Positions 1 to 64,000 of a stretch of DNA of 64,000 nucleotides are shown here, piece after piece. Numbering within the stretch: position 1 is the stretch's first letter; the number at the start of each line of letters is the position of its first letter. A program made the translations under genes and the position numbers. The stretch lies in contig NZ_BONV01000003.1 in assembly GCF_016862895.1 (NCBI RefSeq), positions 248,001 to 312,000 on the forward strand, read 5' to 3'. The DNA is from Planotetraspora kaengkrachanensis (GTDB lineage: Bacteria > Actinomycetota > Actinomycetes > Streptosporangiales > Streptosporangiaceae). The notes under the pieces are model-generated. The model had not been told where the DNA came from. It saw nothing but the letters and a program-made list of their open reading frames with translations, and did no database searches.

Positions 1-2
1 TC

Positions 3-650
3 ATCCTGGAGATGGCGCAGGAACTGCGGCTCGCCGTGGTCTCGGTGGAGTACCGCCTGGCGCCCCGGCATCCGCACCCGGCCCCGGTGGAGGACTGCTA
101 CGCCGGTCTGGTCTGGACGGCGGAGCACGCGGAGGAGATCGGCGTCGACCGGGACCGGATCGTCGTCGGCGGTGGAAGCGCGGGAGGCGGTCTGTCCGCG
201 GCCGTCGTGCTGCTCGCCCGTGACCGCGGCGGCCCCACGCCGGCCGGGCAGCTGCTGGCCTGCCCGATGCTCGACGACCGCAACGACACCGTGTCCAGCC
301 GGCAGATGGCCGGCCTGGGCGTGTGGGACAGGACGTCGAACGACACCGGATGGACGGCGTTGCTCGGGGAACGGCGAGGCGGCCCCGATGTCTCCCCCTA
401 TGCGGCGCCCGCCCGCGCGCAGGACCTGTCCCGGCTGCCGCCGGCCTTCATCGACGTGGGTTCCGCCGAGACGTTCCGGGACGAGGACGTCGCGTACGCC
501 ACCCGTATATGGCAGGCGGGCGGCCAGGCGGAGCTCCACGTGTGGCCGGGCGGATTCCACGGTTTCGACGCGATGGTGCCCCAGGCGGCGATCTCCCAGG
601 CGGCCCGTGCCGCCCGGGTCGACTGGCTGCGCCGCTTGCTGGCGCGCTGA
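3..650 (+). CDS. alpha/beta hydrolase, HSL/acetyl-esterase family (5' truncated)
   Basis: The reading frame is open through the left edge of the window, so the N-terminus, with the family's oxyanion HGG motif, is missing. The visible 215 residues include YRLAPRHPHPAP, typical of hormone-sensitive-lipase-type esterases, the nucleophile elbow GGGSAGGG, an acidic residue region SAETFRDEDVAYA and the catalytic histidine in GGFHGFDAM. Family knowledge points to hydrolysis of short-chain esters in the cytoplasm; the substrate cannot be told. It is convergent with egtD, and its TGA lies in a 15-bp tandem repeat. Confidence 0.85.
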   Translation: MLEMAQELRLAVVSVEYRLAPRHPHPAPVEDCYAGLVWTAEHAEEIGVDRDRIVVGGGSAGGGLSAAVVLLARDRGGPTPAGQLLACPMLDDRNDTVSSRQMAGLGVWDRTSNDTGWTALLGERRGGPDVSPYAAPARAQDLSRLPPAFIDVGSAETFRDEDVAYATRIWQAGGQAELHVWPGGFHGFDAMVPQAAISQAARAARVDWLRRLLAR

Positions 651-715
651 CCACGAGCCGGCTGATCACGAGCCGGCTGATCACGCTCGGGCCGAACGCG
701 CCGACCACGAGCAGG
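648..715. repeat. 15-bp tandem repeats between convergent genes
   Basis: Three head-to-tail copies of TGAYCACGAGCCGGC start at 648, 663 and 678 (the third with CTCGGGC at its end), and a weaker fourth lies at 701-715. The first copy contains the TGA stop of the esterase. It sits between two gene ends that face each other, with egtD ending at 737. Confidence 0.6.
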
Positions 716-736
716 CCCCACACCGCGCCCTGGCCG

Positions 737-1696
737 TCAGCGACCGGCCAGGGTGAGGGCGAAGTCACCCGCGGGGTCGGTGTAGTAGCGCACGACGTCG
801 AACCCCGCGGCGGCCAGTTCGCGCCGCACGTCCTCCTCGCGGAACTTGGCACTGATCTCGGTGCGCATCTCCTCGCCTGCCTCGAAGGCGAGGGAAAGCC
901 CGAGGCGGCCCAGCCGTACGGACATGGCCCGCGTCGCCCTGAGGCGCATCTCGATCCAGGCGTTGTCCTCGTCGTACCGGGCGACGTGCTCGAACGCGTC
1001 CGGCTCGAAGTCGCCGTCCAGCTCACGGTTGATGACATGGAGCACGTTGCGGTTGAACGCGGCCGTCACCCCCCGCCCGTCGTCGTAGGCCGCGACCAGC
1101 CGCCGGACGTCCTTCACCAGGTCGGTGCCGAGCAGCAGGGTGTCGCCCGGCCTGAGGGTGGCGCGCAGTTCCTTGAGGAACAGCTCGCGGGCCGCAGGGG
1201 GCAGGTTCCCGATCGTCCCGCCGAGGAAGGCGACCATCCGCCGGCCCTCCCTCGGCAGCAGGGACAGGTGGTGCTCGAAGTCGGCCCGGACCGGCTGTAC
1301 GGCGAGGCGGGGATAGCGGGTCGCGAGCCGCGCGGCGGCGGCCTCCAGGGTGACCGCGTCGACGTCCACGGGCATGTAGGTCCGCAACGTGCCCGAGGCG
1401 GACAGCGCGTCGAGCAGCAGGACGGTCTTCTCGCTGGTGCCGGATCCGAGCTCGACCAGCGTGTCCGCCCCGCTGTGCACGGCCATGCCGGGTGCGTGCC
1501 GGCGCAGGATCTCGAGCTCCCTGCGGGTCGGGTAGTACTCGGCGAGCCGGGTGATCCGCGAGAAGAGGTCGCTGCCGGTCGCGTCGTAGAACCACTTGGG
1601 CGGCAGCCACTTGGGCGAGGAGGTCAGCCCGGTGCGCACGTCGTTCTCCAGCGCCTGCCGCAGATAGTCTCCGTCGAGGTGGTCGATCAGCGCCAT
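737..1696 (-). CDS. egtD: L-histidine N-alpha-methyltransferase EgtD (ergothioneine)
   Basis: EgtD transfers three methyl groups from S-adenosylmethionine to the alpha-amino group of histidine, giving hercynine, the first step of ergothioneine synthesis in the cytoplasm. The 319-residue protein has the family start region LPPKWFYDATGSDLF, the SAM-binding LVELGSGTSEKT near residue 80, and LLGTDLVKD and FNRNVLHVIN in the histidine-binding half; its length is normal. The ATG lies 10 nt after egtC, making it the last gene of a tight egtA-egtB-egtC-egtD operon. No egtE is present in the window. Confidence 0.95.
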   Translation of the reverse strand: MALIDHLDGDYLRQALENDVRTGLTSSPKWLPPKWFYDATGSDLFSRITRLAEYYPTRRELEILRRHAPGMAVHSGADTLVELGSGTSEKTVLLLDALSASGTLRTYMPVDVDAVTLEAAAARLATRYPRLAVQPVRADFEHHLSLLPREGRRMVAFLGGTIGNLPPAARELFLKELRATLRPGDTLLLGTDLVKDVRRLVAAYDDGRGVTAAFNRNVLHVINRELDGDFEPDAFEHVARYDEDNAWIEMRLRATRAMSVRLGRLGLSLAFEAGEEMRTEISAKFREEDVRRELAAAGFDVVRYYTDPAGDFALTLAGR

Positions 1697-1706
1697 GTGT
1701 CGCTCC

Positions 1707-2414
1707 TCAGTGGATCGGTGTCACGAGCACGCCGTCGGGGGACGCGAGCAGGAGGTTGCGATCGGGTACGGCCTGCCATCCGGGGCGGTCGTCGAGCGGC
1801 TCGCTGGCGATGAGCACGCCCTGACCCAGATGGGCGAACAGAGTGTCACCCCAGGTCGTGGCGGCCAGCTCGGCTCCCCCGCTGACGAGGAAGTTGAGCC
1901 GGGCCCCGGGGTCGGCCTCCGCGACGGACCTGACGACCATGGGCAGCGCCTGGGCGACCGGCATCCCCTCACGGAGCCGCGTGAACACGGCGGAGGCGAG
2001 CCACGCCGAGTCGCACGCGCTCTCCGAGCCCGCCGCCATCAGGGCGACGGCCTCCCGCCGGACCCGGCCGTTGTGGCTGAGCAGCCAGACGCCGTCCGAG
2101 AACGGGGCGGTGGCCGACTCCTCGATGGGCATTCCCACGGTCGCGGACCGGACGGCCGCCATGAGACACGAGGAGCGCGCGACGTCGGCGATGCCGGGCA
2201 GGTTGGCGTCCGCCCAGATCGGGATCGACCTGCGGTAGCGGACCGGCTCGAGACGGGACGGGTCATACCATCCCACCCCGAATCCGTCGGCGTTGACGCT
2301 CCCGAACCGCTGCATCCGCGGCGCGTACGCCTGCGGGAGCAGCCCGTGCTCAGGCTCGAAGATCAGCGAGGCCAGGCTGCGCGGCGGCCCCAGCCAGGCC
2401 GCGTGGCGGCACAT
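1707..2414 (-). CDS. egtC: gamma-glutamyl-hercynylcysteine sulfoxide amidohydrolase EgtC
   Basis: A class II glutamine amidotransferase-fold hydrolase of 235 residues that removes the gamma-glutamyl group from the EgtB product. The mature N-terminus MCRHAAWLG places the catalytic cysteine at position 2, as required for an Ntn hydrolase, and GSVNADGFGVGWY and LLSHNGRV are the conserved substrate-pocket segments. The ATG directly abuts the TAG stop of egtB with no spacer, so translation is probably coupled. Position third in the egt operon agrees with the call. Confidence 0.95.
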   Translation of the reverse strand: MCRHAAWLGPPRSLASLIFEPEHGLLPQAYAPRMQRFGSVNADGFGVGWYDPSRLEPVRYRRSIPIWADANLPGIADVARSSCLMAAVRSATVGMPIEESATAPFSDGVWLLSHNGRVRREAVALMAAGSESACDSAWLASAVFTRLREGMPVAQALPMVVRSVAEADPGARLNFLVSGGAELAATTWGDTLFAHLGQGVLIASEPLDDRPGWQAVPDRNLLLASPDGVLVTPIH

Positions 2415-3719
2415 CTAGTCCTCCGAGCGGGCGCACCGGAACCCGGAGAAGATCTGCCTCCGGACCGGATAGTCCCAGTTGCGGAACGTGCTCCGGACGG
2501 CGGAGGGGTGGGTGGCCCAGGAGCCGCCGCGCAGCACCCGGTGCTCCTGGCCGAAGAAGACCTCGCTGTACTCCTTGTACGGGAAGCTCCGGAAGCCCGG
2601 GTAGGGCCCGAACCAGGAGTCGGTCCACTCCCAGACATCCCCGATGAGCTGCTCCACCCCGTACGGGCTCGCGCCCTGGGGGAAGGCGCCGATCGGAGCG
2701 GGACGCGCCGCCAGGTGGCCGAGGTTCGCCTGGTCGAGCGTGGGGTCGGCGTCGCCCCACGGATAGGTGCGCCCGCCGCAGGCCTTCTCCCACTCGGCCT
2801 CGGTCGGCAACCGCCTGCCCGCCCACCGGGCGTAGGCGTCGGCCTCGTACCAGGAGACGTGCTGGACCGGCTCGTCCGGGGGCACCGGCTCCTCCCGTCC
2901 GAACCTGGTGCGCCACCAGGCGTCGCCGTCCCTCGTCCAGAAGAGGGGGGCGCGGACGCCCTTCGTCTCCACCCACTCCCACCCCTTGGGCGTCCACCAG
3001 CGCGGATCGTCGTAGCCGCCCGCGGCGACGAACTCCGCGTAGGCGCCGTTGCTCACGGGGAACCGGTCGATCCAGTAGCCCGGCAGGTGCAGGCGGTGGG
3101 CGGGCCGCTCGTTGTCGTACGCCCAGGGTGCGGCGCCGGCCCCCATCGTGAAGATCCCGCCGGGGATGTGAACCTCGGGGGACGCGCCGAGGTTCGGGGA
3201 GCGGCGGGGCGGCAGGTCGCCCTCGCGGACCAGCCCCGGCTGCCTGGACAGCTGCAGGGTGGCGAGCATGGTCTCGTCATGCTGGTGCTCGTGCTGCACG
3301 ACCAGCCCGAAGACGAACCCCCGCGCCCGCAGCGGGTCCGAGTCGTCGAGGTCGATCTTGTCCAGCACGTCGAGCACCCGACCTCGCACTCCGGCGATGT
3401 AGCTCCTGGCCTCGCCGGGCCCCAGGAGCGGCAGGCTGGGCCGGTCGCCGCGGGTGTGCGTGAAGGCGTCGTAAAGATCGTCGATCTCCGGCCGGAGCGG
3501 GGTGATCCCGCCGACCTCGCGCAGCACCCACAGTTCCTCGTAGTTGCCGACGTGGGCGAGGTCCCACACGAGAGGGGACATCAGAGGCGAGTGCTGGCTT
3601 ACGAGCACGGCGTCGTCGATGTCGGTGTAGGCCAGGGAGCGGTCGCGCACGGCGGCCAGCTCGGCGGCGATCTTCTCTTTGAGGGTGGTCACGTCAGGGA
3701 CCTTGATGGAATCGCTCAC
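2415..3719 (-). CDS. egtB: hercynine oxygenase EgtB (iron-dependent sulfoxide synthase)
   Basis: EgtB is a non-heme iron enzyme that uses oxygen to join hercynine to gamma-glutamylcysteine (or cysteine in some types). The 434-residue protein has an N-terminal DinB-like part with the iron-ligand region SPLVWDLAHVGNYEELW and EHQHDETM (HxH type), then a formylglycine-generating-enzyme-like domain with PVQHVSWYEADAYARW, RLPTEAEWE and GDVWEWTDS. The GTG start is chosen because its GTGA overlaps the egtA stop by 4 nt; the open frame continues upstream only as antisense or overlap sequence inside egtA. The presence of egtA suggests gamma-Glu-Cys is the sulfur donor. Confidence 0.95.
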   Translation of the reverse strand: MSDSIKVPDVTTLKEKIAAELAAVRDRSLAYTDIDDAVLVSQHSPLMSPLVWDLAHVGNYEELWVLREVGGITPLRPEIDDLYDAFTHTRGDRPSLPLLGPGEARSYIAGVRGRVLDVLDKIDLDDSDPLRARGFVFGLVVQHEHQHDETMLATLQLSRQPGLVREGDLPPRRSPNLGASPEVHIPGGIFTMGAGAAPWAYDNERPAHRLHLPGYWIDRFPVSNGAYAEFVAAGGYDDPRWWTPKGWEWVETKGVRAPLFWTRDGDAWWRTRFGREEPVPPDEPVQHVSWYEADAYARWAGRRLPTEAEWEKACGGRTYPWGDADPTLDQANLGHLAARPAPIGAFPQGASPYGVEQLIGDVWEWTDSWFGPYPGFRSFPYKEYSEVFFGQEHRVLRGGSWATHPSAVRSTFRNWDYPVRRQIFSGFRCARSED

Positions 3720-4840
3720 GCGTACATCTCCTCCATCAGATCGACGGCCGGCGAGCGACCGGGCTCGATGTGTCTGGCGACGAAGGCGCGGACCCTGGCC
3801 GTCAGCCAGGGCTCGGCTCCCAGCCGGGGAAGCGCCTCGGCCGCCGCGAGGAAACACGTAGCGGCGGCCGCGCGCAGAGCGGGGTCGGCGAGACCGAAGC
3901 GGGCCGCCTGCACCCAGTTGTCCCTCACCGGCGCGGCGGCTTCGAGCGCGACGGCGGCCGCGCGGTCGTCCATGAGCAGGGCGCTCACGACGGCGGCGCA
4001 GACCGGCCACTCGTCGGCTCCCTGGGCGTCGAGGTAGCGGATCTCGAGCCAGCCTCGTGGCCGTACGGGCGGGAAGAGGGTGGTCGCGTGGTAGGCGACG
4101 TCGGCCTCCTCAGGCGGCCGCCCGGCCACCACCTCGAAGTCGCGGAACACCGAACCGGCCGGCACGGGGCGGAAGCCGTCACCGTCCTTGATCATCATGA
4201 GGCCGGCGTTCAGCAGATAGCCGGCCCAGTCTCCGGCCGGGTCGCCGCCCGCCGCCGCCGAGGCGGTCCTGGTCGGGTCCAGGTTGAACCACACCGCCTG
4301 GCGGCCCGACATCCACCCGTCGGCGGGCGAGTTGGCGAACGCCGCGAGGAGGACCGGACCGAGTTCGTGCGCACGGGCCCAGCGCTCCGCGGGGTCGGCG
4401 CCTAAATCCACGTTGACCTGGATCGAGGCCGTCGAGCACATCATCGCGACCCCGTACGGCACGCCGAGGTAGGCCGCCATGGCGTCATAGCGCGGCTCGT
4501 GGAGCTGGCGGATCGGCTGCCGCAGGCGGTCGAGGCCCGACGCCCCCAGGGTCAGGCCCGCGCCGGCCAGCGCGAGCCGTACGGCGTCGACGTCGGCGAC
4601 GAGATCGGCGACGGCCTGCGCGAGCGGAGCCGGCGGAGCCGAGAGTTCGAGCTGCCCGCCCGGTTCGAACGTGACCCGGCTGCCGCCCGGCAGCTGCGGG
4701 AGGGCGGCCGCCGTCCGGGCGATGGGGACGTGCCTGGCGGGGACCTTCGCGTCGAAGACGAGGAACTCCAGCTCGACGCCGACCCGGTCGGTGGTGGCGC
4801 CGCGGAAGCACTTCCGGGCGTACGCCTGCACGTCGGTCAT
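3716..4840 (-). CDS. egtA: glutamate-cysteine ligase EgtA
   Basis: The ATP-dependent ligase makes gamma-glutamylcysteine for the EgtB reaction. The 374-residue protein carries GVELEFLVFD near its N-terminus (GCS2-type glutamate-binding region), STASIQVNVDLG and PRGWLEIRYLDAQ, all typical of actinobacterial EgtA. The ATG at 4840 is chosen because GGAGGGG lies 3 nt upstream on the minus strand; an in-frame ATG 12 nt earlier would overlap that ribosome site. It is the first gene of the egt operon, with a short AT-richer promoter gap shared with divergent dapD. Confidence 0.92.
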   Translation of the reverse strand: MTDVQAYARKCFRGATTDRVGVELEFLVFDAKVPARHVPIARTAAALPQLPGGSRVTFEPGGQLELSAPPAPLAQAVADLVADVDAVRLALAGAGLTLGASGLDRLRQPIRQLHEPRYDAMAAYLGVPYGVAMMCSTASIQVNVDLGADPAERWARAHELGPVLLAAFANSPADGWMSGRQAVWFNLDPTRTASAAAGGDPAGDWAGYLLNAGLMMIKDGDGFRPVPAGSVFRDFEVVAGRPPEEADVAYHATTLFPPVRPRGWLEIRYLDAQGADEWPVCAAVVSALLMDDRAAAVALEAAAPVRDNWVQAARFGLADPALRAAAATCFLAAAEALPRLGAEPWLTARVRAFVARHIEPGRSPAVDLMEEMYA

Positions 4841-5055
4841 TCGCCCCTCCATCGGCGTCCACGCGGATCGCACGACTCCGCGAATGGCGCAGAACCTTCC
4901 GGGGAACGAGTTCTCCCCAGAGCTCGTGCGAACTAACATGAAATGCCATAAAACCGGGGGATTTAGCGGGAAAATTTGAGCAGTTCGTCCGCCGTCCGTC
5001 CCCAGGCGGCTCCGCCCCCGGCTCTCACCTGGCGATGCCGGTAGCGTTGGGTGCC

Positions 5056-6024
5056 ATGACAGCTATGGACCCCACAACCTCGGGCGCCCACGGAATCGGC
5101 GTCGCGACGATCGCGGCCGACGGCACCGTCCTCGACACGTGGTACCCCTCCCCCACACTGGGCGAGCCGCCCGTCAGCGGAACGGAGCGCCTCGCGGTGG
5201 CCGGTCTCGACGAGGACCTGGCCGCGCTCCTGGGGCCGGACCCCGCCCGCGGCGTCGAGGTCGTGGCGGTGCGCACCGGGATCGCCGACCTTTCCGCGCC
5301 TCCGGTCGACGCCCATGACGCGTACCTGCGGCTCCATCTGCTGTCCGCCCGCCTCGTGCGCCCCCACGGCCTCAACCTGGACGGGGTCTTCGGACTGTTG
5401 TCCAACGTCGTGTGGACCAACCACGGCCCGTGCGTGGTCGAGGGTTTCGAGGCCGTACGGCTCCGCCTGCGCGCCCGCGGCCCCGTGACCGTCTACGGGG
5501 TGGACAAGTTCCCCCGGATGGTCGACTACGTGCTGCCCGCGGGGGTCCGCATCGCCGACGCCGACCGCGTACGGCTCGGCGCGCATCTGGCGAGCGGCAC
5601 CACCGTCATGCACGAGGGTTTCGTCAACTTCAACGCCGGCACCGTCGGCGCCTCGATGGTCGAGGGCAGGATCTCGGCCGGGGTCGTCGTCGGCGACGGC
5701 TCGGACGTCGGCGGCGGCGCCTCGATCATGGGCACCCTGTCCGGCGGCGGCAAGGAGATCATCTCGGTCGGCGAGCGGTGCCTCCTGGGCGCCAACTCGG
5801 GGATCGGCATCTCCCTCGGCGACGACTGCGTGGTCGAGGCCGGCCTCTACGTCACCGCGGGCACCAAGGTCACCCTGCCCGGCGGGGAGATCGTGAAGGG
5901 CAGGGAACTGTCCGGCAAGAGCGGGCTCCTGCTGCGCCGCAACTCCACGACCGGTGCGGTCGAGGCGGTCCACCGGGCAGGGACGGGCATCGAGCTGAAC
6001 TCCGCGCTCCACGCCAACGACTGA
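5056..6024 (+). CDS. dapD: tetrahydrodipicolinate N-succinyltransferase DapD (actinobacterial type)
   Basis: DapD succinylates tetrahydrodipicolinate in the lysine/meso-diaminopimelate branch that feeds peptidoglycan. The protein (322 residues) has an N-terminal domain ending in [14 protein letters not shown] and a left-handed beta-helix built of hexapeptides, for example [20 protein letters not shown] and [20 protein letters not shown], then a C-terminal helix region. This arrangement matches the actinobacterial DapD family rather than the E. coli type. It is divergent from egtA; the ATG at 5056 is preferred over the in-frame start 21 nt upstream because it fits homologue length. Confidence 0.92.
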
Positions 6025-6105
6025 CCCCTGAGATGTCCCTGAGGCGCCCCTGAACTTGGCCTCCCGCCCTGTGATCGCGGGGCGGGGGGCGCTTACGGTG
6101 AAGAC

Positions 6106-6285
6106 ATGGGACGCATTCTCCTCATCGCAGCGGCGGTCATCGTCGGCTTCTTCCTGCTCGGTTCGATCATCGGCCTCATCTTCGGTGCGCTGAAGTGGCT
6201 ACTGATCATCGGCGCCGTCGCGCTGATCGTGTCCGTCGTCGTCAAGCTGACCCGCTCCGGCGGAAGCCGCGACCACTACGCCTGA
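6106..6285 (+). CDS. small membrane protein, 59 residues, unknown function
   Basis: A short gene starting MGRILLIAAAVIVGFFLLG and ending SGGSRDHYA. Two hydrophobic stretches, about residues 4-25 and 30-48, predict two membrane helices, followed by a short basic tail. Codons show the high third-position GC of the neighbours, which supports a real gene. It lies downstream of dapD and before the arsR/CDF pair. Similar two-helix mini-proteins are widespread hypothetical proteins in actinobacteria; I do not recognise a function. Confidence 0.7.
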   Translation: MGRILLIAAAVIVGFFLLGSIIGLIFGALKWLLIIGAVALIVSVVVKLTRSGGSRDHYA

Positions 6286-6389
6286 CCCGATCATCGCGGG
6301 GGCCGGCCGTGGCGCCGCGGCCGGCCGGGCCCGACGGCGCTCGCAGTACGGGAGCCGCCGGGCCAATCACCCATTAGGCGCATACCATC

Positions 6390-6401
6390 GCTCATATGAG
6401 C
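6390..6401. promoter_or_regulatory. palindrome overlapping the arsR start codon (possible operator)
   Basis: GCTCATATGAGC is a perfect 12-bp palindrome that contains the ATG of the ArsR-family gene; a weaker related half (GCGCATAC) lies at 6379-6386. ArsR/SmtB repressors usually bind imperfect AT-rich inverted repeats near their own promoter, so autoregulation here is plausible but only inferred. Confidence 0.4.
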
Positions 6402-6759
6402 ACCTCTTCACACGCACGGGTGGTCGACGCCGACCGGGTGAGCGCCGTCATGGCGTCGCTCCCCCCTGAGCCGGCGATCGAGGGCCTGGCCCAGGTGTTC
6501 GGGCTCCTGTCCGACCCCGGGCGGCTCCGGCTGATGGCCGCGCTCCTCGAAGGCGGGGAGATGTGCGTCTGCGACCTCGCGGCGGCGTGCGGCCAGAGCG
6601 AGTCGGCCGTCTCCCACGCGCTGCGGCTGCTCAGGCTCAACCGCGTCGTGAAGGTACGGCGGTCGGGCCGGATGGCGTACTACCGGCTGGCCGACTCCCA
6701 CGTCCGGATGCTCTTCGACCTCGGCCTTGCCCACGTGACCCACGACGAGGCCGGTTCCC

Positions 6760-6767
<8 letters not shown>
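6396..6767 (+). CDS. ArsR/SmtB-family metal-responsive repressor (probably zinc)
   Basis: A 123-residue winged-helix repressor. The HTH lies around residues 57-90 (CVCDLAAACGQSESAVSHALRLL). The last helix carries D100, H102, H113 and H116, with the spacing of the SmtB/CzrA alpha-5 zinc site (Asp, His, 11 residues, His, 3 residues, Glu/His). C57 and C59 form a CVC motif on the recognition-side helix, as in arsenic/cadmium sensors, so a second site is possible. The gene overlaps the CDF transporter by 8 nt; derepression of zinc export is the likely role. Confidence 0.88.
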
Positions 6768-8906
<2,139 letters not shown>

Positions 8907-9572
8907 CCGCCGCCGCCCGGCCGCCACGCGGGCGGGCAGCAGCGCCATCGCGATCAGCCCGGTCACGTCGGAGAACACGGTGAGGCGCTGGGTCAGTCCC
9001 GCGGGGATCATCCCGAGGTCCTGGCCCAGCGTCTTGGCGACGTACGGCGCGAGCACCAGTGCGGCCAGCGCCAGCGTGACCACGCTGATCACCCGGATCA
9101 GGCGTGAGCCGGCGACCCGGGAGAGGATCAGTCCCGCGACCGGCACGCTGACGAAGGCGACGGCCGCCGCGTATCGGTGGATCCCCCCGGACATCGACAG
9201 GGACAACCCCGGCCTGTCCGTGGGGAATCCCGCCACCAGCAGCAGACAGCAACTCCACAGCCCGGTCAGCAACGCCGCCCGGCGGTCCAGCCGCGCCAGC
9301 CTGAGGGCCGTCAGAACCGAGCCGCACGCGAGCAGAACCAGCGAGGCGGGCAGCAGCCAGCCGTACGGCGCGAAGACGAACTGACTGATCACGTCGTGCA
9401 GGGGGTCGAGCCCTGACACGAGGTGCAGGAGCACCATGCCGAGGCTGCCCGCGCCGATCAGCGCGTGGGACGCGACCCGGGTGAGATCCGCCGGCGGCCC
9501 GGCGAACGCCCGGCCCCTTCCGCGTCGTGCGACGTCATACGGGTTTCCAGCGAAGGTAAAAGTGATCCCCAT
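8907..9572 (-). CDS. DUF998-like membrane protein, C-terminal end unclear
   Basis: About 218 residues of convincing membrane protein: [47 protein letters not shown] and [16 protein letters not shown] match the general look of DUF998 proteins, which have six membrane helices and normally about 200-220 residues. The recognisable part ends at about 8918, but the frame has no stop there; it stays open, antisense to malate dehydrogenase, down to 7998. A stop at 8884 exists in the next frame, so a lost stop or a one-base frameshift is likely. The end given here is the end of malate dehydrogenase, not a stop codon. Confidence 0.6.
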
Positions 9573-9644
9573 GGCTCATCACTGTGGCCGCGGGGAGGAC
9601 GCCGGCCCATCGGAGATCCACCGGACCGGCCCCTGAGGCTCCCC

Positions 9645-11333
9645 CTAGGAAGAACCCGCGGAGTCGGCGGGGGCGGTCTCGGGGGTGGACACGCGGAACC
9701 AGCGGCATCCGTACCTGCCGAGGCGGAACCGCGCACGTCCCTCGCCGGAGATCTCCACGGTCCCGTCCACGAGGAGATCGGTGAGCACCTTGGACGAGTC
9801 GAGGCCGTCGAGGACGACCTCGGCCTCCGTCTCCCGCTCGCTGAAGTTGTGCACGGCGAGGACCGTCTCCCCCTCGGCGTCGGCCCGGTGGGCAAGCACC
9901 GAGCGGGCCCCGCAGTCGAGCACGGAGTATTCGCCCCAGGCGAGCTCGGGACAGTCCCGGTAGTGCCGGATGAGCCGGGTGATCCAGAGCAGCAGGGAGT
10001 CCGGGTCGCGCTCCTGGGCGCTGACGTTGACGCGTTCGGGGCCGTAGTCCCCCGAAGGCATGGCGTTGTGGATCTTCGAGGGGGCGGCCGTGCTGAAGCC
10101 GCCGTTGCGGTTGGGGGTCCACTGCATCGGCGTGCGGACGGCCTGCCGGCCCTCCAGAGCGAGGTTCTCCCCCATGCCGATCTCCTCCCCGTAGAACAGG
10201 ACGGGGGTTCCGGGCAGGGAGAACAGCAGGCTGTAGACCATCTTGATCCGCTCGAGGTCGCCTCCGAGCATGGTGGGCAGGCGCCGGCGCAGGCCCCGGC
10301 CGTAGAGCTGCATGTCCTCGTCCGCGCCGAAGGCCGCGAAGACCTCCTGACGCTCGGAGTCGCTGAGCTTGTCCAGCGTCAGCTCGTCGTGGTTGCGCAC
10401 GAAGGTCGCCCAGTGGGCGTCCCTGGGCGGCCGGGGACGCTCCCCGAGTGCCGCCGCGAGCGGCCCGGCGTCGCCGCGCGCCAGTGAGAGGTACATGTTC
10501 TGCATGCCGATGAAGTCGAAGCACATCGTGATCTGGTTGCCGAGCGCGTCGCCGAAATACTTCACCAGGTCGTCGTAGGGCAGGTTGACCTCGCCCAGCA
10601 GGGCGGCCCCGCCGTCCCTGCGGTTCAGGAAGGCCCGCAGGTCGGCGAAGAACTCGTGCGGGTCGGGGAGCCTGTCTCCGCCGGAGTCTGCGACCTGCTC
10701 CACCAGGAACGGCACGGCGTCGACGCGGAAGCCGGACAGGCCGAGTTCCATCCAGAATCCGAGGATCCGCGCGATCTCGTCACGCACCTCCGGGTTGGAG
10801 GTGTTGAGATCCGGCTGGAAGCGGTAGAACCGGTGGAAGTAATACTGGCCCGTCTTCTCGTCGAACTCCCACAGGCTGTTCTCCTTGTCGGGGAACACCA
10901 CTCCCTCGGGGTCGTCGGGCTCGGGTTCGTCGGACCAGATGTACCAGTCGCGATACCGCGAGTCCCGGCCCGATCGGGCGTCCACGAACCACGGGTGCCG
11001 GTCGGAGGTGTGGTTCACGACGAGGTCGGCGATCACCCGGATGCCCCGGTCCCTGGCGACGCGCATGAACTCCACGAAGTCGCCGAGCGTGCCCAGTCGC
11101 GGGTCGACCGCGTAGAAATCGGTGATGTCGTAGCCGTCGTCACGGTCAGGGGTGGGGAAAAACGGCATCAGCCAGATGCACGTCACGCCCAGCCGGTCGA
11201 GATGGTCGATTCGTTGGACGGCCCCGCGGAAATCCCCGATACCGTCGCCGTTTCCGTCGGCATATGTCTCGACATCAAGACAGTAAACGACCGCGTTCTT
11301 CCACCACAGGTCCGATGTGACGCTCAGCCTCAT
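9645..11333 (-). CDS. GH13-family glycosidase/transglycosylase (trehalose-synthase/alpha-glucosidase-like)
   Basis: A 562-residue alpha-amylase-superfamily enzyme. The barrel runs from WWKNAVVYCLDVETYADGNG through DLVVNHTS (about residue 103), GFRVDAVPF with the nucleophile Asp near 205, ALLGEVNLPYDD with the acid/base Glu, and FVRNHDELTLDKL. A C-terminal beta domain follows. The pattern DWYIWSDEPEP resembles trehalose synthases and related alpha-1,4-glucan enzymes; the exact substrate is uncertain. The start MRLSVTSDLWW is chosen over an upstream 32-residue extension that lacks homology features. It may be co-transcribed with the DUF998 gene, 72 nt downstream. Confidence 0.85.
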   Translation of the reverse strand: MRLSVTSDLWWKNAVVYCLDVETYADGNGDGIGDFRGAVQRIDHLDRLGVTCIWLMPFFPTPDRDDGYDITDFYAVDPRLGTLGDFVEFMRVARDRGIRVIADLVVNHTSDRHPWFVDARSGRDSRYRDWYIWSDEPEPDDPEGVVFPDKENSLWEFDEKTGQYYFHRFYRFQPDLNTSNPEVRDEIARILGFWMELGLSGFRVDAVPFLVEQVADSGGDRLPDPHEFFADLRAFLNRRDGGAALLGEVNLPYDDLVKYFGDALGNQITMCFDFIGMQNMYLSLARGDAGPLAAALGERPRPPRDAHWATFVRNHDELTLDKLSDSERQEVFAAFGADEDMQLYGRGLRRRLPTMLGGDLERIKMVYSLLFSLPGTPVLFYGEEIGMGENLALEGRQAVRTPMQWTPNRNGGFSTAAPSKIHNAMPSGDYGPERVNVSAQERDPDSLLLWITRLIRHYRDCPELAWGEYSVLDCGARSVLAHRADAEGETVLAVHNFSERETEAEVVLDGLDSSKVLTDLLVDGTVEISGEGRARFRLGRYGCRWFRVSTPETAPADSAGSS

Positions 11334-11369
11334 GGAGATGGCGACTTCCCGGCAAAAAGCCGGTAAAAC

Positions 11370-11408
11370 ATCCGGAACCCGCGCCGCCCATGCGACGCGG
11401 GTCCGGAT
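11370..11408 (-). terminator. hairpin terminator after the cold shock gene
   Basis: ATCCGGAACCCGCG at 11370-11383 pairs with CGCGGGTCCGGAT at 11396-11408 (one bulged base). Read on the minus strand it is followed by GTTTTA, and on the plus strand by TTTTT, so it could work in both directions. It separates csp from the downstream GH13 gene. Confidence 0.65.
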
Positions 11409-11467
11409 TTTTCGATATGCCGCGCTCATGAAGCGCGAGCCACGGCGTTTGGACTTCTCTTCTGAGC

Positions 11468-11671
11468 CTAGAGGGGCGTGACCTGCTCGGCCTGCGGACC
11501 CTTGGCCCCCTGAACGGTCACAAAACTGACGCGCTGGTTCTCGTCCAGGCTTCGGTAACCACTCGAGGTGATCGCCGAGTAGTGAACGAACACGTCAGGT
11601 GTACCGTCGTCAGGAGCGATGAACCCGAAGCCCTTTTCGGCGTTGAACCACTTGACGGTGCCTTCAGACAA
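11468..11671 (-). CDS. cold shock protein (CspA family)
   Basis: A 67-residue OB-fold single-stranded nucleic-acid-binding protein with RNP1 KGFGFIAP and RNP2 VFVHYSAI, acting as an RNA chaperone. The usual start codon is replaced by TTG ([16 protein letters not shown] is read with Met), supported by AAAGGAG placed 6 nt upstream. About 200 nt without a gene precede it up to the APH-like gene, compatible with a long structured leader as in other csp genes. Confidence 0.93.
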
Positions 11672-11875
11672 CTGCTTCTCCTTTACGGGAGCCTCACCAT
11701 GTCACCAGGTCGGAGACACGGGGCTGCTCAGCGGACCTTACCCTGCATCCGCGTATGACGCTGGAAAAGCAAGCAAGCACGCCCGCTGCCGGGTGATTCC
11801 CCAGTAAACACGTTCTAGGAAATCACCGCCGCAACAACAACAGCCTATCCGGAGAGTACCCGGATCGCCGAATAC

Positions 11876-12784
11876 CTATGCGGGCGATGCCATGTACCAT
11901 CTCGCGTGGCCGTCACCCCGGGTCAACGAGTCGAGCCTGCGGGGAAGTTCCTGCCGGGAGAACGGGTCTCCAAGGGCGTTGCGAATGTGGATTCCCACCG
12001 CGTACATGTCCCGGACCTCCATCAGAGTGCCGTACCCGGGCCATTGCCGCAGGTCGGCGCCGTACGCCCGGGCGAACTCCTCGACGTCGGCGGCGGACAG
12101 CCCGAATCGGCGCTGCCCGTGGTAGGTGTGCACGAGGTCCCATTCGCGGGGGCCGACCGCGACCCCGTCCCAGTCGAGCAGCACGACGTTGCCGTCCTGG
12201 CAGCGCAGCAGGTTGTCGATCCACGCGTCGCCGTGCAGCAGGACGGGAGGGCCGGTCTCCAGGTCGCCCCAGCGCCCGGTGAGCTCCTCGATCCGGTCGC
12301 CGAGCCAGGCCCGCTGCCCCGCGGTCAGCACCTCCGCCCGGTGCTCGACGGCGTGACGCACCTCCGCGAGCGGGTCGGTGAGCCGGCGCAGCGGCATGGG
12401 GGGCACGGGCTCGCGGTGCAGGTTCCGCAGGACCCTGCCGAGTTCCTGGGTGGTGGGCCGGCCCTTGGACCGCACGTACCGCCAGAAGGTCACCACCCTG
12501 TCGTCGTACACGATCGGCTGGCCCGGGATCTCGTCCACCGGGCGCACGGTCGGGAAACCCCGGTCGGCGAGCCAGCGTGCGACCGCCAGCACCACGGGCA
12601 GCCGCGTCAGGGCGTCGGGGGCCGTGGCGATCCGCACGACCATGTCGCCGCGCAGCTTGAACACCGCGTTGCTGCGCAACCGCATGAGCTGGGCGCCCCG
12701 GGAGTCCACCCCCAGTTCGCCGCACACCTCACGCAGAAGGCCGAACGCCTCCTCGGCGAGCGAGAGGCGGCCTGCGGCCCTCAT
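11876..12784 (-). CDS. aminoglycoside-phosphotransferase-fold (APH family) enzyme
   Basis: A 302-residue small-molecule kinase-fold protein. It carries the APH catalytic loop LLHGDAWIDNLLR (HGDxxxxN) and the metal-binding LLDWDGVAVGPREWDL. These residues are intact, so activity is likely. The substrate is unknown; the family includes choline, homoserine and antibiotic kinases. It starts 7 nt after the upstream XRE/TPR regulator on the same strand, and such regulator-APH pairs recur in actinomycete genomes, so control by that regulator is a reasonable inference. Confidence 0.8.
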   Translation of the reverse strand: MRAAGRLSLAEEAFGLLREVCGELGVDSRGAQLMRLRSNAVFKLRGDMVVRIATAPDALTRLPVVLAVARWLADRGFPTVRPVDEIPGQPIVYDDRVVTFWRYVRSKGRPTTQELGRVLRNLHREPVPPMPLRRLTDPLAEVRHAVEHRAEVLTAGQRAWLGDRIEELTGRWGDLETGPPVLLHGDAWIDNLLRCQDGNVVLLDWDGVAVGPREWDLVHTYHGQRRFGLSAADVEEFARAYGADLRQWPGYGTLMEVRDMYAVGIHIRNALGDPFSRQELPRRLDSLTRGDGHARWYMASPA

Positions 12785-12791
12785 CGCCGCC

Positions 12792-14234
12792 TCACAGCAC
12801 GCTGTCCAGGGCGAGCCGCGGTGAGGACTCGGACAGGACCCGCCGCAGGTGCCGTACGGACGGCAGAGTCGGGTCGATGTCGGCCAGCAGCGCCTTCGCG
12901 CGGGTGACGACGATCGAGGTGCGATGCTCGGCCGGCACCTGTCTCAACGCGTCGGCCGCGATCCTGCACGCCTCCTCGTGGTCCCCGTGCCTGGCCAGCT
13001 GGCTGGCCTGGTCGAGCTGGATGAGGGCCGGGTCGATCGTGTGGAAGCCGGAGGAGGACCCGTCGAGGCCGTCGAAGTCCTCGGCGTCGCCCAGTTCGAT
13101 CAGCGTCCCGGTCCGGTAGAACTTCATGCGCTTCTCGGTGAAGACGAAGGCCAGGTCGTCCTGGCTCATGCCGCGCATCCTGGCGAAGATCTGCTCGGCC
13201 TCGGCCAGGGCGAGCCTGGCCGCCTTGCTCTCCCCCATCCGGGCGAGCGCCCGGGCCTCGGCGGCCGCGGCGAGCGCGGCGGGAGAGCTCGGGGCGGACC
13301 CCGCGAGCATCCGGGCCTCCCTGGCCAGCCGGACGGTCTCGTTGAGATCGCCGTAGTAGTAGAGCAGCATCGTCTGCTGCGCGCGGACGAGGGCGCGCAA
13401 CCTCAGGTCCCCCACGTCGTCGGAGGCCGCGCGGGCTGTGCCGTACCAGGAGTGGGCCTGGCGGGTGTCGCCCAGCTTCATCAGCGCGTCCGCCGACAGC
13501 AGGGCGAGCATCGTCGTGGCGGTCAGCAGGCGGCGCTGGACCGAGGACGGCTGGCGGGCGGCGCTCAGCTTCCTGACGTCGGAGATCTCCAGCATGACGC
13601 GGCACAACATGGGCATCGGGGGCGTGGTCATGTACTCGCGGCGGTAGCGCAGCACCTGCTCGTCGAGCCTGTCGAGCTGGTCCTCGGTCACCGACCCGGC
13701 GGCCAGCGTCCTGTCGAGGTCGTGCCGGGTGCCCTCGACCTCGGCGAAGAACCGGCCGTTGGGCGTGCCGAGGAGCATGGCCTGGTGGAACATCGCCCGC
13801 CGCTCGGCGTCGTCGCCGGTCTCGTCCGGATGGACGGTCTCTTCGGCCGCGCCGGGACCGACGACGACGACCTTCTGCCCGCCCTGGTCCTCGCAGTAGT
13901 CGCCCGCGAGGCCGAGCCGTACGGCGTTGGCCCGGTACAGCCGGGCCAGCAGGTCGATGGTCTGGGGACGGGGTCGCGCCCGGTTGTTCTCCCAGGCGTT
14001 CAGCAGGTCGATGCTGGCGCGGGGCAGCCCGAGGGACTGCCGCTCGCAGAGGAACTCCAGCTCCTCGATCGCCTGCCTGGCCGACCACCCGCGGCCGAGG
14101 CGGTGCGCCTTGAGCAGGCTCACCCCGCAACATCCGTGGATCGCCTGGACGGTCTGCCAGAGCGTCCACTGGCGGCCTTCCGCCTGCTCACGCCAGCGCC
14201 GGGCGCATGCGGGTGAATGCTCTCCACGGGCCAT
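12792..14234 (-). CDS. XRE-type HTH regulator with TPR-like C-terminal domain
   Basis: A 480-residue protein. The N-terminal part, residues about 20-100, contains an XRE helix-turn-helix region with the family hallmark LLNAWENNRARPRPQTIDLLARLY. From about residue 150 it is alpha-helical, rich in Ala, Leu and Arg, with tetratricopeptide-like repeats (SWYGTARAASDDVGDLRLRALVRAQQ, ADALRQVP). This is the actinobacterial family of HTH-TPR regulators that may sense peptides or small molecules. It heads a two-gene operon with the APH-like kinase. The ligand is unknown. Confidence 0.8.
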   Translation of the reverse strand: MARGEHSPACARRWREQAEGRQWTLWQTVQAIHGCCGVSLLKAHRLGRGWSARQAIEELEFLCERQSLGLPRASIDLLNAWENNRARPRPQTIDLLARLYRANAVRLGLAGDYCEDQGGQKVVVVGPGAAEETVHPDETGDDAERRAMFHQAMLLGTPNGRFFAEVEGTRHDLDRTLAAGSVTEDQLDRLDEQVLRYRREYMTTPPMPMLCRVMLEISDVRKLSAARQPSSVQRRLLTATTMLALLSADALMKLGDTRQAHSWYGTARAASDDVGDLRLRALVRAQQTMLLYYYGDLNETVRLAREARMLAGSAPSSPAALAAAAEARALARMGESKAARLALAEAEQIFARMRGMSQDDLAFVFTEKRMKFYRTGTLIELGDAEDFDGLDGSSSGFHTIDPALIQLDQASQLARHGDHEEACRIAADALRQVPAEHRTSIVVTRAKALLADIDPTLPSVRHLRRVLSESSPRLALDSVL

Positions 14235-14474
14235 GTGCGCTGCCCTCCGCGGTTGGAGTGTCGCCCTGCACGAATGTTTCCCAAATGTAAAGCGAGGTGC
14301 ACCCGAGCCTTCGCACCGTTACCCGTTCGTGGCCGCGGACTCGAGGATGTTCCACGGAATGTCGATGAATTCCCTGGTTATTGCACGGTTTCGCGGAACG
14401 GCGCGGATTGCCCGGTGGTCCGGTCGGGTTCAGGCTTCCAGGTGAAAGGTGCCGACATCCTCCGGAGACCGACC

Positions 14475-14759
14475 ATGACGCCAGATCGCAGTGAGGCGAT
14501 GGACCATTTGGAGCGGCTCGCCGCCCAGCTGGAGGCCCATTCGTTCCAGGTACGCCTGACGGCGCCGGCCGGGCTGTATCCCCGGCTGCGCGTGGTCAAC
14601 CCGATGGTCCCCGCCATGGCCGAGGACGTGCTCGCGTCCAACGCCAACGACGGCGAGTGGTGGTACTGGCTGTCGTGGGCCGGTCGCATCGGGCACGCCT
14701 CCGACGTCGTCACCGCAGCCGAGCGCATCGCGAGCGTGCTGCACGTCATCCGCCGCTGA
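14475..14759 (+). CDS. hypothetical protein, 94 residues
   Basis: A small soluble protein starting MTPDRSEAMDHLERLAAQLE, with a central WWYWLSWAGRIG motif and an amphipathic C-terminus. The ATG at 14475 has GGAG 8 nt upstream. This type of short protein with WYWLSWA is frequent beside XRE/APH gene pairs in actinomycetes, and it is divergent from that pair here, which suggests a functional link. No catalytic motif is visible; I do not recognise a function. Confidence 0.7.
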   Translation: MTPDRSEAMDHLERLAAQLEAHSFQVRLTAPAGLYPRLRVVNPMVPAMAEDVLASNANDGEWWYWLSWAGRIGHASDVVTAAERIASVLHVIRR

Positions 14760-14772
14760 GCCGCCTGGCCGG

Positions 14773-15489
14773 TCACCGCTGCTCGAGGACGCCGTCCACG
14801 TAGATGTCCAGCTTCTCGTTGTAGAACGAGACGAGGCCGGCGATCTTCTGACTCTCGGGCAGTGGCGTCCGATACGACCAGACGAGGTCCTTGTCCGCAC
14901 CGATCGACCAGTACTCGGCGGTGCCCTTGTACGGGCAGTGGGTCGCCGTGTCGGACCGGGTCAGCAGGTCGAGCCGCACATCGGTCTTCGGCAGGTAGTA
15001 GCGCGGCCGTAACCCCGTCTCGAACAGGATCCGCGCGCGCCTCGAGTCGGCGACCGTGACCCCGCCCACCTCCACCCGGATGTGCCGTGAGCTCGGGAGG
15101 ATGTCCACCCGCGTGTACGGATCACGGGCGTGGAAGAAGACCTCCTCGTCCTCCTCGAACCAGCTGTCCATGGAATCCCAGTCGAGCCGGACGTGCCCGC
15201 GGATCTCCTTCAGCGGGGCGTCGTCCCCGTAGAGGAGGGCCGCGTCCCTCCGCTCCCCCACGTCGTGGAGGAGGCCGTCACCCCGGCTGGGAGAGTGCCT
15301 GGTCCCGCCGGTCGCCTTGAGCGAGTCCGTGTCGACGTCGCCGGCCGGGAAGTAGTAGGTCGGGTAGTGCGGGCTCTCCCAGACCAGGAGGGCGTGGGTG
15401 CTGTCGGCCACCGGCCGGCCGTCCACGAAGGCCCGCACGCGCTTGGCCGTCGTCTCGACGCGGACGCGGCCTCGATTCGTCGTCTCCAT
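14773..15489 (-). CDS. DUF427 domain protein (two tandem domains)
   Basis: The 238-residue protein contains two copies of the DUF427 fold. The first runs around RVRVETTAKRVRAFVDGRPVADS to the HDVGERRDA region, the second around RVEVGGVTVADSRRARILFETG and RYYLPKTDVRLDLL to THCPYKGTAEYWSI. DUF427 proteins are small beta-rich proteins of unknown function, common in actinobacteria. The ATG at 15489 is preferred; an upstream extension of 18 residues is open but lacks domain features. The stop lies 13 nt from the end of the convergent 94-residue gene. Confidence 0.8.
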   Translation of the reverse strand: METTNRGRVRVETTAKRVRAFVDGRPVADSTHALLVWESPHYPTYYFPAGDVDTDSLKATGGTRHSPSRGDGLLHDVGERRDAALLYGDDAPLKEIRGHVRLDWDSMDSWFEEDEEVFFHARDPYTRVDILPSSRHIRVEVGGVTVADSRRARILFETGLRPRYYLPKTDVRLDLLTRSDTATHCPYKGTAEYWSIGADKDLVWSYRTPLPESQKIAGLVSFYNEKLDIYVDGVLEQR

Positions 15490-15623
15490 GTCAACGCGAA
15501 CCACAAGGCTCCGTCCGCTTATTCCCCCTTCCGCACGTCTCACAATGCGTATTCCGCGTTGTGCGCCGCGTGCCCGCGCAGCGCTATCGACAGCGAGCGG
15601 ATTAGTCGCTTACCCTCGGATGG

Positions 15624-16976
15624 GTGGGTCTTCGCCTTTACGACACGAGTCGTCGCATGGTCCGCGATTTCACTCCTCGAATTCCCGGAATGGTGTCGAT
15701 TTACCTGTGCGGCCCCACCGTGGTCGTTCCCCCGCATGTCGGGCAGATCAGGTCACAGGTGAGTTTTGACATTCTTCACCGCTGGTTGAAAACCACCGGC
15801 CACAAAGTACTGCTATGCCGGAACGTCACGGACATCGAAGACAAGATAATCAGCAGGTCCCTTTCCGAGGGGACGCCGTGGTGGCGGATCACCGGTCCCG
15901 TCTACCGCTCCTTCGCCCGCGCCTACACCACGCTCGGCTGCCTTCCGCCCAGCGTGGAGCCCCGGGCCACCGGCCACATCCCCGAGATGATCGAGATGAT
16001 CGAGCAACTCGTCGCCACCGGCCACGCCTACGAGTCGGAAGGCGACGTCTATTTCTCGGTCGACTCCTATCCCCATTACGGGTCGCTCTCGCGGCAGCAG
16101 GCGCAGCACATGCGCGGGTCCGAGGAAAACGAACGGGGAAAACGGGACCCCCGTGATTTCGCCCTGTGGAAACGCGCCAGACCGGGCGAGCCCTTCTGGT
16201 CGGCGCCCTGGGGAGAAGGACGGCCCGGATGGCATCTGGAATGTTCGGCCATGGCCCGGAGATATCTGGGCGGAGAATTCGACATCCACGGCGGCGGAGC
16301 CAATCTGATATTTCCCCACCATGAGAACGAAATGGCCCAGTCGCACGCGGCGGGAGACGCGTTCGCGCGTTTCTGGCTGCACAACGGGCCGGTCACCCAC
16401 CGCGGCGAGAAAATCCGCAAGCACGTGCGCAACCCGCTCGCCGTCCGGGCCGTCCTGGATCACATTCGGCCGGTGGAACTCCGCTATTACCTGGCCGTCG
16501 CCCACTATCGCTCACCGGTCGAATTCTCTGTCGGGGCGGTCGAGGAGGCGGCCACGGCCTACCGCAGGATCGAGCGGTTCGTGCTCCGCGTCGGTTCGGC
16601 CGTCGGCTCGCTTCCGCCGCAGTTCAGCGCGGCCATGGACAGCGACCTGAACGTGTCGCAGGCGCTGGCCGTCGTCCACTCGGCGGTCGGAGCGGGCAAC
16701 GCCGCACTCGCCGCGGGAGACCGCGAGGGGGCCGCGGAGAAATGCCGTTCCGTGCGGGCGATGCTGAATGTCCTCGGGCTCGACCCGATGAACGAGATCT
16801 GGTCGTCGCAATCGCGCCTGCAGGATGTCGCGGAAGCCGTACTCGCCGTGGTGGCGAATCTCGCCGCGTCGAGCGCCCGCCAGGGAGATCACGAGCGTGC
16901 CCGGATCATGGAGCGTCAGATGGAGATCGCCTTGAGAAAGCGCCGCAGAATCAAGCACCCCACGCTTATCAGATAG
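15624..16976 (+). CDS. cysteinyl-tRNA synthetase paralogue with altered signature motifs
   Basis: A 450-residue class Ia synthetase-like protein that aligns throughout with CysRS (E. coli 461 residues). The zinc ligands are kept: C29 in YLCGPTVV, C207 in WHLECSAM, H232 and E236 in FPHHENE. HIGH is H38-V-G-Q41, and KMSKS is K263-I-R-K-H267 followed by VRN instead of LGN: both lysines remain but both serines and the second His are lost. Codons contain many more A/T-ending choices than the neighbours. GTG start, no strong ribosome site. It is probably not the housekeeping CysRS; a specialised aminoacylation, ligase or regulatory role is possible. Confidence 0.8.
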
Positions 16977-17030
16977 ATCAACGGGCGGCCGGAGAGGAGT
17001 CTCCGCCGGCCTCCGGTCTACGCTGCCCGG

Positions 17031-17957
17031 GTGAAGAGGATCCTGATCGACTGCGACCCGGGCATAGACGACGCGCTGGCCATCACCCTCGCCCATGGCA
17101 GCTCCCAGGTGGAGATCATCGGGATCACCACGGTCGGAGGCAACGTCTCCCTGGCGAAGACGACGGAGAACGCGCTGCGACTGCGCGAGTTCCTCGGATT
17201 TCCCGAGGTTCCCGTCGTCCCAGGCAGCGCGGGCGCCCTGTTACGGCCCAGGATCGACGCGGCGGAGGTGCACGGGGACTCGGGCCTCGGGCAGGTGCGG
17301 CTGCCTGCGCCGACGCTTCCCCCCGCGGACGGCCACGCGGTCGACTTCATCATCGACACGCTGGCGTCCGCCCCCGGAGAGATCTCGCTCGTCGCCATCG
17401 GCCCGCTGACCAACGTGGCGCTGGCCGTCCGCAAGGAGCCCAGGATCGTGGACTGGGCGCGCGAGTTCGTCATCCTCGGCGGCTCCTACACCCGGGGCAA
17501 CTACAGCCCGGCGGCCGAGTTCAACATCGTCGCCGATCCCGAGGCCGCGGCCATCGTGTTCGCCGCGGGCTGGACCGTCACCATGATCGGCCTCGACGTC
17601 AGCCGCACCGCGCTCGCGACCACCGCCGTCGTGGACCGGATGCGGCAGATGGGACGGCTGGGCGCCGACCTGCTCGTCCCGTGCGCCGAGTTCTACGGGA
17701 TGGTCACGGCGGACGACGGGCCCGCCATCCACGACGCCTGCGCGATCGCCTACCTCATCGACCCGACCCTGATCGAGATCCAGCAGGCCGTGGTCGAGGT
17801 CGAGACCGCCGGGCGGTTCACCTCGGGGATGACCGTGGTGGACTTCCATCTGCGCGACAGGGCCCCCAACGCGCTCGTCGGCACCGCGATCGACACCCGC
17901 CGCTTCTGGGATCTCATGCTCGGCGCCTACGAGCGGATCGCCGCGACCATGGCGTGA
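17031..17957 (+). CDS. nucleoside hydrolase (IunH/Rih family)
   Basis: A 308-residue calcium-dependent N-ribohydrolase that splits nucleosides into base and ribose for salvage. The N-terminal ILIDCDPGIDDALAI is the metal-binding signature, with GPLTNVALAV, FVILGGSY and AEFNIVADPEAA, and the late NDA-type site appears as IHDACAIAYL. Length and order are normal for the family. It starts with GTG 54 nt after the CysRS-like gene and is convergent with the TetR gene. Substrate preference cannot be read from sequence. Confidence 0.9.
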   Translation: MKRILIDCDPGIDDALAITLAHGSSQVEIIGITTVGGNVSLAKTTENALRLREFLGFPEVPVVPGSAGALLRPRIDAAEVHGDSGLGQVRLPAPTLPPADGHAVDFIIDTLASAPGEISLVAIGPLTNVALAVRKEPRIVDWAREFVILGGSYTRGNYSPAAEFNIVADPEAAAIVFAAGWTVTMIGLDVSRTALATTAVVDRMRQMGRLGADLLVPCAEFYGMVTADDGPAIHDACAIAYLIDPTLIEIQQAVVEVETAGRFTSGMTVVDFHLRDRAPNALVGTAIDTRRFWDLMLGAYERIAATMA

Positions 17958-17977
17958 GCCGTCCAGCCAGGTCCGCC

Positions 17978-18595
17978 CTATCCGGGCAGCAGGGCGTGCG
18001 CCAACTGGTCGGCGGCCCACCCCTCCCATTCCGCCGCCGTCCACCCGCACTCACGGGTCAGCACGAGGAACAGTTCCGGCGACAACAAGGCGACGGCGAC
18101 GTCGACCGCCCGGCGCTCGCTCAGGCCGTGCCGTACGGCGTGCAGGCCGGTGAGGACGGCGATGAACGCCCCGTGGGCGGCACGGCGCCGGGCGCTGTCG
18201 TCCGCCCACTGGGCCGCCATGTCGGGATCGCCCGGCGCGGCGTCGCGAACCACCGTGAGGACGGGGGCCACCCGGTCGAGGACGGCGCCGCTCTCCCGCA
18301 CCCAGAGACGTATCGCCGTGGCGGGATCCGCCGGCTCCCTGAGCGCGGCGAACGAGGGGCGGTCGAGCAGTGGCCCCGGTTCGCCGTCACCGGCAGAGGC
18401 GGCGTCGACGACGCGTCTGAGCAGCCTGCTCTTGCTTCCGTAGTGGAAGTAGACCGTCTGGACGGAGACGCCCGCCGCGTCGGCCACGGCCTGGAAGGTG
18501 GTCCCGGCGTACCCGTTCTCGATGAACAGCGCGTGCGCCGCTTCGACAATCTTGTTCTTCGTCTGTTCGGAGCGCTGTCCCTTGCCTCCGGTCAT
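17978..18595 (-). CDS. TetR-family transcriptional regulator
   Basis: A 205-residue one-component repressor. The N-terminal helix-turn-helix is AAHALFIENGYAGTTFQAVA followed by DAAGVSVQTVYFHYGSKSRLL; the C-terminal ligand-binding domain is helical and of unknown specificity. The start lies 4 bp from a tandem operator-like repeat (18599-18630) in the gap to divergent lipoprotein genes, which suggests it represses both itself and that operon. Confidence 0.9.
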   Translation of the reverse strand: MTGGKGQRSEQTKNKIVEAAHALFIENGYAGTTFQAVADAAGVSVQTVYFHYGSKSRLLRRVVDAASAGDGEPGPLLDRPSFAALREPADPATAIRLWVRESGAVLDRVAPVLTVVRDAAPGDPDMAAQWADDSARRRAAHGAFIAVLTGLHAVRHGLSERRAVDVAVALLSPELFLVLTRECGWTAAEWEGWAADQLAHALLPG

Positions 18596-18598
18596 CTG

Positions 18599-18630
18599 TT
18601 TAGAGTACGGCTCTAGAGTCTCACTCTAAA
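18599..18630. promoter_or_regulatory. tandem inverted repeats, probable TetR operator
   Basis: Two 15-bp inverted repeats overlap by 2 bp: TAGAGTACGGCTCTA at 18601-18615 and TAGAGTCTCACTCTA at 18614-18628, inside a larger TTTAGAGT/ACTCTAAA dyad. The site lies between the TetR start and the divergent operon, where a TetR dimer pair would block both promoters. Confidence 0.75.
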
Positions 18631-18672
18631 GAGCATCGGCTGCCACGCTGCTCCCCTCGACGGAGGTGTCCG

Positions 18673-18756
18673 ATGGCCGTGTCAGGCGGCTTCCATCACG
18701 TCAACGACCCCGGCGGCATCGAGGTCCCCTTCTCCACGCGGCGGAACCGCACGTGA
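18673..18756 (+). CDS. possible 27-residue leader ORF coupled to a lipoprotein
   Basis: GGAGG at 18662-18666 lies 6 nt before an ATG that opens a 27-codon frame starting MAVSGGFHHVNDPGG. Its TGA overlaps the GTG of the next gene in a GTGA arrangement, so translation would be coupled. The lipoprotein GTG has no ribosome site of its own. The peptide has no known motif; its start vaguely recalls VOC-fold proteins, so a truncated relic is an alternative. Confidence 0.5.
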   Translation: MAVSGGFHHVNDPGGIEVPFSTRRNRT

Positions 18757-20300
18757 AACCGTTCCGATCGCTCCGCGGCGGCGTCTGCGGAGCGCTGACC
18801 GTTCTGTGCCTCGTGCTGGTCGCCGCGTGCGGCGCCGGCTCGGGCACGCCTCAGGCCGACGACGACCTCACCTACGGTTACGCACCCCGGACCGACTCGT
18901 CGGTCGAGTACCAGCCGGACGTCGTGATCGTGAAGGGCGGCGGCACCGTCATCCGCTCGGTCAGCGGGGACGGCTTCACCTACACGATCGACCGAGACGC
19001 CGACGGAGCCGGGGACTTACGGCCAGGCAAGATCATGTTCGTCACGGGCGAGGCCGCCGGCCGCGTCGTCCGGGTGGAACGTTCGAACGACGGCCTCGCG
19101 GTGACGCTCGCCCCCGTCGAGCTGACCGACATCGTGCGCAACGGCACCTTCGCGGTCGACCAGCCGCTCGACGTCGAGGCGCAACAGTTCCAGGCGCTGC
19201 CCGACCTCCTGGGAGAGGTCGACCCGGACACGGCGGGCGCCGACTCGATCTCCGTGCCCGAGGGCGGCGCCTCGTCCGGAGGGACCGCCGCGCCGCCCGC
19301 CCCCCTGCCGGGGCGGCCGGAGAGCGGCCCCCGCGTGGTGTCCGCCTTCGCGCCCGCAGCCTCGTCCGGCACGGTGGCCGTCGCGGCTCCAGCCCTCCAG
19401 CTGGTCGCCCGCGACCGCCGCGCCCCGAGCCCGGGGCCGCAGAAGCAGCCGGCCAAGGTGGGCCCCTGGGAGCTCCAGGCGGCCAAGAGCCCGACCCAGC
19501 TCACGCTCCACGCCGACCACGCCGCGACCGCCAAGAAGGGCCTGAAGGTCGGCCTGGACGTCGCCCTGAAGTTCAACGACCTGCGGGTCAGGTCCAGCAT
19601 GACCGTCGCCAACGGCACCATCCTCAAGCCCCAGCTGCGGTTGCTCGGGATCACGGGCATCGCCATCTCGGTGCACGCGGGGGCGGGCGGCGGATACACC
19701 GACAACAAGAAGGCGCGCATCGAACTGCCGGTCGAGCTCAAGCAGCCGATCCTCATCGGCGGACTCCCCGCGACCGTCAAGCAGACGTTCAAGCTCCTCG
19801 TCGAGACGGCGTTCTCCGCGAAGAACGCCACGATCTCCGCAGGCGGCGAGTGGGGGCTCAGCGGCCCTCTCGGGCTCGACGGCGGGACCGTCCTGACGCC
19901 CACGTTCTCGGTGCGCAAGAGCATCATGGACTCCCTGCGCGGCGTCTCCATCGGCGTCGAGGGCATCGTCGTGGCCGCGGAGTTCCGATTCGGCATCATG
20001 GTCGGCCTCCCCGTCGCCGGGGCCGGGCCATACGTGGGCGTCGTGGCCTCCCTCGGGCTGACCAACGGGTCGGCGGCCGGCCGCGTCGGCCTGCCTCTCG
20101 CCGGGCCGGCCGTGAAGTGCAAGGGGACGACGCTCGTGCTCACGGTGCGCGGAGGGGCGGGCATCAGCCTCTCCGCCCCGCTCTCCAAGGCGATCGAGAA
20201 GGCCCTGAAGGTCAAGGTCCCGACGGAGAAGGACGTCAAGAAGAAGGACATCGTCAACCGGACCGTCACCCAACCCGACGTTCCACTCTGCAAGAGCTGA
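18753..20300 (+). CDS. predicted lipoprotein, 515 residues, unknown function
   Basis: The GTG start gives a classic lipoprotein signal: basic KPFRSLRGG, hydrophobic core, lipobox LVAAC ending near residue 25. A beta-rich region (residues about 45-130) follows, then an Ala/Pro linker near 180-240, and a long C-terminal domain rich in alternating hydrophobic strands and glycine (GAGGGYTDNKKARIELPVEL, GVVASLGLTNGSAAGRVGLP), which looks like a beta-sheet or barrel-like domain. It is the first large gene of a three-lipoprotein operon under the probable TetR operator. I do not recognise the family. Confidence 0.75.
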   Translation: MKPFRSLRGGVCGALTVLCLVLVAACGAGSGTPQADDDLTYGYAPRTDSSVEYQPDVVIVKGGGTVIRSVSGDGFTYTIDRDADGAGDLRPGKIMFVTGEAAGRVVRVERSNDGLAVTLAPVELTDIVRNGTFAVDQPLDVEAQQFQALPDLLGEVDPDTAGADSISVPEGGASSGGTAAPPAPLPGRPESGPRVVSAFAPAASSGTVAVAAPALQLVARDRRAPSPGPQKQPAKVGPWELQAAKSPTQLTLHADHAATAKKGLKVGLDVALKFNDLRVRSSMTVANGTILKPQLRLLGITGIAISVHAGAGGGYTDNKKARIELPVELKQPILIGGLPATVKQTFKLLVETAFSAKNATISAGGEWGLSGPLGLDGGTVLTPTFSVRKSIMDSLRGVSIGVEGIVVAAEFRFGIMVGLPVAGAGPYVGVVASLGLTNGSAAGRVGLPLAGPAVKCKGTTLVLTVRGGAGISLSAPLSKAIEKALKVKVPTEKDVKKKDIVNRTVTQPDVPLCKS

Positions 20301-20310
20301 GGTCGACTTC

Positions 20311-20877
20311 ATGAACAGCCGATCAGTGCGTGCCCGCCTGTTCCGGTGGGCCACCGCGCTGTCCCTCACCACCGGCGCCCTGGCCACCGCGGCCTGCGGC
20401 GCGTCCGCGGCGAGCCCCGCGCCCACTGCCACGGTGACGGTCACCGTGACCGAGGAGCCGGCCGCCGCCCCCTCGACACCGGACGCGGCGGCTGCTCCCG
20501 CGGGAGCCGTCAACGCGTGCGAGCTCGTGACGCACGAGGAAGCGGAGAAGCTGGCCGGCACCCCGCTGAACGACGGGATCGCGGGCGACCCGAGCACGCC
20601 GTCCTGCACCTACACCGGACCCACGACCGGGCCGACGGCGCAGGTCGAGGTGTACGCCGGCGACGGCGCCAAGAAGATCCTCGACATCGACCGCAGCCTG
20701 AAGCACAAGTTCACCGAGGTGCCCGGCGTCGGCGACGAGGCGCACTACGAAGACAACATGATCTTTTTCCTGAAGTCGGGCACTTGGGTGGGGATCCGGC
20801 TCGTTCTTCTCACCGACCCGGCGGCGAACAAGAAGCCGATGGAGGAACTCGCCGCCAAGGCCGCCGCGCGGCTGTGA
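20311..20877 (+). CDS. DUF3558-like lipoprotein
   Basis: A 188-residue exported protein. Its signal peptide ends with a lipobox-like LATAAC, followed by a low-complexity Thr/Val/Pro/Ala linker to about residue 65. The folded domain begins NACELVTHEEAEKLAG and includes a second cysteine in PSCTYTG, the pattern of DUF3558 lipoproteins found on actinobacterial membranes. It follows the large lipoprotein gene by 10 nt, so both are co-transcribed. No enzymatic motif is seen; these domains are thought of as small binding or surface proteins. Confidence 0.8.
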   Translation: MNSRSVRARLFRWATALSLTTGALATAACGASAASPAPTATVTVTVTEEPAAAPSTPDAAAAPAGAVNACELVTHEEAEKLAGTPLNDGIAGDPSTPSCTYTGPTTGPTAQVEVYAGDGAKKILDIDRSLKHKFTEVPGVGDEAHYEDNMIFFLKSGTWVGIRLVLLTDPAANKKPMEELAAKAAARL

Positions 20878-21008
20878 GCGGCTCCTGGGGCACTGGCCCC
20901 GGCGGGCCCGTCTCCCCGCCGTCGCGGCCGACCGCACGGCGGCCCCGCCGTGCGCACCCCCCGCCCACCCAGGGCGTTTCACCAGATGAAAAGGATGGTG
21001 TCGCAGCC

Positions 21009-21578
21009 ATGCGGCATTCTGTGAGCAAGATGGTCATCGCCGTCGTCGCTGGAGCGTTCCTTGCCGGTTGCGGATCGACGGGCGACACGTCAGGCGACGG
21101 CGGCGGGTCCGGCGGCGGGGCCACGAAGGGAGCGGCCACCGCGGCGGCCAAGCCGTCCGGCGGCTGCCCGCTCACGGCGGAGAGCCTCTCGAAGACCACG
21201 TCACTCACGTGGGAGTTGCGGGAGACGGAGGAGAACCACCCGCTGGAGACCGCCGAGTCCATCAAGGCGACCGTCTGCCTGTTCACCGCCGCGGACGCCC
21301 CGCAGCAGGGCTCGGACCCGCTGGCCCTGCGGGCCGACGTCGTGACCGGAGGTGACGTGGCCACGGTCCGGCAGGCGTTCACCGACTCGTGCTCCGGGTT
21401 CGGCGGGAAGGAGCGCGAGTCCGGCAAGGGCGTCGTGTGCGAGCGGAACAAGGTGGTCGTGGAGGGCCTGGTCGAGGGTGGCGGCCGCCTGGTGAACGTC
21501 TACCTGGTGAACGCCGACACCCCCACCGCCACCAAGCTCACCCCGGTCTTCGACCAGATCCTCGCGTCCGTGAGCTGA
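21009..21578 (+). CDS. small secreted lipoprotein, 189 residues
   Basis: The ATG at 21009 gives MRHSVSKMVIAVVAGAFLAG with a lipobox cysteine directly after (FLAGC), then a Gly/Ser/Ala/Lys linker to about residue 50. The folded part has cysteines in GGCPLTAESL, TVCLFTAAD, DSCSGFGG and VVCERN and the general pattern of the preceding DUF3558-like domain. It is 131 nt downstream of that gene on the same strand and probably belongs to the same TetR-controlled unit. Function unknown. Confidence 0.75.
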   Translation: MRHSVSKMVIAVVAGAFLAGCGSTGDTSGDGGGSGGGATKGAATAAAKPSGGCPLTAESLSKTTSLTWELRETEENHPLETAESIKATVCLFTAADAPQQGSDPLALRADVVTGGDVATVRQAFTDSCSGFGGKERESGKGVVCERNKVVVEGLVEGGGRLVNVYLVNADTPTATKLTPVFDQILASVS

Positions 21579-22024
21579 CCTCGGCGGCCGAGGGCCGGTG
21601 AGTACGGACTAATCAGCCATCGGTAGATGAGTTGAAACATTTCCACTGATTGGCTGAAACATAGGTTCTCTACGCTCCCGATATGGCGGGCATATTCGAC
21701 TCTCACGCCTTGGCCGGCGCACGAGATGCCCGAGCGGCCGGGCCTCCCCCGGCCCGCCATGCCAGGCTCCGTCCGCGGCCCCGAGACCGCCGGGCCGCAG
21801 ACGGCACGCCCGCACGCTGGGGATGCTCCCCGGCGACGCGTACGGCGGCCGCCAGGTGTTCCACAACGACGTGGCGCCCTGGCGGCCGCCGTTTCGTCTT
21901 CCCACGGCACCTTCGGGCGGCAGGCACCCCGGGCGCACGCCGGCAACGGCGTCTCCCGCGATCTCGGGGTGGCCTGAGGCCGTGCGGAGGTTTTGCGAGC
22001 GCCCGCGCCGTACAAGAACAAGAA
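21579..22024. other. gene-poor stretch with possible gene remnant
   Basis: No convincing intact gene is visible. A pair of CTGAAACAT/TTGAAACAT direct repeats occurs at about 21634 and 21653, just before an ATG at 21683 whose frame is arginine-rich and unconvincing. In the frame starting at 21820, LGMLPGDAYGGRQVFHNDVA recalls the catalytic loop of APH-type kinases, and the next frame continues with high third-position GC to a stop at 21977. This is compatible with a decayed gene but not proof. Confidence 0.3.
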
Positions 22025-22110
22025 GTGACGCGGAAATGGCCTGGCGAGGATAAACCCGATGATTTCGTGGGAATCATGACACCAAGAGTTGGAGAGGAGG
22101 GCAGCCCCCG

Positions 22111-22206
22111 ATGAAGAAGTTGCAGATCATTCCCCGGCCCCGGCCACCGAAGCACCCCGAGCCCGTCGACCTGCGCACCCCTTCGGGCAAGGTCCTCCCT
22201 TTTTGA
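22111..22206 (+). CDS. 31-residue proline-rich peptide
   Basis: AGGAGG at 22095-22100 lies 10 nt before an ATG that opens a 31-codon frame with good codon usage. The peptide starts MKKLQIIPRPRPPKHPEP and ends SGKVLPF; 8 of 31 residues are proline and it is basic. The middle IPRPRPPKHP resembles the core of ribosome-targeting insect peptides (apidaecin YIPQPRPPHP, oncocin YLPRPRPPR). A 29-codon frame from GTG 22025 ends in an ATGA overlap with its start. No modifying enzyme or exporter adjoins it. It could be a precursor, an antimicrobial-like peptide or chance. Confidence 0.5.
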   Translation: MKKLQIIPRPRPPKHPEPVDLRTPSGKVLPF

Positions 22207-22220
22207 GAGGCCCCGGCTTC

Positions 22221-23354
22221 TCAGAAGGGTCCGGACGTACCGGGGAGGCCCCGGCTCGCTGAGGAGGTCTCAGCCGCGAGTTCGTAGCAGCGGCCGAAAC
22301 CCTCCAGAACCGCGGGCCAGGAGGACTTCACCGGTTCGGTCGCCCGGTTGTGACCGGCGATGGCATGGCGCAGCTCGCTGTCACGGGCCAGCGTCGCCAC
22401 AGATGTGACCAGCTCGTCGAAGGTGCGCCCCAGCAGGCCCTCCTTGCCGGGACGGACGAAGTCCGCCACACCGCTCTGCATCCGGGCCACCACGGGGATC
22501 CCCGCCGAGCGGGCCTCGAGGGCCGCCAGCCCGAACGACTCCCTTGGCGCCGGGGCGACGAAGACGTCGGCCGAGGCGAGCAGGTCCTTGATCTGATCCC
22601 TGCTGAACCGGCCGGGAAGCGCCACCCAGTCCATCCCCCTGGTGCGCAGGTGTCGCTCCATCCGTCCCCGCGCGGGCCCGTCTCCCACGATGGTCGCCCG
22701 CATCGCGATCTCCTCCGGCACGCGGGCGCGCGCCGCCTCCAGCAGCTTGAGCAGCCGTACCGGCTGCTTGCGCGGAGCCAGCCGCCCCACCGCCACCACG
22801 TGGACCGCCTCCCCCCGTGCCGGCTCGCCGGTGGGGCGCCACGCCGAGACGTCGAGCCCGTTCGACACCACGAGAACGGGCACGTTCGGCCCGGCCACCG
22901 CCCTGATCGGACGGGCCGCCGCCTCGCTCACCGCGGTGGCGACCAGACCCCAGCGACGCCACTGGAACAGGCTCTGCAACGCCCGGTAGGCACCGCGCGT
23001 CACGGGATCCCACATGCTGTGGACGGTCACGACGACCGGCAGGCCCGCGCGTACGGCGGCGCGCACGCCCATCCAGGCGAACGGCGAGGCCGCCCCCGCG
23101 TGGACGTGGACCACGTCGGGCCGCTCCGCGGTCATCCTCCGGATCAGGTGCGTGGTGCCGCGGGGATGCACGGGCAGGTCGAAGGGCAGGCGGGCCACCA
23201 CGCGGTGAACGCCCGGCAGGCCGTCCCCCGGCGTCGCCGTCGCCACCTCGACGTCGTGCCCGGCCTCGCGCTGCACTCTGACGAGGTCGGCGACCTGGAC
23301 CTCGATTCCCCCGAGCCGTGGGAGGTAGCAGTCACTGACGTGAAGGATCCTCAC
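22221..23354 (-). CDS. GT4-family glycosyltransferase
   Basis: A 377-residue GT-B fold retaining glycosyltransferase. The N-terminal domain begins VRILHVSDCYLPRLGGIEVQ with HVHAGAASPFAWMG, and the C-terminal nucleotide-sugar domain has VVAVGRLAPRKQP, IVGDGPARGRME, LASADVFVAPAPRESFGLAA with the conserved Glu, and GVADFVRPGKEG. The GTG at 23354 fits the family start; the upstream open frame is antisense to the PIG-L gene. Being divergent from a PIG-L deacetylase suggests shared work on a glycolipid, glycan or pseudo-disaccharide. Confidence 0.9.
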   Translation of the reverse strand: MRILHVSDCYLPRLGGIEVQVADLVRVQREAGHDVEVATATPGDGLPGVHRVVARLPFDLPVHPRGTTHLIRRMTAERPDVVHVHAGAASPFAWMGVRAAVRAGLPVVVTVHSMWDPVTRGAYRALQSLFQWRRWGLVATAVSEAAARPIRAVAGPNVPVLVVSNGLDVSAWRPTGEPARGEAVHVVAVGRLAPRKQPVRLLKLLEAARARVPEEIAMRATIVGDGPARGRMERHLRTRGMDWVALPGRFSRDQIKDLLASADVFVAPAPRESFGLAALEARSAGIPVVARMQSGVADFVRPGKEGLLGRTFDELVTSVATLARDSELRHAIAGHNRATEPVKSSWPAVLEGFGRCYELAAETSSASRGLPGTSGPF

Positions 23355-23504
23355 CGGGCCAGCGTGACAGAGCGCGCGTCGCCCATCAAACCGTCGCAGC
23401 GCCCCGGGAGGGTGGGCCGTGAACGTGAACCGGCACGTGGGATCATGGGGCAGGGACCGGGACAACATTTCGTGGAGCACGATGACAACGTTCGGCGGAA
23501 CGGG

Positions 23505-24302
23505 ATGAAAACGGCGGTGTTCTTCCACGCCCATCCGGATGACGAGGCCCTGCTGACCGCGGGGACCATGGCGATGCTGGCGGACGAGGGGCACCGGGTG
23601 GTGCTCGTCGTCGCGACCGCTGGAGAACGCGGCCTCGCGGAGCTCCCCCACGGCGAGGAGCTCGGCAAGGCCCGGATGGACGAGCTGCGCAGCTCGGCGG
23701 CCGTGCTCGGCTGCGCGCGGGTGGTGCAGCTGGGGTACGGCGACTCGGGCCTGGCCATCGACGGCGGCATGGCCGACGACCGGGCGGACAACGCGTTCAT
23801 CGACGTCGACATCGAGGAGGCGGCGCAGCGCCTCGCGGCGATCCTCAAGGAGGAGACGGCCGACCTTGTGACGATCTACGACCCCTCCGGGGGCTACGGG
23901 CACCCGGACCACGTCCAGGTGTACCGGGTCGGCAGCCGGGCGGCCGAGATCGCCGGGACGCCGATCGTGCTCGAGGCGACGGTGAACCGGGACTGGCTCG
24001 TCAAGGGGGTGCGGCTCGCCGCCCGCTTCTATCCGGCACTCGACGTGAGGAGCTTCGAAAGGGCCTACTCCGCCGGGGAGACCATCACCCACCGGGTGAA
24101 CGTCCGCAGGCACACCAGGGCCAAGCGGACGGCCATGGCCGCGCACGCCACCCAGGCCAGCGGCGGGGACGGCGACCGGACGCTCGGCGCCATGCTCAGG
24201 ATCCCCGCGCCGATCTACCGATACGTGTTCGGCACCGAGTGGTTCGTTCAGCGGGGGTTGCCCCCGGGGACCCGTCTCAGGCATCCCTTCGGCAACCCCT
24301 AG
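23505..24302 (+). CDS. PIG-L-family N-deacetylase
   Basis: A zinc-dependent deacetylase of 265 residues. The zinc and catalytic motif is AHPDDE at residues 9-14, with the third ligand in GGYGHPDHVQVYR. Relatives include MshB and Mca of mycothiol metabolism and LmbE-like proteins; this one has the Mca-like ARFYPALDV and FGTEWFVQRG towards its C-terminus. It could act on N-acetylglucosaminyl conjugates or their S-conjugates. Upstream in-frame starts exist, but MKTAVFFHAHPDDE matches the family N-terminus. It is divergent from the glycosyltransferase. Confidence 0.88.
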   Translation: MKTAVFFHAHPDDEALLTAGTMAMLADEGHRVVLVVATAGERGLAELPHGEELGKARMDELRSSAAVLGCARVVQLGYGDSGLAIDGGMADDRADNAFIDVDIEEAAQRLAAILKEETADLVTIYDPSGGYGHPDHVQVYRVGSRAAEIAGTPIVLEATVNRDWLVKGVRLAARFYPALDVRSFERAYSAGETITHRVNVRRHTRAKRTAMAAHATQASGGDGDRTLGAMLRIPAPIYRYVFGTEWFVQRGLPPGTRLRHPFGNP

Positions 24303-24387
24303 GGGGCCCATCCTCCGCCAGGAGGATTCCGGTCAACCGATCTCCCGGCACACTTGAGGCGACCAAGGACGACTGGGGGCATCTCGA

Positions 24388-25461
24388 GTGAACAACAAGT
24401 GGCTGCGTGTCGCGCTGTCGGCGCTGTCCCTTGCGCTGGCCGTCGTGCTCGTGGTCTATCTGCCGTGGATCGTGCACACGCTGACCGGCGCCAAGGTCAG
24501 CTGGCACGACATCGGGCGTGAGTTCGGCAGGCTGAGCTGGCACACGATCCTGCTGATGACCGTGTTGTGGCTGGGGAGCCTGTGGGCCTACACCTTCGTG
24601 ATGACCTCGGCGCTGCCCGGCCTCACCCACCTCCAGGCCCTGACACTCAACGGGGCGGGCAGCGCGGTCAGCAACCTGCTCCCGTTCGGCGGCGCGGCGG
24701 GGGTCGCGCTCACGTTCGGCATGACGCGCGGCTGGGGGTTCGCCAACCGGCCCATCGTGGTCTACACGCTGGTCACCGGCATCTGGAACACCTTGTTCAG
24801 GTTCCTGCTGCCCGCCATCGGCATCGTCGGACTGCTGATCGCCGGCAAGGCCGCCAACCCGACCATCGCGAACGCCGGGTGGGTGGGTGCCGTGTCGATC
24901 GTCGCCCTCGTCGCGATCGTGGCGGCGGCCCTCTACTGGGATCGCGCCGCGGCGGTCCTCGGCCGAGTGCTCGACGGCCTCCTCCGGATCGTCCCCCGCC
25001 GGTTCCAGCCGGCCGAGCACGCCGCCTCCGGCGCGATCGACCGGCTCCGCCGGGACATCGCGGAGATCGTCCACCGCAAGTGGGCGGGGTTGTCGCTGGG
25101 CATGGTCGCCTTCCTCGGCCTCCAGTGCCTGATCATGGCCTGCTGCCTCGTGGCCACCGGGTCCTACCCCGGGCCTGCCGAGACGGTCGCCGTGTTCGCG
25201 CTGAGCCGGGTGCTGACCTCCGTCGTGGTCACGCCGAGCGGCGCGGGGATCATGGAGGGCGGCGTGGCGACCCTGCTGATCGGCGCCTTCGGGCAGCCCG
25301 CGACCGGCGCGACCGCGGCCGCCATCCTGTTCGGCTTCTGGACCTACACGATCGAGATCCCGTGGGGCGCGCTCGCGCTCGGCGCGTGGTCGCTCCTGCG
25401 CAGGCGTGAGAACGCGTCGGCGGACGACCGGCCGACGCTGGCGAGCACGCAGACGACCTGA
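24388..25461 (+). CDS. flippase-like/lysylphosphatidylglycerol-synthase TM-region family membrane protein (UPF0104)
   Basis: A 357-residue integral membrane protein with about eight helices. It contains the family hallmarks LNGAGSAVSNLLPFGGAAGV and VVTPSGAGIMEGGVATLLIG, the two-glycine loops of the AglD/MprF-N-terminal superfamily. No C-terminal lysyl-transferase domain is present, so lipid flipping or transport of a polyprenyl- or glycolipid-linked substrate is likelier than lysinylation. GTG start; 85 nt after the PIG-L gene, which may place both in one envelope-lipid operon. Confidence 0.82.
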   Translation: MNNKWLRVALSALSLALAVVLVVYLPWIVHTLTGAKVSWHDIGREFGRLSWHTILLMTVLWLGSLWAYTFVMTSALPGLTHLQALTLNGAGSAVSNLLPFGGAAGVALTFGMTRGWGFANRPIVVYTLVTGIWNTLFRFLLPAIGIVGLLIAGKAANPTIANAGWVGAVSIVALVAIVAAALYWDRAAAVLGRVLDGLLRIVPRRFQPAEHAASGAIDRLRRDIAEIVHRKWAGLSLGMVAFLGLQCLIMACCLVATGSYPGPAETVAVFALSRVLTSVVVTPSGAGIMEGGVATLLIGAFGQPATGATAAAILFGFWTYTIEIPWGALALGAWSLLRRRENASADDRPTLASTQTT

Positions 25462-25638
25462 CCCTCCCGCGCGGGCGACGATGCCGGATCCGGAAAGACC
25501 TTGTGCCCTCTTCGCGGGCGCGCATACCGTTACGGCTGACATGTGTGGGCAAGGGGCAGCGGACGTGTACGACGCAGGGCGATCGCCTGGGCGCGGCCCG
25601 TTCGCCGTTCGCGCGGCCCGGCGCGGGACGACCATCCG

Positions 25639-28600
25639 ATGAGCCCGGTCACGTTCCGGGTCCTCGGCCCGGTCGAGGCGGGCGACGACGCCGGCCACAT
25701 CGACCTCGGCGGCCTGCGACAGCGTGCGGTCCTCGCCCGCCTGCTCGTCGCCCGGGGCCAGGTCGTCCCCGTGGACACGCTGCTCTTCGACCTGTGGGAC
25801 GACGACGCCCCCAAGGGAGCGCAGTCGGGACTGCAGGTCTACATCTCGCGCCTGCGCCGCGTGCTTGAGCCGAACCGCCCGCGCGGCGGGCCGAACCGAC
25901 TGCTGGTGACGGTGGCCTCCGGGTACGCCCTGCGCGCGGCGGCCGAGCAGGTCGACGCGCTGCGCTTCGAGGCGGTCGTCCGCTCGGCCGGGGAGTGGCT
26001 GGAGGACGACCCCGCCTCGGCCAGGGCCAGGCTCGATTCCGCCCTGGCGCTGTGGCAGGGCACGCCGTACTCCGGTTTCGCCGACCAGCCGTGGGCGGAA
26101 GCGGAGGTCGCCCGGCTGAGCGAGCTGCGGCTCGTGGCCCGCGAACGGCACGCGGACGCGGGGCTGCGGATGGGCCTGCACGCCGAGACCGTGCCCGACC
26201 TCGAGGCGATGACCACCGAGCACGCCCTGCGCGAGGAGGGCTGGCGGCTGCTGGCGCTCGGGCTCTACCGGTGCGGACGGCAGGGTGACGCGCTGGCCGC
26301 GATCCGCAGGGCCCGCGGGATCCTGTCGGACGAGCTCGGCATCGACCCCGGCCCGGCGCTGCGGAAGCTGGAGTCCGGCATCCTGTCGCAGGATCCCGCG
26401 CTCGACCTCGCCGTCCCCGCGACCCGCCGGACCACGGAGGTCGCCGGGAGCTGGCCGCCGCGGTCGTTCGAGGCGGTGGATCTGCCGCCGCTGGAGGCCG
26501 AGCCCTTCGTCGGCCGTGACGGCGAGCTGGCCGCGCTGCGGGCCGCGGCGCCACGTGCCGCGGCCGGCCGGTTCACGGTCGCCGTCGTCAACGGGGACCC
26601 CGGCGCGGGCAAGACCACGCTGGTGCGCCAGTTGTCCGGCCTGCTGGAGGAGGGGAACTGGATCACGGCCGGCGGCGGCTGCCCGGACAGCAGCGCGACA
26701 CCCCCCGGCTGGGCGTGGGTCGAGGTGCTGCGCGGGCTCGTCGCACGGCGGGGTGCCGGCGAGTACGCCGCCCTGCTGGCGCCGCTGCTCGACGACGCCG
26801 CGCCGGACACGGGCGACGACGAGGCGTCCGGCGGATTCCGCCTGCACCGGGCGGTCGGCGGCTACCTGTCCGCGGTCGCCCGCGATGCGCCGCTGCTGAT
26901 CGTCCTTGAGGACCTGCACTGGGCCGACGACCAGACGCTTGCGCTGCTGCGCGCGCTGCCGAGCCTGCTTGCCGCCAGCCGGGTGCTGATGATCGTGACC
27001 TGCCGCGACGGCGAGCTGAACGACCAGCAGCAGGACGTGCTCGCGGCGCTGGCCAGGCTCGGCCCCGTGCGGGTGGGCCTCGACGGGCTCGACGACGCGT
27101 CGGTGGCCGAACTGGTCAGGGCGACCTGTGTGCGCGACGTCGACGACGACGTCGTCTCCACGATCGTCGGACGGGCCGGCGGCAACCCCTTCTTCGTCAA
27201 GGAGACGGTCCGCCTGTTCGAGGCCGAGGCCGACATCTCCGAGGTGCCCTCCGGGGTCCGCGACATCCTGCGCAGGAGGATCGCCCGGCTGCCCGAGCGG
27301 GCGCAGCAGGTGCTGCTCCAGGCGGCGGTGATCGGACGCGACGTCGACGTGGACGTGCTGGTCGACGTGTCGGGCGACGAGGACGCGGTGGTGGACGCCG
27401 TCGAGGCCGCCCTGCTCGCCGGGCTCGTCACCGAGCCGGGTGCCGGCCTGCTCCGCTTCGACCACGACCTCGTCAGGGACACCCTCTACTCCGACGCCTC
27501 GCGGCTGCGCAGATCACGGCTGCACGCGGCGGTGGCGTCCGTGATCGAGCGGCGCAACCCGGGCGACGTGGCCGCGCTGGCCCACCATTACGACGCCGCG
27601 GGCACCGCGGACACCGCCGCCAAGGCCGGGTGGTACGCCGGGCTCGCCGCGGAGCAGGCCGAGCGTCGTTTCGCGCATCGCGAGGCGGCGTCGTTGTGGC
27701 AGCAGGCCGTCGCCGCACTCGACCGCGCCCACGGCGGGAACGGCCCCGTCAGGGAGCGGTTGGAGCTTCAGCTCAGGCACATCAGGGCGCTGGCCCTGTG
27801 CGGCGACATGACCGCCGCGCGCGGCCTGCGGCGGGAGGCCATGAACGTCGCCCTCCCGCTCGGCGACATGGAGCTGACGGCGCGGATCGCGGCCGCCCTC
27901 GCCGTGCCGCACAAGGGCATCGCCCGCGATTTCACCAGGACCGCCTGGGAGATCGTCGACGTCACCGAGAAGGCCCTCGTCGAACTGCCCGAGGGCGAGC
28001 AGTCGTTGCGGGCCAGCCTGCTGGCCACGCTGGCGCTCGAACTCGAGGGCTCCGCCACCCAGCGGGGCTACCAGGCGTCGCTGGAGGCGGAGGAACTGGC
28101 CCGGTCGAGCGGTGACCCGGCCCTGCTCGCGGTGGCGCTCAGCGGCAGGCTGCGCCAGTCCTACACGATGACCCAGGTCGACGAGCGGGAGACGATCGGC
28201 CGCGAACTCCTCCGGGTCGGCGTGGAGTCGGGACAGATCGCGGTCCGGGCGCTGGCCCACCTCGTGCTGCTCGAGTGCGCCTCGGCCCGCGGCGACTTCG
28301 CCGAGGCAGACGATCACCTGGCGGAGGCGGAGTCGCTCGGCCGCCGGTACGATCTGCCGGCTCCGGCCGCCGTCGGCGCCTGGTACGCGGGGCAGCGTCT
28401 GATGATCACAGGCGACTACGCCGAAGCCGAGCGCGCCTACCGCAACGCGGCCAGGCTGACGGCTCGGGCGGGCATGCTGGAGGGCCGGCAGGACCTGCCG
28501 CTGATCGCGACCTTCTGCCTGCACCTGGTCGACGGCCGTGCCGCCGAGATGGCCGAACCGCTGGCCGAGGCGCACCAGCGTGGCGCCAAATGGACGCTCG

Positions 28601-28971
28601 ACGCCTACGCCGTGGCACTCGCGTCCGCGGGCCACCGGAGGGATGCGCAGGTGATCGCCGCCGGGCGGGAGCCGGTGCGCACGGACTTCCTCTACGAACT
28701 CGCCCTCATCTGGCGGGCGCTCGCCGGGATGCTGCTCGACGACGCCGACCGGATGAAGGAGGCCTACGAGAAGCTCGTGCCGTTCCGCGACCGCATCGCC
28801 GGGGCGGGAACCGGGGTGGTCGCCCTCTGGCCGGTGTCCCGGACCCTCGGCGATCTCGCCGTACGGCTCGGCCTGCCCGCCCGCGAGCACTACGAGACGG
28901 CGCTGGGGGTGGCGGAACGGGTCGGCGTGCCCCGCTGGATCGGCGAGGCCCGCCAGTCACTCGCCACCTGA
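25639..28971 (+). CDS. large BTAD/AAA transcriptional regulator (SARP-related)
   Basis: A 1110-residue regulator. Residues 1-95 form an OmpR-like winged helix (FRVLGPVEAGDDAGHIDLGG, LQVYISRLRRVLEP); residues about 100-250 form the bacterial transcriptional activation domain; an NTPase domain follows with Walker A GDPGAGKTTL near 319 and Walker B LLIVLEDLHWAD near 420, then an alpha-helical TPR-like C-terminus to the end. No terminal LuxR-type HTH is seen. Such proteins switch on antibiotic or developmental genes, but no biosynthetic cluster adjoins. The ATG at 25639 fits the domain start. The 3' end runs into a repeat array. Confidence 0.9.
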   Translation: MSPVTFRVLGPVEAGDDAGHIDLGGLRQRAVLARLLVARGQVVPVDTLLFDLWDDDAPKGAQSGLQVYISRLRRVLEPNRPRGGPNRLLVTVASGYALRAAAEQVDALRFEAVVRSAGEWLEDDPASARARLDSALALWQGTPYSGFADQPWAEAEVARLSELRLVARERHADAGLRMGLHAETVPDLEAMTTEHALREEGWRLLALGLYRCGRQGDALAAIRRARGILSDELGIDPGPALRKLESGILSQDPALDLAVPATRRTTEVAGSWPPRSFEAVDLPPLEAEPFVGRDGELAALRAAAPRAAAGRFTVAVVNGDPGAGKTTLVRQLSGLLEEGNWITAGGGCPDSSATPPGWAWVEVLRGLVARRGAGEYAALLAPLLDDAAPDTGDDEASGGFRLHRAVGGYLSAVARDAPLLIVLEDLHWADDQTLALLRALPSLLAASRVLMIVTCRDGELNDQQQDVLAALARLGPVRVGLDGLDDASVAELVRATCVRDVDDDVVSTIVGRAGGNPFFVKETVRLFEAEADISEVPSGVRDILRRRIARLPERAQQVLLQAAVIGRDVDVDVLVDVSGDEDAVVDAVEAALLAGLVTEPGAGLLRFDHDLVRDTLYSDASRLRRSRLHAAVASVIERRNPGDVAALAHHYDAAGTADTAAKAGWYAGLAAEQAERRFAHREAASLWQQAVAALDRAHGGNGPVRERLELQLRHIRALALCGDMTAARGLRREAMNVALPLGDMELTARIAAALAVPHKGIARDFTRTAWEIVDVTEKALVELPEGEQSLRASLLATLALELEGSATQRGYQASLEAEELARSSGDPALLAVALSGRLRQSYTMTQVDERETIGRELLRVGVESGQIAVRALAHLVLLECASARGDFAEADDHLAEAESLGRRYDLPAPAAVGAWYAGQRLMITGDYAEAERAYRNAARLTARAGMLEGRQDLPLIATFCLHLVDGRAAEMAEPLAEAHQRGAKWTLDAYAVALASAGHRRDAQVIAAGREPVRTDFLYELALIWRALAGMLLDDADRMKEAYEKLVPFRDRIAGAGTGVVALWPVSRTLGDLAVRLGLPAREHYETALGVAERVGVPRWIGEARQSLAT

Positions 28972-28975
28972 TCTC

Positions 28976-29346
28976 GTGATCATGCACAAGTTCGGCGAAG
29001 GAGCCGTCGACGTGCACCAACCCCGGTCCGTGATCATGCACGGATTCGGGCACTTGTCGAATGACCTGGCCAAACGTGGGCGTGATCATGCACGCTTTCG
29101 GAGATCGGGCCGTCGACCTCGGCCGATAACGACCGTGATCATGCAGCGGCGGGCTCGTTGCATGATCACGCAGTGCGTACGCCCTGGTGGTGGGGTGATT
29201 CCCCGAATCCGCGCGTGATCACGAAATCGGGATCCGCAGGTCAGGGGCCTTTCGCCGAATTCATGCATGATCACGGCGGGGGGGTTGGGCTTGCTGGTGG
29301 GCCCTTCGCAGAATCTGAGCATGATCACCAAAAAGCTGTGATCACA
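28976..29346. repeat. 53-bp-periodic inverted array of GTGATCATGCAC elements
   Basis: Four forward copies of GTGATCATGCACNNNTTCGG start at 28976, 29030, 29082 and 29135 (the fourth diverges after GTGATCATGCA). Four reverse-complement copies end at 29169, 29222, 29274 and 29328, with a short palindrome TGTGATCACA at 29337-29346. Spacing is 52-54 bp throughout. The two arms face each other around 29150, filling the gap between two convergent genes. A related three-copy array lies at 55483-55600. No gene was seen inside. Confidence 0.85.
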
Positions 29347-29349
29347 CGG

Positions 29350-29979
29350 TCAGCAGGTGACCTGGAACGCCGCGCTCTCGTAGGTGCGCGAGCCGACGTC
29401 GAGCCGCACGCGGTAACGGCCGGGATTCCCGCCGATCCGGGGGCGCCACTCGACGGCGCGCGGGCCTCCGGTGAAACCGCTCCTGCTGGCGAAGTACGGC
29501 TGCCACCCGCGGGTCGAGGAGTTCCAGCGCACGACCTGCCACGCGTACGAGACGCCGGAGCCCGCGGGGTCGATCATCGTCCGCACCCGGTACGTCCGCT
29601 CGCAGTCCGCGCCGCCGGGCATCGCGGTCACCACCACCCTGCCGGGCGCGGGAGCCACCTGCTGCGCCGTATCCGCCGTTGTATCCGCCGCCACGTCGGT
29701 CTGCGTCAGGTCCGGCGTCCCGGTCTCGTCGGCGCGGGTCGTCAGGGTCATCACGCGGGTGGGCCGGTCCGCGAAGGCCCCTGTCGTGGACGATCCCGTC
29801 GACGTGGCCGCGGAGCCCGAGGGAGTCATCGACGAGAGCGCCGGGACTCCTGCGGGTTCCGCCTGGGACGCCTGCGCCCCCACGTAGGCGCCGGCCACCG
29901 CCATGGTGGCGACCAGCAGCTTCGCCATGTTCGCGGCGCCGCTCACCACGATCGGCATCGCACTGCTTCGCGGACTCAT
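29350..29979 (-). CDS. secreted protein, beta-sandwich-like, unknown function
   Basis: A 209-residue exported protein. The N-terminal segment MSPRSSAMPIVVSGAANMAK followed by LLVATMAVAGAYVGAQA looks like a signal peptide or anchor. A Ser/Thr/Ala-rich spacer reaches to about residue 105. The C-terminal 95 residues contain two cysteines (GADCERTYRV and the final FQVTC) and beta-strand patterns RVRTMIDPAGSGVSYAWQVV and GRYRVRLDVGSRTYES, resembling an extracellular Ig or coagulation-type beta-sandwich. I do not recognise the family. Its stop lies 3 bp from the repeat array. Confidence 0.7.
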   Translation of the reverse strand: MSPRSSAMPIVVSGAANMAKLLVATMAVAGAYVGAQASQAEPAGVPALSSMTPSGSAATSTGSSTTGAFADRPTRVMTLTTRADETGTPDLTQTDVAADTTADTAQQVAPAPGRVVVTAMPGGADCERTYRVRTMIDPAGSGVSYAWQVVRWNSSTRGWQPYFASRSGFTGGPRAVEWRPRIGGNPGRYRVRLDVGSRTYESAAFQVTC

Positions 29980-30068
29980 CGGCCTACCCCTTCCTGCCGT
30001 CCCCAGATTCGGATGGACCGGTTGACCTGCGCTTGACGGCGGCTTGCAGGCAGGGCCGAACCCGGCGG

Positions 30069-30087
30069 TAAGGTAAGCCTGACCTCA
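30069..30087. promoter_or_regulatory. IdeR/DmdR-like iron box
   Basis: TAAGGTAAGCCTGACCTCA matches the actinobacterial iron-box consensus TTAGGTTAGSCTAACCTAA at 15 of 19 positions and keeps the dyad AGGTNAG/CTNACCT. It overlaps a possible -10 (TAAGGT) and lies 20 bp before the GTG start of the DedA-like gene, as expected for iron-dependent repression. Binding is inferred only. Confidence 0.5.
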
Positions 30088-30106
30088 GAAAGGGCGGTGG
30101 TGGCGG

Positions 30107-30604
30107 GTGCGGATCCCCGACCCCCTGGGGGCCTCGGTACTCGGCCTGCCCCTGTGGCTCGTCGTCGCGGTCGGCGCGGTCGCGTTGTTCGGCGCGTTCC
30201 AGGCCTACTACTGGATCGGCCATCGGCTCGGTGAGGCCCTCTACCGGTCGCGCATGGGCAGGAAGATCGGGCAGCAGCGCATCGAACGGGTCGAGGGCTT
30301 CGTGCGCAGGTGGGGCGCGCTCGCGGTCTACGCGTGCTTCTGGATTCCCGGCCTGCGCCACACGCTGCCCTGGGTCGCGGGGGCGCTCCGCGTCGACTAC
30401 CGCTGGTATCTGGTGGCCAGCGCGCTCGGCTGCCTGACCTGGGTGCCCGTGACGACGTTCGGGCTCTACTCGCTCATCTGGTCCTGGGTGCGGCTGGCGG
30501 CCGCGTCTCCGGTTCTGGCCGTAACGGTGCTCGCCGTGGCCGCCGCGGCAGCGGCCGGCCTCGCCACCTGGAGACGGCGCAGAAGAATGTCAACGACACC
30601 CTGA
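30107..30604 (+). CDS. DedA/VTT-family membrane protein (short form)
   Basis: A 165-residue polytopic membrane protein. The central part YYWIGHRLGEALYRSRMG, then RRWGALAVYACFWIPGLRHTLPWVAG, matches the VTT (DedA) signature, with the conserved proline-glycine and arginine of the re-entrant loop. DedA proteins take part in undecaprenyl-phosphate or phospholipid flipping. It is shorter than typical DedA (about 200 residues), lacking part of the N-terminus. GTG start behind an iron-box-like site, so iron control is possible. The C-terminus is Ala-rich with a basic tail. Confidence 0.75.
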   Translation: MRIPDPLGASVLGLPLWLVVAVGAVALFGAFQAYYWIGHRLGEALYRSRMGRKIGQQRIERVEGFVRRWGALAVYACFWIPGLRHTLPWVAGALRVDYRWYLVASALGCLTWVPVTTFGLYSLIWSWVRLAAASPVLAVTVLAVAAAAAAGLATWRRRRRMSTTP

Positions 30605-30670
30605 CCATTCAGTCCATAACGTCTTTAAATAGCAATCTTTCCCGATTCCCGCTCATGCGATCATGTGCGG

Positions 30671-31600
30671 ATGCGTATCAAAGTCATCGGCGTATTGACG
30701 GCCGCCATTCTCGCCACGGGATCGGTGGGCACGGCCGCGGCCGCGGCGACCGTGCCCGTGAGCACCACCGCGGCGAGCATTTCCATCGCCGTCCCCGCGA
30801 CGGCGGTTACAACGACGACCGTCGCCACGGTCGCCGCGCCCCCCGCGATCACCGCCAAGAGGGCGTACGTGGTCGACGTCACCACGGGCAAGGCCCTGAT
30901 GGGCAAGTCGTCGACCACCCGCGTACAGGTCGCCAGCGTGACCAAGCTCATGACCGCATATGTCGTGCTGAAGCGGGCCAAGCTGAACGACGTCGTCACG
31001 GTCAGCAAGGCCGACATCCAATGGGCCGCGTCCCACGGCGCGACCGGGGGCGGCTTCAGGGCGGGTGAGCGGCTCTTCGTCCGCGACCTGCTGTACGCCC
31101 TGATGCTCCCCTCCGCGGCCGACGCGGCGAACGCGCTGGCCGTCAAGTACGGCCCGGGCAAGGCGAAGTTCGTCGCCAGGATGAACGCCGCCGCCAAGTC
31201 GCTCGGGTTGAAGGACACCCGCTACGCCAACGCGGACGGCCTGACCTCCACCAAGTCGTACTCCACGGCACGCGACCAGGCGAAGCTGGCGCAGATCGTG
31301 CTGAAGACGCCCACCCTGTCCACGATCGTCAAGGCCAAGAAGTACACGACTCCGGCGACGAAGATCCACCGCAAGCACACGTGGACCAACACGAACAAGC
31401 TGCTCAGTGAAGGCGCGGTCGGGCTGAAGACCGGTTACACGGCGAAGGCCGGCTACTGCCTCGCGTTCGCTCAGGTGAAGAGCGGTCACTTGATCGTCGG
31501 CACCGTCCTGGGCGACAAGTCCGACGCGGCCCGCTTCACCTCGGCGCGCAAGCTGCTCAAATGGGCCGGCGCGCAGGTGGCGGCGGCCGCGAAGGCATAG
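30671..31600 (+). CDS. D-alanyl-D-alanine carboxypeptidase-family protein
   Basis: A secreted peptidase S11 (PBP5-like) homologue of 309 residues that would trim peptidoglycan pentapeptides. A signal peptide (IKVIGVLTAAILATGSVGTA) and a Thr/Ala/Val-rich stretch lead to the catalytic domain: SVTK with S89 and K92, then KTG at 253-255. The second motif, normally SxN, reads S148-A-A in LPSAADAANAL, so the usual Asn is absent. A GTG two codons upstream (30665) is an alternative start; neither has a clear ribosome site. The upstream 60 nt are AT-rich. A strong terminator follows. Confidence 0.88.
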   Translation: MRIKVIGVLTAAILATGSVGTAAAAATVPVSTTAASISIAVPATAVTTTTVATVAAPPAITAKRAYVVDVTTGKALMGKSSTTRVQVASVTKLMTAYVVLKRAKLNDVVTVSKADIQWAASHGATGGGFRAGERLFVRDLLYALMLPSAADAANALAVKYGPGKAKFVARMNAAAKSLGLKDTRYANADGLTSTKSYSTARDQAKLAQIVLKTPTLSTIVKAKKYTTPATKIHRKHTWTNTNKLLSEGAVGLKTGYTAKAGYCLAFAQVKSGHLIVGTVLGDKSDAARFTSARKLLKWAGAQVAAAAKA

Positions 31601-31619
31601 CCCAGAAGACCCGTATGGC

Positions 31620-31654
31620 GGCCGCCCGGGAACGGGGGACGTTCCCGGGCGGCC
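31620..31654. terminator. strong bidirectional hairpin
   Basis: A perfect 15-bp stem, GGCCGCCCGGGAACG at 31620-31634 and its complement at 31640-31654, with a 5-nt GGGGA loop. It lies between the convergent carboxypeptidase and rRNA methyltransferase genes and can serve both. There is no U-tract, as is common in high-GC actinobacteria. Confidence 0.75.
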
Positions 31655-31671
31655 GTGGGGTCGCCGTGGGG

Positions 31672-32529
31672 TCAGCGGACCAGGCTGTGACAGGCGATGG
31701 CGGCGGCGGCCACGACGTTCAGCGAGTCGACCCCGAGGTCCATCGCCGTCTCGCTCATGGGGATCCGCACGGGGTGGTCGGCCTCGTGCAGCCAATGGGA
31801 GGACAGCCCGTCGCCCTCCGAGCCGAGCATGAGCGCGACGCGGTCGCCGAGCACCACGTCGTCCATCGGCACGGCCGCCCGGTCGGGTGTCAGGGCCAGC
31901 AACTGGAATCCCTCCGCGCGGATCTCCGCCAACCCGTCGTGCCAGTCCTCCATCCGGGCGTACGGGATGGCGAACACCGCGCCCATCGACACCTTGACCG
32001 ACCTCCGGTAGAGCGGGTCGGCACAGCGAGGTGACAGGACCAGGGCGTCGACGCCCAGGGCGGCGGCGCAGCGGAAGATGGCCCCGACGTTGCCGTGATC
32101 GACCAGGTCCTCCAGCACGACGATCCGGCGGGGCCTCCCGCGCGAGCCTTCCCTCGGCGTCCCCCCTGCGGCGACGCGGCCGGAGATGCGGCCGGAGATG
32201 ACGTCGGAGACCGACGGCGGCGTCAGGCGCTCCATCGACGCGAGCGCGCCGCGGTGGACCTGGAAGCCGGTGATCCCCTCCATGACCTCGTCGGAGACCA
32301 GGTAGACGGTGACGCCCTCGATCACGTCCGCGAGATGGCCGAGCCATTTCGCGGTCGTCAGCACCGAGCGCACCGGATGCCCGGCGGCCACGGCCCGCCT
32401 GATGACCTTCTCGCCCTCGGCGAGGAACAGTCCCCGCTCGCCCTCGAGGCTCTTGCGCAGGTCGACGTCGCGCAGGCGCGTGTAGTCCGCCAGACGGGGA
32501 TCGGCTGCGTCTTCGACCGGGATGACCAC
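31672..32529 (-). CDS. SpoU/TrmH-family RNA 2'-O-methyltransferase
   Basis: A 285-residue SPOUT methyltransferase. The N-terminal substrate domain has GLFLAEGEKVIRRAVAAGHP; the SAM-binding trefoil knot carries motif 1 VVLEDLVDHGNVGAIFRCAAALG, motif 2 VALMLGSEGDGLSSHWL and motif 3 IPMSETAMDLGVDSLNVVAA, all intact. It should methylate a ribose in rRNA or tRNA; some actinomycete relatives protect 23S rRNA from thiopeptides, but the target here is open. GTG start; the upstream gene on the same strand ends 35 bp away. Confidence 0.9.
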   Translation of the reverse strand: MVIPVEDAADPRLADYTRLRDVDLRKSLEGERGLFLAEGEKVIRRAVAAGHPVRSVLTTAKWLGHLADVIEGVTVYLVSDEVMEGITGFQVHRGALASMERLTPPSVSDVISGRISGRVAAGGTPREGSRGRPRRIVVLEDLVDHGNVGAIFRCAAALGVDALVLSPRCADPLYRRSVKVSMGAVFAIPYARMEDWHDGLAEIRAEGFQLLALTPDRAAVPMDDVVLGDRVALMLGSEGDGLSSHWLHEADHPVRIPMSETAMDLGVDSLNVVAAAAIACHSLVR

Positions 32530-32564
32530 GCGCCAAGGGTACGGCGTGCCCGCCGCCGGCCGGG

Positions 32565-33050
32565 TCAGGGCAGCCGGACGGCCCCGGCCATCGTCGCATC
32601 GGCGCCGGTCACATCGGCGCCCGTGGCATCGTCGGCCGTCACGTCGGGGTTCGCCGTCACGACGATCAGCTTGGTCAGCATGCCGGTGCCCTCACCCGCC
32701 GAACACGTGATCGCGACGGGGCTGACCGCGGTGGCCGTGCAGGACGGGCGCGGCGCCCGGAACGGGCGGTCCCGTTGCCACTGGAGGGTCACGACGGCGA
32801 GATCGAGGCCGAGCGAGCGGAACGCCCGCGCCAGGGCGGGGCCGGCGCCTGGATCGGTCCAGGCTCGGCCGGTCCGTCCGGTCATCACGATCTCCCGCAG
32901 GCAGGTGAGCTCGCGCAGCCGCCGCCGGACCTCGGCGGGACAGCCGGGTTCGGCGAACTCGATCAGGACGAGATCCGCGGGCCACTCTCGACGCGTCGCG
33001 AGGGACGCCGCGACCGACGTCTCGCCGAGTTCGCCGACCTCGCCGTCCAT
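32565..33050 (-). CDS. hypothetical protein, 161 residues
   Basis: A soluble protein starting MDGEVGELGETSVAASLATR, with LVLIEFAEPGCPAEVRRRLRELTCL and ALARAFRSLGLDLAVVTLQW suggesting alpha/beta structure, and a C-terminal Ala/Asp/Thr/Val stretch (VTADDATGADVTGAD) of low complexity. A GTG four codons upstream (33062) is an alternative start. No catalytic motif or known domain is recognised. It may be co-transcribed with the downstream rRNA methyltransferase. An inverted repeat lies 40 bp upstream. Confidence 0.6.
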   Translation of the reverse strand: MDGEVGELGETSVAASLATRREWPADLVLIEFAEPGCPAEVRRRLRELTCLREIVMTGRTGRAWTDPGAGPALARAFRSLGLDLAVVTLQWQRDRPFRAPRPSCTATAVSPVAITCSAGEGTGMLTKLIVVTANPDVTADDATGADVTGADATMAGAVRLP

Positions 33051-33089
33051 GACCGCCGCCACCCGCGCCCCCTAGCCCTCTGCGCCTCA

Positions 33090-33125
33090 CGATACATCGC
33101 GTTTGCCCCAGGTCAAGATGTATCG
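33090..33125. promoter_or_regulatory. inverted repeat CGATACATC/GATGTATCG in a divergent promoter region
   Basis: Perfect 9-bp arms at 33090-33098 and 33117-33125 are separated by 18 bp. The region between the divergent hypothetical and VWA genes (33051-33302) is AT-richer than its surroundings. The spacing and position fit a repressor operator, but no cognate regulator is adjacent. Confidence 0.45.
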
Positions 33126-33302
33126 CAAGTTACTTTACATGCTGAGTCTTTACCATGACTTTTCGTAATCGGTGCACCAAGACTGGCGTTTTGCCAGAGT
33201 TGGCGCAACCAGTATCGTTCCGTAAGCATTCAGGTGAATCTCCCTAAATGGTGGCGCGGAGTCGCGTACCGTCGGGAGCCAATCGACTCCGAAGAGGGCA
33301 CC

Positions 33303-35099
33303 ATGGGCGGACGTCACCGCACTGACGAACTCGATGGCGGCTTCGACTCATACAACGATCCGCCACCACGCCGGCGTGCCAGCCGGGGCAGGGTGTTCGT
33401 GCCCCTGGCGGGTGCCGTCGCGTTGGCCGTCCTCCTCGGTGTGGCCGCGTACGTCATCGTGAACAAGGACGCCGGTTGCAGCTCCGGCGCAGACAAGATC
33501 GCGCTTTCGGTCGCGGCCTCCCCGGACATCCAGCCGGCGATGGAGAAGATCGCGAAGTCCTCGGCCCCGTCGGTCGACGGGAAGTGCGTGGAGGTCACCG
33601 TCACGGCGGCCAAGGCGGCCGACGTCGCCAACGCGATGGCGGGCACCGGGGCGACCGGCGCCAAGCTGAACCCTGCCGTGTGGATCCCCGACTCCAGCCT
33701 CTGGCTCGCCGGGCTCGCCAAGTCGGGCGGCCCCGCCGTGAAGCCGTCGGGCAACGCCGCCGACTCCCCCGTCGTGCTGACGGCGTCGAAGGCCGGGGCG
33801 TCGAAGCTCAAGTCGGCCTTCAGTCCGGCCAGCTGGACGGGCCTGATGAGCGCGGCCAACGCCGCGAACCCTGACGGGCTCGCCAAGAAGGTCCGCGTGC
33901 TCGCGCTCGACCCGACGCAGAACGCGGCCGGACTCGGCGCGCTGCTCGCCGGAGCGAACGTGCTGAAGTCCGCGGGCGGCGACGAGGACGTCCTCGTCGG
34001 CGTGCTCCGGCAGTTGTCCGAGTCCACGGTGCCGTCGTCGGACAGCATGTTCGCCACCCTGACGAAGGCGGCGGCCCGCATCCCCGTCGGCATCTCCACC
34101 GAGCAGGCCGTCTGGGCGTTCAACACCAACAAGACCCCGAGCAACCCCGCCGTGGCGCTGTACCCGGCGGAGGGCACGGTCAGCCTGGACTACCCGATCA
34201 TCATCACGACCAAGGACGCCGAGCTGCGCAAGGCCGCCCAGGCGTTCGCCGCGAAGGTCACCTCGGCTGACGGCCGCGAGACCGTGCAGTCCTTCGGCTT
34301 CCGCACGCCGGACGGCAAGGGCGGCGCCCAGCTCACGGCCGACCACGGCGTGAACGCGAAGAAGCCGACGACGCTGCCGCTCCCCAACGCCGCCACCATC
34401 ACCCAGCTCGCCCAGGCGTGGCAGCAGATCAAGCTCGGGACCAAGATCCTCGCGCTGATCGACATCTCGGGCACGATGGCTCTGCCGGCCGACAAGTCCG
34501 GCACCACCCGCATGCAGGCCATCTCGAACGTCGGCATCGAGGGCCTGAAGCTCTTCCCCGACAAGGCCGAGCTCGGCATCTGGGCCTTCTCCGACAACCT
34601 GCGCGGCAAGGGCGTCGACTGGAAGCAGGTCGTGTCGATCGGCCCGCTCGCCCAGCAGAGCAACGGGGTCACCCGGCGCACCCTCATCGAGCAGGCCCTG
34701 CGGGCCTCCCAGGCGATCCCGACCGGCAACACCGGCCTCAACGACACCCTCTGGGCGGCCTACCAGAAGATGTCCAAGGACTACGAGCCTGACAAGGTCA
34801 ACACGATCCTGCTCTTCACCGACGGCGTCGGGAACGACGACCCCAACGGCGGCATCTCCAACAGCGAGATCCTGCAGAAGCTCAAGCAGGCCTACGACCC
34901 GAAGAAGCCGGTCAGCATCCTGATCATCTCGTTCAACACCAAGGAGGACGAGAACCGCAAGCAGATGAACTCGATCGCGAAGGCCACCGGCGGAACGGCG
35001 TACTTCCCGCAGACCGTGCTCGAGATCCGCAACATCTTCCTGAAGGGCATCGCCCGCCGCCTCTGCGCGCCGAATTGCGGGGACCCCGGAGGGAAGTAG
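33303..35099 (+). CDS. solute-binding and VWA domain membrane protein
   Basis: A 598-residue protein anchored by one helix (about residues 30-55, VFVPLAGAVALAVLLGVAAY). The outer part has a periplasmic-binding-protein-like domain (KIALSVAASPDIQPAMEKIA through about residue 370), then a von Willebrand factor A domain with a MIDAS start DISGTM (DxSxT rather than DxSxS) and LLFTDGVGNDD. The C-terminus contains a cysteine pair RRLCAPNCGD. Such fusions are common in actinobacteria and probably bind surface ligands or metal. The ATG at 33303 is preferred over a frame extension of 23 residues. A good terminator follows. Confidence 0.85.
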   Translation: MGGRHRTDELDGGFDSYNDPPPRRRASRGRVFVPLAGAVALAVLLGVAAYVIVNKDAGCSSGADKIALSVAASPDIQPAMEKIAKSSAPSVDGKCVEVTVTAAKAADVANAMAGTGATGAKLNPAVWIPDSSLWLAGLAKSGGPAVKPSGNAADSPVVLTASKAGASKLKSAFSPASWTGLMSAANAANPDGLAKKVRVLALDPTQNAAGLGALLAGANVLKSAGGDEDVLVGVLRQLSESTVPSSDSMFATLTKAAARIPVGISTEQAVWAFNTNKTPSNPAVALYPAEGTVSLDYPIIITTKDAELRKAAQAFAAKVTSADGRETVQSFGFRTPDGKGGAQLTADHGVNAKKPTTLPLPNAATITQLAQAWQQIKLGTKILALIDISGTMALPADKSGTTRMQAISNVGIEGLKLFPDKAELGIWAFSDNLRGKGVDWKQVVSIGPLAQQSNGVTRRTLIEQALRASQAIPTGNTGLNDTLWAAYQKMSKDYEPDKVNTILLFTDGVGNDDPNGGISNSEILQKLKQAYDPKKPVSILIISFNTKEDENRKQMNSIAKATGGTAYFPQTVLEIRNIFLKGIARRLCAPNCGDPGGK

Positions 35100-35124
35100 C
35101 GCGAACGCGCAGAGGCTTCTTCAC

Positions 35125-35162
35125 TGAACGCCGGGTCCCATGAGGACCCGGCGTTCACTTTT
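35125..35162 (+). terminator. rho-independent terminator after the VWA gene
   Basis: A 14-bp perfect stem, TGAACGCCGGGTCC at 35125-35138 and its complement at 35144-35157, 5-nt loop, followed by CTTTT. Confidence 0.85.
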
Positions 35163-35311
35163 GCCGCAAGGCTCGCTCTGGGCACAGTTTTCGCAGGTCA
35201 TGCCCGCTAAGCATGGCTTACGGATCAGTAAACGAGGGTCCCTCCGGCGGCGTCATTCTCGTGTGGGGACTGGCTCGCATCTGGTTTCCGTCTCGCGGGG
35301 AGGAACAACTG

Positions 35312-36871
35312 TTGCCCGGATGGCCGGACGTCGGCCGTACCGACGATCATCGACTGCTGGAGGCGCTCCGGCGCGGGGACGCGCACGCGCCCGCCAGTCT
35401 CTATGACGCGTACGCCGACCGACTCAACGACTACGCCCATACTCTTCTGAACGACCAGGATCTCGCGGCGGACGCCGTGCACGACAGCCTGGTCATCGCC
35501 TGCGGACGCGTCGACCGGCTGACCGAGCCGGCCCGGCTGCGGGCCTGGCTCTACGCGCTGGCCCGCACCCGGAGCGGGGCCTGCACAGGCGGCCGGACAC
35601 CGCCGCGCGGCATGGCCCCCTACATGGCTCCGGACGAGTCGCCTGCCGACCCGGGGCTCGCGGCGGTCGTCCACGAGGCGCTCGGCGAGCTCGGGCAGTC
35701 CGAACGCGAAGCGCTCGACCTGGCCGTGCGGCACCAGCTGTCCACCGCGGAGATCGGAGCGGTGCTGGGCGTCACGTCCCGGCAGGCGGCGGGACACCTG
35801 TCCAGGGCACGCGCCCATGTGGAGAACTCCGCCGCGGCCATCGTGCTCGCCCGCACGGGACGGGCCCACTGCCCCGACCTGTCCGCGCTCGTCGACTCCG
35901 GCGTGGGCGCGTCGTGGCGGGACGGCCCGTTGAGCTCCGCTGTCCGCAAGCGGCTGAGCCGGCACATCAGCGGCTGCAAGATCTGTGCGGAGGGCCGCGA
36001 GCGACACGTGTCGGCCGATGCGCTGCTGGCCACGGTCGCCGTCGCGTACCCGCCTCTCTCCCTGCGACGTCAAGTCATCGACACGTGCCTCGCCCCGGAG
36101 TACGAGGCGGACCGGGCGGCGATCCTCGAGCAGGGGGACCGGTTCGACAGAAGGGGGTTCCCCGTCGCGCCCGGCGGGCCGTCCGGCAGGAGACGGGCCC
36201 GCAGGCAACGCGTCCCGTGTGACCGGCGCAGGAGCCGGACCACCTTCATCCTGCTGGCCGCGGTGTTCGTGTTCGGCACGGCCGGCGCCGCGACCCTGAT
36301 CTACGGCCAGGCGCCCGAGGGCCGGCTGGAGGCGATGAACCCCCCGTTCTCCGAACCGCCGGACACGCTCGTCCCGGTCCCGGAGGAGGATCCGGCGGAG
36401 ACGGCCGAGCCGGAGGAGACCACGCCGGCCCCGGCCACCCCGTCGCCCACGCCCTCCGCCTCCCCCCCGGCCCGCGTCACGACCTCTCCCGCCACCACAC
36501 GGCCGACCCGGACTCCCTCCGCCCGCGTCACCCCGCGACCACCCCGCCCCGCTCTCGACCTGGGCTGCCCGGGCGACCTCGGCGCCGTCACCTCCGGCGT
36601 GATCACCCTGACCGCCCGGAACGCGGCCGTCGACTGGACGGCGACCACCCACGACGGCGTCAGCATCAGCCCGAACCAGGGCCGGATCAAGGCGGGCGCC
36701 TCGAGCCAGATCACCGTGACGATCATCGACCCCACGTCGGCGGGCGCCGGGGTCGTCGGCTTCCGCTCGGCGGGGGGCAACCCCTCCTGCCGGCTCTCCT
36801 GGAGCGGGACGGGCGCCAGTCCCTCACCTGAACCCTCGGCCACCCCGTCGCCGGACCCCTCCCTCCTGTAG
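35312..36871 (+). CDS. ECF-like sigma factor fused to zinc motif, membrane helix and outer domain
   Basis: A 519-residue fusion. Residues about 10-80 are sigma region 2 (LLEALRRGDAHAPASLYDAY, YAHTLLNDQDLAADAVHDS), about 115-165 region 4 (ALGELGQSEREALDLAVRHQ, TAEIGAVLGVTSRQAAGHL). At 218 comes HISGCKIC, the Hx3Cx2C zinc motif of ZAS anti-sigma factors, then a basic stretch, one membrane helix (about 310-330), a Pro/Thr/Ser linker and an Ig/BACON-like outer domain from about 415. The TTG start at 35312 is chosen because GGGGAGG lies 8 nt upstream; an ATG at 35213 is open but has no ribosome site. It is probably a membrane-tethered self-inhibited sigma. Confidence 0.8.
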   Translation: MPGWPDVGRTDDHRLLEALRRGDAHAPASLYDAYADRLNDYAHTLLNDQDLAADAVHDSLVIACGRVDRLTEPARLRAWLYALARTRSGACTGGRTPPRGMAPYMAPDESPADPGLAAVVHEALGELGQSEREALDLAVRHQLSTAEIGAVLGVTSRQAAGHLSRARAHVENSAAAIVLARTGRAHCPDLSALVDSGVGASWRDGPLSSAVRKRLSRHISGCKICAEGRERHVSADALLATVAVAYPPLSLRRQVIDTCLAPEYEADRAAILEQGDRFDRRGFPVAPGGPSGRRRARRQRVPCDRRRSRTTFILLAAVFVFGTAGAATLIYGQAPEGRLEAMNPPFSEPPDTLVPVPEEDPAETAEPEETTPAPATPSPTPSASPPARVTTSPATTRPTRTPSARVTPRPPRPALDLGCPGDLGAVTSGVITLTARNAAVDWTATTHDGVSISPNQGRIKAGASSQITVTIIDPTSAGAGVVGFRSAGGNPSCRLSWSGTGASPSPEPSATPSPDPSLL

Positions 36872-36936
36872 GCGGCGGGGCCCCCGGCCGCCTCATCTGG
36901 AGCCTCAGGAAACCCAGCGTCACCAGGGACAACGTC

Positions 36937-36964
36937 AGCCTTTGGCCGGATCCGGCCAAAGGCT
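36937..36964. terminator. 28-bp perfect palindrome, possible terminator
   Basis: A perfect palindrome centred on GGATCC, with half-site AGCCTTTGGCCGGA, lies 65 bp after the sigma-fusion gene. As RNA it folds to a long stem with a tiny loop; there is no U-tract. An operator role is an alternative. Confidence 0.5.
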
Positions 36965-37051
36965 CCCGGCCGGTAACAATCACGATTCCCGAGGTGTCAG
37001 CCAGAGCCCGAAAGGGGAGGAAACACGCGACCGAGGATCTTAGGGGGCATT

Positions 37052-37654
37052 GTGGCCCAAGCATGGCTTCCTGGTGCCAGTGTGAATCCCTCCTCCGAGG
37101 ACTCCGGACCGATGATCGGCGGAGCTCCCCGGGCTGTCTGGTTCATCTGGCCCGCCGACCCCCACGGGGTCTCCGCATGGTCGGTCGCCCAGCGGCTCAT
37201 TCAGCTCAAACGGCCCCCTCACCTGGTGTGGAACCCGGTGACAGGAGAGACGTCGCAACTCCTGCCGATCACGAGGGCGGCCTGTGGGCTCCCGGGCGAC
37301 CGTGGACGCAACGGACGGGTCTGCGTGCAGATCCGGGTCATCGGCTCGGCGCACGAGCCCTTCACCGACACCAAGCTGGACGGTCTCGACGAGATCCTGA
37401 CGTGGCTCGACGCGTGGGACATCCCCCGCCGCTGGCCGGCAGGCCCGCCCCAGGCGTTCCCGCAGTCACTCGTGAGTGCCCGCAGCGGCCGGATCTGGGC
37501 GCGCGGCGGGCACTTCGGCCACTCCCAGGTGCCGGGGGCGAGTGAGGGGGACCCGGGCTCGATCGACATCTCCCGGATCATCGGGGACGAGTCGCCCGAG
37601 TTCTCGGTGCCCCGCCCGCGCGAGGACTTCCGGGTGCTGGAGCGCGTGATCTAG
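37052..37654 (+). CDS. PGRP/amidase-like protein, 200 residues
   Basis: A soluble protein with AVWFIWPADPHGVSAWSVAQ, PPHLVWNPVTGETSQLLPIT, GRVCVQIRVIGSAHEPFTDT and RIWARGGHFGHSQVPGASEG. The order recalls N-acetylmuramoyl-L-alanine amidase/PGRP folds, with a histidine near the N-terminal third and the C-terminal HSQVPG in place of the usual zinc histidine and proton donor. No signal peptide is visible, so an intracellular or phage-lysin-like function is possible. GTG start with GGGGG 5 nt upstream. Its stop shares a CTAG with the convergent MocR gene. Confidence 0.7.
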   Translation: MAQAWLPGASVNPSSEDSGPMIGGAPRAVWFIWPADPHGVSAWSVAQRLIQLKRPPHLVWNPVTGETSQLLPITRAACGLPGDRGRNGRVCVQIRVIGSAHEPFTDTKLDGLDEILTWLDAWDIPRRWPAGPPQAFPQSLVSARSGRIWARGGHFGHSQVPGASEGDPGSIDISRIIGDESPEFSVPRPREDFRVLERVI

Positions 37655-39060
37655 AGCAGGTCTCTGATCACGGCACAGCCGCGCTTCACGTCGGCGAGGG
37701 ACGCGTAGCCGTACCCGAGAACGAGGCCGTGGACCCGCGGCGGCCCGTGGTGATGTCGTCCGGTCGTGTCCAGGAGGACTCCGCGCTCCTCCGCCCTCCT
37801 GACGAGGTCGGGCACGACCGGCTCGGGCAGCTCGATCATCACGTGCAGGCCTGCGGTGTCCCCCTGCACGAGCGGGCCCAGCGCCTCGACGATGGCCGCG
37901 CGGCGCCGGGCGTACTCGAGCCGCATCCTGCGCAGGTGCCGGTCGAGGTCGCCGCGCTCGAGCAGGGTCGCGACGGCCTTCTGCACCGGCCCGGGCGTAC
38001 GGTCGCCGAGTTCGTCCCTGCGGCGGGCGACGGCGGCGAGCAGCCCCTCGGACGCGACCAGCCAGCCGAGCCCCACATCAGGGCTGAGCGACTTCGAGAG
38101 CGTCCCGAGGAGCACGACCCGGTCGGGGTCCATGCCATGGAGCGCGGGCAGCGGGGCGACGTCGTAGCGGAATTCGGCGTCGTAGTCGTCCTCGACGACG
38201 ACCGCCCCGGTACGGCGGGCCCACGCGAGCAGCCGCTCCCTGCGCGGGATGGACAGGCGCCCGCCCACCGGATACTGATGCGCGGGAGTCGTGTAGAGCA
38301 CCTCCAGGTCATCGGGCAACTCCTCGACGATCACCCCTTGGCCGTCCACGGGGCACGGCACGATCTCGGCGCCCCTGGCGGCGAACACGTTGCGGGCGAC
38401 GCGGTAGCCGGGCTCCTCGACACCCGCCCTCGCGCCCGGCCGGATGATCGTGGCCGCGATGAGGTCGAGCCCGTTGCCCGTCCCCCTGGTGACCATGACG
38501 TTGCCCGGGCCCGTGGGCACGGCCCGAGCCCGGCGGAGGTGATCGGCCAGAAGTTCGCGCAGCTCGGCGTGGCCGTAGGGGTCGGGCCATCCGGAGGGCG
38601 CGAGCTCTCCCGCGCTGCGCCAGGCGCGCCGCCAGGCCGCCTCGTCGTATCCGGAGACCCACGGCCGCCCGGGGCGCAGATCGATGATCCCCGCCGTCAC
38701 CCCGCGGGGCGCGAGCATGACGGGGTCGTCCTCCGGGCGTTCTCCGCCGCCCCGCCTCCGGCCGGTGGCGGCCCGCCCCAGGCCGTCCCCCGAGGCGGCC
38801 ACGTACGTGCCGGATCCGTGCCGCCCGTCGAGCCAGCCCTCCGCGTAGAGCTGCTGGAAGGCGTCGGCGACCACGGTGCGGCTCACGCCGAGCAGGGCGG
38901 CGAGCGCCCGGCTCGACGGCAGCCGCTCCCCCGGTTTCAACGCCCCGCTCCGCATCGCCTCCCGCAACTGGTCGCCGATCTGCACGACGAGCGGCAGCGG
39001 CGCGGCCCGGTCCACGACCAGCGGAAGATCGACGTCGGTGCGCAAAGTGGTCTCCCACAA
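37651..39060 (-). CDS. MocR/PdxR-family regulator (GntR HTH plus aminotransferase domain)
   Basis: A 469-residue regulator. The GntR winged helix occupies about residues 20-90 (REAMRSGALKPGERLPSSRA, GVSRTVVADAFQQLYAEGW). The rest is a type I aminotransferase fold with VEEPGYRVARNVFAARGAEI, VVVEDDYDAEFRYD and the PLP lysine in LLGTLSKSLSPDVGLGW. Such proteins sense PLP and often control pyridoxal or GABA/taurine genes. The start is TTG. It is divergent from a pyridoxamine-oxidase-like gene with a 27-bp dyad between them, so regulation of that gene and of itself is likely. Confidence 0.9.
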   Translation of the reverse strand: MWETTLRTDVDLPLVVDRAAPLPLVVQIGDQLREAMRSGALKPGERLPSSRALAALLGVSRTVVADAFQQLYAEGWLDGRHGSGTYVAASGDGLGRAATGRRRGGGERPEDDPVMLAPRGVTAGIIDLRPGRPWVSGYDEAAWRRAWRSAGELAPSGWPDPYGHAELRELLADHLRRARAVPTGPGNVMVTRGTGNGLDLIAATIIRPGARAGVEEPGYRVARNVFAARGAEIVPCPVDGQGVIVEELPDDLEVLYTTPAHQYPVGGRLSIPRRERLLAWARRTGAVVVEDDYDAEFRYDVAPLPALHGMDPDRVVLLGTLSKSLSPDVGLGWLVASEGLLAAVARRRDELGDRTPGPVQKAVATLLERGDLDRHLRRMRLEYARRRAAIVEALGPLVQGDTAGLHVMIELPEPVVPDLVRRAEERGVLLDTTGRHHHGPPRVHGLVLGYGYASLADVKRGCAVIRDLL

Positions 39061-39068
39061 GTCATCGG

Positions 39069-39095
39069 GAGTGGACGTGTTTCACCAGTCCACTC
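39069..39095. promoter_or_regulatory. inverted repeat GAGTGGAC/GTCCACTC, probable MocR operator
   Basis: Perfect 8-bp arms at 39069-39076 and 39088-39095 separated by 11 bp, located in the 53-bp gap between the MocR regulator and the divergent flavin oxidase gene. Position and symmetry fit control of both. Confidence 0.65.
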
Positions 39096-39113
39096 TCATC
39101 TAACTTTACGGTC

Positions 39114-39752
39114 ATGCTCTCCACCACGGCCCGTACGACTCTGAACCGGGGCAAGAAGCGTGCCCGGACCGACCGCGCCGACCTCTACGCCGCGCTCGAC
39201 GCCGGTCTGATCTGCCACCTCGGTGTGATCGTCGACGGGGCGCCGATGGTGGTCCCGACCGGCTACGGGCGCGTCGGCGACACGCTCTACCTGCACGGCT
39301 CGACCGGCGCCGCCTCCCTGCGGGCGGGGACGACCGAGCCCGTGTGCGTCACAGTCACCCATCTCGACGGCATCGTGCTGGCCCGCTCCGCCTTCCACCA
39401 TTCGGTGAACTACCGCTCTGCGATGATCTACGGACGGCCCCGCCTCGTCGACGACCCGGACGAGCATCTCGAAGGGCTCCGTGTCATCACCGAGCAACTC
39501 GCACCCGGCCAGTGGGACGTCGTCCGCCTCCCCACCAGGAAGGAACTCGCCGCGACCGCCGTCCTCGCCCTGTCCCTGGAGGAGGCGTCCGTGAAGATGC
39601 GGCAGGGCCCGCCGGTCGACGACGAGGAGGACTACGACCTGCCGGTGTGGGCGGGCGTGTTGCCGCTGAGCGTGTCCTGGGGCGAGCCTGTGCCCGATCC
39701 GCGCCTGACTCCCGGCGTGACCGTTCCGCGGCATATCTGTGAGAGGGGATAG
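39114..39752 (+). CDS. pyridoxamine 5'-phosphate oxidase-family FMN-binding protein
   Basis: A split-barrel flavoprotein of 212 residues. The N-terminal half has LYAALDAGLICHLGVIVDGA, PTGYGRVGDTLYLHGSTGAA (FMN-binding strand region) and HSVNYRSAMIYGRPRLVDD, the pattern of the pyridoxamine-oxidase-like FMN-binding family. It probably acts on a vitamin B6 compound or reduces a small substrate; it is not a canonical PdxH. The ATG follows closely the operator-like dyad of the divergent MocR regulator, which strengthens a vitamin B6 link. Confidence 0.85.
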   Translation: MLSTTARTTLNRGKKRARTDRADLYAALDAGLICHLGVIVDGAPMVVPTGYGRVGDTLYLHGSTGAASLRAGTTEPVCVTVTHLDGIVLARSAFHHSVNYRSAMIYGRPRLVDDPDEHLEGLRVITEQLAPGQWDVVRLPTRKELAATAVLALSLEEASVKMRQGPPVDDEEDYDLPVWAGVLPLSVSWGEPVPDPRLTPGVTVPRHICERG

Positions 39753-39837
39753 CGGGGATCCCCCTAATTCGGCACACTTTGCGCATCCCGTTCGATCGGA
39801 TGGGCCCCGCGGGCGCCCACTCACGGCAGGAGTGCGC

Positions 39838-40761
39838 ATGACCGTTCCCGGCGAGTGGCGGGTGCCCGGATACGCCGAGGTGCGCCCACTCGGGTCGGGA
39901 GACGACGGCCGCGTCGTCCTGGCCGTGGAGGAGACGTCGGGCTCCCACGTCGCCATCCGGTACCTCCCGGAGGAGGCGCGGACGGAGCCCGGCGTCGCGG
40001 AGCGGTTGCGCGCGGACCTCCGGCTCCTGGCGGATCTCGACGATCCCCACCTCGCCAGGGTGCACGAGTACGCCGACGGGCCACGCGGCGCGGCGGTCGT
40101 CATGGAGCCGGTCAACGGGGCCTCACTGCGGGCGGTGCTCCGCGGGCAGTCCCCGATCACGCCGCGGGCCGCCCTCGTGCTGTTCAAGGACTCCCTTCTC
40201 GGGCTCGCGGCGGCGCACGAGGCCGGCGTGGTCCACGGCGACCACAAGCCCGAGCACGTGCTCGTGCAGGGCGACGGCGCGAGCAAGCTCGTCGGCTTCG
40301 GCCTGGCCGTACGCGCGAGGGCGACCGCATACACGGCTCCCGAGGTGCGGGCCGGACGGCCGGCGTCGGCCGCCTCCGACATGTACGCCGCGACCGCCGT
40401 GCTCAGTGAATGTCTCACCGGCCGACTCCCGGGCGGACGCCATTCCGAAGCGGCGTCCCGGCAGGTGCCGGTGCCGCTGCGCGATCTGGTCGAGCGGGGA
40501 CTGGCCGGGGACCCCGGCCTTCGGCCGCCGAGCGCCGCGATGTTCGTGGCCGAACTCGACGAGGTCGCGTCCGCGGCGTGCGGAGCGGCCTGGGAACAAC
40601 GGGGCAGACGGGCGGTCGCCGACCTGGCCGCCCCGCTCGCCCCCACCTTCCCGCTGAACCGGCCGCCCCTCGACCGGCCGCCGGGCGTCCTGCGCTCGAT
40701 GGCGGCCGCCGCCAGGAGCCGCTTCGGGCGGGCGGCCGCGCGGCATGCCCGCACCGACTGA
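39838..40761 (+). CDS. Ser/Thr pseudokinase, cytoplasmic
   Basis: A 307-residue protein kinase fold without transmembrane segment. The glycine loop LGSGDDGRVVLA is present, but the ATP lysine of VAIK is Arg (R41), the catalytic loop reads H133-GDHKPEH140 so the Mg-binding Asn is His, and DFG is GFG (G153). The APE region is TAPEVRAG. Three catalytic residues are changed, so phosphotransfer is unlikely. AGGAG lies 6 nt before the ATG. It precedes a closely similar active kinase and probably acts as its partner or scaffold. Confidence 0.85.
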   Translation: MTVPGEWRVPGYAEVRPLGSGDDGRVVLAVEETSGSHVAIRYLPEEARTEPGVAERLRADLRLLADLDDPHLARVHEYADGPRGAAVVMEPVNGASLRAVLRGQSPITPRAALVLFKDSLLGLAAAHEAGVVHGDHKPEHVLVQGDGASKLVGFGLAVRARATAYTAPEVRAGRPASAASDMYAATAVLSECLTGRLPGGRHSEAASRQVPVPLRDLVERGLAGDPGLRPPSAAMFVAELDEVASAACGAAWEQRGRRAVADLAAPLAPTFPLNRPPLDRPPGVLRSMAAAARSRFGRAAARHARTD

Positions 40762-40902
40762 ACAGATCACACTTTTCACTGATTACGCACAGTTAAGACC
40801 GTTTGACAGCTATGCGTGACTGTTTCATGACTTTTCGATTCACTGGTGAGGGCCGTCGTTAAGCTCGACCACGGCGGGGGGCCGGGCGATGAGGGAGACC
40901 GC

Positions 40903-42621
40903 ATGTACGGCCAATCGGGCACCTGGTTCGTCCCCGGCTACACCGAGATCCGAGAGCTCGGCACCGGGGCCACAGGAAGGGTCGTGCTCGCACGACATGA
41001 CGCCAACGACATTCCGGTGGCGATCAAGTATCTGTCCGACGAACTCCTGACCGACCTCGAATTCGTCTCCCGATTCCGGCACGAGGCTCGCGTGCTCGCG
41101 ACGCTGCCGGCCAACCCGCACGCCGCCCGCTTCTACGAATACCTGGAGACGCCGCAGGGCGCCGCCATCGTCATGGAGCTGATCGACGGCGTCTCGCTGC
41201 GCGTCATGCTCCGCTCGCAGGGCCCGACCGGCCCGGAGGCGGCGCTGGCCGTGCTGAAGGGCTCCCTGTTAGGGCTGGCCGCCGCGCACGCCGCCGACCT
41301 GGTCCACCGGGACTACAAGCCCGAGAACATCCTGATCGAGTCGGACGGCACGAGCAAACTGGTCGACTTCGGCATCGCCGCCCGCGCCGGGGAGGCCATG
41401 ACCACGAGCGGCACACCGCCGTACATGGCGCCCGAGCAGTGGTCGGGCGCGCCGGCGAGCCCGGCGACGGACGTCTACGCGGCCACCGTGGTCTTCTTCG
41501 AGTGCCTCACCGGGACCCGTCCCTTCCGGGCGCAGAACATGGCCGCCCTGGCCCGGCAGCACCGGATGACCCCGCCTCCCGTGGACGAGGTGCCCGCCCC
41601 GCTGCGCGGCCTGGTCGAGCGCGGCATGGCCAAGCACGCGGCCGAGCGCCCCCAGAACGCCGAGGCGTTGATCAACGAGCTCGAGTTCCTCGCGTACGAG
41701 GCGTACGGCTCGGAGTGGGAGGAGAAGGGCCGGCGGCGTCTGGCCGTCCTCGCCGGGCTGCTGCTTCCGTTCTTCCCGCTGACCGAGGAAGCGCCCGAGG
41801 TCGGCACGTCACTGGCCGAGACCAGGCTGGGCAGGGGCAAGAGCCTGCTGAGCAAGACGGGCATGAAGGTCGGCCTGTCGCTGGCGGGCGCGGTGGTGGT
41901 CGCCACAGGTGGCGCGCTGCTGGTCGGATCCATCACCAACGGGACGAAACTGCAGGCGGGCAGCGTGGCCGAGTCGCCTGCCGCACCTGGATCCGGCACC
42001 GAAGTCACCGACGACCCCCTCACCCCCGAAGAGACGGCGTCGGACGAACCGGAGGAGTCGCCGACCCCCGATCCCGTGGTGGCGCCGCCGCCCGCCCCGC
42101 CCGGCAACCCGGGCGCCAACCCGCCGGCCAATCCCGGCAATCCACCCGCCGACCCTCCGGGTAATCCGGCGAACCCGGGCAACCCTCCGGCCAACCCCGG
42201 CAACCCACCGGCCGACCCTCCAGGCGGCGGTCCCGCGAACCCACCCGCCGACCCTCCAGGCGGCGGCCCCGCGAACCCGCCCACCGACCCCGGCGATCCC
42301 GATGATCCGCCCACCGACCCGGAAACTCCGGAAGACCCACCCGGAAACACGCCGCCTGCCGAGACGCCTGACCCCCCGACGTCGCCGTCACCGGAATCGC
42401 CTTCGCCCACCCCGCCGGACAGCACCTCCCCCAGCCCGTCGGAGACGCAGTCGACGGAGAAGCCGACGGACTTCCCGACCATCACGCGGGGCGTTCCCCA
42501 AACGTCGGCCCCGGATGGCGGGGAGCCGCGCGAGGAGCCGCCCGGGCAGAACCCGCGTGACGTGCCGACGGGAATTCTCGGGACAGTCCTGATCACAATC
42601 GGCCTGTTTCCGTCACACTGA
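40903..42621 (+). CDS. receptor-like Ser/Thr protein kinase with proline-rich outer tail
   Basis: A 572-residue Hanks-type kinase. All key residues are present: LGTGATGRVVLA, K42 in VAIK, H135-R-D-YKPEN, D155 in DFG and MAPEQWSG. A membrane helix lies at about 321-344, followed by an extracellular region of about 225 residues that is repetitive and Pro/Gly/Asn/Asp-rich (NPGNPPADPPG units), then a Pro/Ser/Thr-rich part and a hydrophobic end GTVLITIGLF. GGGAG is 7 nt upstream of the ATG at 40903. There are no PASTA domains. It sits between two pseudokinases. Confidence 0.92.
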   Translation: MYGQSGTWFVPGYTEIRELGTGATGRVVLARHDANDIPVAIKYLSDELLTDLEFVSRFRHEARVLATLPANPHAARFYEYLETPQGAAIVMELIDGVSLRVMLRSQGPTGPEAALAVLKGSLLGLAAAHAADLVHRDYKPENILIESDGTSKLVDFGIAARAGEAMTTSGTPPYMAPEQWSGAPASPATDVYAATVVFFECLTGTRPFRAQNMAALARQHRMTPPPVDEVPAPLRGLVERGMAKHAAERPQNAEALINELEFLAYEAYGSEWEEKGRRRLAVLAGLLLPFFPLTEEAPEVGTSLAETRLGRGKSLLSKTGMKVGLSLAGAVVVATGGALLVGSITNGTKLQAGSVAESPAAPGSGTEVTDDPLTPEETASDEPEESPTPDPVVAPPPAPPGNPGANPPANPGNPPADPPGNPANPGNPPANPGNPPADPPGGGPANPPADPPGGGPANPPTDPGDPDDPPTDPETPEDPPGNTPPAETPDPPTSPSPESPSPTPPDSTSPSPSETQSTEKPTDFPTITRGVPQTSAPDGGEPREEPPGQNPRDVPTGILGTVLITIGLFPSH

Positions 42622-42662
42622 CGGCGAAGAGGATTGCCGGAAGGCATCGGAGGCGGCGGTAA

Positions 42663-44069
42663 ATGCAGGACGGCGCGACCATCTCGGGGTACCGGCTCAC
42701 CGGCCGGACGCGGATCAGCGAGCTCGGCACGTGGAACGACGCGATCTCGCCTGACGGAGTGCCGTCCGGCGTCCTGCGATTCGATCCCCGGGCGGTGGCG
42801 GCGCCGGACGCCAGGGAGCGGCTCGTCTCCGCGGTGGGCGCCGACCGGCGGCTCGTGCGCAGCGGCCTGCCCTCGCTGCTCCCTGTCGCCGATCTCGTCA
42901 CCGCGCGGGGCGAGGTCTGGCTGATCACCTCCCGCCCGGCGATCCCGACGGTCTCCGACCTCCTCACCGGCGGCACGGGACCGGACTCGGGCAGCGCGGG
43001 AACGATCCTCGTCGAGATCGCCCAGGCCCTGCTGTCCCTGCACGCGGCGGGGCTCACGCACGGCTCCCTGCATCCCGGGACGGTGGTGATCGCCGAGGAC
43101 GGCTCGGCGATACTCGCCGAACGGGGACTGATGGCCGCGATTCGCGGCGACTCTCCGCCTGTGGAGCGTGACATCGCCGCCTGGTCGGCGCTCGCCCGCA
43201 CGCTGTCGGCGAGTTGGGCGTCCGGCGACGCGGCACGGCTGTTCGACCGGGCCGCCTCGGCGGCCTCGACCGGCGGGCTGGCCGCCGCGCGCGACACCCT
43301 CGTGGCCGGACGCGAGGTCCTGCCGCCCGGTTTCACGACGCGCGACCGCCTGGTGGAGACCCTGCACCGGTGGTACGCGGCCGACGTCCCGACCTCGCCC
43401 GCCCCCTCCGGGCCCGACCCCGGCCAGATCGTCACGCTGCTGCACGCCGACCGCGCGGGCTCCGTCCGTACGGCGCCGCCCGCGCGGCCCGCGCCCGACG
43501 GCGACATGATGATGCGTTTCGGGCCGGGCGTGCCCACGGAGGACCCGGACGTCCCCCAGAGCACGGCGGAGCGGATCTGGCGCTCCGGGCAGGACCAGCT
43601 GGCCACGCTGCACGGGCGGGAGGGATCGCGCGGGACGCCGCGGCGAGGCCGGCGACGCGCGACGGCGTGGGCGGGGGCCATCCTGCTCGCGGTCCTGATC
43701 GCGGCGGGCATCCTCTGGCTGCGCCAGTCGCCGGGTCCGGCGGTGGCCGTGGAGAAGGTGGACGTCCGCGGCCCGAAGAAGACCCTGTCGTGCGACGGCA
43801 CGGCCACCATCGTCGGCGTGGTGACCACGAACGGCGGCGAGGGCTCGATCCGCTACGTCTGGCTCCGCAGTGACGGGCAGAAACTGGCCGAGCAGGAGTT
43901 GCGCGTGCTCTCCGGGCCGACCTCGGTCGAGCTTCCGCTGCACTGGAAGGTCAGCGGGGAGTCGTCCGGCTTCAAGGGCACGGCCACCCTGCGCGTCCTG
44001 TCCCCCACGACCTCGGGGAAGGCCGTACAGGGTAAAGCCACCTTCTCCTACAAATGCGAAGTTCACTAA
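42663..44069 (+). CDS. degenerate kinase-fold membrane protein (second pseudokinase)
   Basis: A 468-residue protein whose first 215 residues keep a kinase-like outline but none of the catalytic motifs: the HRDLKPEN position reads HGSLHPGT (His133, aligned with the two genes upstream) and the DFG position reads AERG; no VAIK lysine is visible. A membrane helix lies near 333-354 and an outer domain of about 110 residues follows, with an Ig-like pattern and a cysteine pair (LSCDGTA and SYKCEVH at the very end). GGAGG precedes the ATG. It follows the active kinase by 41 bp. Confidence 0.75.
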   Translation: MQDGATISGYRLTGRTRISELGTWNDAISPDGVPSGVLRFDPRAVAAPDARERLVSAVGADRRLVRSGLPSLLPVADLVTARGEVWLITSRPAIPTVSDLLTGGTGPDSGSAGTILVEIAQALLSLHAAGLTHGSLHPGTVVIAEDGSAILAERGLMAAIRGDSPPVERDIAAWSALARTLSASWASGDAARLFDRAASAASTGGLAAARDTLVAGREVLPPGFTTRDRLVETLHRWYAADVPTSPAPSGPDPGQIVTLLHADRAGSVRTAPPARPAPDGDMMMRFGPGVPTEDPDVPQSTAERIWRSGQDQLATLHGREGSRGTPRRGRRRATAWAGAILLAVLIAAGILWLRQSPGPAVAVEKVDVRGPKKTLSCDGTATIVGVVTTNGGEGSIRYVWLRSDGQKLAEQELRVLSGPTSVELPLHWKVSGESSGFKGTATLRVLSPTTSGKAVQGKATFSYKCEVH

Positions 44070-44078
44070 TGTGGCCGC

Positions 44079-45077
44079 ATGACCACGACCCCCGCCGGTT
44101 GGTATCCCGACCCGTACGGATCTCCCCAACTGCGTTGGTGGGACGGCTCCCAGTGGACGGATGCCACGCATCCCCAGGAGGCATACGCGCAGGAGGCCAC
44201 GGCTCCTCCTGAGCAGCCGTCCCACACCGCGCCCCTGCGGGCGCCGCTGCGGACCGAGCAGCCGATGTGGGGGCATCCGGGGCATCCTCCCCTACCGACG
44301 CCGGCCTTCGGGCAGCGGCCGAAGGCGACCCCGGTCTGGCCGTGGATCGCCGGGGGCGTGGCCGTCCTGGTGGCGATCGTGGTCGCGTTCACCTCGGTCC
44401 TCGTCTTCATGAACAACCGCTCGGGCTCGACGGCGTCCCGGCCGGACGAGGTGGTCCCGAGCGCGCCGCTCGACTCGATCGTCCCTCCGAGCCCGTCCCC
44501 GGCGGCGCCTCTCGCGGAACTCCCCCAGCCGTCGGGTGACCGGATCATCGACCCCGTGACGGGGCTGTCCTACGCCTTCCCCGGCGAACCGTGGACGGTG
44601 CCCAAGTCGGCCGACATCAACAACCCGGACAACCCGCAGGTCCCGCTCTGGACGAGCGGCTACAGCGCCCTGTCCCAGCAGGACTACGACGGCGAAGGCG
44701 GCGACTGGGTCGGGTCGATCTACGCGGCCCAGCTCCCCCAGATCCTGCCGTACGGCGGGCCACAGGATCTCCGCACCTCGGTCACCGCGATGCTCCTGGG
44801 CTACGAGCCCCTGTTCTACGCACCCCAGCACGAAAGGAAGGTCCTCCGCAACGAGGCCATGGAGGTCAGCGGGCACCAGGCCTGGGTGACCGAGTTCGAA
44901 ATGGACTTCTCGAAGGAGGCCGCGGCCAACGGCTGGAAGTGGAAGACGGAGAAGGGGGCGTTCGTGCTGGTCGACCGGGGTCAGGACCAGCGTCCGTCCA
45001 TGCTCTACATCTCCGTGCCGGACAATCTCGACCAATCAGTACTCAACCGGGTGCTGGACTCGCTCGAAGCCCGGTGA
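44079..45077 (+). CDS. DUF2510 membrane protein with outer domain
   Basis: A 332-residue protein. Residues 6-30 form the DUF2510 motif (GWYPDPYGSPQLRWWDGSQW), a short domain common at the N-terminus of actinobacterial membrane proteins. A Pro/Ala/Gln-rich stretch leads to one membrane helix near 90-110 (IAGGVAVLVAIVVAFTSVLV), then an extracellular domain of about 190 residues with a Ser/Pro linker and aromatic-rich YSALSQQDYDGEGGDW. It begins 9 nt after the second pseudokinase, so it is part of the kinase operon and could be a substrate or partner. Function unknown. Confidence 0.8.
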   Translation: MTTTPAGWYPDPYGSPQLRWWDGSQWTDATHPQEAYAQEATAPPEQPSHTAPLRAPLRTEQPMWGHPGHPPLPTPAFGQRPKATPVWPWIAGGVAVLVAIVVAFTSVLVFMNNRSGSTASRPDEVVPSAPLDSIVPPSPSPAAPLAELPQPSGDRIIDPVTGLSYAFPGEPWTVPKSADINNPDNPQVPLWTSGYSALSQQDYDGEGGDWVGSIYAAQLPQILPYGGPQDLRTSVTAMLLGYEPLFYAPQHERKVLRNEAMEVSGHQAWVTEFEMDFSKEAAANGWKWKTEKGAFVLVDRGQDQRPSMLYISVPDNLDQSVLNRVLDSLEAR

Positions 45078-45098
45078 CCGCACTACTACGCTGGTTCC

Positions 45099-45695
45099 AT
45101 GACTGACCTGCTGGTCTGGATCGACTGTGAGATGACCGGGCTCGACCTCGGCCGTGACGCGCTCGTCGAGGTGGCCTGCGTGGTGACCGACGGCGAGCTG
45201 AACCAGTTGGACGAGGGTGTCGACGTCGTCATCAAGCCGCCTCCGGAGTCGCTGGGGCAGATGTCGGACGTCGTCCGGGAGATGCACACCGCCTCGGGGC
45301 TGCTCCAGGCGCTCGCCGGCGGTGTGACGCTCGCCGAGGCCGAGTCGATCGTGCTCGACTACATCCGCGGCCACATCGCCGACCCCAAGAAGGCGCCGCT
45401 GTGCGGCAACTCCATCGCGACGGACCGTTCCTTCATCGCGCGGGACATGCCGGGCGTGGACTCCTTCCTCCACTACAGGATGATCGACGTCTCCTCGATC
45501 AAGGAACTGGCCAGGCGGTGGTACCCCCGGGTCTACTTCGCCTCCCCAGAGAAACAGGGTGGGCACCGGGCCCTCGCCGACATCGTCGAGAGCATCCGTG
45601 AGCTGCGCTATTACCGTGCCGCCGTCTTCGTGCCGCAACCCGGCCCCGACTCGGCGACCGCGCGGGAGGTGGCCGAGGCGATCTCCGCGACCTGA
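45099..45695 (+). CDS. orn: oligoribonuclease
   Basis: A DEDDh 3'-5' exoribonuclease that degrades di- to penta-ribonucleotides, including the pGpG formed from cyclic-di-GMP. The 198-residue protein shows the first acidic motif in [20 protein letters not shown], then [18 protein letters not shown] and the final active-site histidine in [13 protein letters not shown]. Size and motif order are normal. It starts 21 nt after the DUF2510 gene and is followed by tRNA-His; orn next to tRNA-His is a familiar arrangement in actinomycetes. Confidence 0.96.
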
Positions 45696-45779
45696 CCGCG
45701 AGCCTGATCGCGGGATGGAGCGCGATGGTCCCGAATGCCGCTACACTTTTCTCGTACGCCGTGCGGAACGGCGGACATG

Positions 45780-45855
45780 GTGGGTGTAGCTCAGCTGGCA
45801 GAGCGCCAGGTTGTGGTCCTGGATGTCGTGGGTTCAAGTCCCATCACTCACCCCA
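45780..45855 (+). tRNA. tRNA-His (anticodon GTG), CCA encoded
   Basis: The 7-bp acceptor stem GTGGGTG/CACTCAC, D-loop AGCTCAGCTGGCAGAG, anticodon arm CCAGG-TTGTGGT-CCTGG with GTG, and T-loop GGTTCAAGTCCC fold well. The discriminator base is C and the base before the stem (45779) is G, the extra G-1 typical of tRNA-His. CCA at 45853-45855 is encoded. Confidence 0.97.
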
Positions 45856-45859
45856 GTAA

Positions 45860-45897
45860 GGGAACGGCCGGTCCTGAGGGACTGGCCGTTCCCTTTT
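45860..45897 (+). terminator. rho-independent terminator after tRNA-His
   Basis: GGGAACGGCCGGTCC at 45860-45874 pairs with GGACTGGCCGTTCCC at 45879-45893 (one G-T pair), 4-nt loop TGAG, then TTTT. It starts 4 nt after the encoded CCA. Confidence 0.92.
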
Positions 45898-46045
45898 GCG
45901 CGCTTGCGGCGGATTGTGCGGCTGACGCGAGCAAGTCAGCGAACATTGCCACCAAAGGTAGATATTGCGAGTTATGCTCACCTGACGACCGCAACGCCGG
46001 ATGGGCGGGGGGCCTCGGCGATCTTTGGCTCTTAACGGAGGCCGG

Positions 46046-46267
46046 ATGAGAGTCGACGACCGCGCCGGAATGGGACTGAGCAAACGGGAGACCGAGGTCA
46101 TGGACCTGATCGCCACGGGTCATTCCAACGGCGAGATCGCCCAGCGCCTGTTCCTCAGTGAGAAGACCGTCAAGAACCACGTCAACCGCATCTACGCCAA
46201 GCTCGGCGTCGCATCGCGCGTCACGGCGATCGGCCGCTGGCTCGGCGGAACCGACCCGGGGGCGTGA
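46046..46267 (+). CDS. orphan LuxR-type HTH regulator, 73 residues
   Basis: A single GerE/LuxR helix-turn-helix domain: [20 protein letters not shown] followed by [20 protein letters not shown] and [15 protein letters not shown] cover almost the whole protein. There is no receiver or sensory domain, so it resembles stand-alone regulators such as BldM-like fragments or GerE. CGGAGG lies 5 nt before the ATG. It stands alone between the tRNA terminator and the lysine aminotransferase. Confidence 0.85.
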
Positions 46268-46321
46268 GAACCCCCGGGAGAGCGACGTCACCTCCTCGTC
46301 CCGGTGGTCACCGCACCGGGG

Positions 46322-47608
46322 TCAGGAAGCGGCGGGGACGCGGGTCAGGGCGTTGCGCAGGCCGTCCAGGCCGTACTCCAGCTCCTCCGGCTGGACGGAC
46401 AGGGCGGGGCGCAACCGGACGGAGTTCTCTCCGCAGGACAGCGCGAGGATCCCCTCGTCCTCCCGGAGACGCTCGACCACCTCGCCGGGGTCGGGGACGT
46501 CGAAGGCGCACATCAGGCCACGCCCGCGGGCGTTCGTCACGAGCCCCTCGGCCTCGAGCCCGCGCAGCGCGCCGAGCAGCTTCTCCCCCAGGATCGACGC
46601 CCGCGGGATCAGCCCGTCACGTTCGATGATCTCCAGCATCCTCCGCGAGCGGACCATGTCCACGAGCCCGCCGCCCCACGTCGAGTTGATCCGCCCGCTC
46701 ACCGCGAAGACGTTGTCGGGGACGAGGTCCACCCTGCGACCGGCCATGATCCCGCCCACCTGGACCTTCTTCGCGAAGGCCACGATGTCCGGGGCCAGGC
46801 CGAGCTGCTGGTAGGCCCACGGCGAGCCGGTGAGGCCGACCCCGGTCTGCACCTCGTCGAGGACGAACAGCGCCTCGTGCTCGTGGCACAGAGCCTGCAT
46901 GGCCCGCAGGAACTCGGGACGCATGTGGTTGTCCCCGCCCTCGCCCTGGATCGGCTCGGCGATGAAGCAGGCGATGTCATGGCGGAACCGGTCGAACGCC
47001 TCGCGGGCCTGGGCCAGAGCCCGCTCCTCGGCCCGCTCGACGTCGCCGAAATGGATCGCGGGCACGTCGATCCTGGGCCAGCCGAACTTGGGGAACCTGT
47101 CGGTCTTCACCGGATCGGTGTTGGTCAGCGACAGCGTGTACCCGCTGCGCCCGTGGAAGGCGCGGGTCAGGTGGAGGACCTTGGTGCCCAGGCCGGGATG
47201 CCGGCCGTTGGCCTCGTTCCACCGGCTCTTCCAGTCGAAGGCGCACTTGAGTGCGTTCTCCACGGCCAGGGCGCCGCCCTCCACGAAGAACAGATGGGGC
47301 AGTTCGGGATCGCCCAGCACCCGCTGGAACGTCTCGACGAAGTCGGCGAGATGGGTCGTGTAGAGGTCGGAGTTGGCCGGTTTGTTCGCGGCCACCCGTC
47401 CGAGCAGGTCGAGGAACTCGGGATCGCCGGCGAAGGGGTTCATCCCCAGGGGAGACGACGCGAAGAACGTGTAGAAGTCCAGATACCGCCTGCCGTCGCG
47501 GACGTCGACCAGCCAGGACCCCGCGCTCCTGTCGAGGTCGAGCACCAGCCGGTAACCGTCGACGAGCAGGTGCCGGGCGAGACCGTCGTGCACAGCGCTG
47601 GGATCCAT
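46322..47608 (-). CDS. lat: L-lysine 6-transaminase
   Basis: A class III PLP aminotransferase of 428 residues that moves the epsilon-amino group of lysine to 2-oxoglutarate, giving 2-aminoadipate semialdehyde. The sequence has FYTFFASSPLGMNPFAGDPE, FFVEGGALAVENALKCAFDW, AFHGRSGYTLSLTNTDPVKT, EPIQGEGGDNHMRPEF, LFVLDEVQTGVGLTGSPWAY and the PLP lysine in AFAKKVQVGGIMA, all as in the LAT family. In beta-lactam producers LAT starts cephamycin synthesis, but no such genes are near; a catabolic or stress role is likelier. An inverted repeat lies 49 bp upstream. Confidence 0.93.
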   Translation of the reverse strand: MDPSAVHDGLARHLLVDGYRLVLDLDRSAGSWLVDVRDGRRYLDFYTFFASSPLGMNPFAGDPEFLDLLGRVAANKPANSDLYTTHLADFVETFQRVLGDPELPHLFFVEGGALAVENALKCAFDWKSRWNEANGRHPGLGTKVLHLTRAFHGRSGYTLSLTNTDPVKTDRFPKFGWPRIDVPAIHFGDVERAEERALAQAREAFDRFRHDIACFIAEPIQGEGGDNHMRPEFLRAMQALCHEHEALFVLDEVQTGVGLTGSPWAYQQLGLAPDIVAFAKKVQVGGIMAGRRVDLVPDNVFAVSGRINSTWGGGLVDMVRSRRMLEIIERDGLIPRASILGEKLLGALRGLEAEGLVTNARGRGLMCAFDVPDPGEVVERLREDEGILALSCGENSVRLRPALSVQPEELEYGLDGLRNALTRVPAAS

Positions 47609-47656
47609 GCCGCCTCCGCATTACGTCGGGACCAACACAATTCCCTCATACCAGGC

Positions 47657-47687
47657 GATAGTTGTGAACAGTTTCCACAAAACTATC
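47657..47687. promoter_or_regulatory. imperfect dyad upstream of lat
   Basis: GATAGTTGTG at 47657-47666 faces CACAAAACTATC at 47676-47687, an inverted repeat with a 2-base bulge, in an AT-rich patch 49-79 bp before the lat start. Lrp/AsnC proteins control lat in mycobacteria and bind such degenerate dyads; no Lrp gene is adjacent here. Confidence 0.4.
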
Positions 47688-47740
47688 CCCCCAGGAGAAC
47701 ATTTTTCGCCCCGCAACGGATCGTCTGGGACTCCGGCCGA

Positions 47741-48400
47741 TCAGACGGCGGCGTAGACCACCAGGGAGACGGCCACGTACTGGACGACGTAGGCCGCGAT
47801 CGTGAAGGCGTGGAAGACCTCGTGGAAGCCGAACCACCGGGGAGAGGGGTCCGGCCGGCGCAGGCCGTACACGACCGCGCCCGCCGAATACAGCAGACCT
47901 CCCACGATGACCAGGACCCCGGCGGCTACGCCCGCGCCCGCGAACAACTGCGGCATGACGAACACGGCCGTCCAGCCCAGGCCGATGTAGAGAGCCGTGT
48001 AGAGCCAGCGGGGGGCGCGCAGCCACAACACGCGGAACAGCACCCCGACGGTCGCCCCGGCCCAGATGACCGACAGGACGGCTACCCGGGCGATCCCGTC
48101 CAGCGCGAGCATCGCGAAGGGGGTGTAGGTGCCCGCGATCACGAGGTAGATGTTGGCGTGGTCGAACCGGCGGAGCACCTCCGCGACGCGCGGGGAGAGC
48201 CTGCCCCGGTGGTAGGTCGCGGAGACGCCGAACAGCAGGCCGGAGGTGATCGCGTAGACCACGGCGGCCAGTCGCGCCTGCACGGTGGGCCCGAGGGCCA
48301 CCAGCACGAACCCGCCCACCAGAGTCGCGGGCACGGCGCCCGCGTGCAGCCAGCCACGGAGTCTGGGCTTGGCCGTCCGTTCGAGGGAGATCGTCGTCAC
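47741..48400 (-). CDS. hemolysin III (PAQR)-family membrane protein
   Basis: A 219-residue protein with seven predicted helices. It keeps the PAQR/HlyIII features: GWLHAGAVPATLVGGFVLV near the N-terminus, a Ser/His pair in SATYHRGRLSP, DHANIYLVIAGTYTPFA and the metal-site HxxxH in GFHEVFHAFTIAAY. Members are membrane hydrolases or sensors linked to membrane fluidity; haemolysis is only a historic name. The GTG start abuts a 24-bp palindrome, so transcription is probably repressor-controlled. Confidence 0.9.
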   Translation of the reverse strand: MTTISLERTAKPRLRGWLHAGAVPATLVGGFVLVALGPTVQARLAAVVYAITSGLLFGVSATYHRGRLSPRVAEVLRRFDHANIYLVIAGTYTPFAMLALDGIARVAVLSVIWAGATVGVLFRVLWLRAPRWLYTALYIGLGWTAVFVMPQLFAGAGVAAGVLVIVGGLLYSAGAVVYGLRRPDPSPRWFGFHEVFHAFTIAAYVVQYVAVSLVVYAAV

Positions 48401-48424
48401 GTAACCTACGCTAGCGTAAGTTAC
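48401..48424. promoter_or_regulatory. 24-bp dyad with TACGCTAGCGTA core
   Basis: The 12-bp core TACGCTAGCGTA is perfectly palindromic, and the flanking GTAAC/GTTAC extend it to 24 bp with one mismatch pair. It directly precedes the hemolysin III start; AACCTACG recurs inverted as CCGTAGGTT at 48429-48437. This looks like a TetR-type operator. Confidence 0.6.
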
Positions 48425-48458
48425 TCAACCGTAGGTTGTGACGTACGTCTCACGCCTG

Positions 48459-50063
48459 TCAGAGGGCCTTGAGGAATCTCGCCGCGATCGGGACGGCCGC
48501 GTCGCGGCCGGTGCCCCCGTGCTCGACGAACACCGCGAACGCCAGATCCCCCCAATATCCGATGAACCAGGCGTGATCCGCACCGCCCTGCCAGTCCTCG
48601 GCGGTGCCCGTCTTGCCGGCCACGCCGTCGGGCAGCCCGGCGCCTGCCGCGGTCCCGTCGGCGGTCACCGCGTTCATCAGCGTGCGCAGCCCAGCGGCCA
48701 CGCCGGAGGGCAGGCGCACGCTCCCCGGCCGGTCCGCGCCCGCCGCGGGCATCAGCAGCGGCGGCCGCCACTGCCCGCTCTCCACCGTCGCGGCGACCAG
48801 TGCCATGCACAGGGGGGTCGCCTCGACCGTGCCCTGGCCGAAGGAGTCCTCAGCCAGCGCGTCGTCGTTCTCCGGCTGCCGCATGCTTCCGCAGGTCCCG
48901 CCGACGCCGGACGGCAGGGGCACGCCGAAGCCGAAGGCCCGCGCCTGCTCCATCAGGGCGGCGGGGCTGAGCCGCTCGACCGCCATCCGGGCGAACGTGG
49001 TGTTGCAGGACAGCGCGTACGCCTCGCGCAGGGTGACCGACCCGTGCGCCTCATCCCGGTAGTTGGCGATCGAACGCCCTCCGGGGATCGTGTACGCGGC
49101 CGGGCAGTCGACCACGGTCTCCGTGGACATCCCCGCATCGAGCAGGGCCGCCGCCGTGACGGTCTTGAACGTGGAGCCGGGGGCGTACTTCTGCTCGAAC
49201 GCCTTCCTCCCGCCCAGGCGGTCGGCGACCGCGAGGATCTCCCCCGTCGACGGCCGCACCGCCACGATGGCGGCCGGGTTCCGCACCCCGTCGAGCGCGC
49301 GGGCGGCCGACGCCTGCGCCGCCCATTCGATGGTGGTCCTGGTGCCCTTCGGGGCCTCGGGGACGTACTCGACGAGCCGTTCCGCCGGCTGCCCGGGGTT
49401 GTCCATCTCGACCCGCCAGCCCACGGACGTGCCTCCGGACGGCTCGGGGATCGCCGTGGAAAGCCGCGCGAGGTAGGCCTCGGCGTCGCTGTCCGCGGGG
49501 AAGTCCCTGCCCTCCTGGGTGACCAGGCGCACGGCGGGGACGCCGGTCGCGGCGGCGGTCCTGCGGAGCCCGCCCCCCGGCGCGAGATCGGGGTGCATGA
49601 CGGCGGGCTCCCACAGGACCTTCCAGGTCTGGTCCCTGATCCCGAGCCGCATGGCCGACGGGTAGGCCCACGGGCCGTAGCCCGGCAGCTCGCGGGACTC
49701 GGTGATGGGCACCTCGGCGGTGTCCTCGCCGGTCATGACGGTCCGGCCCGGCGTCAGCCGCAGGGACCGCGCCGCCAGCGCCTCCTCGAAGCTCTCGTGC
49801 TGGGCGGCGAAGTCGGCCGGCGGGTCGTCGGTCAGCTCCCGCATCGCCGTGTAGTCTGCCGCCTCCCACGCCCGCAGGTAGGCCGCCGCCGTCCGCTCCG
49901 GGCTCCCCTCCACCTGCGGGGTGGCCGCCGGCGTCGCCGTGCCGGGCGCGGCCGCAGGCGCCCGTCCGCCGGATGTGAACAGTCCGAGCACCCCGGTGAT
50001 CACGATGGCGCCCGCGACGGTGAAGAGCGCGAGCAGCGCTCGCACTCGCGTACGGTTTGACAT
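48459..50063 (-). CDS. class B penicillin-binding protein with MecA-type N-terminal domain
   Basis: A 534-residue peptidoglycan transpeptidase. An N-terminal membrane anchor (VRALLALFTVAGAIVITGVL) is followed by an NTF2-like MecA_N domain (RTAAAYLRAWEAADYTAMRE), a dimerisation region, then the transpeptidase domain with active serine in PGSTFKTV near 297, SCNTTFARMA near 352 and KTGTAEDW near 483. All three motifs are intact. It is divergent, 27 bp apart, from a spermidine-synthase-like gene. Confidence 0.93.
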   Translation of the reverse strand: MSNRTRVRALLALFTVAGAIVITGVLGLFTSGGRAPAAAPGTATPAATPQVEGSPERTAAAYLRAWEAADYTAMRELTDDPPADFAAQHESFEEALAARSLRLTPGRTVMTGEDTAEVPITESRELPGYGPWAYPSAMRLGIRDQTWKVLWEPAVMHPDLAPGGGLRRTAAATGVPAVRLVTQEGRDFPADSDAEAYLARLSTAIPEPSGGTSVGWRVEMDNPGQPAERLVEYVPEAPKGTRTTIEWAAQASAARALDGVRNPAAIVAVRPSTGEILAVADRLGGRKAFEQKYAPGSTFKTVTAAALLDAGMSTETVVDCPAAYTIPGGRSIANYRDEAHGSVTLREAYALSCNTTFARMAVERLSPAALMEQARAFGFGVPLPSGVGGTCGSMRQPENDDALAEDSFGQGTVEATPLCMALVAATVESGQWRPPLLMPAAGADRPGSVRLPSGVAAGLRTLMNAVTADGTAAGAGLPDGVAGKTGTAEDWQGGADHAWFIGYWGDLAFAVFVEHGGTGRDAAVPIAARFLKAL

Positions 50064-50090
50064 GCAGGCCGGGCCTCTCGTGGGGGACGA

Positions 50091-50963
50091 GTGCCTTACA
50101 TCACGCTGGAGGAGATCGAGGTGGCGAGGGAGAAGCAGCCGCTTCCGGGCCGGTATCCGGTGACCTTCGGCGAGGTGGAGCTCTTACGCGATCTCGACCG
50201 CCCCGACGGGTGGATGCTCAGCGTCGGCGGGGTGCCGCAATCCTACGTCGATCTCAGTGACCCTTCCTATCTCGAGTTCTCCTATGTGCAGCTGATGGCC
50301 ACGGTGGTCGACTGCCTGCCGGACGGGCCGCTCGACGCCGTCCACATCGGCGGCGGCGCCTGCACCTTCCCCCGATACGTCTCCGCGGCCCGGCCGGGCT
50401 CGCGGCACATCGTGGTGGAGCCCGACGACAAGCTCGTCCAGCTGGTCCGCGACCAGCTCCGGCTGAAGTCCGTGCCCCGGCTGAAGGTCCGGGTGCTCGA
50501 CGGCCGCACGGCGGCCGAGGGGCTCGCCGACGACTTCGCCGACCTGTTCGTGCTCGACGCGTTCTCCGGTGCGACGATGCCGGTGGAGCTGGCCACGGCC
50601 GGCTACATGGCGGAGATCTCCCGGATCCTGCGGCCCGCGGGGACCCTGGTGATCAACGTGGCCGACGGAAGCGGGCTCGCCTTCGTCAAACGGGTGGTCG
50701 CGACGGTCGCCGAGGTCTTCGGGCACGTGGCGCTGCTCGGCGAGCCCGGCATCCTGCGGGGCCGCCGCTTCGGCAACCTGGTGATCGCGGCCTCTCCCGT
50801 GGAGCTGCCGGTCGGCCCTTTGACGAGGAGGACGGCGGGCGGCCTCACCCAGGCGAGGTGCGTGTGGGGTGAGGACCTGTCGAAGTTCGTCGCGGGGGCC
50901 CGCCCGATCCGCGACGGGGACGCGGTCCTCGCGCCGGTGCCTCCCCCGGTCGTCTTCGGCTGA
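50091..50963 (+). CDS. spermidine-synthase-like SAM-dependent enzyme
   Basis: A 290-residue Rossmann-fold protein. It has the polyamine-synthase-like order YVDLSDPSYLEFSYVQLMAT, AVHIGGGACTFPRYVSAARP (SAM/dcSAM loop), HIVVEPDDKLVQLVRDQL and DLFVLDAFSGATMPVELATA, where spermidine synthases have D-x-x-D type motifs. The polyamine-binding acidic residues are not all clear, so it may be a methyltransferase rather than an aminopropyltransferase. GTG start. Such single-domain homologues are widespread in actinobacteria with unknown substrates. Confidence 0.8.
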   Translation: MPYITLEEIEVAREKQPLPGRYPVTFGEVELLRDLDRPDGWMLSVGGVPQSYVDLSDPSYLEFSYVQLMATVVDCLPDGPLDAVHIGGGACTFPRYVSAARPGSRHIVVEPDDKLVQLVRDQLRLKSVPRLKVRVLDGRTAAEGLADDFADLFVLDAFSGATMPVELATAGYMAEISRILRPAGTLVINVADGSGLAFVKRVVATVAEVFGHVALLGEPGILRGRRFGNLVIAASPVELPVGPLTRRTAGGLTQARCVWGEDLSKFVAGARPIRDGDAVLAPVPPPVVFG

Positions 50964-50981
50964 CGACCGGGGAGACCCCGC

Positions 50982-51239
50982 TCACGCCTGGTGGTCGGCG
51001 ACGATGCCGTCGATCCTGGCCGCCAGCTTGTAGTCGAGGTCGGTGAGGCCGCCCGCGTCGTGCGTCGTGAGCGCCAGGTGCAGGGTCCGCCACCGGATGT
51101 CGATGTCGGGATGGTGGTTCAGGGCCTCGGCCTGCTCGGCTATGTCGTTGACGATCGCGATGGCCGTACGGAAGTCGGGGGCGACCACGGTGCGGTGGAT
51201 GGTGTCCCCGTCCCGGGTCCACTCGGAAGCCTCGTGCAT
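50982..51239 (-). CDS. pterin-4a-carbinolamine dehydratase family protein
   Basis: An 85-residue small protein with the PCD hallmark EALNHHPDIDIRW, containing the catalytic HHP histidines, and LALTTHDAGGLTDLDYKLAA towards the end. The enzyme dehydrates 4a-hydroxytetrahydropterin; in bacteria without phenylalanine hydroxylase it may serve molybdopterin or another pterin step. The ATG at 51239 is chosen as the start because it fits the usual 90-100 residue length; an open frame goes 13 residues further upstream. It is convergent with the spermidine-synthase-like gene. Confidence 0.9.
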   Translation of the reverse strand: MHEASEWTRDGDTIHRTVVAPDFRTAIAIVNDIAEQAEALNHHPDIDIRWRTLHLALTTHDAGGLTDLDYKLAARIDGIVADHQA

Positions 51240-51294
51240 GCCCCCAGGACACCATGAATCACCAGAAGGCGGAACCACGCCACACCGTCGCGGC

Positions 51295-52194
51295 CTACTT
51301 GGTCGCCCCTGCGGTCAGGCCCGACTGGATCTGCCGCTGGAAGATGATGTAGATGATCAGGACGGGGATGATCGCCATGCTGAGCGCGGCGAACAGCCCG
51401 GCCCAGTCGGCCTCGTACCCCGCGTTGGTCGAGATGTTGGCGATGCCCTGGGTGATCAGCCACTTGTCCTGGACGTCGCCGGGCAGCAGCACGATCGGCA
51501 GCAGGTACTGGTTCCACTGCCCGATCACGTTGAAGATCGTGATGCTGATCAGGCCGGGCTTGGCCATCGGCAGCATGATCTGGAAGAACGTGCGGGTGTG
51601 CGAGCAGCCGTCCATCATGGCCGCCTCGCCGACCGAGGACGGCAGGGTTCTGAAGAAGGCGGTGAGGAAGAAGACGGTGAACGGCAGCGAGTACGCCACG
51701 TAGACCAGGATCAGGCCGGTGTGCGTGCCCAGCAGCCCGAGGTTCTTCATCGTCAGCCACAGCGGGGCGAGCGCGAGGAACACGGGGAACGACAGGCCGG
51801 AGACGAACAGCAGGTAGACGGCCCGGTTGCCGAAGAAGGTGTACCGGGCGAGCACATAGGCCGCCATCGAGCCGAACAACATCGTGAGGAACGTGGAGAC
51901 GGCCACGACCTTCACCGTGTTGATCATGTAGAGCCCGATGTGGGCCTTGTCCCACGCGCGCCCCCAGGAACCCCAGTCGAAGTTCTGGGGCATCGCCAGC
52001 GAGTTGTCGCCGAAGAGTTCGGTGTTCGTCTTGAAGGACGCCAGGAACGTCCAGATGATCGGGAAGATGACCAGGATCGCCCAGATCACCAGGGCCACAT
52101 GGGACAGGCTGGAGAAGACGTCGATCGAGCGCCGGCGGGGCCGGGGGGCGGTCGCGGCCTTGCTCGGAGCCACGGGCATCACATCGGTCGCCAC
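51295..52194 (-). CDS. ngcG: sugar ABC transporter permease, MalG type (NgcG-like)
   Basis: A 299-residue inner-membrane permease with six helices. The N-terminus is cytosolic and basic (SKAATAPRPRRRS), followed by HVALVIWAILVIFPIIWTFL. The EAA loop that contacts the ATPase is SSVGEAAMMDGCSHTRTFFQ. With NgcF it should import N-acetylglucosamine or diacetylchitobiose; the ATPase, as usual in actinomycetes, is expected elsewhere (a shared MsiK). The GTG start is 2 nt after the ngcF stop. Confidence 0.85.
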   Translation of the reverse strand: MATDVMPVAPSKAATAPRPRRRSIDVFSSLSHVALVIWAILVIFPIIWTFLASFKTNTELFGDNSLAMPQNFDWGSWGRAWDKAHIGLYMINTVKVVAVSTFLTMLFGSMAAYVLARYTFFGNRAVYLLFVSGLSFPVFLALAPLWLTMKNLGLLGTHTGLILVYVAYSLPFTVFFLTAFFRTLPSSVGEAAMMDGCSHTRTFFQIMLPMAKPGLISITIFNVIGQWNQYLLPIVLLPGDVQDKWLITQGIANISTNAGYEADWAGLFAALSMAIIPVLIIYIIFQRQIQSGLTAGATK

Positions 52195-52196
52195 GG

Positions 52197-53132
52197 CTAG
52201 AACTCGATCCTCTCGCGCCGGGTCACCCGGAGGGTGAGCACCGCGAATGTCAGCGTCATGAAGAACAGCGCGACGCCCATGGCGGAGGCCACGCCGTACT
52301 TGGAGTAGGTGAAGGCGTTGCGCCAGATCTCCAGCGGGAGCACGGTCGTCGCGTTGTCGGGCCCGCCGCGGTCCACCGACAGGACCTGCACGAGCGCGAA
52401 CCCGTCGAAGGCGGCGATGCCGAGGTAGACCCAGCCGACCTGGAGGGTGTCCCACAACAGCGGAATCGTGATCCTGAAGAACAGCGTGATCCGCCCCGCG
52501 CCGTCGAGCGAGGCCGCTTCGAAGACGTCCTTGGGGATGGACGCCATGCCGGCGGAGAACAGCACGACGTAGAAGCCGACGGCCTGCCAGACCATGACCC
52601 CGATGATCGTCCACAGGGCCAGGTTGGGCGCGATCAGCCAGCCGACGGGCTGGATGCCGACCGCGCCCAGGGCGCTGTTGAAGACGCCGGCCTTGTCCGG
52701 ACGGAGGATCGCCTGGAACAGCACGCCGACGATGGCGACCGCGAGGACCTGGGGGAAGAAGAAGACGATCTTGTAGAACGCCGAGCCGCGCACACCGACC
52801 ATCCGGCCGTTGCGCTGCCCTCCGCCGAGGTTGAGCAGGAAGGAGAAGAAGAGCGCGATCGCGATGGTGATCAGCGGCATGGCAAGCAGGAGCACCACGT
52901 GGTGGCGCACGGCCGCCCAGAAGACGTCGTCCTGGAACAACTGGGTGAAGTTGTCGAAGCCGACGTAGTCGAAATTGGGCGAGATGCCCCTCGAATTGGT
53001 GAACGAGATCTGGAACGCCTGGATGTACTGCCAGACCACGAAGACCACGTAGAGGAGCACAGGCACCGCGAGGAACGAGACGACGAACCCGTACTTCCGC
53101 AGCGCCGCCGGCGTCAGCTTGCCATGCCGCAT
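52197..53132 (-). CDS. ngcF: sugar ABC transporter permease, MalF type (NgcF-like)
   Basis: A 311-residue permease with six helices. The first helix is KYGFVVSFLAVPVLLYVVFV; the long periplasmic loop includes NSRGISPNFDYVGFDNFTQL; the EAA loop is PKDVFEAASLDGAGRITLFF. It is 4 nt downstream of the solute-binding protein gene and 2 nt upstream of the MalG-type gene, an intact three-gene importer without its own ATPase, as in ngcEFG of Streptomyces. Confidence 0.85.
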   Translation of the reverse strand: MRHGKLTPAALRKYGFVVSFLAVPVLLYVVFVVWQYIQAFQISFTNSRGISPNFDYVGFDNFTQLFQDDVFWAAVRHHVVLLLAMPLITIAIALFFSFLLNLGGGQRNGRMVGVRGSAFYKIVFFFPQVLAVAIVGVLFQAILRPDKAGVFNSALGAVGIQPVGWLIAPNLALWTIIGVMVWQAVGFYVVLFSAGMASIPKDVFEAASLDGAGRITLFFRITIPLLWDTLQVGWVYLGIAAFDGFALVQVLSVDRGGPDNATTVLPLEIWRNAFTYSKYGVASAMGVALFFMTLTFAVLTLRVTRRERIEF

Positions 53133-53136
53133 CGGA

Positions 53137-54585
53137 TCACACGCTCCGGGACTGCTTGTTGATGGAGGAGTCGGCCTTGGTCTTGTCCGCGGCCTTCTGC
53201 ATGTTGGCGCAGAACTCGTCGGCGCTGATCCGGCCGAACATGAGCGCGTTGGTCTGCTTGCGCAGCTCGGTCTCGAGCTCCTTGTACCAGGTCTCGAACA
53301 GCGAGTAGGTGACCACGTTCTGGCCGGCGGCCGTCTGCGCGGCGACGACGCTGGTCAGGCCGGGCGACAGGGTCATGCCCTCGGTGGCGCCGACGACGAC
53401 CGTGAGGCTCTTGGTCTTCTCGGTGAAGGCCTTGGCCGCCTCCTTCGACAACATGACGCGCAGGTACTCCAGGCCGCCCTGGGGGTTCTTGCCCTTGGCC
53501 GGCACGACGTAGCCCTCGGCGGCGGCGGCGCGGATCGCCTCGTAGGGCATCTTGTCGCTCGCCGACACCGACGGGGTCGGCGACATGGCGTACTCGAAGC
53601 CGGCCGGGGTGTCCTTGGCCTGCTCGGACTCCAGCCACGAGCCCGAGGGGTAGAGGGCGATCTTGCCCTGGTTCTGCTGGGTCTGGACCTCGGTGTGGAT
53701 CAGGCCCTCGTAGGACTTGTCCATGTACTTGCCGATCTCGGCCCACGCGGTGGCGGCCTGCTTGACCGCGTCGGCGTTCCACGCGTTGTCGGCGAGGTTG
53801 TCGATGTTGAGCAGGATCTCGTTGCCGCCGATCTTCGCGGCCGAGATCAGGATCATCCAGTACGCGTAGTAGGAGGCGTTCTTGCCTGCGTACGCGAACG
53901 GGACGACGTTCTTGCTCTTGGCGGCCTCGGCGAAGGTCTTGAACTCGTCGAACGTCTTCGGCGGGGTCCAGCCGTTCTTCTCGAACATCTTCGCGTCGTA
54001 CCAGAGGCCGTACGCCGTGTAGACGTAGTTCAGCGTGTACGGCTTGGCCGGGTCGCCGCCGAAGCCCGACTCGACGGTGCCGGGGACGATGGTGTCCTTG
54101 ACCTTCTTGCTCGGGTCGTCGATCGAGGGCGCCTCGAACAGCGGGGTGAGGTCGAGGAGCTGGCCCGCGCCGATCAGCGCGCCGCCGTCGAGCATGTCGG
54201 TGCCGGAGTTGTTCACGACGTCGGGGACGTCGCCGCTCGCGAAGCGCGGGGTCAGCGTCTGGCTGATCGTCTGGATGCCCTGGTGCTTGATCTGCGCCTT
54301 CGGGAACTCCTTGCTGTACAGCGGCTCGTGCGACTGGGTCGCGTACTCGTCGCTGTAACCACCCTTGAAGATCACGACCTCGAGGGGCGCGTCGGCCTTG
54401 ACGCCGAACGGGTTGGTGGCCGACGTCGCGGCGGCGCTGGGCGCGGCGGACGGGGCGGCCGAGTCGCCGCCGGAGGTGGCGCACGAGCTCAGCAGGCCGG
54501 CGGCGGGGACGGCGACGAGGGCGGTGAGGCCCACACGCCGCATCATCTGACGACGCGTGATCTCGCGGGGGGTACTAGTCATCAA
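53137..54585 (-). CDS. ngcE: amino-sugar ABC transporter solute-binding lipoprotein (NgcE-like)
   Basis: A 482-residue lipoprotein. The signal has RRQMMRR and a lipobox LLSSC near residue 34. NPFGVKADAPLEVVIFKGGY, the NSGTDMLDGGALIGAGQLLD region, and YVYTAYGLWYDAKMFEKNGW are typical of NgcE, the N-acetylglucosamine/diacetylchitobiose-binding protein of actinomycetes. An Ala/Ser-rich linker follows the lipobox. Upstream are a palindrome at 54606-54622 and a DasR-like core at 54674-54685, which agree with control by N-acetylglucosamine. The ATG one codon before MTSTPRE was used. Confidence 0.85.
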   Translation of the reverse strand: MMTSTPREITRRQMMRRVGLTALVAVPAAGLLSSCATSGGDSAAPSAAPSAAATSATNPFGVKADAPLEVVIFKGGYSDEYATQSHEPLYSKEFPKAQIKHQGIQTISQTLTPRFASGDVPDVVNNSGTDMLDGGALIGAGQLLDLTPLFEAPSIDDPSKKVKDTIVPGTVESGFGGDPAKPYTLNYVYTAYGLWYDAKMFEKNGWTPPKTFDEFKTFAEAAKSKNVVPFAYAGKNASYYAYWMILISAAKIGGNEILLNIDNLADNAWNADAVKQAATAWAEIGKYMDKSYEGLIHTEVQTQQNQGKIALYPSGSWLESEQAKDTPAGFEYAMSPTPSVSASDKMPYEAIRAAAAEGYVVPAKGKNPQGGLEYLRVMLSKEAAKAFTEKTKSLTVVVGATEGMTLSPGLTSVVAAQTAAGQNVVTYSLFETWYKELETELRKQTNALMFGRISADEFCANMQKAADKTKADSSINKQSRSV

Positions 54586-54605
54586 CTCTCCCGTGGCGGG
54601 GTCAA

Positions 54606-54622
54606 TTAGGAAAGTTTCCTAA
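54606..54622. promoter_or_regulatory. 17-bp palindrome upstream of ngcE (ROK-type operator candidate)
   Basis: TTAGGAAAGTTTCCTAA is perfectly symmetric around G54614 and lies 21-37 bp before the ngcE start. ROK-family sugar repressors of actinobacteria bind sites of this general form; assignment is by resemblance only. Confidence 0.6.
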
Positions 54623-54673
54623 ACGTTTGGTGGACCGTACGGCCCGGCCACGACAGCGTCAAGATGTTGTCGT

Positions 54674-54685
54674 CGGTCTAGACCA
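54674..54685. promoter_or_regulatory. DasR-like dre core upstream of ngcE
   Basis: CGGTCTAGACCA carries the central GGTCTAGACC of the DasR responsive element (consensus ACTGGTCTAGACCAGT); outer positions fit poorly (11 of 16 overall). It lies about 90 bp upstream of ngcE in the divergent promoter region. Confidence 0.5.
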
Positions 54686-54806
54686 ACCCGTAACCCGACT
54701 GGGATGAATCCGCGCCGACGATCACAGACTATATACGCGTTTGTGCAGGCTAAACAGAGGTGGGATGACCCGATACACCGAGTATGCGCGAATGGTCGGA
54801 TGAGTA

Positions 54807-54822
54807 ACTGGTATAGACCAGG
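54807..54822. promoter_or_regulatory. DasR-like dre site next to the aldolase promoter
   Basis: ACTGGTATAGACCAGG matches the dre consensus at 14 of 16 positions. It directly abuts a candidate -35 (TTGGCG, 54823-54828), 38 bp before the aldolase ATG. Confidence 0.7.
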
Positions 54823-54852
54823 TTGGCGTTATTTCGGACGATCGTCTAGATT
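54823..54852 (+). promoter_or_regulatory. candidate promoter of the class II aldolase gene (leaderless)
   Basis: TTGGCG at 54823-54828 and TAGATT at 54847-54852 are 18 bp apart. Transcription would begin about 7 bp downstream, at or next to the ATG at 54860, and no ribosome site is present, so the mRNA would be leaderless, as is common in actinobacteria. Confidence 0.5.
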
Positions 54853-54859
54853 CGCCGCC

Positions 54860-55486
54860 ATGGAAGAGCTTCGCCGGCAGCTGTGCGACTACGGCAGGCG
54901 GGCCGCGGAGCTGGGCCTGGTCATCGGGACCTCCGGCAACCTCAGCGCCAGGGACGGCGACTTCGTCGCGGTCACTCCCTCCGGCGTCGCGCTCGACCGT
55001 CTGCGCCCCGAGGACTGCCCGATCGTCCGGCTCGACGGAACCATAGTGGAGGGCGAACTGCCCCCGTCGTCCGAGACCCCGATGCACCTGGCCGTCTACG
55101 CCGCGACGGGGACGACGGCGGTCGTGCACACCCACTCGGTCTTCGGTGCCGTGGTGGCCACGACCATGACGGAGTTGCCCCCGATCCACTACAACTCCCT
55201 TCTGCTCGGCGGCAGCGTCCGCGTCGCCGAGTACGCGACGTACGGCACGCCCGAACTCGCCGCCAAGGTCCAGGAGGCGCTGACGGGCAAGCAGGCGGCG
55301 CTGATGGCCAACCACGGCGGCGTCACGATCGGAGCCGGTCTGGAGAAGGCCTTCGAGGCCACCCGCCTGCTCGAGTGGCTCTGCGAGGTGTACGTCCGCG
55401 CCCTCGGGGTCGGCACGCCCACCGTGCTGACCGAGGAGCAGCTCGCCGACGTCATCGTCCGGGCCTTCACCCCACCCCCGGCGTGA
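54860..55486 (+). CDS. class II aldolase/adducin-family protein (FucA-like)
   Basis: A 208-residue zinc aldolase-fold protein. It has GTSGNLSARDGDFVAVTPSG (phosphate-binding region), the zinc ligands in AVVHTHSVFG (HxH), ETPMHLAVYAATGTTA with the catalytic Glu, and MANHGGVTIGAGLEKAFEAT with the third histidine. It should cleave a sugar phosphate such as fuculose- or ribulose-phosphate, or act as a decarboxylase. The gene is divergent from ngcEFG, with a DasR-like site in its promoter, suggesting amino-sugar control. The stop TGA is within the first unit of a repeat array. Confidence 0.88.
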   Translation: MEELRRQLCDYGRRAAELGLVIGTSGNLSARDGDFVAVTPSGVALDRLRPEDCPIVRLDGTIVEGELPPSSETPMHLAVYAATGTTAVVHTHSVFGAVVATTMTELPPIHYNSLLLGGSVRVAEYATYGTPELAAKVQEALTGKQAALMANHGGVTIGAGLEKAFEATRLLEWLCEVYVRALGVGTPTVLTEEQLADVIVRAFTPPPA

Positions 55487-55600
55487 TCATGCACAGGTTC
55501 GGCAAAACCCCGCTCCACCTGCGCCGCCACTAGGCGTGATCATGCGCAGGCTCGGCGGAACCCCGCCCCACCTGCGCAGACGCTCACCGTGATCATGCAC
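55483..55600. repeat. second GTGATCATGCAC array, three copies at 53-bp spacing
   Basis: Copies start at 55483, 55536 and 55589, exactly 53 bp apart. The first two continue with AGGTTCGGCAAAACCCC and AGGCTCGGCGGAACCCC, so units also share sequence beyond the core. The first core includes the aldolase stop codon and the third ends 6 bp before the DUF885 stop, so the array fills the gap between two convergent genes, as does the array at 28976. Confidence 0.85.
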
Positions 55601-55605
55601 GAGCG

Positions 55606-57183
55606 CTACGCCGGAATGACCGCCTTCCTGGCCAGCCCGAGCGGCAGGCCTCCCGACCCCGCGATCGCGTCGTGGAACGACCGCAGGTCGCCGCGGTAGT
55701 CGTCCCTGATCCGCTCGATCTCCAGAGCACCTGTCAGGTACGAGGGCGCCTGGGTCGGCCACGCGCAGTACCTGCCGACCTCCCCCACCGCCGTGCCGGG
55801 CGAGAGCGAGGCCTTGGTGGTCATGAACGTTTCGGCCTCCTCGATCGTCATGTCGCCGCAGTGCAGCGCCGTGTCCACGACGATCCGCGCGGCGCGGAAG
55901 ATCCGGCAGTCCAGGTGGGCCAGCTCGGTCTGCGGCGTGTCGAAGTACCCCTGCTCGTGCATCACCTTCTCGACGTAGAGCGCCCAGCCCTCGACGAAGT
56001 ACGGCGTGCGGAATATCTTGCGCGCCTTCCTCGGGCTGCCGGCCATCCACGCCAGGTGCCAGTGGTGTCCGGGATAGGCCTCGTGGACGGCGATCGACGG
56101 CATCTGGGCCCGGGAGTTGGTCCTCAGGCGCTGCCGTACCTGCTCCTCGGTGAAACCGTCCGGCGTGAACGGGACGAAGAAGACGCCCGCCCTCGACGTC
56201 GTGAGCGGCGGCGGCGCGAGGTAGTTGGCCACCGCGATGAGGGGACGCTGGAACTCCGGGGACGGCAGGACCCGGCAGTCCTCCCCCTCGGGGAAGGTGA
56301 CCAGCCCGCGGTCGCGGGCGAAGTCGCGTGCACGGAAGGTCTCGGCCTCGTACTCGGCGCGCATCGCCTCCAGCGTGGGCGGGTGGTCGTCCATGAGCGT
56401 CTCCATGGCGGCCCGCCAGTCGGAGGAGCCGAGTCGCCCGGCCACCTCGCGCATCCGCCCGTCGAGCTCGTCCCAGGACTTGAGCCCCTTCTCGTGCAGT
56501 TCGGAGGCGCCGTACCCGAGCATCTCCCGCTCCCGCAGCAGGGTCGAGTAGAGCTCCTCTCCCATCCGCCAGGTCCCGCCGGCCTTGAAGCCGTCGAGGA
56601 ACGTGACGAAGTCGTCGAACGCCTCGGCGGCGGGCCCGGCGGCGTTGGCCAGACGGGCGCGCAGGTTCTCGTCCGCCACTCCCGCCGGCAGGGTCGCGGT
56701 GAGGAAGTGCCGCGCCGTACGGGCCTGATCCAGACCACGGCGGACGAGCAGGTCGGACGCGAGACCGGGATCGAGGTTCTCGCGGCACGCGGCGAGCACA
56801 CCGGGGACGTCGGCGAGCCGTGCGACGGCCGCGTCGACGAGGTCGGCCTCCGGGGCGAGCCGCTGCTGGAACGGGGTGAACATCGACGCGAAGATCGCGT
56901 TGAGGTACGGCGCGGGATCGCGCCGCCACTCCGGCCGGCGGGCCTGGGCGACCGCGCCGCGCAGGTGCGAGAGCACGAGGTCGCGGTCGATCTCGTCGTC
57001 GAGGGAGGCGGGGGCGTATCCCGCCAGCCGCCGCAGCCACTCCTCCTCGGCTCGTTCCCTGGCCGTGAACCCCGCCTCGGTGAAGTCGCCCAGAGTGCGG
57101 TCGTGGCCGCCGGCGCCGAGAAGCGTCGCGCTGATCGGATGCTCGGCCAGATACCAGTCGAGAAAGTCGTCCACCAGTGTCAT
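55606..57183 (-). CDS. DUF885-family metallopeptidase-like protein
   Basis: A 525-residue, mostly alpha-helical protein. The DUF885 zinc signature is HEAYPGHHWHLAWM (HExxxGHH-like) near residue 360, with the later EGWALYVEKVMHEQGYFD that supplies the third ligand glutamate. No signal peptide is visible, so it is probably cytoplasmic. Members are related to M32/M3-type carboxypeptidases, but substrates are not known. The ATG at 57183 is chosen because homologues start near MTLVDDFLDWYLAEHP. It is divergent from the DUF4032 gene. Confidence 0.88.
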   Translation of the reverse strand: MTLVDDFLDWYLAEHPISATLLGAGGHDRTLGDFTEAGFTARERAEEEWLRRLAGYAPASLDDEIDRDLVLSHLRGAVAQARRPEWRRDPAPYLNAIFASMFTPFQQRLAPEADLVDAAVARLADVPGVLAACRENLDPGLASDLLVRRGLDQARTARHFLTATLPAGVADENLRARLANAAGPAAEAFDDFVTFLDGFKAGGTWRMGEELYSTLLREREMLGYGASELHEKGLKSWDELDGRMREVAGRLGSSDWRAAMETLMDDHPPTLEAMRAEYEAETFRARDFARDRGLVTFPEGEDCRVLPSPEFQRPLIAVANYLAPPPLTTSRAGVFFVPFTPDGFTEEQVRQRLRTNSRAQMPSIAVHEAYPGHHWHLAWMAGSPRKARKIFRTPYFVEGWALYVEKVMHEQGYFDTPQTELAHLDCRIFRAARIVVDTALHCGDMTIEEAETFMTTKASLSPGTAVGEVGRYCAWPTQAPSYLTGALEIERIRDDYRGDLRSFHDAIAGSGGLPLGLARKAVIPA

Positions 57184-57238
57184 ACCGCCCGACTCTATCC
57201 GGGACACTGGTGATGAAGACCCCGAAAAAGGAGCAGTC

Positions 57239-58483
57239 GTGCCCCTGCAGATGATCGGCGCTCCCAGCGATCCCGAGCTGATCCGGCTGCCCTGGGACGT
57301 CCCCCTCGAGGAGTGGCCCGCCCACCACCTGGTGTCGCTGCCGCGCGGCATCTCCCGCCACGTCGTGCGCTTCGCGCGGCTCGCCGGGCGCGTCTACGCG
57401 ATCAAGGAGATCAGCGCCAGGTACGCCAAGCGGGAGTACAAGCTGCTGTGGGACCTGGCCAGGCTGGACACCCCCGCGGTCGAACCGGTCGCCGTGGTGA
57501 CGGGCAGGACCGCGCAGGACGGATCCGAGCTGGACTCCGCCCTGGTCACCAGGCACCTGCAGTTCTCGCTCCCCTACCGTGCGGTGCTGTCGGGCTCGAT
57601 CCGGCCGGACACGCTGACCCGCCTGCTCGACGCCCTCGCCGTCCTGCTCGTACGGCTCCACCTGAACGGCTTCTACTGGGGGGACTGCTCGCTGTCGAAC
57701 GCCCTGTTCCGCAGGGACGCGGGGGCGTTCGCCGCCTATCTGGTCGACGCGGAGACCGGTGAGCTCCACCCCACCCTCACCGAGGGCCAGCGGTCGCACG
57801 ACATCGAGGTCGCGCACGTCAACATCTTCGGCGAGATGCTCGACCTGGAGGCGGGCGGCCTGCTGCACCCCACGATCGACCCGCAGGCGTTCTCCGAGCA
57901 GCTCGTCGAGCGCTACGAGCGGCTCTGGGACGAGCTGACCCAGGACGAGATCATCGAGGAGGTCGACTGGCACCGCGTCGACCAGCGGATCCGACGGCTC
58001 AACTCACTCGGCTTCGACGTCGCCGAGATGATGGTCCGCCGCAAGGCAGGCACGTCGCGGCTCATCGTGCGGCCCAAGGTCGTGGACGCCGGCCACCACC
58101 AGCGCCGCCTGCTCCGCCTGACCGGCCTGGACGTCGAGGAGAACCAGGCGAGAAGGCTGCTCAACGACCTCGACTCGTTCCGCGTGTCGAACGGGCTGCG
58201 GCACGAGGACGAGGCCATCGTCGCCCACCGGTGGCTGGCCGAGGTCTTCCAGCCGGTGGTCAACGCGATCCCCGCCGACCTGCGGCGCAAGCTGGAGCCG
58301 GCGCAGCTCTTCCACGAGGTGCTCGACCACCGCTGGTACATGTCCGAGGCCGCGGGCAAGGACGTCGGGCTCGAGGCCGCGGTGCGGTCCTACGTCGACA
58401 ACGTGCTGGTGTTCAAGCCGGACGAGAAGGCCGTCATCACGCCCGGCGACCTGATCACCGCTCCCGATCCGCTGTCTCCCTGA
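57239..58483 (+). CDS. DUF4032 domain protein with kinase-like N-terminal part
   Basis: A 414-residue protein found in most actinobacteria. The N-terminal half resembles a lipopolysaccharide-kinase/RIO-type fold: RFARLAGRVYAIKEISARYA with a VAIK-like lysine, LLVRLHLNGFYWGDCSLSNA with a catalytic-loop-like GDCSLSN, and AYLVDAETGEL. The C-terminal half, about residues 250-400, is the DUF4032 core with DEIIEEVDWHRVDQRIRRLN. Function unknown. GTG start with GGAG 5 nt upstream. Its 3' end overlaps the convergent DUF523 gene by 29 bp. Confidence 0.88.
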   Translation: MPLQMIGAPSDPELIRLPWDVPLEEWPAHHLVSLPRGISRHVVRFARLAGRVYAIKEISARYAKREYKLLWDLARLDTPAVEPVAVVTGRTAQDGSELDSALVTRHLQFSLPYRAVLSGSIRPDTLTRLLDALAVLLVRLHLNGFYWGDCSLSNALFRRDAGAFAAYLVDAETGELHPTLTEGQRSHDIEVAHVNIFGEMLDLEAGGLLHPTIDPQAFSEQLVERYERLWDELTQDEIIEEVDWHRVDQRIRRLNSLGFDVAEMMVRRKAGTSRLIVRPKVVDAGHHQRRLLRLTGLDVEENQARRLLNDLDSFRVSNGLRHEDEAIVAHRWLAEVFQPVVNAIPADLRRKLEPAQLFHEVLDHRWYMSEAAGKDVGLEAAVRSYVDNVLVFKPDEKAVITPGDLITAPDPLSP

Positions 58484-58970
58484 GCAGCTCGGCCAGGTGA
58501 AGGGCCGCCTCGGGAAGGCGGTCCTCGCCGAAGACGCGGATGCCGTTCAGCTCCAGCAGCGCCGCGGTCACTCCCTTGCCCGGGGTCACCCTGCCGCGGA
58601 AGGTGCCGTCGTGGATCCGAAGGGAGCCGCACGACGGGCTGCCCTCCTTGAGGATCGCCATCCGGACGCCGAACGACCGCGCGACCGCCAGCGCCTGCTG
58701 CGCGCCGGAGAGGAACGCGTTCGTCACGTCGTCGCCGTCCGGCGTCAGGATCCGGGCCGCCCCGGCCAGGACGGCGGCGCCGCCCACGCCGCCCTCGATC
58801 TCGGCGGGCGGACGGGGGACGGGCAGCCCGCCCTCGACCTCCGGGCAGAACGGCACCAGCCGCCCCTCGGCCCTCCAGGAGGCGAGCAGTTCGTCGTCGC
58901 TGGTCTTCGCGCCGCCGTCGAACCGCACGCGGCTGCCGAGCAGGCACGCGCTGACCAGGATCCGCTCCAT
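58455..58970 (-). CDS. DUF523/TudS-like iron-sulfur protein
   Basis: A 171-residue protein with three conserved cysteines, in VSACLLGSRVRFDG, PFCPEVEGGLPVPRPP and EGSPSCGSLRIHDG. In the related thiouracil desulfidase TudS these bind a [4Fe-4S] cluster that removes sulfur from thiouracil, so desulfidation of a thio-nucleobase is possible. The ATG at 58970 fits the family N-terminus MERILVSACLLG. It is convergent with DUF4032, overlapping it by 29 bp. Confidence 0.88.
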   Translation of the reverse strand: MERILVSACLLGSRVRFDGGAKTSDDELLASWRAEGRLVPFCPEVEGGLPVPRPPAEIEGGVGGAAVLAGAARILTPDGDDVTNAFLSGAQQALAVARSFGVRMAILKEGSPSCGSLRIHDGTFRGRVTPGKGVTAALLELNGIRVFGEDRLPEAALHLAELLRETADRER

Positions 58971-59255
58971 GCCTCCATTCTGTACGGCCTGCGCCACCAC
59001 TCGAGCGGACAGGGTCGGACGGCCAGCGACAGCGAAATCTAGCTAGATGCCGGGATATTTCCCCGATGTCGCAAGTGCGCAAAATGAAGAAATTTCATGA
59101 AAAACCGATGTTTCCCACCTAGGCGGACAATCCTTATTCGATGTTGCTGAATCGTTTATCCCGCCTCTTTATGACTCCTCCACGGCACCGGAGTGACGCC
59201 CACCGGCTTCTCTAATGTTGGCCGCGCTGTATCGGCTAATCGGCGAGGAGTTGAC

Positions 59256-59627
59256 GTGATCGGGATAGAGGACTGCCTCTCTGAGGTCATGTCGATTCCC
59301 GGCGCGCTCGACGCGGTCCTGGTGGAACCCGTCAGCGGCATGGCGGTCGTCGGAAGCGGAACGCCCGATCCCGCGAGGTCCGCGGCCGGGCTCACCGAGA
59401 CCTTCCGCGCGGCGCTCGAGGGGATCGCACTGGCGTCTCCGGAGGGGACCGTGCGGATCGACACCATGATCATCACGACGGAGACGAGCCACCACCTCAT
59501 CAAGCCGATCGAGATGGTCTTCGACGGGCCGCTCCTGATCTGCCTCCGGCTGGATCTCGAGCGCTCGAACCTCGCCCTCGCGCAGTGGCGGCTCGGCATC
59601 ATCACGGACCAGCTGATGGCCCATTGA
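59256..59627 (+). CDS. roadblock/LC7 domain protein (first of three)
   Basis: A 123-residue protein of the longin-like roadblock fold. IGIEDCLSEVMSIPGALDAV is the first helix-strand, followed by VEPVSGMAVVGSGTP and ETSHHLIKPIEMVFDGPLLI. It keeps only a single domain. GAGGAG lies 6 nt upstream of the GTG start; the upstream frame carries no domain. Roadblock proteins act with small GTPases such as MglA; no GTPase gene is in the window. It is the first gene of a tight four-gene cluster. Confidence 0.8.
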   Translation: MIGIEDCLSEVMSIPGALDAVLVEPVSGMAVVGSGTPDPARSAAGLTETFRAALEGIALASPEGTVRIDTMIITTETSHHLIKPIEMVFDGPLLICLRLDLERSNLALAQWRLGIITDQLMAH

Positions 59628-59630
59628 GTC

Positions 59631-60455
59631 ATGGCCCCCACCACCCTCGACACCGTCCTGACCCGGCTCGCGGCCGACAACGCCACCGGCTCCCTGCGCG
59701 TCGGCAAGGACGGGACCGTCTACCTCACCGGCGGACGGGTGTCGTACGTCGAGTGCACGACCACCCCGGGAGTCGAGGAACTGCTCACGACCTCCGGCCG
59801 GATCAGCGCCTCCGGGGTCCGCGGGATACGGCAGGCGGCGGGGCCCGAGGCCGACGGGGGCGACCTCCTCATCGAGAAGGGCGTGCTCAGCCGGGGCGAG
59901 CTGGAGTTCTGCGTGCTGGGGGCGACCCTGGACGCGTCGTTCTTCCTGCTGCGGCCGGCGGGGACGCCCAGGTCCAGGTTCAAGGAGGGGGACACCCACT
60001 GGCTCGGGACGCACTGGTACTTCGACGTCCCCGGCCTGTTCCGCGAGTGCGAGCGCAGGTCGGCCCGGCTCGAGCGGGCCTGGCCGTCCGCGGAGCTCGA
60101 CGGTGAGGCCGTCGTCCCCGTGGGGCGCCTCAACGGCGGGCACGTGCTCCTCACCGCACCCCAGTGGGAGCTGGTTCTCGCCGCGGACTCCACGGCCACC
60201 CCGCTCGATCTGGCCCGCCGCCTCGGGCGTCCGGCCTACTCGACCCTGCTCGCCGTACGGGAACTCGCCGCGGCCGGACTGCTCGCCACGCACGCGGCGT
60301 CCGGGCCGGACACTGCAGACGTTCCGGCGGCACTGCCGAAGCGGACCCCCGCGGCGCAGTCCGGGGACGCGTCGGAGCGGACGCACCCACCGCAGGCGGA
60401 CGCCGCCGACGTGAACCTGCTCATCAGGCTGCGTGACGCCCTGGAGGCGCTGTAG
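59631..60455 (+). CDS. DUF4388-like (PATAN) regulator-type protein
   Basis: A 274-residue protein. The N-terminal TLDTVLTRLAADNATGSLRV with GTVYLTGGRVSYVECT matches the DUF4388/PATAN pattern, a beta-rich domain often combined with roadblock or response regulators. A middle domain is rich in aromatic residues (GDTHWLGTHWYFDVPGLF), then a winged-helix-like part (ADSTATPLDLARRLGRPAYS, TLLAVRELAAAGLL) and a Pro/Ala-rich linker before a short helix. It follows the first roadblock gene by 3 nt, so the cluster is an operon. Function inferred only from context. Confidence 0.72.
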   Translation: MAPTTLDTVLTRLAADNATGSLRVGKDGTVYLTGGRVSYVECTTTPGVEELLTTSGRISASGVRGIRQAAGPEADGGDLLIEKGVLSRGELEFCVLGATLDASFFLLRPAGTPRSRFKEGDTHWLGTHWYFDVPGLFRECERRSARLERAWPSAELDGEAVVPVGRLNGGHVLLTAPQWELVLAADSTATPLDLARRLGRPAYSTLLAVRELAAAGLLATHAASGPDTADVPAALPKRTPAAQSGDASERTHPPQADAADVNLLIRLRDALEAL

Positions 60456-60499
60456 TGATCACGCGCTCGTGGCTCAAGCGGGCCGGAAAGGGGGTCCCG

Positions 60500-60868
60500 A
60501 TGGATCTGCGCCGCGACATATACGAGGAGATCGTCCTGCTGCGGAGCCGCGCGCCGGAGATCACCGGGGCGCTCACCTGCACGGTCGACGGCATGCTCGT
60601 GACGACTGACCTGCCCGCCGACACCGAGCAGACGGCGGCGCTCACCTCGGCGCTGCTGTCGCTCAGCCGCCGGATGACCGACCTCGCCAAGGTCGGCCGG
60701 CTCGAGGAGACCCTGGTGTCCGGAACGGACGGGCACGCCGCGTGCTACGCCGCTGGGGCCAAGCTCGTCCTCACCGTCCTGGTCGGCCCGGGCGCCAATC
60801 TCGGCCTGCTCCGGAGGGAGGGCCGCAAAACGGCGGGAAGACTCGCCGCCATCGTCGAACGCGAATGA
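60500..60868 (+). CDS. roadblock/LC7 domain protein (second of three)
   Basis: A 122-residue roadblock protein: DLRRDIYEEIVLLRSRAPEI, TGALTCTVDGMLVTTDLPAD, ALLSLSRRMTDLAKVGRLEE and KLVLTVLVGPGANLGLLRRE give the expected order. The ATG at 60500 has AAGGGGG 4 nt upstream; a GTG at 60455 overlaps the stop of the previous gene by 1 nt and would add 15 residues, so translational coupling is an alternative start. Third gene of the cluster. Confidence 0.8.
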   Translation: MDLRRDIYEEIVLLRSRAPEITGALTCTVDGMLVTTDLPADTEQTAALTSALLSLSRRMTDLAKVGRLEETLVSGTDGHAACYAAGAKLVLTVLVGPGANLGLLRREGRKTAGRLAAIVERE

Positions 60869-60899
60869 ATCCCCGAATTACCGATTAGGAGCAAAAAGC

Positions 60900-61271
60900 A
60901 TGGCGAACATGGACGTCTCTCTCAAAGAAATGATGGCCATCGACGGAGCGATCGGAGGAGCGGTCGTCGACTACGGGAGCGGCATGGCGCTCGGCACCAT
61001 CGGCGGCGGCAAGGAACTCGACCTCCAGATCGCGGCGGCGGCCAACACCGAGGTCGTCAAGGCGAAGCTGCGGGCCATGGAAGCCCTCCAACTCCAGGAC
61101 GCCATCGAGGACATCCTCATCACGCTGGGCGGGCAGTACCACATCATCCGCCCGCTCGCGGGCCGGGGCGGCAAGGGCCTGTTCCTCTACCTCGCCCTCG
61201 ACCGCGGCCGCGCCAACCTCGCGATGGCCCGCCACCAACTGCGCACGATCGAGGACAAGCTCGACGTGTGA
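60900..61271 (+). CDS. roadblock/LC7 domain protein (third of three)
   Basis: A 123-residue roadblock-fold protein starting MANMDVSLKEMMAIDGAIGG, with VVDYGSGMALGTIGGGKELD and ILITLGGQYHIIRPLAGRGG. AGGAG lies 9 nt before the ATG. The C-terminus LDRGRANLAMARHQLRTIED closely matches the end of the first roadblock protein (LDLERSNLALAQWRLGIITD), so the two are duplicates of one gene. It is the last gene of the cluster and is followed by a terminator-like hairpin. Confidence 0.82.
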   Translation: MANMDVSLKEMMAIDGAIGGAVVDYGSGMALGTIGGGKELDLQIAAAANTEVVKAKLRAMEALQLQDAIEDILITLGGQYHIIRPLAGRGGKGLFLYLALDRGRANLAMARHQLRTIEDKLDV

Positions 61272-61285
61272 CCACGCCGCCGAGC

Positions 61286-61316
61286 CCGGGAGGCCGCGGG
61301 ACCTGCCGCCTCCCGG
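61286..61316 (+). terminator. hairpin after the roadblock cluster
   Basis: CCGGGAGGC at 61286-61294 pairs with GCCTCCCGG at 61308-61316, loop 13 nt, 14 nt after the last roadblock gene; no U-tract. Confidence 0.55.
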
Positions 61317-61599
61317 CCCGGCGCCACCCGCGGCGGGCGAGGTTGACACCGCTCTGCGGGCCACCGTCCGACTTCGTGCCTTTCGCGGTCGCGCGTTGGC
61401 GTAGCCTGATCATGCGAACCCCCCTTATCACCATAAAGTGGGGTCTCGGCAGTGGCTGGTGAATGACCCATGGCGTCAAGTCGCGGTCAGCCCCGGTGCG
61501 GATTCGGAGGGCGATCAGACAGGTGATGCGGCATTCGACGTGGGCGTTACCTCTCATTGAGACCCTTACCCCGCAGATCCGCAGTGGCCGGGTGCGTTG
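61317..61599. other. intergenic region before the M23-like gene, AT-rich patch
   Basis: No gene was found between the hairpin and the next start. A dyad ACCCCCC...TTATCACCATAA...GGGGT occurs near 61420-61444 and may be a promoter or operator. A single core CTGATCATGCG at 61406-61416 recalls the repeat arrays but is not repeated. No known riboswitch consensus was recognised. Confidence 0.4.
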
Positions 61600-62742
61600 A
61601 TGCCCAGATCCTCGTCCGGGCACCGCTCGATACTGCCGCTGGCCGACGGCGTCGCGCGGATCGGCGGACTCGTCGCCGTCCTCGTCGGCCTGGCGTTGTG
61701 CGCGATCGTCCAGCAGGAGGTCGTCGCCCGGGTGGGACCCCACCGCGTGGTGAAGGCCGAGGTTACGGGCACTCGCCGACCGCGTCCGACTCCGAAGGCC
61801 TCCCGGACGGACCCGGCACCGTTCGCCCAGGTACGGACGGCCGTGCTGAGGCAGCGAGGCCCGTCGGCACGCGCGGCCTTCCGCGTCGAGAGCCTGCCGC
61901 AGCCGGACGTGCACATGACCCGAATCGACGAGGCCAAGGGCTGGGCCTTCGGCACCGCGGCCATCCCGCCGCCCCCGGGCGTGGCCGCCCTACCCGACCC
62001 GTCCCTGTTCATCGCCCGGAGGTCCGGCCAGACGTGGCAGGTCGCGTCGGCCGGCGTCGAGGACTTCGCGCGGTTCGTACGGCAGGCGCCCACGACGGTG
62101 GTCCCGGCGGACGAGCGGCCGTTCCTGGAGCAGTACGGCGAGGCCTCGTCGGCCAAGGAAGGCGTCGCCACCGGGATGACGCTTCCGTGGAGCGCGGGTC
62201 AGTCGTGGACGATGCGGTCCCTCGGCGGAGTCGACGCCCTGCAGTTCAGCGGTGGCGACGGCCGTGTCCTCGCCCCCGCACCGGGCAGGCTCTACCGCCT
62301 CTGCGCACGCTCAGCCAGCCAGAGCATGCTTCTGCTGATCCACGCCGACGGCCTGGCCTCCGAGTACTACCAGATGGCCGACGTCGCCGATGTCAAGGAA
62401 GGCACCCTCATACAGGAGGGCGGCTATCTCGGGCATACGGGAACCGCACGGCCCTGCGGCGGCGCGGCGCCGGCCTCGGGGCCCGCGACGGTGGACTTCA
62501 CCCTCTTCAGCGGTGCGAGCCTGATGCCGCTCGAGGGCACGCGGATCGGCGGCTGGACCCTGCACACCGCCGGGGACCAGGTCTGGGCCGATCGTTCCGG
62601 TCTGCGGGTGAACGCGGGCAACCCGTTGCTCAACTTCGGGACCGACGCCCCTCCTTCACCGAGCCCCCGTCCTCCGTCCGCCACGCCGTCCCTCCGATCT
62701 CCTTCGGCCAGTCCGTCCCCCCGGCCGACTCATTCGCGCTGA
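61600..62742 (+). CDS. M23-like (LasA/LytM-type) protein without zinc ligands
   Basis: A 380-residue exported protein: N-terminal membrane segment (ARIGGLVAVLVGLALCAIVQ), linker, then an M23-like domain with GMTLPWSAGQSWTMRSLGGV, LQFSGGDGRVLAPAPGRLYR, EYYQMADVADVKEGTLIQEG, GYLGHTGTARPCGG and IGGWTLH. In active M23 relatives these segments read LDFAGGDG, YYHL and HVHF; here the Asp is Gln, the His of YYH is Gln, and HVH is VDF, so metal binding and catalysis are lost. A Ser/Pro tail follows. It is probably a binding or regulatory cell-wall protein. The ATG after TTG is used as start. Confidence 0.75.
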   Translation: MPRSSSGHRSILPLADGVARIGGLVAVLVGLALCAIVQQEVVARVGPHRVVKAEVTGTRRPRPTPKASRTDPAPFAQVRTAVLRQRGPSARAAFRVESLPQPDVHMTRIDEAKGWAFGTAAIPPPPGVAALPDPSLFIARRSGQTWQVASAGVEDFARFVRQAPTTVVPADERPFLEQYGEASSAKEGVATGMTLPWSAGQSWTMRSLGGVDALQFSGGDGRVLAPAPGRLYRLCARSASQSMLLLIHADGLASEYYQMADVADVKEGTLIQEGGYLGHTGTARPCGGAAPASGPATVDFTLFSGASLMPLEGTRIGGWTLHTAGDQVWADRSGLRVNAGNPLLNFGTDAPPSPSPRPPSATPSLRSPSASPSPRPTHSR

Positions 62743-62750
62743 GGACGCCC

Positions 62751-63560
62751 ATGGAGCAACATCACGTACTTGCCAGGCGAACAGCCCGCACCTCCCGGAG
62801 CAGGAAGGTCGTGCGGGCCTTCCTGCTCTGTGCGGCCCTCGCCGGGATCGTGGCCGCCGGATTCACGGAACAGGGAGCCGGCGTCGTCGTCCGCATCCGC
62901 GCCTTCCTGGAGTTCTATTCCGGCGTCTTCGCACTCGTCGCGCTGAGCGCGGCGGTGGTGGTGGGCCTGGCGGCCTCCGAGCGTTTCATGCCGATCAGGC
63001 TCCGCATCCTCGCCCAGTCCGCGCACCGGGCCACAGCCGTCATGTCGATGAGCTTCCTGGTCGCGCATGTGCTCCTCAAGATCCTCCAAGGGCACGCGTC
63101 GATGCTGGACGTCGTCGTGCCGTTCGACGGCGGGCAGGAGCGCGCCGTCTGGATCGGTCTGGGGACGATCGCGAGCGACATGATGATCATCATCTTCGCC
63201 ACCGGGGTCGCCCGCGGCAGATTCATCGGTCAGGGGCGACCCTGGACGTGGCGGGTCCTCCACATCGCCGCGTACCTCTGCTGGCCGATCGCCATCGTGC
63301 ACGGGCTGAACGCCGGCCGGGCGGCGAAGGACTGGGTGACCCTCAGCTACACGGCCTGTTTCCTGCTGGTCGCCGTCATGGCTCTCGCCAGGCTCGCCTC
63401 CTGGGCGCGCAGGCGCGGTACGACGCGCCGGCGAGAGGTCCGGGCGCCGAACCGCGCCGCCCGGGATTCGCTGGTCACGGAGGCGCAGGGCGTCCCCGAC
63501 GAACAGTTCTGGGCTGAGCTCAAGGCTGAGGCGGCGCAATGGACCGGGAGTAACAAGTGA
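62751..63560 (+). CDS. ferric-reductase-like/b-type cytochrome membrane protein
   Basis: A 269-residue membrane protein with about six helices. Paired histidines in helices (LAQSAHRATAVMSMSFLVAH, VLHIAAYLCWPIAIVHGLNA) look like heme ligands of the ferric-reductase/cytochrome b superfamily. The C-terminal 50 residues are cytosolic and charged, without flavin or NAD domains. The gene starts 9 nt after the M23-like gene and overlaps the NuoF-like gene by 4 nt (GTGA). The pair could pass electrons from NADH to the membrane and an outer acceptor. Confidence 0.78.
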   Translation: MEQHHVLARRTARTSRSRKVVRAFLLCAALAGIVAAGFTEQGAGVVVRIRAFLEFYSGVFALVALSAAVVVGLAASERFMPIRLRILAQSAHRATAVMSMSFLVAHVLLKILQGHASMLDVVVPFDGGQERAVWIGLGTIASDMMIIIFATGVARGRFIGQGRPWTWRVLHIAAYLCWPIAIVHGLNAGRAAKDWVTLSYTACFLLVAVMALARLASWARRRGTTRRREVRAPNRAARDSLVTEAQGVPDEQFWAELKAEAAQWTGSNK

Positions 63561-64000
63561 GCGGCGCTCAGGAGATCCTCACCATCGGCCCGGCGCGGCT
63601 CTTCCACGGCCTTGACCGCCTGCAACGGCTGAACCTCGCCGCCCACCGCGAGCGTCACCGGTCCGTGGCCCGGCTCTCCCTGCGCGAACTCGTCGCGCTG
63701 GCCGGAGAGGTCGACCTCCGCGGCCGCGGCGGCGCAGGCTTCCCCTTCGCCCGCAAGCTCACGGCGGTCGGCCAGGCGGCCGAGCGCCGGAACGTCCGGC
63801 CTGTGGTGCTCGTCAACGCGACAGAGGGCGAGCCCGCCAGCGCCAAGGACAAGGCGCTTCTGGCCCGGACACCGCATCTCGTCCTGGACGGGGCCGTACT
63901 CGCCGCACGCGCACTGAGCGCGCGCGAGATCGTCATAGGCGTCACGGACGGCGGTGTCCCCGGGCGCTCCATCTCGACCGCGATACAGGACGCGGGCCTG
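63557..64000 (+). CDS. NuoF-like NADH-binding flavoprotein (3' end beyond window)
   Basis: The first 148 residues of a protein that continues past the right edge. LRGRGGAGFPFARKL is the FMN/NADH-binding glycine motif of the NuoF/51-kDa family, and VLVNATEGEPASAKDKALLA corresponds to the conserved NGDESEPGTFKDR segment. The GTG start overlaps the previous stop. The iron-sulfur part is not in view. No other respiratory complex I gene is nearby, so this is a stand-alone NuoF homologue that probably partners the ferric-reductase-like protein. Confidence 0.85.
   Translation, partial: MSGAQEILTIGPARLFHGLDRLQRLNLAAHRERHRSVARLSLRELVALAGEVDLRGRGGAGFPFARKLTAVGQAAERRNVRPVVLVNATEGEPASAKDKALLARTPHLVLDGAVLAARALSAREIVIGVTDGGVPGRSISTAIQDAGL

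Follow-up and report, generated by a model that had tools for sequence, protein, structure and literature searches.

The gap between two convergent genes in the analyzed stretch of Planotetraspora kaengkrachanensis DNA (64,000 nucleotides, hereafter the window) is filled by two facing arms of a short repeat set at a pitch close to 53 bp, and the same arrangement recurs throughout the genome and, with altered letters, in other genera of the family. We consider the chances to be somewhat better than even that these arrays are double-stranded, helically phased binding lattices for a putative lineage-specific DNA-binding protein at gene ends. Their architecture appears to be new, within the broad class of dispersed extragenic repeats, and a search of the open-licence PMC literature found nothing on such arrays in this family; the 12-mer core itself turned up in two papers, one of them PMC5839063, which is discussed below.

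The forward arm in the window (28976 to 29146, plus strand) comprises four cores of the form GTGATCATGCAC/G, starting at 28976, 29030, 29082 and 29135, i.e. at steps of 54, 52 and 53 bp. The reverse arm (29158 to 29328, minus strand) mirrors this spacing with four cores at 29158, 29211, 29263 and 29317 (steps of 53, 52 and 54); read from the outside to the inside both arms run 54-52-53. All these cores differ from GTGATCATGCAC by zero to two mismatches. At the center (29135 to 29169) the innermost facing cores have a start offset of 23 bp, which is found again in other arrays, and form the palindrome GTGATCATGCAG-N11-TTGCATGATCAC. When the window sequence is placed on the unit logo described below, a second element, box B (consensus CYGACCTGC, at +31 to +39 of the unit), is seen on the plus strand in forward units 1 (29007 to 29015, TCGACGTGC), 2 (29061 to 29069, ATGACCTGG) and 3 (29113 to 29121, TCGACCTCG). 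The outermost units of the two arms have 59% of positions 12-52 in common. Immediately beyond the reverse arm, and only 2 bp away from the stop of the minus-strand gene, is a degenerate core-like sequence, GTGATCACAC (29338 to 29347), which was not counted as a unit.

The array occupies the whole gap between the convergent stops at 28971 and 29350. The left gene (25639 to 28971, plus strand; start from our own gene caller, domains from Pfam) codes for a regulator with BTAD, AAA and Trans_reg_C domains and stops 4 bp ahead of the first core, while the right gene (29350 to 29958, minus strand; start likewise from our caller) codes for a protein of 202 aa with no Pfam match at E 0.001 and stops 21 bp from the last core. 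A second array (55483 to 55600, plus strand), not mentioned in the original prediction, has three forward cores, at 55483, 55536 and 55589, 53 bp apart. The TGA stop codon of a class II aldolase gene (54860 to 55486, plus strand) lies inside its first core, and a gene for a DUF885 protein (55606 to 57183, minus strand) faces it; the starts of both genes are from our own caller and the domains from a Pfam search that took in four window proteins. An Rfam scan of the window detected only a tRNA. Altogether 19 matches to the 12-mer with at most two mismatches were found in the window, eight in the main array and three in the second, against a mean of 3.7 and a largest value of 10 in 100 shuffles. 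The original prediction, of four forward and four reverse cores at 52-54 bp, facing each other between convergent genes with a regularity beyond chance, is borne out in the window.

Exact matches to GTGATCATGCAC number 652 over the 8.77 Mb genome, 320 of them in forward and 332 in reverse orientation. The reversed pattern has no copy there; this control contains CTAG, a tetranucleotide that is rare in such genomes, and the rest of the phylum is a better control. Exact 53-bp pairs of the 10-base core (GTGATCATGC-N43-GTGATCATGC) number 531 (255 and 276 on the two strands) in this genome, with no match in the 395 others of the 396 genomes searched. In a contig scan from which records of the window's own genome were possibly excluded, four exact cores at 53 bp were recovered from 73 stretches, all of them from Planotetraspora (mira, silvatica, phitsanulokensis and sp. 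A-T 1434). The density is uneven, with 73 exact 12-mers on contig C1 (606 kb) and three in 280 kb of contig C2.

When gaps of 25-120 bp to the next core were collected from the window's genome (G000; C1 and part of C3) and a relative with common loci (G003; C1), 143 of the 169 pooled gaps were exactly 53 bp and nine were 52 or 54 bp, and 11 of the other 17 fell at 25-35 bp; named loci chosen for four exact cores entered this and the spacer analysis as a side count only. In another genus (G501) 77 of the 78 steps within arms are 53 bp and one is 52 bp, whereas in the genome G477 the pitch is looser (53 bp in 29/40 steps, 52 bp in 9/40), the arm finder in both cases admitting only cores partnered at 52-54 bp and so weighing 53 against 52 and 54 alone. 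These 52-bp steps, like the 54-52-53 series of the window itself, count against the binding-lattice reading. Random spacing elsewhere in the genome, which the original prediction had named as evidence against itself, is not what was found, the 53-bp spacing being genome-wide.

A unit logo built from the 135 of 140 collected units with at most one mismatch consists of GTGATCATGCACaggTTCGG, a variable stretch and a box approximating CYGACCTGC at +31 to +39; conservation is weaker at +44/45 and +47, and +52 is a C. Because box B and these weaker letters are conserved within it, the spacer is not free, and the earlier claim that the stretch between cores is unrelated from unit to unit needs correction to that extent. 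By arithmetic from the logo, the centers of core and box B are separated by about 30 bp, and a further 22 bp or so lead from box B to the following core, distances close to three and two helical turns. The two-box unit is present in Planotetraspora and in the genera g288 and g319. The letters kept over three equally weighted groups (Planotetraspora with G477, G501 of g288, and G601 of g319) are GTGATC-W-TG-Y-A, TCG at +16 to +18 and approximately ACCTG at +34 to +38. The core letters vary from carrier to carrier: GTGATCATGCAC..TTCGG in G000 and G003, GTGATCATGCAG..TTCGG in G001, ..TTCCCG in G477, GTGATCTTGC..CTCGCA in G501 and GTGATCTTGTAG..GTCGCA in G601. In G601 the two innermost cores abut to form a 24-bp palindrome or nearly so (L226, 10416-10545; L231, 10284-10414), and the outer cores of g319 arrays have another tail (GTAGTTTGTCGC), so that position within the arm may matter in this genus.

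To describe placement we classified 83 elements from six sampled genomes, with genes called by our own script rather than from curated annotation, such that individual orientations may be wrong. Eighty elements lie in convergent or tandem gaps and two in divergent gaps. Facing pairs account for 47 elements (24 in convergent gaps, 22 in tandem gaps and one in a divergent gap), and the 36 single arms comprise 25 in sense orientation, 10 in antisense orientation (one of these in a divergent gap) and one two-core element inside a called gene. Relative to background gaps, counted only if at least 60 bp long and with elements at the edges of the fetched stretches omitted, divergent gaps are avoided (2/83 elements versus 249/917 gaps) and convergent gaps enriched (34/83 versus 160/917). 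The median distance to a gene 3' end is 19 nt for facing (n=70) and 26 nt for single elements (n=44), with some up to 1680 nt, and 16 of the 114 distances equal -4, i.e. the stop codon is inside the core; for gene 5' ends the corresponding median distances are larger, 90 nt (facing) and 117 nt (single). In G000 only five of 140 cores lie inside called genes, each isolated and with one mismatch, and together with the two-core element above this is far from the scatter inside genes that had been named as contrary evidence. No back-to-back arms within 1.5 kb of each other were seen in the six genomes. In G501, 35 of 43 arms have three cores. The inner offsets of facing arms in this genome cluster at 12, 18 and 23 bp, which means that facing arms do not sit at one helical phase, a further point against the binding-lattice reading; in G601 the offset is 12 bp in all four cases, a 24-bp palindrome. 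The genes flanking arrays have no functional theme apparent by eye, and we rejected the idea that distant facing arms enclose cargo, as the enclosed genes look by eye like ordinary metabolic genes.

A scan of 297 family genomes with the pattern GTGATCNNG-N44-GTGATCNNG found at least eight pairs in 13 of them and zero to two in the others. The counts are 579, 661, 690, 154 and 650 in five g1 genomes, 438 in G477, 214 in G501, 47 in G452, and 160, 53, 50, 41 and 8 in five of the 15 g319 genomes. The lattice is therefore kept in relatives, where its absence would have spoken against the original prediction, and an element confined to one genus was rejected, since the same lattice occurs with other core letters in other genera of the family. 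A three-core search over 394 genomes of the class, in a draw that left out most other carriers and with a pattern that would miss cores other than GTGATCNNG, matched only G000 and G535, with none in the 353 class genomes from outside the family. A tree of ThiI proteins was built for 47 genomes (G640 was left out of the 48 rows). All 13 carriers belong to a single well-supported group of 26 rows, of which the other half are non-carriers; it takes five changes to explain the carrier pattern, and 500 shuffles never came down to that number, though a one-gene tree does not settle the number of gains and losses. At one locus, called the xdh type here, arrays follow a gene that by eye resembles one for a xanthine dehydrogenase subunit of the 2Fe-2S-binding kind, and they do so in three genera: L339 2377-2494 and 5039-5156 in G608, L268 from 7688 in G501, and position 273181 of C1 in G000. 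In G608 and G501 the arrays lie on both sides of an amidohydrolase-like gene (by eye). Among G501 array genes with a counterpart, the counterpart also has an array in 1/5 (G000) and 1/2 (G003) cases, versus 3/32 and 1/16 for G501 genes without one; for G601 the corresponding values are 0/2 and 0/2, versus 2/13 and 1/13. Few array positions are common to different genera, though the counterpart numbers for G501 and G601 are too small to be decisive. G456 is without lattice pairs but has one core (GTGATCATGCAGACGCTC) 36 nt downstream of ribH, counted from the stop (L170), possibly a relic or a precursor.

At the loci examined, several near relatives have no arrays, or contracted or decayed ones. 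G582 and G625, about 92-95% identical to G608 over aligned parts, are without the xdh-locus arrays of the latter: the place of the first is filled by other sequence (205-253 bp), and that of the second in G582 aligns with a core-like mutated sequence that looks decayed. Likewise G002, whose ThiI gene is 97% identical to that of G000, retains only a few cores at the adjoining array and has 154 pairs genome-wide against 579 in G000. Near-lattice matches number 21 in G614, only two of them exact, as opposed to 56 in G608, of which 50 have zero or one mismatch; one match in G569 looks like an orthologue of a mutated G614 array. The g319 genomes free of arrays show no excess of near matches (0-7 in ten of them versus 2-6 in nine lattice-free genomes of other genera), and a decay reading would rest on the single loci and the G614 population. 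We read these losses as suggesting that maintenance depends on something that can itself be lost, though other causes are possible.

Hundreds of copies, patchily spread within one clade and with lineage-specific cores, raise the possibility that the arrays are a REP-type dispersed selfish repeat, whose enzyme would copy or amplify 53-bp units, with arrays persisting chiefly beside gene 3' ends since insertions at other places do harm. Such an element would also account for whole units being gained and lost, for the avoidance of divergent gaps, for the arrays at stop codons and for the small number of positions common to different genera. We nevertheless regard it as unlikely. All five unit pairs with a spacer similarity of at least 0.75 among 83 G000 units are within one array, with no spacers common to different loci in the sampled contigs, and each of the 12 G000 arrays in the part of C1 common to G003 has a counterpart there; this tells against the mobile repeat of the original prediction in the sense of recent copying. 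Moreover, the Y1 transposase domain of REP systems (PF01797, Y1_Tnp) occurs in carriers as well as in non-carriers (13 of 23 genomes in all) and is absent from seven of the 13 carriers examined (G000, G002, G003, G004, G477, G601 and G630). Neither viral contigs, searched for the exact two-core pattern, nor a plasmid collection gave a match. In the excerpted descriptions of PMC2817692 and PMC3733652, REP, BIME and REPIN elements occur in more than 100 copies per genome, at extragenic sites, with regular spacing, facing units and lineage-specific sequence, and in all these respects, as in lying near gene ends, the arrays resemble them. Yet the arrays differ in having no stem-loop or imperfect palindrome as their unit (the window core contains only a 6-bp palindrome), in the absence from the unit logo of the GTAG or CGTC tag described in that part of PMC3733652, and in the missing cognate transposase. 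They are also distinct from MITEs and transposon ends, whose copies are alike including the spacers, as the mean spacer similarity among G000 units is about 0.39, the level of unrelated units. A target-site duplication or clean empty site would mark such elements; where G608 has its xdh-locus arrays, G582 and G625 have other sequence in the first gap, and G582 has decayed-looking sequence in the second, which leaves room for either view. The conservation of box B within the spacers also distinguishes the arrays from CRISPR arrays, in which spacers have no common internal sequence.

The position shortly downstream of stop codons, at a median of 19-26 nt, and the enrichment in convergent gaps could instead point to an RNA-level 3' UTR element or unusual terminator, with the transcribed arms acting as repeated pause or Rho-loading sites and facing arms serving convergent genes; within the second half of the unit, the sense strand has more C than G. 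This too appears improbable, and slightly more so than selfish spread, for the antisense arms, which comprise 10 of the 35 single arms in gaps (a strict 3'-UTR rule was rejected on this count) as well as one of the two arms in every tandem facing element (22 in number), are conserved equally. In tandem gaps sense and antisense arms have like scores for the core (115 and 98 cores, p 0.49) and for box B (76 and 62 units, p 0.82), both scored with matrices built from the same units. No base-pair covariation between unit positions was detected over 128 distinct units. A logo-suggested hairpin pairing AGGTTCGG with CCGACCT was rejected for this reason and because it is not kept between genera, the pairing segment changing while box B stays. 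Stops followed by arrays show no hairpin excess either, the median z being -0.17 at 23 array ends, compared with -0.49 for 48 convergent and -1.06 for 60 tandem ends that have no array; by this measure, which covers hairpins only, the arrays do not resemble intrinsic terminators. Finally, at the xdh-type locus of G000, G501 and G608 and at ribH in G477 so little DNA separates the array from the following co-directional gene that by eye there is no room for a promoter, which disfavors a strong terminator; at ribH in G000 about 130 nt separate array and next gene. The transcription barrier of the original prediction may or may not be among the roles of the arrays. Equal conservation of the arms, the lack of covariation and the lack of a hairpin excess together favor recognition of double-stranded DNA.

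The comparison of G000 with G003 bears on whether the pitch is under constraint or is a by-product of recombination, namely tandem 53-bp duplications spread by unequal exchange and now neutral. The two genomes are about 92% identical in coding DNA and 80% at four-fold sites, and G003 has one array more (at 60118), in a non-collinear stretch. Over 50 order-matched units, which were picked as 53-mers, identity is 0.955 at positions 0-11, 0.77 in box B and about 0.56 in the spacers (0.26 to 0.96 in single units), so that spacers diverge more quickly than four-fold sites. The likely reason is that whole units are exchanged, gained and lost, as the 53-bp steps of the alignments indicate. Outside arrays there are 0.135 indels per substitution, from which 44% of units would be expected to keep their length at neutral divergence and 17% at the observed spacer divergence. 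As the order-matched set was preselected as 53-mers, the case for a length constraint rests on the gap distribution above, where the length is kept despite the divergence of the spacers. Against the lattice, spacer divergence beyond that of neutral sites points to unit exchange, and part of the regularity could therefore stem from duplication of 53-bp units, one pair of which is identical. The by-product reading is favored by unit numbers that differ in steps of 53 and by some near-identical neighbors. Units of the same rank in facing arms are more alike than those of different rank in G000 (0.465 vs 0.373, compared without a significance test) and also in G003; this and the mirrored 54-52-53 steps of the window hint at copying from arm to arm. 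An inversion of the array center was considered and rejected, as cross-arm comparison gave no clear swap. A purely neutral by-product is very improbable and largely refuted by conservation amid divergent spacers: neutral arrays would lose their pitch through indels and would not hold core and box B while spacers randomize, and the cores agree between loci although the spacers do not. Least probable of all is a binder related to the arginine repressor ArgR, suggested by an exact 12-mer inside the 20-nt ARG box listed for Streptomyces coelicolor SCO5864 among fragments bound by ArgR (PMC5839063, in the table excerpted), for a genome this large is estimated to contain any such 12-mer at random roughly once or less often and the match is perhaps chance, the table notes no differential transcription for SCO5864, and the ARG boxes in the excerpted part are single, contiguous or one nucleotide apart (ten in one case), not 53 bp.

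Under the favored reading of a binding lattice, the window array would be one of hundreds of double-stranded sites whose 53-bp unit spans about five helical turns, each unit presenting the core GTGATC(A/T)TG(C/T)A with its lineage-specific tail and the box near CYGACCTGC on roughly the same helix face. We propose that a lineage-specific protein binds one unit each from one face and contacts its neighbor one unit on, stacking head to tail along the arm. Selection would keep pitch and orientation while the DNA between drifts or is exchanged, and where two arms face each other the complex filling the gap beside the gene ends would be symmetric. Such stacking would explain the pitch, the orientation of the arms and the drifting letters between the boxes. 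The helical-phase protein site of the original prediction accords with the predominance of 53-bp gaps, the maintained unit length and the equal conservation of sense and antisense arms. As for purpose, we tentatively prefer a boundary or topological anchor at gene ends to transcription termination because both orientations matter and the gaps beside 3' ends are used.

Among known systems the phasing and orientation of the arrays would fit a cooperative direct-repeat binding array. The closest mechanistic model may be BldC of Streptomyces, a regulator that, according to the excerpted text of PMC5859096, forms head-to-tail oligomers on direct repeats, so that direct-repeat arrays in actinobacteria would be common to both; BldC sites vary in length in that account, whereas the present arrays number in the hundreds, lie at gene ends and have a 53-bp pitch. 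The TAACTGA intergenic direct repeats of Beggiatoaceae, as excerpted from PMC4679880, likewise form many sets across the genome, with their function left open there, and represent another repeat in another phylum. The MIRU elements of mycobacteria are intergenic, situated at stop codons and have a unit near 53 bp in some loci, but they conserve the whole unit, unlike the present arrays, which conserve two boxes only. In eukaryotic rDNA, repeated polar terminator sites are bound by TTF-I; these are directional protein sites repeated downstream of genes, like the putative sites described here, which differ in being bacterial and genome-wide and in having facing arms, and for which termination would be only a candidate role.

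More speculatively, and with rather less than even confidence, the arrays may represent a new chromosome system, in which a predicted protein polymerizes on DNA at a five-turn pitch, occupies facing pairs of arms at the ends of hundreds of genes, and provides a boundary for transcription or topology or an anchor for chromosome folding. Its recognition letters would have shifted across the sites between lineages, and the system would have been lost more than once, with decay of the sites. If the core letters have shifted over the sites of a lineage, this would strongly exemplify the co-evolution of a protein with the sites it binds. The differences between near relatives (G000 and G002; G608 versus G582 and G625) could make the search for the protein a comparison of gene content. 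The combination of pitch, facing arms and placement at gene ends offers a natural means of studying the marking of transcription units or the organization of DNA in bacteria.
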